From: Betaproteobacteria bacterium | GTDB lineage: Bacteria; Pseudomonadota; Gammaproteobacteria; Burkholderiales; Usitatibacteraceae | Direction of reading: 5' to 3' | Length of the DNA stretch: 34,791 nucleotides | NCBI GenBank assembly: GCA_016790625.1 | Contig: JAEUNB010000171.1 | Span: 1-34,791, forward strand | Shown here: one piece after another, positions 1 through 34,791 of the stretch | Position numbering within the stretch: the first letter of the stretch is position 1 | Layout: each line of letters opens with the position of its first letter | Made by a program: the position numbers and the translations under genes | The notes under the pieces: model-generated | Told to the model about the DNA's origin: nothing | The model's database searches: none | What the model saw: the letters and a program-made list of their open reading frames with translations, nothing else

Positions 1-482
1 TGATTGCAGCGCGAAGAGCCTGCGAGCTGCCTGTTCTGCGAAAGGACTTCATTGTCGATCCTTACCAGATCGTCGAGGCGCGGGCGATGGGGGCGGATGC
101 CGTACTTTTTATCATGGGCGCTGTACCACTACCGGTCTTTCAAGAGTGGGAATCACTAGCCATGGAATTGGGTTTGTCGGTGCTGGCGGAATCGCACAAG
201 GCGGATGAACTTTTGCAGGCTCTTACGCTTAAAACCCCCCTAATTGGTGTCAATAACCGCGATCTGACGCGATTTGTTACCGATGTCGAAATAACGATTG
301 CCTTGAAGCCCCACGTTCCGGTCGATCGTATTCTGGTCACTGAAAGCGGTATCGGCACCCCCGACATCGCTCAACGGATGCTCGACTCCGGCATATCGAC
401 TTTCCTGATCGGGGGGGCGTTGATGTTGGAGCCCGATCCCGGAGCCAAGCTGGCCAGCCTGTTCAGCAACGGCTTGCGGTAG
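1..482 (+). CDS. trpC: Indole-3-glycerol phosphate synthase, 3' part (N-terminus outside window)
   Basis: This is the C-terminal part of the TIM-barrel enzyme that closes the indole ring in tryptophan synthesis (CdRP to indole-3-glycerol phosphate, cytoplasm). The reading frame is open from base 3, before the first internal ATG at 87, so the gene is cut by the window edge rather than starting there. Visible family motifs are LPVLRKDFIVDPYQ (carries the catalytic Lys), AESH (catalytic Glu), GVNNRDL (Asn) and TESGI (Glu-Ser). The phosphate-binding end reads FLIGGALM, where many homologues have GEAFM or GSALM; this is a tolerated change. The gene ends with no clear terminator; a weak 6-bp hairpin (495-512) follows without a T-run. 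Codon use is less GC-rich than in the fad genes downstream. Confidence 0.93.
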   Translation, partial: IAARRACELPVLRKDFIVDPYQIVEARAMGADAVLFIMGAVPLPVFQEWESLAMELGLSVLAESHKADELLQALTLKTPLIGVNNRDLTRFVTDVEITIALKPHVPVDRILVTESGIGTPDIAQRMLDSGISTFLIGGALMLEPDPGAKLASLFSNGLR

Positions 483-734
483 CTGTTTCGTGTCTGTTGC
501 ACAAACGCAACAAGGCGCTGGCGCTGTGGCGAATTTCACAGTGAACACTTGAGCAAATGGCCCAAGTTTGGCAATATGACATTAGCTTCTCGAAAGATTC
601 GGCGGTACTTGCGTGGGAGAAGTTGTCGTGAGGTAGTTGCTGGCTGGCCCAAGAAGTCGGCGGTACGTCCTGCCTCTAGAGGTTTCCTGCTCTGAAGAAT
701 TAAAAAGCCTCAACTTAACCAAAGGAGATTTGTG

Positions 735-1838
735 ATGAATAAGAAATTGATCGCCCTCGCTGTCGCAGGCGCTACGTTCGCCCCGGCAGTCATGGCGCAA
801 TCGGCCAACCCGGTGACCCTCTATGGCCGCGTTTACGCCATGTTTGAAACCGTGAAGGCGTCCGGTGGCACGGCGATCCCCGTCGGCAGCCGTACTCGCG
901 TATCCGACCAGTCCTCGCTGCTGGGCGTACGTGGTACCGAAGATCTGGGCGGCGGTTTGAAGGCTTTCTTCCAGTTGGAAACCGCATTCCGTCCTGACTC
1001 TAACGACACGACGTTTGCTGCTCGTAATAGCGCCGTAGGTTTGCAAGGCGATTTCGGTAGCGTTCTGCTGGGCCGTTGGGATACGCCATTCAAGACAACG
1101 ACCATCGCTATTGACCCGTTCGGTGATTTGACAATTGGCGGTATCACTGGCGCGATGAGTGATCGCGCCAACTTTGATCGGCGCGAACAAAACGTGTTCC
1201 AGTACTGGACGCCGACGATTGGTGGGTTTGCTGGTCGTTTCAGCTACTCCGCCAATGAGGCTAAGACCGCACTGGCAACCGGCAATACCAACCCTGGCGT
1301 TGTGTCGACCAGTTTGACCTATACCCAAGGCCCGATTTACGTTGGCTACGCTTGGGAGCGTCATAAGGACATCTATCGTAACTACACTGGTGCAGCGGCA
1401 AACGTTGCCGGCGGCAAGGAAAAAGGACAGGCGCTATTTGGTAGCTATACCTTCGGCCCGATCAAGATTGGCTTGCTTACCCAGAAGTTTGAAAAGCTTA
1501 GCGGCGGTGCCAATCGTGTTTCCGACCAGAAATCCAACATGGGCAATGTTACCTATACGACGGGCAAGAACCAGTTCGTGTATCAGCATGCTCGCTCGAA
1601 GGATGGTGCTGAAATCACTCCCGCTGGTGTTGTGACCACTGGCGTGCAGCCGGATTGCAAGATCAACACCCTGGCTTACTTCTACAACTTTAGCCGCCGT
1701 ACTTCATTCTTGGGCCAGTACACCAAGGTCAACAACAATGCTGCTGGCCGTTGCAACTTCGGTGCCAACACGCTGACTCTGAACGGCCCGGATCAGGATC
1801 CGACCGGTTTTGCTGTCGGTCTGCGCCACACGTTCTAA
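735..1838 (+). CDS. General outer-membrane porin (Gram-negative porin, Porin_4 type)
   Basis: A 367-residue trimeric-porin-type beta-barrel for passive diffusion across the outer membrane. It has a signal peptide (MNKKLIALAVAGATFAPAVMA, cleavage probably before QSANPV), the typical first strand VTLYGRVYAMFE, the loop sequence RNSAVGLQGDFGSVLLGRWDTPF, and a C-terminal strand ending in Phe (VGLRHTF) as needed for BAM recognition. Start: a GTG at 732 directly precedes ATG 735, but the AAAGGAG at 721-727 is 7 nt from the ATG and only 4 nt from the GTG, so 735 is preferred. The 252-bp upstream gap holds two copies of the 10-mer TCGGCGGTAC (599-608, 657-666). A UUCG-loop terminator follows. Substrate selectivity cannot be read from the sequence. 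Confidence 0.93.
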   Translation: MNKKLIALAVAGATFAPAVMAQSANPVTLYGRVYAMFETVKASGGTAIPVGSRTRVSDQSSLLGVRGTEDLGGGLKAFFQLETAFRPDSNDTTFAARNSAVGLQGDFGSVLLGRWDTPFKTTTIAIDPFGDLTIGGITGAMSDRANFDRREQNVFQYWTPTIGGFAGRFSYSANEAKTALATGNTNPGVVSTSLTYTQGPIYVGYAWERHKDIYRNYTGAAANVAGGKEKGQALFGSYTFGPIKIGLLTQKFEKLSGGANRVSDQKSNMGNVTYTTGKNQFVYQHARSKDGAEITPAGVVTTGVQPDCKINTLAYFYNFSRRTSFLGQYTKVNNNAAGRCNFGANTLTLNGPDQDPTGFAVGLRHTF

Positions 1839-1860
1839 GCGGTTCGCATTTGATTCGCAA

Positions 1861-1890
1861 ACGGGCACCTTCGGGTGCCCGTTTTGTTTT
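1861..1890 (+). terminator. Rho-independent terminator of the porin gene
   Basis: A perfect 9-bp stem (ACGGGCACC, 1861-1869, with GGTGCCCGT, 1874-1882) closes a TTCG tetraloop and is followed by TTTGTTTTT. The T-run leads straight into the -10 element of coq7. Confidence 0.92.
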
Positions 1891-1896
1891 TATAAT
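1891..1896 (+). promoter_or_regulatory. TATAAT -10 element for coq7, giving a probable leaderless mRNA
   Basis: A consensus TATAAT ends 6 nt before the coq7 ATG (1903), so transcription would begin at or within a base or two of the start codon. No good -35 hexamer is visible, because that space is taken by the porin terminator stem. No Shine-Dalgarno sequence exists between the T-run and the ATG. Confidence 0.6.
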
Positions 1897-1902
1897 CTGC
1901 GA

Positions 1903-2535
1903 ATGAATTTCATTGATCGATTGATTTGTGAAGTCGATGATGGACTACGGACAGTCTTTGCCGTGAGCCATCCTCATCGCTCCATGCCGCTACCAGAACC
2001 GTCGGATCCTGCGGTGACGCTTACCAATGATGAGGCTGCAGAATCGATCCGGTTGATGCGCGTAAACCACTGTGGTGAGGTTTGTGCGCAAGCGCTTTAT
2101 CAAGGGCAAGCCTTGGTGGCTAATTCGGTGACAACTCGCGAATTGTTGCGATCGGCCGCCGACGAAGAGCGCGATCATTTGGCCTGGTGCGAAGCGCGAC
2201 TTAATTCGCTTGGTGGCAAAGTCAGTGTGCTGGCGCCTTTTTTTTACGCAGGTTCATTCGGTTTGGGTGTGGCGTCCGGATTGCTGGGAGATCGCTGGAG
2301 TATGGGGTTCCTGGTTGAAACCGAGCGTCAGGTTGAAGCTCACTTGCATCAGCATCTGACGCTGATTTCGCCGCAAGATCAAACCAGCAGGGCTATTCTC
2401 GAAGCAATGCGCGAGGATGAGATTCGGCACGGTCAATCGGGATCGGAGCACGGCGCGGCCCCGTTACCGGCCGCAGTCAAGGCCACGATGAAGGTTTTCT
2501 CAGGTGCAATGACCCGTTCGACTTATTGGGTCTGA
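1903..2535 (+). CDS. coq7: Coq7-family demethoxyubiquinone hydroxylase
   Basis: A di-iron, membrane-associated monooxygenase that hydroxylates 2-octaprenyl-3-methyl-6-methoxy-1,4-benzoquinone in aerobic ubiquinone synthesis. The 210-residue protein has the duplicated ferritin-like ligand pattern: Glu59 (NHCGEV), Glu89/His92 (EERDH), Glu in VETERQVEAH (about 139-145) and Glu173/His176 (EDEIRH). Between them is the hydrophobic segment APFFYAGSFGLGVASGLLG, which probably dips into the membrane. Start: the open frame reaches back to 1810 inside the porin gene, but homology begins with MNFIDRLI at 1903, just after TATAAT, so no ribosome-binding site is expected. It converges with the OsmC-like gene, 11 bp from stop to stop. 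Confidence 0.94.
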   Translation: MNFIDRLICEVDDGLRTVFAVSHPHRSMPLPEPSDPAVTLTNDEAAESIRLMRVNHCGEVCAQALYQGQALVANSVTTRELLRSAADEERDHLAWCEARLNSLGGKVSVLAPFFYAGSFGLGVASGLLGDRWSMGFLVETERQVEAHLHQHLTLISPQDQTSRAILEAMREDEIRHGQSGSEHGAAPLPAAVKATMKVFSGAMTRSTYWV

Positions 2536-2546
2536 TCCCGATCGGG

Positions 2547-2975
2547 CTAGCTGGCGTTAGTCGCCTGTTTGATCTCAAAGTCGTGCGTGACGTCTGCTGT
2601 TTTCGCCATCATGGCTGACGCCGAACAATAGACTTCAGCCGAGAGTTTTATCGCTCGCTCGACTTTGGCAGTATTGAGGTTGTTGCCTGTCACAACAAAG
2701 TGGAAATGAATGCAGGTAAAGACCTTTGGGTCAGTAGGTGCTCGCTCAGCCTGTATTTCGACGACACAATCAGTGACCGGCTCGCGGCCCTTCTTCAGAA
2801 TGTGGATGACGTCAAATGCGCTACATGCGCCTGTTCCGATGAGGACGGTTTCCATCGGACGAGGGCCAAGGTTTCGACCACCGGCTTCGGGCGAACCGTC
2901 CATGAGAACTGCGTGACCACTCTCCGTTTCACCCAGAAACGCGACGTTTTCCACCCACTTGATGCGTGCTTTCAC
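2547..2975 (-). CDS. OsmC/Ohr-family peroxiredoxin-like protein (YhfA-like)
   Basis: A 142-residue OsmC-fold protein, a family of cytoplasmic thiol peroxidases that reduce organic hydroperoxides or are linked to redox stress. The two family cysteines are present: Cys51 in GTGACSAFDV and Cys117 in AEVYCSAS. The remainder (SPEAGGRNLGPRPMETVLIG, CIHFHFVVTG) fits the YhfA-like branch rather than Ohr. The start codon is GTG (complement of 2973-2975), with a full AGGAGG at 2981-2986 on the minus strand 5 nt away, which fixes the start. It is the only minus-strand gene in the window. It is transcribed away from rplM and towards coq7. No confident minus-strand promoter was seen. Confidence 0.9.
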   Translation of the reverse strand: MKARIKWVENVAFLGETESGHAVLMDGSPEAGGRNLGPRPMETVLIGTGACSAFDVIHILKKGREPVTDCVVEIQAERAPTDPKVFTCIHFHFVVTGNNLNTAKVERAIKLSAEVYCSASAMMAKTADVTHDFEIKQATNAS

Positions 2976-3042
2976 TTAAATCCTCCTGTTGCCACCTAGT
3001 ATAGCCAAGCGGGGCGGAAGTCGTTGGGTACCCCGTCGGGAT

Positions 3043-3072
3043 TTGACACGGAGTCATTGAATTTATTATAAT
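3043..3072 (+). promoter_or_regulatory. Sigma70 promoter of rplM-rpsI
   Basis: Perfect hexamers TTGACA (3043-3048) and TATAAT (3067-3072) are separated by 18 bp. The predicted transcription start is near 3079, giving a leader of about 115 nt before rplM. That is enough for L13 feedback control of the kind known in E. coli, but I could not recognise a defined L13 site. Confidence 0.85.
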
Positions 3073-3194
3073 TTTCAGTTCTGCCAAGTACTCCCCGTTT
3101 GCTTGGCGACGCTATTTGTCCCGGCCCGACGTCCAATCGGCCGCCGATACGGCAAATAAAACAAGCAACCTTAAGCCTATTAGCGAGTACTGCA

Positions 3195-3623
3195 ATGAAA
3201 ACCTTTTCTGCCAAACCCCATGAAGTCGTGCATGGGTGGTACCACGTCGATGCAACGGATAAAGTTCTTGGCCGCCTCGCGGCTGAAGTAGCGCTCCGTC
3301 TGCGTGGCAAGCACAAACCGGAATATACCCCTCACGTTGATACCGGCGATTTCATCGTCGTGACCAATGTTGAAAAACTGCGCGTCACCGGAAACAAAGC
3401 CGAAGACAAAAAGTATTTCCGTCATACCGGCTATCCGGGGGGTATCTACGAAACCAATTTCACCAAGCTGCAGCAAAAGCATCCGGAACGCGTCCTCGAA
3501 AAGGCCGTCAAGGGCATGCTGCCGAAGGGCCCGTTGGGCTACGCGATGATCAAGAAGCTGAAGGTGTATGCCGGCAACACGCATCCGCACAGCGCCCAGC
3601 AACCCCAAGAACTCAAGATTTAA
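3195..3623 (+). CDS. rplM: 50S ribosomal protein L13
   Basis: Early-assembling large-subunit protein. The 142-residue length is the family standard, and the sequence ([67 protein letters not shown]) is unmistakable. The start is ATG 3195, not the longer frame from 3099: that extension has no homology and lies in the leader. It is followed after 12 bp by rpsI, the conserved bacterial pairing. Confidence 0.98.
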
Positions 3624-3635
3624 GGAATAGCGAAC

Positions 3636-4028
3636 ATGGTCGGTAAATATCACTACGGCACGGGCCGCCGCAAAAACGCAGTTGCCCGCGTGTTCATGAA
3701 GCCCGGCAAGGGCAACATCGTTGTTAACGACAAGCCGCTGGACGTGTACTTCTCGCGTGAAACCGGTCGTATGGTCGTGCGTCAGCCGCTGGAACTGGTT
3801 GGCAGCGTCGACAAGTTCGACATCATGGTCAACGTCTTCGGTGGTGGCGAATCCGGTCAGGCTGGTGCTGTGCGTCATGGCATTACCCGCGCACTGATCG
3901 ACTTCGACGCCAATCTGAAGGCGCAATTGTCCAAGGCAGGTTTTGTTACCCGCGATGCACGCGAAGTTGAGCGTAAGAAAGTGGGTTTGCACAAAGCCCG
4001 TCGTCGCAAGCAATTCTCGAAGCGCTAA
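3636..4028 (+). CDS. rpsI: 30S ribosomal protein S9
   Basis: Small-subunit protein whose C-terminal tail reaches the P-site tRNA. It is 130 residues long, has the N-terminal motif [18 protein letters not shown], the [15 protein letters not shown] signature and the basic tail RRRKQFSKR with the invariant terminal KR. The ribosome-binding site is AAGGAAT, just after the rplM stop. It is co-transcribed with rplM and closed by a strong terminator. Confidence 0.98.
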
Positions 4029-4059
4029 TCGCTATCGCGTCATTGCGTGCTATCAGTCT

Positions 4060-4092
4060 GGAAAAAGCCGCTTCAATGCGGCTTTTTCCTTA
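4060..4092 (+). terminator. Rho-independent terminator of rplM-rpsI
   Basis: A perfect 12-bp inverted repeat (GGAAAAAGCCGC, 4060-4071, and GCGGCTTTTTCC, 4078-4089) with loop TTCAAT. The A/T-rich flanks allow it to act in both directions. Confidence 0.92.
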
Positions 4093-4155
4093 TTGGGCGA
4101 TGCAACTCCTAGTGGTTTCCCGGTCTCTAAAAGCGATTATCTGGTGTTGAGCCAA

Positions 4156-4908
4156 ATGAAACTTCGCGGTTCGTGGCGAAAAATTCGGTCCAGGATTGGC
4201 ATTCGCTCCGAGCGCGTGGCGATTCGTACGCATACGCCGTGGTACATCAAGTTCGGTGGTTATGGATTAATGATGGGGGTTGCGGCGGCTGTGGCCTGGT
4301 ATCTGGTCGACAACAGTTATCGCATCACCGGTTTCAATCGCGACGAGGCAAAGGCACAGATCGCCAAGCTGACCGAGGACAATGAGCGCCTCAAGCGCGA
4401 GTACGACCTCAACAAGACGTTGCTTAACGAACGCGAGAGCCAACTCAAAGTCGAGAAGGCTGCACAGGCGGAATTCACCAAGAATCTTTTGCAGCTGCAG
4501 GAAGAGAACTCGAGCCTCAAGGAGGACTTGGGATTTCTTCGCAACATCATGTCCAGTGGCAGTGTGCCCGAAGGGTTGTCTATCGCCAACCTTAAAGTCG
4601 AACCGGACGCGCTTCCCAATGAGTTCCGCTATCGTCTCTTGCTGACCCAGGGCGGCCAGCGTAAGCAGGACTTCAAAGGCAAGGTTCAGTTGATAGTACG
4701 GGTACAACAGGACAGTCAGGCGACCACCTTGAGTTTCCCGACAGATGCCGAGTTGCGTGCCTCTGGGGGGGGCGTGGAGTTTCGCTATTACCAAAAAGTC
4801 GATGGCAGGTTTAAAATTCCAGAAGGGGCGCAACTCAAGAGTGTGCAGGTACGTGTTCTGGGCCTGCCGGCATATGACGTTCGCGGACAACGCGCATTGA
4901 ACTTTTAG
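4156..4908 (+). CDS. Membrane-anchored coiled-coil protein (DUF6776-like)
   Basis: A 250-residue conserved protein of unknown role. It starts with a very basic cytoplasmic stretch (MKLRGSWRKIRSRIGIRSER) and has one membrane segment at about 34-53 (KFGGYGLMMGVAAAVAWYLV). A long heptad-rich coiled coil follows at about 62-135 (many E/K/L, NERLKREYDL, LNERESQL). It ends in a beta-rich C-terminal domain from about residue 150. The orientation suggests the coiled coil and tail are periplasmic. The open frame extends back to 3943 through the rpsI terminator, so ATG 4156 is the reasonable start, although its ribosome-binding site is weak. It is 10 bp from the bactofilin gene, a common pairing that suggests a shared role in envelope or cell-shape organisation; that role is inference. 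Confidence 0.78.
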   Translation: MKLRGSWRKIRSRIGIRSERVAIRTHTPWYIKFGGYGLMMGVAAAVAWYLVDNSYRITGFNRDEAKAQIAKLTEDNERLKREYDLNKTLLNERESQLKVEKAAQAEFTKNLLQLQEENSSLKEDLGFLRNIMSSGSVPEGLSIANLKVEPDALPNEFRYRLLLTQGGQRKQDFKGKVQLIVRVQQDSQATTLSFPTDAELRASGGGVEFRYYQKVDGRFKIPEGAQLKSVQVRVLGLPAYDVRGQRALNF

Positions 4909-4918
4909 GAGTCCTCCC

Positions 4919-5326
4919 ATGTTCGGAAGTAAATCCAACAAACCAAGTCCGATCGATAGCCTGATCGGCGCCGGCTCCACTATTACCGGCGATGTGCATT
5001 TTACCGGCGGTCTTCGAGTCGATGGCTGTGTAATTGGCAATATCAAAGCGGTAGGTGAAAAACCAGGAACTCTGGTTTTGTCCGAGATGGCCAAGGTCGA
5101 AGGCGAAATCGATGTCGGTCACGTTGTTGTCAATGGCACTGTTGCCGGACCGGTGCGGGCAAAAGAGTATCTGGAGCTTCTGCCGAAAGCGCGGGTAACC
5201 GGTGACGTCAGCTACAAAACGATCGAAATTCATGTCGGTGCAATCGTCATGGGGCGCATGGTCCATGAGGGAGAAACCAGGCAGGCAGAGAAAGTCCTTG
5301 AGTTCAAACCGGCCGTGAGCAGTTGA
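4919..5326 (+). CDS. Bactofilin (polymer-forming cytoskeletal protein)
   Basis: A 135-residue bactofilin: a right-handed beta-helix that self-assembles into nucleotide-free filaments on the inner face of the membrane and scaffolds cell-wall or polar proteins. The core shows regularly spaced short strands (SLIGAGSTITGDVHFTGGLRVDG, GEIDVGHVVVNGTVAG, VTGDVSYKTIEI) with the family's Gly/Val periodicity, between an N-terminal tail with MFGSKSNK and a short C-terminal tail. AGGAG lies just before the ATG. It is coupled to the upstream coiled-coil membrane protein, a likely partner. erpA follows after 65 bp. Confidence 0.92.
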   Translation: MFGSKSNKPSPIDSLIGAGSTITGDVHFTGGLRVDGCVIGNIKAVGEKPGTLVLSEMAKVEGEIDVGHVVVNGTVAGPVRAKEYLELLPKARVTGDVSYKTIEIHVGAIVMGRMVHEGETRQAEKVLEFKPAVSS

Positions 5327-5391
5327 TTTTTCCTGACTCGTCGCAAAGTGCAGTAGAGTGCTAGTACAACCGCAGTTTTTGGAGATGGATC

Positions 5392-5742
5392 ATGAATGAC
5401 ATGTCGATGATGCCCTCGCCGTTGGTGTTTACCGATAGCGCGGCGGACAAGGTGAAAGCCCTTATCGTGGAAGAGGGTAATGACGATTTGAAGTTGCGCG
5501 TGTTCGTTACGGGAGGCGGTTGCTCCGGCCTGCAATATGGATTTACCTTTGACGAGATTTCCAACGAAGACGACACCATCATGGAAAAGAACGGTGTCAA
5601 GCTGCTGATTGACCCGATGAGCTACCAATATCTTATCGGTGCCGAAATTGATTACACCGAAGGCTTGGAAGGTGCGCAGTTCGTGATCAAGAATCCGAAT
5701 GCGTCCAGTACCTGCGGTTGCGGTTCTTCATTTTCCGTATAG
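5392..5742 (+). CDS. erpA: A-type iron-sulfur cluster carrier ErpA
   Basis: A 116-residue A-type carrier that passes Fe-S clusters to target apoproteins. The three cluster-binding cysteines are in place: Cys44 ([11 protein letters not shown]) and Cys108/Cys110 ([10 protein letters not shown]). [15 protein letters not shown] is typical of ErpA rather than IscA. The ribosome-binding site is TGGAGA, 7 nt before ATG. A strong terminator follows. In betaproteobacteria erpA commonly lies near rplM-rpsI, as here. Confidence 0.95.
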
Positions 5743-5755
5743 TTTTTTTGCTTGC

Positions 5756-5786
5756 AAAAAACGGAGGCTTCGGCCTCCGTTTTTGT
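5756..5786 (+). terminator. Rho-independent terminator of erpA
   Basis: The stem AAAACGGAGGC (5758-5768) pairs with GCCTCCGTTTT (5773-5783) around a TTCG tetraloop, and T residues follow. It is one of three UUCG-loop terminators in this window. Confidence 0.92.
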
Positions 5787-5904
5787 TTGTGCTTGGTGAC
5801 CGCTGTTTGCTATCAGCGTATCGCTATCCGTTTGTATAGAATCCCTGCTCCGCTACTTGTATTTCTTCTCCCGTCGTTGGTAATTTTTCCGAAGGAATGA
5901 CTCG

Positions 5905-8586
5905 ATGTTCGCCAAGACTTCCCCTGTATTTGCATTGAAAGTGTTGACTGCCAGTGTCCTGCTGGCGGTTTCTTCGAGCACACTGGCACAGGCGCCGACT
6001 CCGGCTCCTGCTGCAACTGCTGGGACGCCAGGAGTGCCGCCGGCCGCTGCAGGGGCACCAGCCACACCCGCGCCGGGCGCTCCTCGCCCATTCAAGGACG
6101 TTGTCAAGGACGCAAAGGAAATTCCAGGTTTCTTTACGCTGTATCAAAAAGACGAAAAAGTCTGGATGGCGATCAAGCCGGAACAGTTCGACAAGCCATT
6201 TTTCTTTTCACACAATATTCCGCAGAGTATCGGCGAGCGGGGCCTTTACGGCAGCCAGATGGGCGGATCGCAGATGGGCATGTTCCGCAAGATCGGCACG
6301 CAGGTACAGCTGATTGCGGTCAACACCGAGTTTTTTGCCAAGCCCGGCACACCACAGGCGCAATTTGTATCCGAGGCATTCTCCGACAGCCTGTTGAGCA
6401 GCGCCGCATCAGCTTCGGCACCGCATCCCGACTCCAAGGCGGTGCTGATTGACGTGGGTGCACTGTTGATCAACGATATTCCCGGCTACGCGACTCGCCT
6501 CGACGTCGCTTACCGCATGGGCTTTGCGCTCGACAAGCCAAACTCCGGCATTACCCGCTTGAACAATACACCGTTGCTCACTGGCATCCAGGTGAAAACG
6601 CATTTCTCGGTGCCCAAGCTGAATGCGCCGCCGCTGACACCATCGCCGGTACCGATGCCCCCACCTCCGCGTGCTACACCTGATCCACGCAGCTTGTTTG
6701 TGAGTTTTTATTACAACTTCTCGCAATTGCCGGAACAGCCGATGTCGCCCCGTATCGCCGATTCGCGTATTGGGCACTTCGTAACCTCGCGTACCGACTT
6801 TACGGAAGACCTGTCGCCCAACGTAAAGCAACATTACGTAAATCGCTGGCGCCTGGAAAAGAAAGATCCAGCCGCAAGCGTGTCCGAACCCAAAGAGCCG
6901 GTCGTCTATTGGCTGGACAAGAACATCCCGGAAAAATACCGCAAGTCGGTGGCCGACGGTGTGCTTGAGTGGAACAAGGCATTCGAGAAGGCTGGCTTCA
7001 AGAATGCGCTGGTCGTGAAACAGCAAACCGAAAAGGATGATTTCGATACCATGGACGCGCGCCATGCTTCGATCCGCTGGTTCGTCGGCGCGGACGTGGG
7101 CTTCGCCATCGGGCCATCCGATGTGGATCCGCGCACTGGGGAAATCCTCGACGCGGATATTGGCATGTCGGACGTGTTTGCGCGAGGCGCGCGCCGTCAG
7201 GTGACTGAAGATTTCAGCCGTCCAGTATCGATTGACCTGTCGGCGATGAACGATCCGCTAAACGCGCACAAAAAACTGGCGGCGTGCAACTACGCCGGCC
7301 ATGCGGCACACGAAATGCACTTCGCCATGGATCTGTTGGAAGCGCGCGGCATGGATATGGACAGCCCGGAGGCCGAGGCGGTAGCGCAGTCCTATGTCAA
7401 GGACGTGATCATGCATGAGGTCGGCCATACGCTTGGTTTCCGTCACAACTTCAAGGCCTCGACTGTCTTCACCAGCAAGCAGATTCAGGACGTCGAGTTC
7501 ACAAAGAAGAATGGCATCACTGCTTCGGTAATGGACTACACGCCGTTTAATATCGCGGCCAAAGGCGAGAAGCAGCCCGAATATGGCATGTCCACTTTGG
7601 GTGCATACGACTATTGGGTAGTTGAGTATGCGTACAAGCAGATTGCGCCCGGCGAGGAAAAAGCGGAGCTGGCGAAAATTGCATCGCGCTCAACCGAACC
7701 CTTGCTGGCCTATGCGACCGATGAAGATGCCGGCTACGGACCGCTGCTGGGAATCGACCCGGAAGCGAACCGTTTTGACCTGGGGGCCGATCCGATCGAG
7801 TACTACAAAAAGCGCATGAAGCTGTCGCGTGAATTGTGGGATCGCCTGCAGACCATGCAGCTGAAACCCGGTGAAAGCTATGAACGACTCACTCGCAGTT
7901 TTGCCGCCGGCTTCAACCAACTCGCGCGTGTTGCCCCGCTTGCTGCCAAGTACGTCGGCGGCGTAAAGCATTTGCGCGATCACGCTGGTACCGGTCGTCC
8001 CTTGTACGAGCCGACGCCAGCTCCCCGTCAACGCGAGGCGCTGAATTTGCTGACCGAGGGTTTGTTCAAGGCTGACAGCTTCAGATTCAAGCCCGAGTTC
8101 GTATCACGCATCGGCATTGACCATTTCGAGCGTCGTGGCAATCCGGATATTTCCATTGCCAACCGGGTGCTGGGTGTCCAGCGCGAAGTCCTCGATGCGC
8201 TGCTGGCAGATGGCGTTGCGCAGCGAATGCTGGATTCGCAGGACAAGGTGGCCGATTCCTCCAAGCTGCTCAAACTTTCTGACCTATACGATGGCCTGCA
8301 AAACGCCATCTGGAGCGAATTGCGAACAGGAGGCGATATCGGCGGCTTGCGGCGAAATCTGCAGCGCGAACACCTTAAGCGTATTTCTGCATCGCTGGTA
8401 CGGGCATCAGGCAATACGCCTGCCGATGCACGTAGTCTGCAGCGGGAAAATGCGATTCAACTGCAGGGCCAGATTCGTGCGGCCATGGGCAAGCCGATGA
8501 GCAAGGAAGCCAAGGCACACTTGTCGGAAAGCCTCAATACGCTGAGCGAGGCCCTAAAGGCACCGATGCAGCGCGCTGGCGCCTGA
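5905..8586 (+). CDS. Secreted zinc metalloprotease, DUF5117/DUF4953 (metzincin-like) family
   Basis: An 893-residue protein with a signal peptide (MFAKTSPVFALKVLTASVLLAVSSSTLAQA) followed by a Pro/Ala/Gly-rich linker to about residue 55, so it is exported and perhaps tethered. Residues 504-514 form a full metzincin zinc site, HEVGHTLGFRH (HExxHxxGxxH), with a Met-turn SVMDY at Met543. This is the pattern of the DUF5117-DUF4953 proteins, a large bacterial family with mostly undefined substrates. A second Pro-rich linker (PPLTPSPVPMPPPPR, about 234-250) precedes the DUF5117 core. It stands alone between two terminators. A TATAGA at 5835-5840 may be its -10 but lacks a -35. Function beyond protease-like is not established. 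Confidence 0.9.
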   Translation: MFAKTSPVFALKVLTASVLLAVSSSTLAQAPTPAPAATAGTPGVPPAAAGAPATPAPGAPRPFKDVVKDAKEIPGFFTLYQKDEKVWMAIKPEQFDKPFFFSHNIPQSIGERGLYGSQMGGSQMGMFRKIGTQVQLIAVNTEFFAKPGTPQAQFVSEAFSDSLLSSAASASAPHPDSKAVLIDVGALLINDIPGYATRLDVAYRMGFALDKPNSGITRLNNTPLLTGIQVKTHFSVPKLNAPPLTPSPVPMPPPPRATPDPRSLFVSFYYNFSQLPEQPMSPRIADSRIGHFVTSRTDFTEDLSPNVKQHYVNRWRLEKKDPAASVSEPKEPVVYWLDKNIPEKYRKSVADGVLEWNKAFEKAGFKNALVVKQQTEKDDFDTMDARHASIRWFVGADVGFAIGPSDVDPRTGEILDADIGMSDVFARGARRQVTEDFSRPVSIDLSAMNDPLNAHKKLAACNYAGHAAHEMHFAMDLLEARGMDMDSPEAEAVAQSYVKDVIMHEVGHTLGFRHNFKASTVFTSKQIQDVEFTKKNGITASVMDYTPFNIAAKGEKQPEYGMSTLGAYDYWVVEYAYKQIAPGEEKAELAKIASRSTEPLLAYATDEDAGYGPLLGIDPEANRFDLGADPIEYYKKRMKLSRELWDRLQTMQLKPGESYERLTRSFAAGFNQLARVAPLAAKYVGGVKHLRDHAGTGRPLYEPTPAPRQREALNLLTEGLFKADSFRFKPEFVSRIGIDHFERRGNPDISIANRVLGVQREVLDALLADGVAQRMLDSQDKVADSSKLLKLSDLYDGLQNAIWSELRTGGDIGGLRRNLQREHLKRISASLVRASGNTPADARSLQRENAIQLQGQIRAAMGKPMSKEAKAHLSESLNTLSEALKAPMQRAGA

Positions 8587-8605
8587 TCGCCAGCTTGAAA
8601 GCAAG

Positions 8606-8632
8606 AAAGGGGCTGCGAAAGCAGTCCCTTTT
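8606..8632 (+). terminator. Terminator of the metalloprotease gene
   Basis: An 11-bp stem (AAAGGGGCTGC with GCAGTCCCTTT, one G-U pair) closes a GAAA tetraloop and ends in a short T-run. The structure overlaps the promoter of the next small gene. Confidence 0.8.
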
Positions 8633-8641
8633 CGATATAAT
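8613..8641 (+). promoter_or_regulatory. Possible promoter of the 43-codon gene
   Basis: A consensus TATAAT at 8636-8641 lies 35 bp before the ATG. The best -35 candidate with 17-bp spacing is CTGCGA (8613-8618), only 3 of 6 matches, and it lies inside the upstream terminator hairpin. Confidence 0.5.
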
Positions 8642-8676
8642 GTCTTGTTTCGCAAACCATTTCGCAGAGGTAAATC

Positions 8677-8808
8677 ATGGCTGGAGAACGTAAACGCACC
8701 CGTCGCAACACGCTTGAGCGTCGTTGTCTGGGCAAGGATTACAAGCGTCTTTTCATGGGCTCGACCAAGTCCGTGTTCAAGATGCTGGAAAAGATCAAGA
8801 AGATCTGA
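8677..8808 (+). CDS. Small basic protein of 43 residues, unknown function
   Basis: A short ORF with sequence beginning MAGERKRTRRNTLERRC and ending FKMLEKIKKI. It has about 15 Lys/Arg residues in 43, one Cys and no membrane segment. AGAGG (8666-8670) lies 6 nt before the ATG. It has a TATAAT box upstream and a strong terminator immediately after its stop, so it forms a complete single-gene transcription unit, which argues strongly for a real gene. The basic N-terminus plus a hydrophobic/basic helix at the end suggest RNA, ribosome or membrane-surface binding, but I do not recognise a family. Confidence 0.72.
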   Translation: MAGERKRTRRNTLERRCLGKDYKRLFMGSTKSVFKMLEKIKKI

Positions 8809-8828
8809 TTCCGAATCAAGTTTCAAAA

Positions 8829-8864
8829 CAAAAAAGCCGCTGAAGTCAGCGGCTTTTTTGTTTT
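8829..8864 (+). terminator. Rho-independent terminator of the 43-codon gene
   Basis: A near-perfect inverted repeat (CAAAAAAGCCGCTG, 8829-8842, and CAGCGGCTTTTTTG, 8847-8860) with a small AAGT loop, then TTTTG. It is A/T symmetrical and so possibly bidirectional. A separate 8-bp hairpin without a T-run follows at 8875-8893. Confidence 0.93.
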
Positions 8865-8901
8865 GTGGCCTGCGGATGTTGCGCCGCAGCATCGAAAGTA
8901 A

Positions 8902-8930
8902 TTGACAGCTCCACGGCCGGGTAATACGCT
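8902..8930 (+). promoter_or_regulatory. Promoter of the tetR-fad operon
   Basis: Consensus -35 TTGACA (8902-8907), 17-bp spacer, and a poor -10 TACGCT (8925-8930). The expected start is near 8937, inside the palindromic operator. A strong -35 with a weak -10 and an overlapping operator fits a repressible promoter. Confidence 0.6.
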
Positions 8931-8932
8931 CA

Positions 8933-8952
8933 TTTCAAACGATTGTTTGAAA
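8933..8952. promoter_or_regulatory. PsrA-type operator palindrome
   Basis: Perfect 8-bp arms TTTCAAAC and GTTTGAAA are separated by GATT. The core CAAAC-GATT-GTTTG matches the published PsrA box G/CAAAC(N2-4)GTTTG/C exactly. It covers the predicted transcription start of the regulator gene 41 bp downstream, so bound repressor would block the whole operon. I found no second full copy in the window. Confidence 0.85.
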
Positions 8953-8993
8953 TTTGCAAGAATAGACCGTAAAGCATTGAAATAAATCACTAT

Positions 8994-9728
8994 ATGGCAT
9001 CAAGCAATGTACAGCGACTGGCTCGCGCAGCTGAGAATTCGGCTGAAAAGTCGGCCGAACCGGCGGACACCAAGTCGCGAATTCTGGATGCGGCTGAAGA
9101 GCTGTTCATGGAACACGGCTTCGAGGCAACCTCGTTGCGTCTGATTACGACCGCCGCCGCCGTGAATCTGGCCGCAGTCAATTACCACTTCGGTTCAAAG
9201 GAAGAGCTGTTTCAGGCCGTACTGACACGTCGCCTGGACCCGATGAACCGGGACCGGATGCAGCTCTTGTCGAGCTACGAAGCGGCTGCTGGCGGTAAGC
9301 CGCTGACCTGCGAAAAAATTCTCGCGGCAATGTTCATCCCGGCGATGAAACTGGCGCGCGACCACGAGCAGGGCGGCAAGAACTTCCTCAGACTGTTGGG
9401 GCGAGCCTATGCCGATCCGGCGCCGTTTATTCGTGAATTCCTGTCCAACCAGTACAGCGAGATGATCGCGCGCTTTCGCACGGCATTCAGCAATGCGTTG
9501 CCGCATGTTCCGCGCGAAGAGCTGTCTTGGCGCCTGCACTACGTGATGGGGGCGCTTTCTTACACCTTGGCCGGTGCTGACGTATTAAAGGTATTCGGCC
9601 AATATCACCTTGATGAAGCAACCAATGACGAGTTGCTGCTACGCCGACTGGCGCCGTTTCTGGCGGCAGGCTTGCGTGCACCCATCCCGGCGGAGGACGA
9701 CGGGTATTTACAGTTTCAGGAAGCATAG
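8994..9728 (+). CDS. TetR-family fatty-acid regulator, PsrA-like
   Basis: A 244-residue TetR repressor. The N-terminal HTH (about residues 26-75) contains TSLRLITTAAAVNLAAVNYHFGSKE in two overlapping parts; the recognition-helix stretch VNLAAVNYHFGSK is as I remember it in Pseudomonas PsrA, which senses long-chain fatty acids or acyl-CoA. The C-terminal ligand domain is also PsrA-like (FLRLLGRAYADP, WRLHYVMGALSYTLAGADVL, LAPFLAAGLRA). A matching operator lies over its promoter, so it probably represses itself and the fad genes and releases DNA on acyl-CoA. No Shine-Dalgarno is visible before ATG 8994; the leader is A/T-rich. The 25-residue N-terminal extension is Ala/Glu-rich. fadE starts 12 bp after the stop. 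A betaproteobacterial regulator of similar role is called FadP, so no symbol is assigned. Confidence 0.88.
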   Translation: MASSNVQRLARAAENSAEKSAEPADTKSRILDAAEELFMEHGFEATSLRLITTAAAVNLAAVNYHFGSKEELFQAVLTRRLDPMNRDRMQLLSSYEAAAGGKPLTCEKILAAMFIPAMKLARDHEQGGKNFLRLLGRAYADPAPFIREFLSNQYSEMIARFRTAFSNALPHVPREELSWRLHYVMGALSYTLAGADVLKVFGQYHLDEATNDELLLRRLAPFLAAGLRAPIPAEDDGYLQFQEA

Positions 9729-9740
9729 AAAGGAAAAGTC

Positions 9741-12206
9741 ATGTTGACTCTTATCTTGACGATTGTGGTTGCGATTGCGCTGGTATGGATACTGGCGTAT
9801 CACGCTGCCAGTGCGCTGGTGTGGACGGTCGTTGCGGGCATTGGCTTGATCGGGCTGACTGCTGGTGGCGTACTGGGCGGCGCGGCCGCAGGAATTCTGT
9901 GGTTTGCGTTTCTCGCGATTGCCGTGGTTGCCAACTTGAAGGCCGTGCGCCAAGGCTTGCTCAGCGGCCCGATTTTCAAGGTCTATAAAAAGCTGCTGCC
10001 GCAAATGTCGCAGACCGAGCGCGAGGCGCTGGAAGCCGGCACTGTGTGGTGGGACGGTGATTTGTTCAGCGGCAAGCCTGACTGGCCCAAGCTGCTCGAC
10101 TATCCGGCGGCCAAGCTGACCGCCGAAGAGCAGGCCTTTATTGACGGTCCAACCAACGAGCTTTGCGCGCTGGTCGATGAATGGCAGGTAACCCACGAAC
10201 TGAACGACCTGCCGCCGCACGTCTGGCAATTCATCAAGGACAAGGGCTTCCTCGGGATGATTATTCCCAAGGAGTACGGTGGTCTCGGCTTCTCGGCCTA
10301 TGCGCACTCGCAGGTGGTGATGAAGATTTCCACCCGCAGCGGTACGGCTGCAGTGTCGGTCATGGTGCCGAACTCATTGGGACCGGGCGAGCTGCTGATG
10401 CACTACGGTACGCCGGATCAGAAGAATTACTATTTGCCGCGCTTGGCCAAAGGCCTTGAGATTCCCTGTTTCGCCCTGACCGCGCCCGACGCAGGTTCTG
10501 ATGCTGCATCGATGCCGGACGTCGGTATCGTTTGCAAGCAGATGTGGGAAGGCAAGGAAACGCTGGGCATGCGCGTAACCTGGGAGAAGCGCTATATCAC
10601 GCTTGGCCCGGTGGCGACCATTCTCGGACTCGCCTTCAAGTGTTTTGACCCCGATAAATTGCTCGGTGGTGATACCGATCTCGGTATCACCTGTGCGCTG
10701 ATTCCAACCTCGCACAAGGGCGTTAATATCGGCCGCCGTCATTTCCCACTGAACGCGGCATTCATGAATGGCCCCAACTCCGGCAAGGACGTGTTTATCC
10801 CGATGGATTGGATCATCGGTGGTCAGCCGATGGTGGGGCAGGGCTGGCGCATGCTGATGGAGTGTCTGGCTGCCGGCCGTTCAATCTCGCTACCGGCACA
10901 ATCGATTGCCGCCGGCAAGTTCGCCTCCATGGCTACTGGTGCCTACTCGCGCGTTCGTCAGCAGTTCAAGACGCCGATCGGAAAATTCGAAGGTATCGAA
11001 GAGGCCTTGGCACGCATCGGTGGCTACACCTATTTGATGGACGCCTGCCGTACCGTGACGGCCGGCGCGCTCGATATGGGTGAGAAGCCCTCCGTGCTGT
11101 CCGCCATCTCGAAATACCATATGACCGAACGCATGCGCATCGTCATCAACGATGCGATGGATGTGCATGGCGGCAAGGGCATCTGCATGGGACCGAACAA
11201 TTATCTGGGCCGTGCCTATCAGCAGACACCGATTGCTATCACGGTTGAGGGCGCCAACATTCTCACGCGCTCGCTGATTATCTTCGGCCAAGGCGCAATT
11301 CGTTGCCATCCGTGGGTGCTAAAGGAAATGAAGGCGGCGCAGAATGATTCGCTGGATGAATTCGATCATGCATTCTGGAGCCACATCAAATTCACTGTGT
11401 CGAATGCCGCCCGCTCTATGTGGACCGGCATTACCGGCGGGCGCGGCCTGCCGTCACCGGCATGCGAAGACACCAAGCGCTACTACCAGCAGTTGACACG
11501 CTTCTCCACAGCGTTTGCCTTGCTGGCCGATACCAGTATGTTCGTGATCGGCGGCTCGCTGAAGCGCAAGGAAAAACTCTCCGCGCGTTTGGGCGATGTG
11601 CTGTCGCTGCTGTATCTGTCGTCGGCCGCGCTCAAGTTCTACGACCAGCGCGGCCGCCAGAAAGACGAACTGCCACTGCTGCGCTGGGCGCTGTATGACT
11701 CCGCGTTCAAGATCCAGGTAGCGCTCGACGGCATCATCGAGAATTTCCCCAGCCGTGCTGTGGCGTTTGTACTGCGCCGCCTCGTTTTCCCGCGCGGCCT
11801 CACGCTGATCCAGCCGTCAGACCAAATGGGCCATGAAGTTGCCGACCTGCTGATTCAGCCGTCCGCCGCGCGTAATCGCCTGATTTCCGGCATCTATCTG
11901 CCGAAAGATGAAAACGATGTGATCGGCAAGCTGGAAGCAGCCATGCACGCCGTGATTGCCGCCGAGCCGATCGAGGCAAAGGTAAAGGCCGCGAAGAAAG
12001 CAGGTCGCATCACCACACACGGTGCTGACGCGCAGTTCGAGGAAGCAATGAAATTGTCGGTGATCACGGAAACCGAACTAGCGCTGTGGAAGCGTGCCCG
12101 CGTGCTGCAACATGAAGTGATCATGGTCGATGACTTCGACAAGCATTTCGGCCGTCAACAACAACTCGAAAGCGCTGCCTGGCAACAGGCTGCGGCAGCG
12201 GACTGA
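9741..12206 (+). CDS. fadE: Acyl-CoA dehydrogenase, FadE type
   Basis: An FAD-dependent enzyme for the first step of beta-oxidation (acyl-CoA to trans-2-enoyl-CoA). It has 821 residues, close to the 814 of E. coli FadE. Two hydrophobic segments at the N-terminus (about 2-25 and 30-65) anchor it to the membrane. The dehydrogenase core runs from about 130 to 550 (MIIPKEYGGLGFSAYAHS, CFALTAPDAGSDAA). The putative catalytic base is Glu503 in ITVEGANILTR, followed by the FadE-specific C-terminal domain (DUF1974). The ribosome-binding site is AAAGGAAAAG. It is the second gene of the operon after the regulator and is 2 bp from the thiolase start. Confidence 0.96.
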   Translation: MLTLILTIVVAIALVWILAYHAASALVWTVVAGIGLIGLTAGGVLGGAAAGILWFAFLAIAVVANLKAVRQGLLSGPIFKVYKKLLPQMSQTEREALEAGTVWWDGDLFSGKPDWPKLLDYPAAKLTAEEQAFIDGPTNELCALVDEWQVTHELNDLPPHVWQFIKDKGFLGMIIPKEYGGLGFSAYAHSQVVMKISTRSGTAAVSVMVPNSLGPGELLMHYGTPDQKNYYLPRLAKGLEIPCFALTAPDAGSDAASMPDVGIVCKQMWEGKETLGMRVTWEKRYITLGPVATILGLAFKCFDPDKLLGGDTDLGITCALIPTSHKGVNIGRRHFPLNAAFMNGPNSGKDVFIPMDWIIGGQPMVGQGWRMLMECLAAGRSISLPAQSIAAGKFASMATGAYSRVRQQFKTPIGKFEGIEEALARIGGYTYLMDACRTVTAGALDMGEKPSVLSAISKYHMTERMRIVINDAMDVHGGKGICMGPNNYLGRAYQQTPIAITVEGANILTRSLIIFGQGAIRCHPWVLKEMKAAQNDSLDEFDHAFWSHIKFTVSNAARSMWTGITGGRGLPSPACEDTKRYYQQLTRFSTAFALLADTSMFVIGGSLKRKEKLSARLGDVLSLLYLSSAALKFYDQRGRQKDELPLLRWALYDSAFKIQVALDGIIENFPSRAVAFVLRRLVFPRGLTLIQPSDQMGHEVADLLIQPSAARNRLISGIYLPKDENDVIGKLEAAMHAVIAAEPIEAKVKAAKKAGRITTHGADAQFEEAMKLSVITETELALWKRARVLQHEVIMVDDFDKHFGRQQQLESAAWQQAAAAD

Positions 12207-12208
12207 TC

Positions 12209-13489
12209 ATGAGCAAACGCGTTTACGTAGTCGATGGTGCACGCACCCCATTTTTGAAAGCCAAAGGCAAGCTGGGTCCATTTTCCGGTGGCGACCTTGC
12301 CGTCGGCTGCGGCCGTCCGCTGCTGGCGCGGCAGAAATTTGCGCCGACCGAATTCGATGAAGTCATCATCGGTGCGGCGATGCCCTCTGCCGACGAGGCG
12401 AACATCGGCCGCGTCATTTCGCTGCGCCTCGGTTGTGGCGACAAGGTGCCGGCGTGGACCGTGATGCGCAATTGCGCCTCCGGCATGCAGGCGCTGGATT
12501 CGGCCTACGTCAATATCCTCGCTGGCAAGTCGAATCTGGTGCTGGCCGGCGGAACCGACGCCATGAGCCATGCGCCGTTACTGTTTGGCCCCGCAATGGT
12601 GAACTGGCTGGCAGACTGGTACGCCGCCAAATCAATGGGTCAGCGCGCGGGCGTCGCGGTGAAATTCCGCCTTGCCTATCTCGCGCCGGTGATCGCAATC
12701 CTCAAAGGCCTCACCGACCCGATCGTCAAGCTGTCGATGGGCCAGACGGCGGAAATCGTCGCCAAGCGCTTCGGCATCACGCGCCAGATGATGGACGAAT
12801 TTGCCGCGGAGTCGCACAAGCGCGTGCTGGCCGGGCGTGCGGCGGGTCACTTCGGCGAGATTGAGCCGCTGATTGATGGCAAGGGCAATCTGTACAAGGA
12901 AGACGACGGTGTTCGCAGCGATTCGACACCGGAAAGGCTTGCCAAGCTTCGTCCGGTATTCGACAAGACCTACGGCAATGTCACCGCGGGCAATTCTTCG
13001 CAAGTGACCGATGGTGCGGCGATGCTGATACTCGCGTCCGAAGAAGCGGTAAAGAAACACGACCTGAAACCGCTGGGTGCCATCGTCGATTCGCAATGGA
13101 GCGCACTCGATCCATCCGAAATGGGCTTAGGCCCGGTGCATGCGATCACGCCGATGCTGCAGCGTAACGGCCTGGGACTGGCCGATCTTGATGCATTGGA
13201 AATCAATGAAGCCTTTGCCGCGCAAGCGCTGGGCTGTCTGGCTGCCTGGGAGTCGGAAGATTACTGCAAGGAGAAGCTCGGCCTCAATGGTGCCTTCGGC
13301 AAAATGGATCGCAGTAAATTCAACGTCGATGGTGGCGCCATTGCCGTTGGCCACCCCATTGGTGCATCTGGCGCGCGCGTGGTATTGCATGCACTGAAAG
13401 TGCTGGAGCGTACCGGTGGCAAGCGCGCCGCCGCATCGCTTTGCATCGGTGGCGGTCAGGGCGGCGCGATGCTGCTGGAACGCGTTTAG
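12209..13489 (+). CDS. Acetyl-CoA C-acyltransferase (thiolase), FadI-like
   Basis: A 426-residue thiolase for the thiolytic last step of beta-oxidation. Catalytic residues are visible: nucleophile Cys89 (RNCASGMQ), His382 (AVGHPIGASG) and Cys412 (LCIGGGQGG). Its length and the insert around 130-180 (WYAAKSMGQRAGVAVKFR) match the longer FadI-type thiolases that partner FadJ rather than the roughly 390-residue FadA form. Start codon 2 bp after fadE with no strong own ribosome-binding site, so translation is probably coupled. It pairs logically with the FadJ-like protein two genes downstream. Confidence 0.93.
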   Translation: MSKRVYVVDGARTPFLKAKGKLGPFSGGDLAVGCGRPLLARQKFAPTEFDEVIIGAAMPSADEANIGRVISLRLGCGDKVPAWTVMRNCASGMQALDSAYVNILAGKSNLVLAGGTDAMSHAPLLFGPAMVNWLADWYAAKSMGQRAGVAVKFRLAYLAPVIAILKGLTDPIVKLSMGQTAEIVAKRFGITRQMMDEFAAESHKRVLAGRAAGHFGEIEPLIDGKGNLYKEDDGVRSDSTPERLAKLRPVFDKTYGNVTAGNSSQVTDGAAMLILASEEAVKKHDLKPLGAIVDSQWSALDPSEMGLGPVHAITPMLQRNGLGLADLDALEINEAFAAQALGCLAAWESEDYCKEKLGLNGAFGKMDRSKFNVDGGAIAVGHPIGASGARVVLHALKVLERTGGKRAAASLCIGGGQGGAMLLERV

Positions 13490-13497
13490 CGTTGTTA

Positions 13498-13515
13498 TTC
13501 CGGCGCGAGCCGGAT
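13498..13515. repeat. REP-like small palindrome in the thiolase-HAD gap
   Basis: TCCGGC and GCCGGA arms around GCGA, within a 54-bp gap. The sequence resembles the short GC-rich REP hairpins common between proteobacterial genes. No T-run follows, so it is not a classical terminator. Only one copy was found here. Confidence 0.5.
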
Positions 13516-13543
13516 GACGGTCTGATCACAACTCCCAGCCAGC

Positions 13544-14359
13544 ATGCTGCCTAAAGCGATCCTGTTCGATCTCGACGACACGCTGTTCGATCACTGGCGT
13601 GCCTCGTCTATCGCGCTCGCGGCGATGCGCGAGGCGTTTGCGCCGGACCTGCCGCTGGATCTATTTGCCGAGCGCCACGCAGAAGTGCTTGAGCAATTTC
13701 ACACGCGTTTTCTTGCCGGTGAATTCACGCTTGATCAGGCGCGCGAGGCGCGCATGCGAGCGCTGTTTGCCTCATTCGATCGCGAGATTGAGTCAGCAAC
13801 GGCAGCGCAGGCCGCGCTTCTGTACAGACAGCAACATCAATCGAACCGGCATTTGCTGGATGGCGCGCGCGATCTGCTGGACGTGCTCGCCGGACAATGC
13901 CGCCTCGGCATCGTCACCAACAACAGCACGGCCGAGCAAATCGAGAAACTGCGCGCGCTGAACATTGCCAGCTATTTCGACACCATCGTGATTTCGGAGG
14001 ATGTTGGCGTCACCAAGCCGGACCAAAAAATTTTCGCCATCGCGCTGGAGCGCATCGGCGCGAAGCCGTATGAAACCGTCTTTATCGGCGACAACTGGAC
14101 CAACGATATCGCCGGCGCAACAGCAGCCGGGATGACTGCTGTGTGGCTGAATCGCGATGGACAAACTCCAGTACCGGCGCGGCCTGCAGGGCAAAAATGG
14201 CCTGAAAGCCGCGCCAATACTGGAGTTTCATCTACGGCCGTAGAAACCATTCATTCCCTCGCGCCCACCACCTCGGTACTGGCCGCGATTAAAACAGCAT
14301 TTGAAAAACGCACTCCCGGAGTAGAAAAGCATGAGCAACTGGAAACACTGGCATCTTGA
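13544..14359 (+). CDS. HAD-family hydrolase (subfamily IA, YjjG-like) carrying an in-frame repeat element
   Basis: A 271-residue haloacid-dehalogenase phosphatase of the cytoplasm. All four HAD motifs are visible: LFDLDDTLFD (nucleophile Asp and acid/base Asp), IVTNNST, the Lys in GVTKPDQKIF, and FIGDNWTNDIAGA. It looks closest to the nucleotidase/YjjG type; its substrate is unknown. Residues at about 207-229 (QTPVPARPAGQKWPESRANTG and onward) are encoded by a 66-bp palindromic repeat. The normal HAD tail seems to resume with ETIHSL. The last 29 bp overlap the start of the FadJ-like gene. The ribosome-binding site is weak. The link to beta-oxidation is unclear; it may remove a phosphorylated side product or simply have been captured by the operon. 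Confidence 0.9.
   Translation: MLPKAILFDLDDTLFDHWRASSIALAAMREAFAPDLPLDLFAERHAEVLEQFHTRFLAGEFTLDQAREARMRALFASFDREIESATAAQAALLYRQQHQSNRHLLDGARDLLDVLAGQCRLGIVTNNSTAEQIEKLRALNIASYFDTIVISEDVGVTKPDQKIFAIALERIGAKPYETVFIGDNWTNDIAGATAAGMTAVWLNRDGQTPVPARPAGQKWPESRANTGVSSTAVETIHSLAPTTSVLAAIKTAFEKRTPGVEKHEQLETLAS
14163..14228. repeat. 66-bp palindromic repeat, copy 1, inside the HAD gene
   Basis: The most symmetrical copy. The outer arms AAACTCCAGTA (14163-14173) and TACTGGAGTTT (14218-14228) pair over 11 bp, the middle arms GGCGCGGC and GCCGCGCC over 8 bp, and the inner CAGG/CCTG closes an A-rich loop. By hand count it is identical to copy 2 at 44 of 66 and to copy 3 at 42 of 66 ungapped positions. Being 66 bp long, it adds exactly 22 codons without a stop or frameshift. 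No target-site duplication is evident. Confidence 0.85.
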
Positions 14360-16361
14360 AATCGATGGCGCCAACCTGGCCTGGCTGACGTTTGATCGCG
14401 CCAAGGCCGATGGCAGCCGCGATTCCACCAACACCTTTTCCAGCGAAGCGCTGCGCGAGCTGGGCGGCATCTGCGATGACCTGAAAACGAAGTCGCCGAA
14501 GGGCTTGGTGATCCAGTCGGCCAAGGACAATGGCTTTGCCGCCGGTGCCGATATCGACGAATTCACCACGCTGAAGAGCGCCGACGAAGCATGTGCTTTC
14601 ACCAAGCTCGGCAACGACGTGTTCGACCAGGTAGAGGCACTGCCGTTTCCCACCGTCGCGATGATCCACGGTTTTTGCATGGGCGGCGGGACCGAGCTTG
14701 CGCTGGCCTGCAAATACCGCATCGCCGATGACGGCCCCAAGACCAAGATGGCGTTGCCGGAAGTGATGATCGGTATCGTGCCGGGCTGGGGCGGTGCGCA
14801 ACGCATGCCGAAGTTAATCGGTGCAGCGCAGGCGCTGGATCTGATGCTGACCGGTCGCGCCGTCGATGGCCGTCGTGCGAAGAAGATGGGATTGGTTGAT
14901 GTACTGACCCCGCGGCGCCACTTCACCAATGCAGCAAAGACGCTTCTGATGAAACCGCCTGCGTTGCATCGACCCGCGTTCAAGGATGCGATCACTAATT
15001 GGCCCATCATTCGCGGCTTTGTTGCCAGCGCATCGCTCAAACAGGTGGCGAAGAAAGCGCGCAAGGATCACTACCCGGCACCCTATGCCATCATCGACCT
15101 GTGGCAGAACTATGAAGGTGATCCGCGCAAGGTGCCGCAGGATCATCCGTATTCGATCTCCGGAATCTTCAAGCATCCGACCACCGCCAATCTGGTTCGC
15201 ATTTTCAAGCTTCAGGATCGTATGAAGGGTCTTGGCGCGGGCGAGGCAAACATCAAACACATTCACGTGGTTGGCGCTGGCGTTATGGGAGGCGACATCG
15301 CCGCGTGGTGCGCGTTAAAAGGTTTCACCGTCACCTTGCAGGATCTCGATCACGCCCGCATCGCGCCGGCGATCAAGCGCGCTGCGGAGATGTACAAGAA
15401 ACGCCTGAAACAGCCGCACCTGATCCAGGCGGCGATGGACCGGCTGATTCCCGATATCACCGGTGACGGCGCCAATCACTGCGATCTGGTGATCGAAGCC
15501 ATTGTCGAGAACGCTGAGATCAAGAAGAAACTGTATGCGCAGCTGGAGCCGAAGTTGAAGCCCACCGCGATCCTCGCCAGCAACACATCATCGATTCCAT
15601 TGCAGGAGCTGTCATCCGGCTTGGCGCGCCCTGAGCGTCTCGTCGGTATTCACTTCTTCAATCCGGTTGCGCAGATGATGCTGGTCGAGATCGTGCAGGG
15701 GCCGCAGACATCCGCTGAAGTGATGACTGCGTCACAAGCGTTCGTGAAGAAAATCGACAAGCTGCCGCTGCCCGTCAAATCTGCACCCGGCTTCCTCGTC
15801 AACCGCATCCTTACGCCGTACATGACCGAGGCGCAGGTGATGCTGGAGGAAGGCATTCCGCCGGAAACCATCGACGCTGCCGCGCGCGAATTCGGCATGC
15901 CGATGGGACCAATCGAATTGGCCGACACCGTCGGTCTCGATGTTGGCTTGGCGGTCGGTAAGGAATTGGCCAAGCCCGGCGGACCGGAGCCGAAGAAAAT
16001 CCAGGAACTGGTGGCGGCGAAAAAGCTCGGCAAGAAAACTGGCGAAGGTTTTTACAAATGGGTCAACGGCCGGCCGCAGAAATCCAACGGCTCCGGCACG
16101 GTCGATCTCGCCCCCCTGTGGATGCGTATGACGTTGCCCGCTGTGAACGAAGCGGTTTCCTGCGTGCGCGAAGGCATTGTTGCCGACGCAGACCTGTGCG
16201 ACGCAGGCGTGATTTTCGGTACCGGTTTTGCACCGCACCGTGGCGGGCCGATCAACTACCTGCGCAATGCGGGCAAGGAAAAACTGCTGGCAGAGATGAA
16301 ATCGCTGGAAGGTAAGTACGGTGCGCGTTTCGCTGCCGATGCCGGCTGGCAGACGATCTGA
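14331..16361 (+). CDS. FadJ-like fusion: enoyl-CoA hydratase + 3-hydroxyacyl-CoA dehydrogenase
   Basis: A 676-residue bifunctional beta-oxidation enzyme. The N-terminal crotonase domain (about 1-190) has the oxyanion-hole GFAAGADID and both catalytic Glu residues (GGGTELALAC and LPEVMIGIVPGWGG). The central NAD-binding domain opens with VVGAGVMGGDIAAW at about residue 310 and carries the catalytic His in VGIHFFNPVAQMM. The C-terminal 3HCDH domain has SAPGFLVNRILTPYM and GPIELADTVGLDVG. The domain order matches E. coli FadJ/FadB (hydratase first). GGAG at 14318-14321 precedes ATG 14331, within the end of the HAD gene. With the upstream thiolase it makes a complete hydratase-dehydrogenase-thiolase set. 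Confidence 0.94.
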   Translation: MSNWKHWHLEIDGANLAWLTFDRAKADGSRDSTNTFSSEALRELGGICDDLKTKSPKGLVIQSAKDNGFAAGADIDEFTTLKSADEACAFTKLGNDVFDQVEALPFPTVAMIHGFCMGGGTELALACKYRIADDGPKTKMALPEVMIGIVPGWGGAQRMPKLIGAAQALDLMLTGRAVDGRRAKKMGLVDVLTPRRHFTNAAKTLLMKPPALHRPAFKDAITNWPIIRGFVASASLKQVAKKARKDHYPAPYAIIDLWQNYEGDPRKVPQDHPYSISGIFKHPTTANLVRIFKLQDRMKGLGAGEANIKHIHVVGAGVMGGDIAAWCALKGFTVTLQDLDHARIAPAIKRAAEMYKKRLKQPHLIQAAMDRLIPDITGDGANHCDLVIEAIVENAEIKKKLYAQLEPKLKPTAILASNTSSIPLQELSSGLARPERLVGIHFFNPVAQMMLVEIVQGPQTSAEVMTASQAFVKKIDKLPLPVKSAPGFLVNRILTPYMTEAQVMLEEGIPPETIDAAAREFGMPMGPIELADTVGLDVGLAVGKELAKPGGPEPKKIQELVAAKKLGKKTGEGFYKWVNGRPQKSNGSGTVDLAPLWMRMTLPAVNEAVSCVREGIVADADLCDAGVIFGTGFAPHRGGPINYLRNAGKEKLLAEMKSLEGKYGARFAADAGWQTI

Positions 16362-16372
16362 TCGGTGCTGCA

Positions 16373-16834
16373 ATGAGCCAGGCGATGAAGATGTGGTTGA
16401 AGCTCAAGGACAAGCCCTTGGGCAAGTGGATGTTTGCGCGCGCCATCTGCTGGAAGGCGCCGTACTTCGCTTCGATCTCGCCGCGCTTCGAGGAATTGAA
16501 GCCCGGCTATGCGCGCGTTAGCCTGAAGAAACGTCGCGCCGTGGAGAACCACATCGGCACCGTGCACGCCATCGCCGCGTGCAATTTGGCCGAACTGGGT
16601 GCGGGCACGATGATGGAAGCGAGTTTGCCCAACTCCATGCGCTGGCTGCCAAAGGGCATGAATGTGCAATACCTGAAAAAATGCGAGACCGATCTCACCG
16701 CCGAATGCTCGGCTACGGATATTGCCGAAGGTCCGGCGCGCGATGTGATTGTCAGCGTGGACATGAAAGACGCCAACGGAAATATTGCGGTGCATGCCGA
16801 CATCACGATGTATATCAGTCCCCGCAAAAAATAG
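16373..16834 (+). CDS. DUF4442 hotdog-fold protein (probable acyl-CoA thioesterase)
   Basis: A 153-residue hotdog-fold protein of the DUF4442 family, related to PaaI/YiiD-type thioesterases. The helix region NHIGTVHAIAACNLAELGAG is the characteristic hot-dog helix with its preceding active-site loop, and the strands VSLKKRRAVEN, MNVQYLKKCETDL and AVHADITMYI follow. Its probable role is to hydrolyse acyl-CoA to relieve CoA trapping; this is inferred from fold and context. It lies 11 bp after the FadJ-like gene. The next gene follows after 78 bp; a TATAGA (16867-16872) in the gap has no good -35. Confidence 0.8.
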   Translation: MSQAMKMWLKLKDKPLGKWMFARAICWKAPYFASISPRFEELKPGYARVSLKKRRAVENHIGTVHAIAACNLAELGAGTMMEASLPNSMRWLPKGMNVQYLKKCETDLTAECSATDIAEGPARDVIVSVDMKDANGNIAVHADITMYISPRKK

Positions 16835-16912
16835 GCGCCGGGTCACTAACAAAAGATAGCAAACACTATAGACTCGGGACGCGGGCCGATCCGCGATAAC
16901 AGGGAACAACAC

Positions 16913-18145
16913 ATGCAGGAAAATGCATCGCAGGAAGGCGAATCGCCGGAAAACGCTGTACCGATGACACCCGAACCGCCGGCGATGGCAGAGCCGTCAC
17001 CGGCCTTGCCGCAACCCGAGTTCCATCGATTCAGTTTCAGCGGCAAGGCAGGCGAATACTTCGCCATCTGGATCGTCAACCTTTTCCTGTCGATCATCAC
17101 GCTGGGTATTTACTCGGCCTGGGCCAAGGTGCGCAAGAAGCGTTACTTCTATGGCCATACCTGGGTTGCCGATGCGAATTTCGAATATCACGGCAACCCG
17201 ATCGCCATTCTCAAAGGCCGGATCATTGCGTTCATCGCTTTTGCCACCTATTCCGGCGTCGGCCATTTCATGCCCAAGGTGGCTGCCGCACTGGCGGTTG
17301 CCCTGTTCATTGCTGCTCCCTGGTTTATCGCCCGGTCGATGGCATTCAACGCCTGGAATTCAAGTTACCGCAATATCCGCTTCCGCTTTCATGCCACTTA
17401 CATGGATGTGCTGCGGTGTATCGCGCCCATCGCGCTGGTACTGGTGTTCCCGTTCCTGATGCCGGACTGGGATCCTGCCTCCAAGGAGCCGCCACCGACT
17501 TCATTCTGGGTGGTGCTGGTGATGCAAATGATCGCCGCCTTTGCCGTCTACCCCTATATCGTTGGTTCGCTGAAGCGCCTTCACGTCAATCATTCGGCTT
17601 ATGGCGCAGCGCCATTCGCCACTCGCGCCACCGTGGGTGCCTTTTACGGTATTTACCTGCTCACGCTTGGCCTGATGATCCTCGTCGGCATCGTCTTCAG
17701 CGCGATCTTTGGCGCCGTTGCCGGATTAGTCGGCATGACGGGTGAAACCCCCTCGGCATCGGTGGCGATTATTTCGATCATCTTGTTGCCGCTGGTGATC
17801 TTCGGTGTGTACTTCGGTATGGGTTCGTTGTTGATTGCATTCACCAAGTCGCGCATCGGCAATCTGGTGTTCAATCAATCCAGCCTCGACGGGAGGATTT
17901 ATTTCGTCAGCACGCTGAAGGCGCGTCAGCTGTTTCGGCTCTATTTCACCAACCTGCTGGCAATCCTGTTCAGTCTCGGCCTCGCGATCCCGTGGGCAAC
18001 GATTCGCGTCATGCGCTATCGCGCCGAATGCCTGTCGCTGAATTCCGAAACATCGCTCGACGAATTGATCGCCGGCATCGGCGCCAATGTGGGCGCGACC
18101 GGCGAGGAGCTGGGCGAATTCTTCAATATCGACCTGTCGCTCTAA
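16913..18145 (+). CDS. YjgN-family (DUF898) multipass membrane protein
   Basis: A 410-residue inner-membrane protein of unknown function. A Pro/Glu/Ala-rich soluble N-terminus (1-38) precedes the DUF898 body, which begins FHRFSFSGKAGEYFAIWIVNLFLSIITLG in overlapping parts. The body has about eight hydrophobic helices, with family motifs IYSAWAKVRKKRYFYGHTWV and NAWNSSYRNIRFRF. The second half repeats the pattern (LFRLYFTNLLAILFSLGLAIPW), as known for YjgN. GGGAAC serves as a ribosome-binding site. It is 3 bp from an M48 peptidase; YjgN and M48 genes are often adjacent, which suggests that they form a membrane pair. Confidence 0.88.
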   Translation: MQENASQEGESPENAVPMTPEPPAMAEPSPALPQPEFHRFSFSGKAGEYFAIWIVNLFLSIITLGIYSAWAKVRKKRYFYGHTWVADANFEYHGNPIAILKGRIIAFIAFATYSGVGHFMPKVAAALAVALFIAAPWFIARSMAFNAWNSSYRNIRFRFHATYMDVLRCIAPIALVLVFPFLMPDWDPASKEPPPTSFWVVLVMQMIAAFAVYPYIVGSLKRLHVNHSAYGAAPFATRATVGAFYGIYLLTLGLMILVGIVFSAIFGAVAGLVGMTGETPSASVAIISIILLPLVIFGVYFGMGSLLIAFTKSRIGNLVFNQSSLDGRIYFVSTLKARQLFRLYFTNLLAILFSLGLAIPWATIRVMRYRAECLSLNSETSLDELIAGIGANVGATGEELGEFFNIDLSL

Positions 18146-18148
18146 GCC

Positions 18149-19258
18149 ATGCAAATCCAGGCCGACTACTACGACGGAAAGAGCGCGCGCCGCGCCGCCG
18201 CCACCATGACCATAGTTGGGCGCGTGGTGGTGGTGTCGCGCGATGGCTTTTCCTCGGAGTACGCCATCGACGCGGTGCGGGTGCAATCGCGCTTGCGCGG
18301 CGCGCCGCGCAGAGTGGATTTCCCGGACGGCTCAGCGGCGATTACCGACGACCATGCGGCAATCGAGGCGGCATTCGGCGTGGCTTCGGCGCAGACGCTG
18401 GCGCATCGTCTGGAATCGCACCTGGGTTTTGTCTTTACCGCCATCATTGGTGTGGTGGTGGCCATGGTGCTGGGTTACATGTACGGCGTGCCGTGGGTCG
18501 CGCGCGAGGTGGCCGAGCGGTTGCCGGACGGTATTGAATCGCAGCTGGCCGAGGTCAGCATGAAATCGCTGGATCAGGCGTTCTTCGAGCCCACCGCGCT
18601 CGACAGCGATACGCGCAAGAAAATTGCCGATGGTTTCGACACGCTGCGCGCGAGCACCGACTTGCCGAAAACGGTTCGACTGGAATTTCGCGATGGCGGC
18701 TGGATCGGCGCCAATGCGCTGGCCCTGCCCGGTGGCGTGGTGGTGGTGACGGATCAACTGGTTGAGGCCATGCCGGGAGTGGACGAAACGCTCGCTGTAC
18801 TGGCACATGAGTTGGGCCATGTGCGTCATCGTCACAGCCTGCGCCACCTGCTGCAGGATTCGATCACGGCGTTGGCGGCAAGTGCGATTTATGGCGACGT
18901 GGCGTCCTTGACCAGCATTGCCGTCACCGCGCCGACCGTGCTGGCGCACAACGGTTATTCGCGAGATTTCGAGCGTGAGGCCGATGCCTTTGCCTTCGAT
19001 CTGCTGAAGAAAATCGGTCGCTCGCCGAAGGCCTTTGCCAGCGCCATGACCTCACTGGAGAAAGCGCATGAAGAGCAGCCGCGCGATCCGAATAAACTGC
19101 GCCGCAAGATTGGTCTGCCGGATAAGGAGCCGGCGGCCGAGAAACCGAAAGAACGTAAGCGTCCTCAAGGCGAGAAAAGCGACTTCAGCTATCTATCCAC
19201 CCATCCCGCCACGTCGGAGCGGATCCGCGCTGCGGAACAGGCGGCGGGTGCGCCATGA
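18149..19258 (+). CDS. M48-family membrane zinc peptidase
   Basis: A 369-residue gluzincin peptidase. Residues 1-80 form a small beta-rich N-terminal domain (YYDGKSARRAAATMTIVG). One membrane segment lies at about 92-112 (VFTAIIGVVVAMVLGYMYG). The catalytic domain has His220-Glu-Leu-Gly-His224 (HELGH) and the third ligand Glu275 in EREAD (ExxAD), as in HtpX, BepA and Oma1-type proteins. The C-terminus has a Lys/Glu-rich low-complexity stretch (about 325-345) before the conserved YLSTHPATSERI ending. It probably degrades misfolded or specific membrane or periplasmic proteins; the topology is uncertain. It starts 3 bp after the YjgN gene and is embedded in the fad operon. Confidence 0.9.
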   Translation: MQIQADYYDGKSARRAAATMTIVGRVVVVSRDGFSSEYAIDAVRVQSRLRGAPRRVDFPDGSAAITDDHAAIEAAFGVASAQTLAHRLESHLGFVFTAIIGVVVAMVLGYMYGVPWVAREVAERLPDGIESQLAEVSMKSLDQAFFEPTALDSDTRKKIADGFDTLRASTDLPKTVRLEFRDGGWIGANALALPGGVVVVTDQLVEAMPGVDETLAVLAHELGHVRHRHSLRHLLQDSITALAASAIYGDVASLTSIAVTAPTVLAHNGYSRDFEREADAFAFDLLKKIGRSPKAFASAMTSLEKAHEEQPRDPNKLRRKIGLPDKEPAAEKPKERKRPQGEKSDFSYLSTHPATSERIRAAEQAAGAP

Positions 19259-19307
19259 GTGCGGCAACGATGAGCGTGCATCACGCCGGTTCGCTGTATC
19301 GGGAACG

Positions 19308-19313
19308 TATAAT
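19308..19313 (+). promoter_or_regulatory. Possible internal -10 element before the acyl-CoA ligase
   Basis: A consensus TATAAT lies in the 149-bp gap between the M48 gene and the ligase start, but no recognisable -35 is found 16-18 bp upstream. It may give a secondary start that uncouples the second half of the operon. Confidence 0.3.
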
Positions 19314-19407
19314 TCCTCCATGTCCTCAAGCCGTCACCGACGGTCAATATGCTGGACGCGCAGGCGAAGACCATCGATCATCGCCGCGAACACGCGAGGA
19401 GACTCAG

Positions 19408-21237
19408 TTGGCAGAATCATCGATCCTGCAGAACCGGCGCGGTACTCGTTATTTGATGTTTGACGACTCGGCGACCATTGCCGACGTATTTGCCCTGCGC
19501 TGCCGTACCTCCCCCAATGCACCGGCCTATCGCGAATTTGATGGCGCCACCAAGGAGTGGAAGGGCGTTGACTGGCGCGAAGTAGGCCAGCGTGTGGCGT
19601 GCATGCGCGAAGGGCTGCGCCGCGAAGGCCTGAAAGCCAGCGATCGCATGGCGGTGATGTTGAAGAACAGCATCAACTGGGTGGTGGCCGACCAGGGCGC
19701 GTTTGCGCATGGACTGGTTACGGTGCCGTTGTTTGTCGATGATCGTCCGGACAACGTCGCCTTCATTCTTAACGATGCCGGCGTGAAGCTGATTGTGATC
19801 GATGGCGAGGAACACTGGAAGCGCCTGAAAACCGTGCGCGACCAGCTCGGCAGCCTGCAGCGCATCCTCACGGTGAAACCGGTGAATGATCCCGAGGAAC
19901 CCAGGCTCGCGCTGCTGTCGGATTGGCTGCCGAAGGAAGGCGGCTCTTACGATCGTCCTGAGGTAAAAGCGACTGATCTCGCCACCATCGTCTATACCAG
20001 CGGCACCACCGGCAAACCGAAGGGCGTGATGCTGTCGCATCGCAATATCCTGTCGAATGTGCAGTCGGGTCTGGCGGTTTATGACGTATTCGCCGAAGAC
20101 ATTTTCCTGTCGTTCCTGCCGCTGTCGCATATGTTCGAGCGCACCGCCGACTACTATTTGAACGTGGTGTCGGGCGCCTCCATTGTGTTTTCGCGCTCGG
20201 TGCCGCAGCTGGCTGAAGACTTCAAGATCGTGCAGCCGACGATAATTTTCTCGGTGCCGCGTATCTACGAACGCTTTCTCGCTGCCATCAATGATCAGTT
20301 GAAGAAGGCGTCGCCAGCCAAGCGAAAAATGTTCGATCTAGCAGTCGATGTTGGCTGGAGTCGGTTTGAATACCAGAACAATCGCGGCCCGTGGAAGCCG
20401 TCGTTTCTGCTGTGGCCGTTGCTGAAGAAGCTGGTCGCCGATAAATTGCTCTCGCGCCTGGGCGGCAAGCTGCGCTTCGCGGTCGCAGGTGGTGCAGCGT
20501 TATCGCCATCGGTGTCGAAAGTTTTTGTCGGCCTCGGTCTGCCGATTTGTCAGGGCTATGGGCTCACCGAAGCATCGCCGCTGCTCGCGGTGAACCTGCT
20601 GGACAAGAATGATCCCAGCTCGGTTGGCCCGGCCGTTCCCGGCATCGAGACACGCATCGGCGAGAACAATGTGCTGCTGGCGCGCGGCCCGAACGTCATG
20701 ATGGGCTACTGGAATAACCCGGAAGCCACTCGCGCGGTGCTGTCCGAGGATGGCTGGCTCAATACCGGCGACCAGGTGCGCATCGACGACCAAGGATTTA
20801 TTCACATTACCGGCCGCATCAAGGAAATCATCGTCATGGGCAATGGCGAGAAAGTGCCGCCGGTGGACATGGAACTCGCGATCCAGATGGATCCCTTGTT
20901 CGAGCAGGCGCTGGTGTATGGCGAAGCAAAACCCTATCTGTCCGCCCTCGTCGTATTGAATGACGACGAATGGGCACGTGTGGCCGCAGAAGCCAATGTC
21001 GATCCGCGGCTGGACGGCGACGGGCGCGACAAGGCGGAGAAACTGCTGGTACAGCGCATTGGCAAACAGACCAAGGAATTTCCCGGTTATGCCGGCGTGC
21101 GAAAGGTGACAGTGGCGCGAGAAAAATGGACCATCGATAACGGATTGATCACGCCGACGCTGAAACTGAAGCGCGCGGCGATCTTCAAGAAATACTCGCA
21201 GGCAATCGACGATATGTACAAGGGGCATGTGTTGTGA
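19408..21237 (+). CDS. Long-chain acyl-CoA synthetase (AMP-forming)
   Basis: A 609-residue ANL-superfamily ligase that activates fatty acids with ATP and CoA. The P-loop motif IVYTSGTTGKPKGVMLSH, the A5 motif GYGLTEASPLL and the A7/A8 stretch (GWLNTGDQVRIDDQGFIHI, TGRIKEIIVMGNGEKVPP) are all intact. The structure is of the Faa1/FadD15 type with a long lid insert. Start: the frame is open from ATG 19255, which overlaps the M48 stop, but the extra 51 residues have no family character. A TTG at 19408 has GAGGAGA (19396-19402) 5 nt upstream and gives the usual length, so TTG is preferred. The stop overlaps the next GTG. Confidence 0.92.
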   Translation: MAESSILQNRRGTRYLMFDDSATIADVFALRCRTSPNAPAYREFDGATKEWKGVDWREVGQRVACMREGLRREGLKASDRMAVMLKNSINWVVADQGAFAHGLVTVPLFVDDRPDNVAFILNDAGVKLIVIDGEEHWKRLKTVRDQLGSLQRILTVKPVNDPEEPRLALLSDWLPKEGGSYDRPEVKATDLATIVYTSGTTGKPKGVMLSHRNILSNVQSGLAVYDVFAEDIFLSFLPLSHMFERTADYYLNVVSGASIVFSRSVPQLAEDFKIVQPTIIFSVPRIYERFLAAINDQLKKASPAKRKMFDLAVDVGWSRFEYQNNRGPWKPSFLLWPLLKKLVADKLLSRLGGKLRFAVAGGAALSPSVSKVFVGLGLPICQGYGLTEASPLLAVNLLDKNDPSSVGPAVPGIETRIGENNVLLARGPNVMMGYWNNPEATRAVLSEDGWLNTGDQVRIDDQGFIHITGRIKEIIVMGNGEKVPPVDMELAIQMDPLFEQALVYGEAKPYLSALVVLNDDEWARVAAEANVDPRLDGDGRDKAEKLLVQRIGKQTKEFPGYAGVRKVTVAREKWTIDNGLITPTLKLKRAAIFKKYSQAIDDMYKGHVL

Positions 21238-21662
21238 CGACGGAAAAACAGGATTCGCCGGAACCGTTTTGCGAAGTGGTGGCGTTGCCCGAAGGGCGGC
21301 AGCCGGTGATCCGCATCATCCCGATGCCGGCCGACACCAACGCGCACGGCACCATTTTCGGCGGCTGGGTAATGGCGCAGGTCGACCTGGCAGGCAGCGT
21401 GCCCGCGACGGTGCGCGCGCGCGGCAAGGTGGTGACGGTGTCGGTGAATTCGTTCCAGTTCAAGCAGCCGGTACTGGTAGGCGATTTGGTGAGTTTTTAC
21501 GCCGACGTGGTGAAAGTGGGCCGCACCTCGCTGACAGTGGACGTGGAGGTATACGCGCAGCGGCAGCGCTTCGGCGCCGAGGTTGTGAAGGTGACGGAGG
21601 CGCAGCTGACCTATGTCGCCATCGACGATCAGCGCAAGCCGCGCACGGTGCCTGCCGAATGA
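21234..21662 (+). CDS. YciA-like acyl-CoA thioesterase (hotdog fold)
   Basis: A 142-residue acyl-CoA thioester hydrolase. The motif NAHGTIFGGWVMAQVDLAG carries the Asn and Gly-rich elements of YciA/ACOT-type enzymes, followed by KVVTVSVNSFQFKQPVLVGDLVSF and the C-terminal strands. The start codon is GTG, overlapping the ligase stop (GTGA), so translation is coupled. Together with the DUF4442 protein the operon has two thioesterases of different families, probably with different chain-length ranges. A 66-bp palindromic repeat follows its stop. Confidence 0.9.
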   Translation: MTTEKQDSPEPFCEVVALPEGRQPVIRIIPMPADTNAHGTIFGGWVMAQVDLAGSVPATVRARGKVVTVSVNSFQFKQPVLVGDLVSFYADVVKVGRTSLTVDVEVYAQRQRFGAEVVKVTEAQLTYVAIDDQRKPRTVPAE

Positions 21663-21696
21663 GTTTTCAACAGGGATGTCATAGCACAACAAGACA

Positions 21697-21762
21697 AAAC
21701 TCAAGCATTGGCGGGAATCACGGGCCATTATTGGCCTGGAAGCCGCACCAGATATAGAGTTT
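21697..21762. repeat. 66-bp palindromic repeat, copy 2 (intercistronic)
   Basis: Ends AAACTC and GAGTTT, middle arms TGGCGG and CCGC(A)CCA, inner GGCC-ATTATT-GGCC. By hand count it shares 44 of 66 positions with copy 1 and 45 of 66 with copy 3, without gaps. An extra GAGTTTT at 21661-21667, overlapping the thioesterase stop, is complementary to the left end (AAAACTC, 21696-21702), so two alternative hairpins are possible. The element fills much of the 134-bp gap before the next gene. Confidence 0.85.
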
Positions 21763-21796
21763 CAATATTGAATCAACCGCAAATCAGGAGCAATCA

Positions 21797-24169
21797 GTGA
21801 GTAATTTCCATATCCGAAAAGTCGCCGTGCTGGGTGCCGGCGTGATGGGCGCGCAGATCGCCGCGCATCTGACCAACGCCGGTGTGAAGGCCATTCTGTT
21901 CGATCTCGCCGCCAAGGAAGGGCCGAAGAATGGCATCGTCACCAAGGCAATTGATGGCATGCTGAAACTCTCGCCCGATCCGTTCGCAGCGAAATCAAAA
22001 GCTGCGCTGATCACGCCTGCCAACTACGACGAGAATCTTGAGTGGCTGAAGGGGTGCGACCTCATCATCGAGGCGATATCCGAGCGCATGGACTGGAAGA
22101 AATCGCTGTACGAGAAAGTCGCGCCGTTCATGCGTGCCGATGCAATCTTCGCCTCCAACACGTCGGGCCTGTCGATCACGGAACTGTCGAAAGTGTTTCC
22201 GGAGGCGCTGCGTCATCGCTTCTGCGGCGTACATTTCTTTAATCCGCCGCGTTACATGAAGCTGGTCGAGCTGATCCCGACCGCCGCCACCGAACCGGCA
22301 GTGATGGATCTGCTGGAAAGCTTCCTCACCACCACCGTTGGCAAGGGCGTGATTCGGGCGAATGACACGCCTAACTTCGTCGCCAACCGCATCGGTGTGT
22401 TCTCGATCGCCGCGACCATGCATCATACGCAGGCGTTCAAGCTGGCCTTCGATGAAGTCGATGCGTTAACCGGTCCCGCCATCGGTCGCGCCAAGAGTGC
22501 CACCTTCCGTACTGCCGATGTGGTCGGACTGGACACGCTGGCCCACACCTTCAAGACCATGGACGACAACCTGCCGAACGATCCGTGGCACAAGTTCTAC
22601 GCCGTGCCGCCGTACCTGAAGGCGATGATCGAGAAGGGCGTGCTGGGCCAAAAGACCAAGGCGGGGTTCTTCACCAAGAAAGGTAAGGACATCCTGACGC
22701 TGGACCTCGCCAAGCAGGACTATGTGCCGGGTACCGGCAAGGTGGCTGATGAAGTCGCTGCCATGCTGAAGATCAAGAATCCAGCCGAGCAATTCGCAGC
22801 GTTGCGTGCCTCCAGTCATCCGCAGGCGCAATTCCTCTGGTCGATTTTCCGCGATGTGTTTCATTACATCGCCGTGCATCTCGGCAGCGTGGCTGACTCC
22901 GCGCGCGATATCGACTTTGCCATCCGCTGGGGCTTTGGCTGGAAGATGGGGCCGTTTGAAACCTGGCAGGCCGCTGGATGGGAACAAGTCGCCAAGTGGA
23001 TTTCCGAGGACATCGCCGCCGGCAAGACCATGGCGAAAGAGCCGCTGCCGGCATGGGTCACGGATGGAAGAAAGGGCGTGCATTCCGCTGAAGGTTCGTA
23101 TTCCGCCAAGAGCGGCAAGATGGTGCCGCGTTCGTCGCTCGCCGTCTATCAGCGTCAGTTGTTCCCGGAATTGCTGCTCGGCGAAAAGGGTGAGAAAGGC
23201 GCGACCGTTTTCGAAACCGACGCCGTGCGCATGTGGACCGCGAAGGGTTTCGACGATGTCGCCATCGTGTCCTTCAAAACCAAGATGCACGCCATCAGTC
23301 CCGATGTGCTGGAAGGCCTGGGGCAAGTCATCGACAAGGCCGAAGCCGGTTACAAGGCACTGGTGATCTGGCAACCGGATGGTCCGTATGCCGTGGGTGC
23401 AGATCTCAAGAATGCGCTAGGCGCATTGCAGGCCGGTCAGTTCGACCAGTTTGAATCCATGGTCGCCAGGTTTCAGGCCACGTCGCAACGCATCAAGTAC
23501 AGCATGATCCCCGTTGTGTCTGCTGTGGACGGCATGGCGCTCGGCGGTGGCTGCGAATTCCAGATGCATTCGGATCGTGTGGTCGCGACACTGGAAAGCT
23601 ACATCGGCCTGGTTGAGGCTGGTGTCGGCTTGTTGCCCGCGGGCGGCGGTCTCAAGGAAATGGCGCTGCGTGCCGCGCTCGCCGCCAATGGGGGCGACCT
23701 GATGCCCTATCTGCAGAATTCGTTCAAGCGCGCAGCGATGGGCGAAGTCTCCACCAGTGCGCTGAATGCGAAAGAGATGGGTCACATGCGCTGGCGCGAC
23801 ATCATCGTGTTTCACCGCGATGAGTTGCTGTACGTCGCATTGACCACGGCGCGCGCGATGGCTGAAGCCAGCTACCGCCCACCGCTGGCACCGACCGCAT
23901 TCCCGGTTGCAGGCAACACCGGCATCGCCACGCTGAAGATGATGCTGATCAACATGAAGGAGGGCGGCTTCATTTCCGAGCACGACTACGAAGTTAGCTC
24001 ACGCATCGCCGAATGCTTATGCGGCGGCGAAGTCGAGCCGGGCTCGATGGTGAATGAGGACTGGATGCTGATGCTGGAGCGCAAGAATTTTGTGGCCTTA
24101 GCCAAGACGGAAAAGACGCAGCAGCGCATCGAGTTCATGCTGAAAAACGGCAAGCCGCTGCGTAATTAA
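21797..24169 (+). CDS. 3-hydroxyacyl-CoA dehydrogenase / enoyl-CoA hydratase fusion (dehydrogenase first)
   Basis: A 790-residue bifunctional enzyme with the domain order opposite to FadJ/FadB. The NAD-binding domain is N-terminal (VAVLGAGVMGAQIAAHL, catalytic His in CGVHFFNPPRYMKLVEL) and is followed by 3HCDH domains (about 190-420). The crotonase domain is at the C-terminus from about 480, with YAVGADLKN and both Glu residues (ALGGGCEFQM, GLVEAGVGLLPAGGG). The start is GTG 21797, fixed by CAGGAG (21785-21790) 6 nt before it. It is 21 bp from the FadA-type thiolase, its likely partner. It is thus a second hydratase/dehydrogenase set in the same operon. Confidence 0.93.
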   Translation: MSNFHIRKVAVLGAGVMGAQIAAHLTNAGVKAILFDLAAKEGPKNGIVTKAIDGMLKLSPDPFAAKSKAALITPANYDENLEWLKGCDLIIEAISERMDWKKSLYEKVAPFMRADAIFASNTSGLSITELSKVFPEALRHRFCGVHFFNPPRYMKLVELIPTAATEPAVMDLLESFLTTTVGKGVIRANDTPNFVANRIGVFSIAATMHHTQAFKLAFDEVDALTGPAIGRAKSATFRTADVVGLDTLAHTFKTMDDNLPNDPWHKFYAVPPYLKAMIEKGVLGQKTKAGFFTKKGKDILTLDLAKQDYVPGTGKVADEVAAMLKIKNPAEQFAALRASSHPQAQFLWSIFRDVFHYIAVHLGSVADSARDIDFAIRWGFGWKMGPFETWQAAGWEQVAKWISEDIAAGKTMAKEPLPAWVTDGRKGVHSAEGSYSAKSGKMVPRSSLAVYQRQLFPELLLGEKGEKGATVFETDAVRMWTAKGFDDVAIVSFKTKMHAISPDVLEGLGQVIDKAEAGYKALVIWQPDGPYAVGADLKNALGALQAGQFDQFESMVARFQATSQRIKYSMIPVVSAVDGMALGGGCEFQMHSDRVVATLESYIGLVEAGVGLLPAGGGLKEMALRAALAANGGDLMPYLQNSFKRAAMGEVSTSALNAKEMGHMRWRDIIVFHRDELLYVALTTARAMAEASYRPPLAPTAFPVAGNTGIATLKMMLINMKEGGFISEHDYEVSSRIAECLCGGEVEPGSMVNEDWMLMLERKNFVALAKTEKTQQRIEFMLKNGKPLRN

Positions 24170-24190
24170 TTGCACGATTGGAGAATTGAA

Positions 24191-25390
24191 ATGACCAAAC
24201 AAATTCAGGAAGCCTACATCGTCGCCGCGGTCCGGACCCCGGTTGGCAAAGCCCCGCGCGGGATGTTCAAGAATGTCCGTCCCGATGACATGCTGGCGCA
24301 CGTGTTGAAAGGCGCGATCGGCCAAGTGCCGGGCCTCGATCCGCACGATATTGGCGATGTGATCGTCGGCTGCGCCATGCCGGAAGGCGAGCAGGGCATG
24401 AACGTGGCACGCATCGGGGTGCTGCTGGCTGGATTGCCCGACAGCGTTCCCGCCGTGACCATCAACCGCTTCTGTTCCTCCGGCGTGCAGGCGGTGAGCA
24501 TGGCGGCAGATCGCATTCGTACCGGCGATGATGATGTTGTGATTGCAGCAGGCACGGAAAGCATGTCGATGGTGCCGATGATGGGCAACAAGATCGCATT
24601 GAACCAGAACGTGTTCCACAACAACGAACATGTTGGTATTGCTTACGGCATGGGCATCACGGCGGAAAATGTCGCCAAGCAGTGGAAGGTCACGCGCGAA
24701 GAGCAGGATGCGTTTGCCGCTGCCTCGCACGCAAAGGCCGGTGCGGCCATTGCAGCAGGCAAGTTCAAGGACGAAATCCTGCCGTATGAAATTGACGCCG
24801 CCATGCCCGACCTCGCCAGTGGTGCCATCAAGCACAAGAAGAAGCTGGCTGAGAACGACGAAGGCCCGCGTCTGGATACCACCGTCGATACGCTGGCCAA
24901 ATTGCGTACCGTGTTCGCCGCCAAGGGCAGTGTTACCGCCGGCAATTCTTCACAGATGTCTGACGGTGCGGGTGCCGTGATCCTGATGAGCGAAAAGGCG
25001 CTGAAGAAGTACAACGTGCAACCGCTGGCGCGCTTTGTGTCCTTCGCCGTTGCCGGCGTCCCGCCGGAAATCATGGGTATCGGTCCTATCAAGGCGATTC
25101 CCAAGGTGCTGGCGCAGGCTGGCATCAAGCAGGATGACCTCGACTGGATCGAATTGAACGAAGCCTTTGCTGCGCAGGCGCTGGCGGTGACCAAGGACCT
25201 CGGCCTCAATCCCGCGAGGATCAACCCGCAGGGTGGCGCCATTGCATTGGGTCATCCACTGGGCGCCACGGGAGCCTTGCGTGTCGCCACGCTGGTTCAT
25301 GGCATGCGTCGCGAGAAGCAGAAGTGGGGCATGGTGACCATGTGCATTGGCACCGGAATGGGTGCAGCCGGCCTGTTCGAAGCTTTGTAA
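24191..25390 (+). CDS. Acetyl-CoA C-acyltransferase (thiolase), FadA-like
   Basis: A 399-residue thiolase of the shorter FadA type. Catalytic residues are Cys95 (RFCSSGVQA), His355 (ALGHPLGATG) and Cys385 (TMCIGTGMG). The start is ATG 24191 with GGAG (24180-24183) 7 nt upstream; a TTG at 24170 in frame is closer to the preceding stop but adds seven residues without a ribosome-binding site. It is the last enzyme gene of the beta-oxidation operon and pairs with the preceding fusion protein. An imperfect hairpin rather than a clear terminator follows. Confidence 0.95.
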   Translation: MTKQIQEAYIVAAVRTPVGKAPRGMFKNVRPDDMLAHVLKGAIGQVPGLDPHDIGDVIVGCAMPEGEQGMNVARIGVLLAGLPDSVPAVTINRFCSSGVQAVSMAADRIRTGDDDVVIAAGTESMSMVPMMGNKIALNQNVFHNNEHVGIAYGMGITAENVAKQWKVTREEQDAFAAASHAKAGAAIAAGKFKDEILPYEIDAAMPDLASGAIKHKKKLAENDEGPRLDTTVDTLAKLRTVFAAKGSVTAGNSSQMSDGAGAVILMSEKALKKYNVQPLARFVSFAVAGVPPEIMGIGPIKAIPKVLAQAGIKQDDLDWIELNEAFAAQALAVTKDLGLNPARINPQGGAIALGHPLGATGALRVATLVHGMRREKQKWGMVTMCIGTGMGAAGLFEAL

Positions 25391-25394
25391 GAAA

Positions 25395-25449
25395 GTGGCG
25401 CCAAACAACTGACTTTTCGGTCATTTTTAGCCTGTTGCGGACGCGCCAC
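25395..25449. promoter_or_regulatory. Imperfect hairpin between the fad and envelope genes
   Basis: GTGGCGC (25395-25401) pairs perfectly with GCGCCAC (25443-25449); inside it, CAAC/GTTG and TGAC/GTCA can also pair. There is no good terminal T-run. The stretch CATTTTTAGCC is identical to part of repeat copy 3, so this may be a decayed fourth member of the 66-bp family, but the AAACTC/GAGTTT ends are missing. Confidence 0.4.
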
Positions 25450-25578
25450 AAATAACCTTCGTCTTTTATTTTTGCTGTAAAGTACCGGAAAACACGCGGA
25501 TTGCACGTCATCAGTGGTTAGCAACATCGACGGCGCGATTTAGAACAAGTTTCGATCCAACCTTGAGGAGAAAACCCA

Positions 25579-27558
25579 ATGAGCAGGTCTCATAACAACC
25601 GTCGCGCGTCCCTGCCGATGATGAAAACGTCGGTGTTCGCTGTCGGACTGGCGCTTGCAGGCTCTGCAACCGCTGCGCAGTTCGAACTCGAAAACGGCCT
25701 TAAAGGCAGCCTCGACACGACCATCTCCTATGGTGTCTCGGTGCGCGCCGAAGCGCCTTCGGCGGATCTGATCGGCATCGCCAACGGCGGCACGACGCGT
25801 TCTGTGAACGAGGATGATGGCAACCGCAACTACGTCAAGAACCGTCCTTTCTCCAGCCTGCTGAAAGTGACGCAGGATCTCGACATGAAGTATGGCGACT
25901 GGGGCTTTTTTGCCCGCGGTCTGTACTTCATCGACTTCGACGCATATCACAATTCCAAGCTCGGTCCGATCGCCAAGGAGCGCCTGGGTGCGGACGCCAA
26001 GATCCTCGATGCGTTCATTGCGCGTGGCTTCGATGTCGGCGGCAAGAATCTGCGCTTCCGTCTCGGCCAGCAAGTGATCTCCTGGGGCGAATCGACCTTT
26101 ATTCCCAACGGTATCAACATCATCAACCCGGTCGACGTCTCCAAGCTGCGCGTGCCGGGCTCGGAACTGAAGGAAGCATTTATTCCGACCAAGAGCCTGT
26201 GGGGCTCGCTGGAATTGTCCAAGAATGCCAGCATGGAAGCCTTCGTGCTGTTCAACTTCGACAAGACCAAGCTGGATCCGCGTGGTTCCTATTGGAGCAA
26301 TAACGACACGGCGTCCGACGATGCCAATCACGTTATTCTCAGCTTTGCGCGCCGTAACGATTTGACCGGTCGTCTCCCGACCAACCCGATTCCGCCGACC
26401 ACGCCGACCGCCGGCCCGCTGGCGCAATCGCTATACGGTGTGTTCGATACGGCCGCCGCAGTTTGGGCGCCGCGCGGCAACGATAGGGATGCCAGCGATC
26501 ACGGGCAATACGGCGTCGCGTTCCGCTATCTGGCGACCGAATTGAACAATACCGAGTTCGCGCTGTATTACACCAATTACCACAGCCGCATCCCGTTCTT
26601 CTCGGGCATCAAGGGCACGCCAACCTCCATCCTCACCGGTGGCCCGTTGGCTACCGCTGTTGGCCAAACCGGTACAGCCAGCTACTTTGTGGAGTATCCG
26701 GAGGACATCAAGATGTACGGCGTGTCGTTCAACACCGGCGGCCCATTCGGCATCGCACTGCAGGGCGAGGTGTCTTACCGCCCGAATCAGCCGCTGCAAC
26801 TGGCATCGACGGAATTGATCTTGGCAGCATTGGGCGCGCCCAACCTCGTTACCGGTTTTGAAACTATTCCGGGTACCGTTAGCGCGACGGCGCCATTCGG
26901 CGCGTCACCTGCCGCATTGGTTCCGAACGGAACACTGTTGACCGGCTGGCGTCGCGTCAAGCAGATGCAGGCTCAACTCACCGCAACCAAATCGTTCCCG
27001 GCGGTGCTTGGCTCCGAGCAGGCGGTGCTGGTGGGTGAATTCGGCTACACCAAGTACGGTAGTCTGCCGACAGGTCAGAAGTTCAACGCGCCTGCCACCT
27101 ATCTGCCGGCTACGGCGCAAGGTGCAGTTGCCGGTCAAGCAGGTTCCGTGCAGCCCGGTGGTTATCTGACCGAAAATTCCTGGGGTTATCGCATTGCTGC
27201 CCGTGCCGAATACGCCAACATGCTGTTCGGCGGCAACCTGGCACCGCGCCTGGCATGGTCGCATGACGTGAAGGGCGTTTCCGGAACGTTCAACGAGGGT
27301 GTCAAGTCGGTCTCGGTTGGTCTCAACCTGGAAGTGAAGAAGCAGTGGTCGTTCGATCTGTCGTACACCAGCTTCTTCGGTGGCCGCACCTACTGCGGTA
27401 CCGATCAGGTGACCAATGCCGGTCAAACCGCGCTGGCCGCCCAGCTCGCTGGTGTCGCCGCACTGGGTATCCGTCCGCAGCCGGCCAGCTGGTGCTCCAG
27501 CGCCAACGGTATCCACGACCGCGACTTCTACTCGGCGGTGGTGTCCTACTCGTTCTAA
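25579..27558 (+). CDS. DUF1302 outer-membrane-type protein
   Basis: A 659-residue DUF1302 protein. The signal peptide (about 1-36, core TSVFAVGLALAGSATAA) leads into a barrel-like chain of alternating strands (FELENGLKGSLDTTISYGVSV, GDWGFFARGLYFIDFDAY) that ends in Phe (FYSAVVSYSF), as for outer-membrane beta-barrels. The family has no proven function but recurs with DUF1329 beside genes for breakdown of lipids, steroids and other hydrophobic compounds. AGGAG precedes the ATG. The 188-bp upstream gap holds a hairpin and an A/T-rich stretch that may carry a promoter. It is followed by a strong intercistronic hairpin. A role as entry channel for fatty-acid-like substrates is inferred. Confidence 0.87.
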   Translation: MSRSHNNRRASLPMMKTSVFAVGLALAGSATAAQFELENGLKGSLDTTISYGVSVRAEAPSADLIGIANGGTTRSVNEDDGNRNYVKNRPFSSLLKVTQDLDMKYGDWGFFARGLYFIDFDAYHNSKLGPIAKERLGADAKILDAFIARGFDVGGKNLRFRLGQQVISWGESTFIPNGINIINPVDVSKLRVPGSELKEAFIPTKSLWGSLELSKNASMEAFVLFNFDKTKLDPRGSYWSNNDTASDDANHVILSFARRNDLTGRLPTNPIPPTTPTAGPLAQSLYGVFDTAAAVWAPRGNDRDASDHGQYGVAFRYLATELNNTEFALYYTNYHSRIPFFSGIKGTPTSILTGGPLATAVGQTGTASYFVEYPEDIKMYGVSFNTGGPFGIALQGEVSYRPNQPLQLASTELILAALGAPNLVTGFETIPGTVSATAPFGASPAALVPNGTLLTGWRRVKQMQAQLTATKSFPAVLGSEQAVLVGEFGYTKYGSLPTGQKFNAPATYLPATAQGAVAGQAGSVQPGGYLTENSWGYRIAARAEYANMLFGGNLAPRLAWSHDVKGVSGTFNEGVKSVSVGLNLEVKKQWSFDLSYTSFFGGRTYCGTDQVTNAGQTALAAQLAGVAALGIRPQPASWCSSANGIHDRDFYSAVVSYSF

Positions 27559-27566
27559 GGTCAGGG

Positions 27567-27594
27567 GCGTCCGCCGGCAGCCGTCGGCGGACGC
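27567..27594 (+). promoter_or_regulatory. Intercistronic hairpin after the DUF1302 gene
   Basis: A perfect 10-bp GC-rich stem (GCGTCCGCCG with CGGCGGACGC) and an 8-nt loop, 8 bp after the stop. No T-run follows, so it probably stabilises the upstream mRNA or partly reduces readthrough, giving more DUF1302 than downstream product. Confidence 0.6.
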
Positions 27595-27687
27595 AACCTG
27601 TTCCGCGTTAGCACTTCACAGGGAGATGAAGAACGTGGAACAAACGGATTTGTAGCAACAATCGAAAAATAACTTTCTGGAGGAAAC

Positions 27688-29061
27688 ATGAACGTAAAGC
27701 GATTGACGATGGTAGCGTCGGCAACGTTGAGCGCACTGACCATTTCGATGGGCGCTCACGCGCAGCTGGCTGCCGCCGATCTGGCCAAGCTCGGCACGAC
27801 GCTGACGCCGATGGGCGCGGAAAAGGCGGGCAACGCCGCCGGCACCATCCCGGCGTGGGATGGCGGCATAACCAAGGTTCCTGCAAACGTGAATTTCAAA
27901 CCGGGCGGCACCTATCCGGATCCGTTCCCCGGTGACAAGCCGCTTTTCACCATCACGAATGCGACGGCCGACAAGTACAAGGACAACCTGTCCCCCGGCC
28001 AGCTGGCGATGTTGAAACAGTATCCGGACTACAAACTGCCGGTGTTCCAAAGCCGCCGCACCGCCGCGTATCCGGAAAAGCACTATGCCGAAACCAAGGA
28101 TTGCGCATCCAAGGCCAAGCTGGCCGCCGGTGGCAACGGGGTTGTCGGTTGTACCGGCGGCACACCGTTCCCGATTCCGAAGAACGGCAATGAAGCGATC
28201 TGGAACCACGTGCTGCACTACAAGGGCGATACCTTTGCCCAGCACTGGGCACAGGCGGCGGTAACCGCGTCGGGAGATTTCGCGCTGGTCAAGTTCGAAT
28301 ACGAATACGATCTGTCGTACGGCAATCTCTCCAAGCCGGTCGCACAACGCGAACAGAACAAGATCCTCAATTACCTGCAAGTCACCACCGCGCCTGCACG
28401 TTTGGCCGGCCAGATCCTGCTGGTGCATGAGACGGTCGACCAAGCCAAGGAGCCGCGTTCCGCATGGACGTATAACCCGGGTCAGCGCCGCGTACGCCTG
28501 GCACCGAACGTTGCCTATGACAACCCAGGTACCGCTGCCGACGGATTGCGCACCAACGATGACTTCGGCATGTTCAACGGTGCGACCGATCGCTATGAAT
28601 GGAAGCTGGTGGGCAAGAAGGAAATGTATATTCCGTACAACTCCTATCGCATGTCCGATTCCAAGCTCAAGTACACCGATCAGCTGCGTCCGGGACACCT
28701 GAACCAGGATCTGGCACGCTACGAGTTGCATCGTGTCTGGGTGGTCGATGCCACGCTGAAGCCGGGTACCTCGCACATCTATTCGCGCCGCACCTTCTAT
28801 ATCGATGAGGACAGCTGGAACGTAGTCCTGATCGACAAGTACGACGGTCGTGGCCAGTTGTGGCGCTTCTCCGAACAGCACAGCGAGAACTGGTACAACG
28901 TCCCGATGTGGTTCGGCACGGTTGAAGTGCATCATGACCTGCAATCGCGCCGCTACATCGCGATGGGCCTGCGCGCTGAAGAGAAGGTGATCTTCGATCC
29001 GATCAAGCGTACGCCGGCAGACTACACGCCGCAGAATCTGCGCAATCTGGGCACGCGCTGA
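27688..29061 (+). CDS. DUF1329 periplasmic protein
   Basis: A 457-residue DUF1329 protein with a signal peptide (MNVKRLTMVASATLSALTISMGAHA) and family features: GTTLTPMGAEKAGNAAGTIP at the mature N-terminus, then repeated aromatic-rich strands (WTYNPGQRRVRLAPN, YEWKLVGKKEMYIPYNSYRM, RRTFYIDEDSWNVVLID). The fold is thought to be an open beta-sheet of the LolA/LolB-like lipid-carrier type, so a periplasmic carrier between the outer-membrane DUF1302 protein and the inner-membrane transporter is plausible. It has GGAGG 6-7 nt before ATG and a strong terminator after its stop. The function is inferred from neighbours. Confidence 0.87.
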   Translation: MNVKRLTMVASATLSALTISMGAHAQLAAADLAKLGTTLTPMGAEKAGNAAGTIPAWDGGITKVPANVNFKPGGTYPDPFPGDKPLFTITNATADKYKDNLSPGQLAMLKQYPDYKLPVFQSRRTAAYPEKHYAETKDCASKAKLAAGGNGVVGCTGGTPFPIPKNGNEAIWNHVLHYKGDTFAQHWAQAAVTASGDFALVKFEYEYDLSYGNLSKPVAQREQNKILNYLQVTTAPARLAGQILLVHETVDQAKEPRSAWTYNPGQRRVRLAPNVAYDNPGTAADGLRTNDDFGMFNGATDRYEWKLVGKKEMYIPYNSYRMSDSKLKYTDQLRPGHLNQDLARYELHRVWVVDATLKPGTSHIYSRRTFYIDEDSWNVVLIDKYDGRGQLWRFSEQHSENWYNVPMWFGTVEVHHDLQSRRYIAMGLRAEEKVIFDPIKRTPADYTPQNLRNLGTR

Positions 29062-29105
29062 TTCGATACAGAGGTGATGGCATAGCCGATCATCCGGTTG
29101 TAAAG

Positions 29106-29140
29106 TTCGGGGACAAGATGATTGTCCCCGAATTGTTTTT
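29106..29140 (+). terminator. Rho-independent terminator after the DUF1329 gene
   Basis: A perfect 11-bp stem TTCGGGGACAA (29106-29116) and TTGTCCCCGAA (29122-29132), loop GATGA, then TTGTTTTT. It splits DUF1302-DUF1329 from YCF48-MMPL, or lowers expression of the latter pair. Confidence 0.88.
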
Positions 29141-29222
29141 GCGGTCACGAATCGCCGATGCTCCCCAGTGGAACTGTCGGCAGGTGATCGATTCACATGC
29201 CCCGTTTGAAAGTTGCCAGCCA

Positions 29223-30287
29223 ATGAAAAAAATCCGGACTCTCGCAGTCGCACTGGGTATCGCCACTGCATCAACGGTTGCCGGCGCCCAGGTCAATCCG
29301 GCGGTTATGCCGGCCACCGGCCCGCTCAGCAAGCAAACCATGTCGCGCCTGCTGCTGACCGATGCGGCGCGCATCGGCAACCGCATCGTCGCCGTCGGCG
29401 ATCGCGGCTACATCGTTTATTCCGACAGCAATGGCGAGAGCTGGGAGCGGGCGGAAACACCTGCAAACGTGCCGTTGCTTAATGCGGTGTTTTTTGCCGA
29501 TGCCAAGACCGGCTGGGCGGTCGGGCATGACGCGGTGATTCTCAAGTCCACCGATGAAGGCAGGAAATGGACGCAGGTCTTCTCCGCGCCCAACGACCAG
29601 CGCCCGCTGATGGATATCCTGTTCACTGATGCCAACACCGGTTTTGCGGTAGGCGCGTATGGCTTGTTCTACGAAACCGCTGACGGCGGCAAGACGTGGA
29701 CATCGCGCAAGCTGATTGAGGCACCGAAGAAGGCGCCGCCTCCCGCACCCAAGAAAGGCAAGGACGGCAAGGCGGCGGACCTGGATATCGATGACGGTGG
29801 CAAGGGCGGCGATGAAGACCGCCACCTGAATGCCATTGTGAAGATTGGCGACAACCGCCTGTTCATCGTCGGCGAAGCCGGCATGCTGCTCAAATCCGAT
29901 GACGGCGGGAAAAACTGGACCAAGCTGAATTCGCCATACAAGGGTTCATTCTTTGGTGCGATTCAGGCGCAGGACGGCTCGGTAATTTTGTATGGCCTGC
30001 GCGGCAAGATTTTCCGCAGTGCCGATGCTGCCCTGAAGGACTGGAAGGCGATCGACAACAAGTCGGTGGCATCGTTGATGGGGTCAACCCGATTGCCCGA
30101 TGGCGCAATTGCCTTGTCGGGCCTTGCCGGGACCGTGCTGATTTCGCGCGACAACGGGCAGAGCTTCTCGCCGTTGCCGACCGGCGCGACCAAAGGGTAC
30201 GCCGCGCCACTGTTGGGCGCGCCCAGCGCGCTGCTGCTGGTGGGCGAAGCCGGCGCACGCGACGTAGTCCTGCCTGCCGCACGCTGA
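29223..30287 (+). CDS. YCF48/HCF136-like beta-propeller, exported
   Basis: A 354-residue periplasmic protein with a signal peptide (MKKIRTLAVALGIATASTVAGA). It has about six YCF48/BNR-type blades, each with a Gly-rich strand followed by S-x-D-x-G-x-x-W: for example RIVAVGDRGYIVYSDSNGESW, GWAVGHDAVILKSTDEGRKW, GFAVGAYGLFYETADGGKTW in overlapping parts, and LFIVGEAGMLLKSDDGGKNW. A charged Pro/Lys/Asp-rich insert (residues 166-200) separates blades three and four. The frame is open from 29118, but that extension runs through the terminator, and ATG 29223 begins the signal peptide. YCF48 proteins assist membrane-complex assembly in photosynthetic cells; here, next to an MMPL transporter, an accessory or assembly role is inferred. 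Confidence 0.88.
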   Translation: MKKIRTLAVALGIATASTVAGAQVNPAVMPATGPLSKQTMSRLLLTDAARIGNRIVAVGDRGYIVYSDSNGESWERAETPANVPLLNAVFFADAKTGWAVGHDAVILKSTDEGRKWTQVFSAPNDQRPLMDILFTDANTGFAVGAYGLFYETADGGKTWTSRKLIEAPKKAPPPAPKKGKDGKAADLDIDDGGKGGDEDRHLNAIVKIGDNRLFIVGEAGMLLKSDDGGKNWTKLNSPYKGSFFGAIQAQDGSVILYGLRGKIFRSADAALKDWKAIDNKSVASLMGSTRLPDGAIALSGLAGTVLISRDNGQSFSPLPTGATKGYAAPLLGAPSALLLVGEAGARDVVLPAAR

Positions 30288-30346
30288 TTGTCCCTTCCGG
30301 TTCAAGCCAACCCAATCTGCCATCGCCGCACTCACACGAGCGAATC

Positions 30347-32683
30347 ATGAATCTACAAAAACTCATCGACAGAATCTCCGCGCTGGTTTTCAACAACCGC
30401 AAAGCATGGCTGATCGTCTTCACCATCGTCACCGTACTGTTTGCGATCTCCGCCAGCCAATTGAAGGTGGATGCCGGCTTCAACAAGATGGTGCCGCTGA
30501 CCCATCCCTACATGAAGGTCTACACCGAATACCAGGGTGTGTTCGGTGGCGCCAACCGCATCGCGATTGCGCTGGTGCAGAAGGACGGCGATATCTACAA
30601 CAAAGAGTTTATGGACAAGCTGCGCGCCCTGACCAAGGACGTGCAGGGTCTGACCGGGGTCGACCAGCCATCGGTGAAATCGCTGTTCACGCCGAACACG
30701 CGCTTTATCGAAGTGGTGGAAGAGGGCTTCTCTGGCGGTAATGTCGTGCACGCGACCTTCCAGGGGAGCAAGGAAGACCTGGAGATCGTGCGCGCGAATG
30801 TGCAGAAGTCGAGTGAAATCGGCCGCACGGTGGCCACCGACTTTACCGGCGCGCTGGTGGGTGCCGGCCTGCTGGAATACATCCCGAAAGGCGATGGCAA
30901 GCTGGAGAAGCTGAATTACTTCGAGCTCTCTGCCAAGCTCGATGAGCTGCGCGCCAAATACGAAGGCCCGAAGCATACCGTCCACATCATCGGCTTCGCC
31001 AAGGCAGTGGGCGACATCGCCTCCGGCGCGCGTGGCGTGATCATGTTCTTCGGCATCGCTTTTGTGATCACCGCAATCCTGATGTTCTGGTTCGTGAAGG
31101 ATCTGAAGCTCACGCTGGTTGCATTGGTGGTGGCGATGATGCCGGTGCTGTGGTTGCTGGGCACATTGCCGATCATCGGCTTCGGTATTGATCCGCTGTC
31201 CATCCTCGTGCCATTCCTGATCTTTTCCATTGGCGTTTCGCATGCAGTGCAGATGACCAAGACCTGGGAGCGTGAAGTGGTGCATGGTGCGGACAGTCTC
31301 ACCGCCGCCAAGACCTCTTTTGCCGCCATCTTCATTCCCGGCACACTGGCGCTGCTGACCAACGTGCTCGGCTTTGCGGTGATCATGCTGATCCCGATCG
31401 ACATCGTGCGTGAGCTAGGTATCACCGCCTCGCTGGGCGTGGCGTGGATGATCATTACCAACAAGATGTTGCTGCCGATCCTGCTGTCCTATCTGTCGAT
31501 GTCCAAGGATGCAGCCGGCAAGGAAGCCAAGCAGGAAAGCCGCGTTGACGGCATCTGGAGCATGGCCTCGCAGTGCGTGCAGAAGAAGCGCGCCGTGATC
31601 ATTGTCGCCATCTCTGCGGTGGTGCTTGCTGCCGGTGTGTACAAGGCGCGCGAACTCAAGGTGGGCGACTATGGTTCGGGCGTGCCGGAATTGCGCGAAA
31701 CTTCGCGCTACAACCAGGACAACGACACCATCGTCAAGAAATTCGCCATCGGCGTGAACACACTGGGCGTGGTCGCGCAGACCAAAGGCGTGCAGGGCGC
31801 CTGTACCAATTACGACGTCATGACCGTGATCGAGAAATTCGACTGGTACATGCAGAACGTGGAGGGCACGCAGTCGGTGTTCTCGCTGCCCGGCATGGCG
31901 CGTGTGATGAATGCGGGCTACAACGAAGGCAACCTGCGCTGGCGTCAGCTGCCGCGCGATCCGCAGGTGATGGCGCAGAGCGTGACACCGATCAACACCG
32001 ACACCGGGCTGCTGAATCCCGACTGCTCGGCTATGCAGGTATTGATCAACACCACTGACCAGCAAGGCGAAACCATCAAGCGCCTGGTGGCGGAAGTGAA
32101 AAACTACGCCAAGGACTTCAACAGCGACAAGGTCGAATTCAAGCTCGCCACCGGCAACGTTGGCGTGATGGCGGCCACCAACGAGGCGGTGGACAAGGCG
32201 CGCTACGAAATGCACGCCGCCATCTTCGGCGCGCTGCTGCTGATGTGCATGATGACCTTCCGCAGCCTGCGTGCCACGATGTGCATTTTGATTCCGCTGG
32301 CGATCGTGTCGGTGTTGTGCGAGGCGCTGATGCCGATGCTGGGCATCGGTCTCAAGGTTTCGACGCTGCCGGTGATTGCGCTGGGCGTGGGCGTGGGCGT
32401 CGACTACGGCATCTATCTCTACGACCGCCTTGAAATCCATCTGGAAGAGGGGATGGATCTGGCGCACGCGTTCTTCGAGGCATTGCGTGAGCGTGGTACG
32501 GCGATGATCTTCACCGCCGTCACCATGACGCTGGGCGTGGGGACGTGGGCGATGTCGGCACTGAAGTTCCAGGCCGACATGGGCATCCTGCTGGCGTTCA
32601 TGTTCTTCCTCAACATGCTGGGCGCGATCTTCCTGTTGCCGGCACTGGCGGCGTTCCTGTTGAAGCCGCACAAGAAAGCCTGA
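30347..32683 (+). CDS. RND/MMPL-family transporter
   Basis: A 778-residue proton-driven exporter-type protein of the MMPL/HpnN branch, inner membrane. The layout is the duplicated RND half: helix 1 (about 18-38), a large periplasmic loop to about 225, helices 2-6 (about 228-395, including GIDPLSILVPFLIFSIGVSHAVQ in parts), helix 7 (about 415-435), a second loop, then helices 8-12 (about 625-770, ALGVGVGVDYGIYLYDRLE). Both GVSHAVQ and GVGVDYGIY are the sterol-sensing-like helix-4/10 motifs with the Asp or His positions of MMPL proteins. It is 59 bp after the YCF48 gene. This family moves lipids and hydrophobic molecules; direction and substrate here are unknown. Confidence 0.92.
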   Translation: MNLQKLIDRISALVFNNRKAWLIVFTIVTVLFAISASQLKVDAGFNKMVPLTHPYMKVYTEYQGVFGGANRIAIALVQKDGDIYNKEFMDKLRALTKDVQGLTGVDQPSVKSLFTPNTRFIEVVEEGFSGGNVVHATFQGSKEDLEIVRANVQKSSEIGRTVATDFTGALVGAGLLEYIPKGDGKLEKLNYFELSAKLDELRAKYEGPKHTVHIIGFAKAVGDIASGARGVIMFFGIAFVITAILMFWFVKDLKLTLVALVVAMMPVLWLLGTLPIIGFGIDPLSILVPFLIFSIGVSHAVQMTKTWEREVVHGADSLTAAKTSFAAIFIPGTLALLTNVLGFAVIMLIPIDIVRELGITASLGVAWMIITNKMLLPILLSYLSMSKDAAGKEAKQESRVDGIWSMASQCVQKKRAVIIVAISAVVLAAGVYKARELKVGDYGSGVPELRETSRYNQDNDTIVKKFAIGVNTLGVVAQTKGVQGACTNYDVMTVIEKFDWYMQNVEGTQSVFSLPGMARVMNAGYNEGNLRWRQLPRDPQVMAQSVTPINTDTGLLNPDCSAMQVLINTTDQQGETIKRLVAEVKNYAKDFNSDKVEFKLATGNVGVMAATNEAVDKARYEMHAAIFGALLLMCMMTFRSLRATMCILIPLAIVSVLCEALMPMLGIGLKVSTLPVIALGVGVGVDYGIYLYDRLEIHLEEGMDLAHAFFEALRERGTAMIFTAVTMTLGVGTWAMSALKFQADMGILLAFMFFLNMLGAIFLLPALAAFLLKPHKKA

Positions 32684-32704
32684 TCAAGCTAGTCGGTATG
32701 ATTC

Positions 32705-32736
32705 GAAAAGCGCCCGTTCGCGGGCGCTTTTCATTT
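32705..32736 (+). terminator. Rho-independent terminator of the transporter gene
   Basis: A perfect 12-bp stem GAAAAGCGCCCG (32705-32716) and CGGGCGCTTTTC (32721-32732) with TTCG loop, then ATTT. It ends the envelope-transport block. Confidence 0.92.
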
Positions 32737-32746
32737 GGAGAGTTCA

Positions 32747-33130
32747 ATGAATGCAAATGCGCAGCAGTTGATTGGCTCGGGTGCGGTGCTCGCTTTCCTC
32801 GGCGTGGCGTTGGGGGCGTTCGGCGCCCATGCGCTTAAAGCGAAGCTGGCTGCAGACATGCTGGCCGTCTATCAAACCGGCGTGCAATACCATCTGTGGC
32901 ATGCGCTGGGTGTGGTGTTGATCGGTATCGTTGCGCAACTATTGCCGGCGTCGAAATGGATGCCGATCGCAGGCTGGACCATGGTTGCCGGGGTTGTCGT
33001 GTTCAGCGGCAGCCTTTATGCGCTGGCGATCAGCGGTGTCCGCGTGTTGGGGGCGATTACGCCGATTGGCGGTGTGGCATTGCTGGCAGCATGGTTACTG
33101 TTGTCATATGGCGTGATCAAGGCTGGTTGA
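32747..33130 (+). CDS. DUF423 small membrane protein (YgdD-like)
   Basis: A 127-residue inner-membrane protein with four predicted helices (about 6-26, 45-63, 70-88, 97-120). The DUF423 signature is present: GAVLAFLGVALGAFGAHALK, YQTGVQYHLWHALGVVLIG and FSGSLYALAISGVRVLGAITPIGG in parts. Function unknown. A TTG at 32735 is in frame, but GGAG (32737-32740) favours ATG 32747. The terminal TGA (33128-33130) shares its last base with repeat copy 3. Confidence 0.9.
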   Translation: MNANAQQLIGSGAVLAFLGVALGAFGAHALKAKLAADMLAVYQTGVQYHLWHALGVVLIGIVAQLLPASKWMPIAGWTMVAGVVVFSGSLYALAISGVRVLGAITPIGGVALLAAWLLLSYGVIKAG

Positions 33131-33195
33131 AATTCAAGCATCGGCGATGCCCTCCAGCCATTTTTAGCCCGAAACCCTTGCCAGTGATTGAGTTT
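33130..33195. repeat. 66-bp palindromic repeat, copy 3
   Basis: Ends AAATTC (one G-U pair) and GAGTTT; block AAGCAT-CGGCG is shared with copy 2 and GCCATTTTTAGCC fills the centre. By hand count it is identical to copy 2 at 45 of 66 and to copy 1 at 42 of 66 ungapped positions. The palindrome is weaker than in copy 1, suggesting decay. It begins at the final base of the DUF423 stop codon. Confidence 0.8.
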
Positions 33196-33467
33196 TCGCC
33201 TCAAAATTTGAATCCGGTTCTCTGATCGCCATAGAGCCGAAGTGTGGCGGACTAGCCTGAAACGCGTTTGGCAATGCAGCAACTACCGCAGCCTACGTCG
33301 TTTTCCTTTGCGAGGTCGCTTCGGGTACGGTAAACGCATTGACCGTCTTTTTTCCTAGGCGGCCTCGGTTTTCAGAGTCTTAAACTGATACGATTGTGAG
33401 GTTGATCGCAATTCGCGCTTAACGCATGAGTGATGCTAATAAACTAATTTTCAAGGGAGTTCTCCTG
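33196..33467. other. Non-coding gap after repeat copy 3
   Basis: With copy 3 it makes a 337-bp space without a gene. I see no tRNA, no convincing small ORF and no strong promoter. A TTGACC (33339-33344) and a TACGAT (33389-33394) occur but are not spaced as a promoter pair. The 3' end is A/T-rich and probably carries the DUF3015 leader. Confidence 0.4.
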
Positions 33468-33974
33468 ATGATTATCAAGAAATTGTTGCTGTCTACATCA
33501 ATCGCGGCTGTTGCGGCACTGTCCAGCGCGGGTGCTTATGCACAGACCAAAGCAGCGGGTTCAGGGCCGAATCCGTTCTCCGATTGCGGTATTGGCGCCG
33601 CGTTGTTCTCCGAGACGAAGTGGGCTGCAGTGACGTCCAATGTGATCTGGGACGTTGGCACCACTGCCGTTATCTCGGCGACTGCCAGCCCGGAAACCTG
33701 CTCCGGCAAGCGAGTGGTTGCAGCTGTTTTCGTCAATAACACCTATGCCAAGCTGAGTGAAGAGACAGCGGCTGGTCGCGGCGAACACCTCACTACCGTA
33801 CTCAACATTCTTGAGTGCAATGGCGCACGCCACGACAACGCCATCAAGGGCATTCGGGTCGCAATGAAAGAAGCCATTGCCGACCCCAAATATGTCGACA
33901 AGTCGGCTCTCGAAAAAGCGTCCAATTTCTACTCCATTATCGACAACGCGGTGAATAACAGCTGTTCCGTTTAG
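33468..33974 (+). CDS. DUF3015 exported protein
   Basis: A 168-residue secreted protein of unknown function. The signal peptide is MIIKKLLLSTSIAAVAALSSAGAYA. The mature part has the DUF3015 hallmark DCGIGAALFSETKWAAVTSN, followed by IWDVGTTAVISATASPETC and four conserved cysteines (DCG, ETC, LEC, NSC) that could form two disulfides. The frame is open from ATG 33426, but GGGAG at 33455-33459 lies 8 nt before ATG 33468, which begins a proper signal peptide. It is followed by a terminator and a DUF4105 gene; the two families often occur together. Confidence 0.88.
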   Translation: MIIKKLLLSTSIAAVAALSSAGAYAQTKAAGSGPNPFSDCGIGAALFSETKWAAVTSNVIWDVGTTAVISATASPETCSGKRVVAAVFVNNTYAKLSEETAAGRGEHLTTVLNILECNGARHDNAIKGIRVAMKEAIADPKYVDKSALEKASNFYSIIDNAVNNSCSV

Positions 33975-33982
33975 TCCTCATC

Positions 33983-34025
33983 GGGTGCCAATCTCTCGGT
34001 TGGCACCCCGCTCCTCCGTTTTTTT
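33983..34025 (+). terminator. Probable terminator of the DUF3015 gene
   Basis: A 9-bp stem GGGTGCCAA (33983-33991) and TTGGCACCC (34000-34008) with an 8-nt loop. The long T-run (TTTTTTT) comes only after 10 more bases, so termination may be incomplete and let the DUF4105 gene be read. Confidence 0.65.
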
Positions 34026-34036
34026 CGTAGTGTCCC

Positions 34037-34791
34037 GTGTTCTTCAAATACTTAGGCAGTTTGCAGCCGAGAATTCGGCAGCCGGGCTTTGTCTTCCTGT
34101 TTTGTCTGGCAATGGCGCAGGTCGCGCATGCGTCTCAACCGCTGGTCGATCTTGCAGCCGAACCAACCTGGATTCGACTGGGTCACTACGAACCCGACAG
34201 TAGCGTTTCCAGCGGTTGGCAGAGCGCAATCCATAGCAGCGATTTTTTTCTTCACGCGGATGGCAGGATTAATCCGCGCCTGGAGCTTGAAGCGACGCTG
34301 GCCGCGTTCGCGATCCCGCCGGCAAACGAAAACGAGCAGCACGCCCAGTGTAGATTTCCCGCACGCTGGCATTGGTTGCGCTCGAAGATCGGCGCGCACG
34401 CGGCATTTGCTATGCCGGTCAAATGCAATGCCTTCAACGCTTGGACGCGGTCGGGCAACATTGAATCACTAAGCGTTGTCCTGGCCAGCGGCTACCTTGG
34501 CAATCCCGCGTCTTACTATGGACATACGCTGCTGAAATTCAATTTCAAAGGTGACCAAGGGCAGACCCGGTTGATGGACATCAGCGTCAACTATGGCGCG
34601 ATCGTCGAGAAGAATGACGGCCCCTTCACCTACATCGCCAAGAGTCTGAGCGGCGGGTACGACGGCGGATTTAGTCACATCCAGTTCTATTTTCATAATC
34701 ATAACTACGGCAATATCGAACTGCGGGATCTCTGGGAATACAAGATCGACCTTCCGGCAAACGAAGTCGATCTGATCGTCGCGCATGCATG
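34037..34791 (+). CDS. DUF4105 exported protein, 5' part (GTG start, cut by window end)
   Basis: A frame open from a TAG at 34028-34030 to the window end, at least 251 codons. The first usable start is GTG 34037, giving a signal peptide (MFFKYLGSLQPRIRQPGFVF then LFCLAMAQVAHA); no ribosome-binding site is seen. The next in-frame ATG lies inside the signal peptide and is not plausible. The mature part has a DUF4105 pattern: LASGYLGNPASYYGHTLLKF, DISVNYGAIVEKNDGPFTYI and LSGGYDGGFSHIQFYFHNHN. DUF4105 has a papain-like (NlpC/P60-like) core with the His in YYGHTLL; members are thought to act in the envelope. The C-terminal half is missing from the window. Confidence 0.85.
   Translation, partial: MFFKYLGSLQPRIRQPGFVFLFCLAMAQVAHASQPLVDLAAEPTWIRLGHYEPDSSVSSGWQSAIHSSDFFLHADGRINPRLELEATLAAFAIPPANENEQHAQCRFPARWHWLRSKIGAHAAFAMPVKCNAFNAWTRSGNIESLSVVLASGYLGNPASYYGHTLLKFNFKGDQGQTRLMDISVNYGAIVEKNDGPFTYIAKSLSGGYDGGFSHIQFYFHNHNYGNIELRDLWEYKIDLPANEVDLIVAHA

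Follow-up and report, generated by a model that had tools for sequence, protein, structure and literature searches.

How does a palindromic repeat come to be read in frame as part of a hydrolase gene, and what kind of repeat is it? Palindromes lying in frame within genes are familiar mainly from Rickettsia and Wolbachia, which have small, obligate intracellular genomes, and the usual account of them is that they are tolerated selfish DNA. The present case comes from a betaproteobacterium (contig JAEUNB010000171.1), of which a stretch of 34,791 nucleotides, hereafter the window, was analysed as a whole. The window holds three copies of a 66-bp palindromic element, one of them inside a HAD hydrolase gene (Table 1), and the original prediction likened this copy to the Rickettsia palindromic elements (RPEs). 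It is probably one member of a genus-specific family that is mainly 3′-terminator-like, the rare landings of which in genes are translated and tolerated.

Table 1. Positions of the HAD gene and of copies of the 66-bp element (window coordinates unless another sequence is named)
Feature	Position	Strand	Remarks
HAD hydrolase gene, in-frame host of copy 1	13544..14359	+	ORF; Pfam HAD_2 9.4e-28; fold match
Copy 1, 66-bp palindromic element	14163..14228	.	Inverted repeat; fold z -8.2; family match
Copy 2, intergenic, 34 nt past the stop of the ORF ending at 21662	21697..21762	-	48/66 identical to copy 1
Copy 3, intergenic	33130..33195	-	44/66 identical to copy 1
MutS copy	L312 1877-1942		Orthologues L332, L333, L334, L350, L352
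PrmC copy	L314 1506-1571

An in-frame palindrome in the HAD hydrolase gene

Copy 1 is a dispersed palindrome inserted in frame, as had been predicted. Its two arms (14163-14193 and 14198-14228), each of 31 nt and 84% complementary, enclose a 4-nt loop, and the RNA folds at -43.9 kcal/mol as against -19.3 ± 3.0 kcal/mol for shuffled sequences (z = -8.2). The element begins on the second base of a codon, contains no stop and, being 66 nt long, adds 22 codons' worth of sequence to the ORF, which is complete and intact; its translation is (Q)TPVPARPAGQKWPESRANTGV(S). In fold comparison, the product matches HAD structures, e.g. YfnB (3i76). Both intergenic copies in the window are more decayed (fold z of -4.0 for copy 2 and -2.6 for copy 3), which bears out the earlier view that copy 1 is the best preserved of the three. 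The last 29 nt of the HAD gene (14331-14359) are shared with the beginning of the next gene downstream; the latter is enoyl-CoA hydratase / 3-hydroxyacyl-CoA dehydrogenase-like, and the neighbourhood resembles a fatty-acid degradation cluster.

The nearest outgroup orthologue of the HAD protein, which belongs to another genus of the family and is 47% identical, and two more distant orthologues all lack 18-20 residues at the insert site, which lies after the strand that ends in WLNR and before the ETIHSL tail; the net insertion is of that size. Orthologues carrying an unrelated segment of equal length, as would be expected of normal protein sequence, were not found. The orthologue of another species in the genus (G010; protein 68% identical) has a segment of equal length at the same site, and this is a diverged copy of the element, identical at 47 of 66 nucleotides. 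That equal length might be taken to mean that the segment is ordinary HAD sequence, palindromic by accident, a reading with practically no chance of being correct: the outgroups are without the segment, and the 66-mer recurs at unrelated sites, well over a hundred in number, by which this reading is already refuted. The shared site makes the insertion older than the split of the two species, and a recent insertion, one of two explanations originally offered for the good preservation of copy 1, is thereby contradicted. Elsewhere in the genus, the contig of the G004 orthologue ends at residue 173, short of the insert site, and no close HAD orthologue was found in the other ten genomes. The insert has changed faster than the remaining gene, with a pN/pS of 0.61 compared with 0.34, but its frame has been kept. 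AlphaFold2 produced a confident HAD fold (mean pLDDT of 87 over the whole model) in which the insert is modelled as a flexible, disordered loop (pLDDT of about 41), in keeping with the exposed loop that had been proposed.

The other explanation originally offered, selection on the HAD mRNA hairpin itself, e.g. for translation modulation or mRNA shielding, is weakly hinted at by the data and seems to us improbable. Copy 1 is among the best-scoring family members of its genome, and the G010 HAD copy has kept 10 of its 11 outer-stem pairs, two of them through compensatory changes at both bases (TA to AT and TA to CG). The inner stem of that copy has decayed, however, its CACCAG outer arms are also present in other G010 copies, and neither HAD copy is followed by a U-rich tail. 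When the G010 HAD copy was compared with random substitutions, the outer stem, a part chosen post hoc, gave a P of 0.027, whilst the whole stem gave 0.17. The coding copies would appear to be tolerated neutrally or near-neutrally.

A family of 66-bp repeats

The family was searched for with BLAST and subsequently with a covariance model built from 39 copies. In the source genome there are at least 150 family matches, at roughly 130 or more distinct sites, nearly all of them exactly 66 bp long; some matches are one site found on both strands because the element is palindromic. A sample of 406 kb, consisting of 20 regions of large contigs together with the window, contains 44 copies, which extrapolates to about 450 per genome. 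The family profile gave zero matches in reversed 20-kb regions, and chance can therefore be excluded. Among the genomes compared, some of which are fragmentary, the family is present in all 13 of the genus, with between 11 and at least 150 matches each, and absent from all 15 sister-genus genomes searched; as far as these sequences indicate, this family of hairpin repeats is confined to the genus. No match to Rfam 15 at gathering score was obtained in the window, and plasmid records likewise gave no match. In a test for within-genome homogenisation, the identity between paralogues (about 0.70) was similar to that between orthologues (0.64-0.85), and thus gives no clear sign of concerted evolution. 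A weak outer palindrome, CCGCAT...ATGCGG, lies about 10-16 nt outside some intergenic copies of genome G000; the HAD copy is without it.

Location at the 3′ ends of genes

Not recognised in the original prediction were the usual place of the family, just 3′ of genes, and its resemblance to a terminator. In a set of 117 copies, biased toward well-preserved ones, 103 lie between genes, 13 touch the end of one and a single copy is within a gene, according to the calls of a simple, home-made codon-usage gene caller that was checked on the window. The copies lie a median of 20 nt past stop codons and 104 nt ahead of start codons, with 71 in tandem gaps, 35 in convergent and three in divergent ones. 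Copy 3 starts on the final base of a stop codon, which belongs to the ORF ending at 33130, and several further copies share one or two bases with a stop codon in the same manner.

Read in the direction of the upstream gene, the sequence that follows the element is rich in T (0.5-0.6 at positions 1 and 4-6), and 33% of copies are followed by at least four T in six bases, compared with 1.8% at a control position. The palindrome also covaries, with 178 double Watson-Crick changes vs 111 ± 7.6 in shuffles; in other species 71 double changes were counted vs 38. A smaller initial test had given a weaker signal. Covariation in a palindrome can also come from hairpin-templated mutation, without selection. 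Taken statistically, the intergenic copies have the layout of an intrinsic terminator, namely a GC-rich hairpin with a U-rich tail, located after stop codons, but the runs of T are short, at 3-4 in most copies, so that classical intrinsic termination is not certain. From these features, the intergenic copies most likely act as a two-way intrinsic terminator or as a 3′-end mRNA hairpin. Lone arms were considered as uptake signals and rejected: the 406-kb sample has only five solo arms vs 76 in palindromes, and none of the five lies in a called gene.

The bias towards 3′ ends need not reflect function. If the family were mobile, in the manner of MITEs or REPs, and its random insertions were purged from genes, the same bias would arise through survivorship, and the several hundred copies at many sites, the variation in copy number among species and the existence of copies inside coding sequence all accord with such a history. 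We regard it as unlikely, though deserving serious weight. Avoidance of promoter regions could account for the few divergent gaps (three vs 35 convergent), but not for a T-rich tail oriented with the upstream gene. Moreover, no transposase or other mobilising enzyme has been linked to the family, and most of the genus has related hairpins at the orthologous place in the gap that holds copy 2, upstream of the ORF at 21797-24169. In G002 and G009 (L367, L368) this gap contains diverged hairpin-like sequence near the place of the 66-mer.

On the preferred reading, that of a mainly 3′-terminal family with occasional coding members, most copies would reside behind genes in one of the two roles proposed above, and now and then one would land within a gene. 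Because it is 22 codons long and stop-free in most frames, such a copy could pass into the protein, where it would be tolerated as a flexible loop, and the HAD copy would have been retained since before the two species split.

Copies within other genes

Coding copies account for three of the 44 in the 406-kb sample, or about 7%. Besides the HAD gene, the source genome carries in-frame copies in the genes for UppS, a TIR protein, a UvrD-type helicase, MutS and PrmC, and other species have them in an M61 peptidase (G010) and a patatin-like protein (G003). The coding copies are without a U-rich tail. Of the reading frames of intergenic copies, 57-79% are free of stops, as against 40% for shuffled sequence, a property that would ease coding capture. 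The frame bias of the later coding copies means little because they were found by a peptide search in one reading frame. Some long ORFs running across intergenic copies were discarded as antisense or spurious.

The UppS copy occurs at the same site and in the same frame in the source genome and nine others of the genus (10 of 13). In these nine it has diverged, with 41-51 of its 66 positions identical to the consensus; the outgroup genes tested reach 34 at best. At the insert site, UppS of G002, G007 and G009 and of sister genera has a shorter segment, and E. coli UppS is without 18 residues. The structure model of UppS was too uncertain for the insert to be located. The copy in this enzyme, which is essential in known bacteria, has been retained in ten species. 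With 13 genomes of graded divergence available, the conversion of a non-coding hairpin into protein sequence becomes traceable, and the neutrality of the resulting loop testable.

The copies in MutS and PrmC do not look like simple insertions. In MutS, where the element looks as if it were written over native codons, there is zero net change of length relative to most relatives without the element and to E. coli MutS; in PrmC, the copy overlaps a native EQALARL stretch and the protein has about seven extra residues relative to the E. coli enzyme. A bolder proposal, which we think rather unlikely, is that the terminator hairpin serves as a recurrent protein-building module in the genus, with both of these copies having overwritten native codons at little change of length. 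Overwriting, if true, would imply copying by conversion or by hairpin-templated strand switching, and not by transposition.

As a route by which copies spread, mobilisation by a RAYT was rejected: two Y1_Tnp genes were found, one with GTAG repeats of its own and the other with no copy of the element in the surrounding 3.3 kb. At L096 (1265-1330 and 1363-1905), inverted GTAG repeats belonging to a different family stand on both sides of a gene for a RAYT-type Y1 transposase, and a relative of the 66-mer adjoins this gene.

Comparison with known systems

Inverted pairs of DNA uptake sequences in Neisseria and Pasteurellaceae function as terminators and, like the present family, form a conserved inverted repeat at gene 3′ ends; unlike uptake sequences, the arms of the 66-mer almost never occur outside palindromes. 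The REP/RAYT systems share with it the abundance of short palindromic repeats, but the consensus of the 66-mer lacks the GTAG foot, and the RAYT examined (L096) has GTAG repeats of its own. ERIC/RU-1 and the 107-bp Correia element are also small and mostly intergenic, with some in-frame gene fusions, but they are longer (107-127 bp) and have TA termini and target-site duplications (PMC2229807), whereas no fixed TA terminus was seen in the 66-mer. SPRITE resembles the family as a dispersed repeat with a terminator-like structure, and the available part of its source (PMC10969869) contains no description of coding copies. Within an incomplete coverage of the literature, no report was found of a single family that is both terminator-like and coding in frame.

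In-frame MITE fusions are known in enterobacteria and Neisseria, and protein-coding palindromes in Wolbachia (PMC2229807, PMC10969869), so that the original description of coding capture as unusual outside Rickettsia was too strong. With RPEs and the Wolbachia palindromes, as described in the same reviews (PMC2229807, PMC10969869), the family shares a dispersed palindrome that lies in frame in ORFs and adds a peptide that conserved enzymes tolerate, and the RPE hallmark of such palindromes in unrelated ORFs is seen here in the HAD, UppS, TIR protein and UvrD-type helicase genes. RPEs are longer, at about 105-150 bp vs 66 bp (PMC2229807 and PMC10969869), and nearly half of them lay in ORFs in the first R. 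conorii report (PMC10969869), vs the low coding fraction found here. The family's main form, unlike that of RPEs, is terminator-like and located at gene 3′ ends, and the predicted likeness to Rickettsia palindromes holds for the coding copies and their recurrence in other genes, but not for the family's usual home. By analogy, the coding copies would seem to work like RPEs, a likeness of features that stops short of membership. The same outcome is met in a lineage with a 4.1-Mb genome and 58% GC in the window, values that speak against a Rickettsia host, and from a repeat whose main form resembles a functional 3′-end hairpin.
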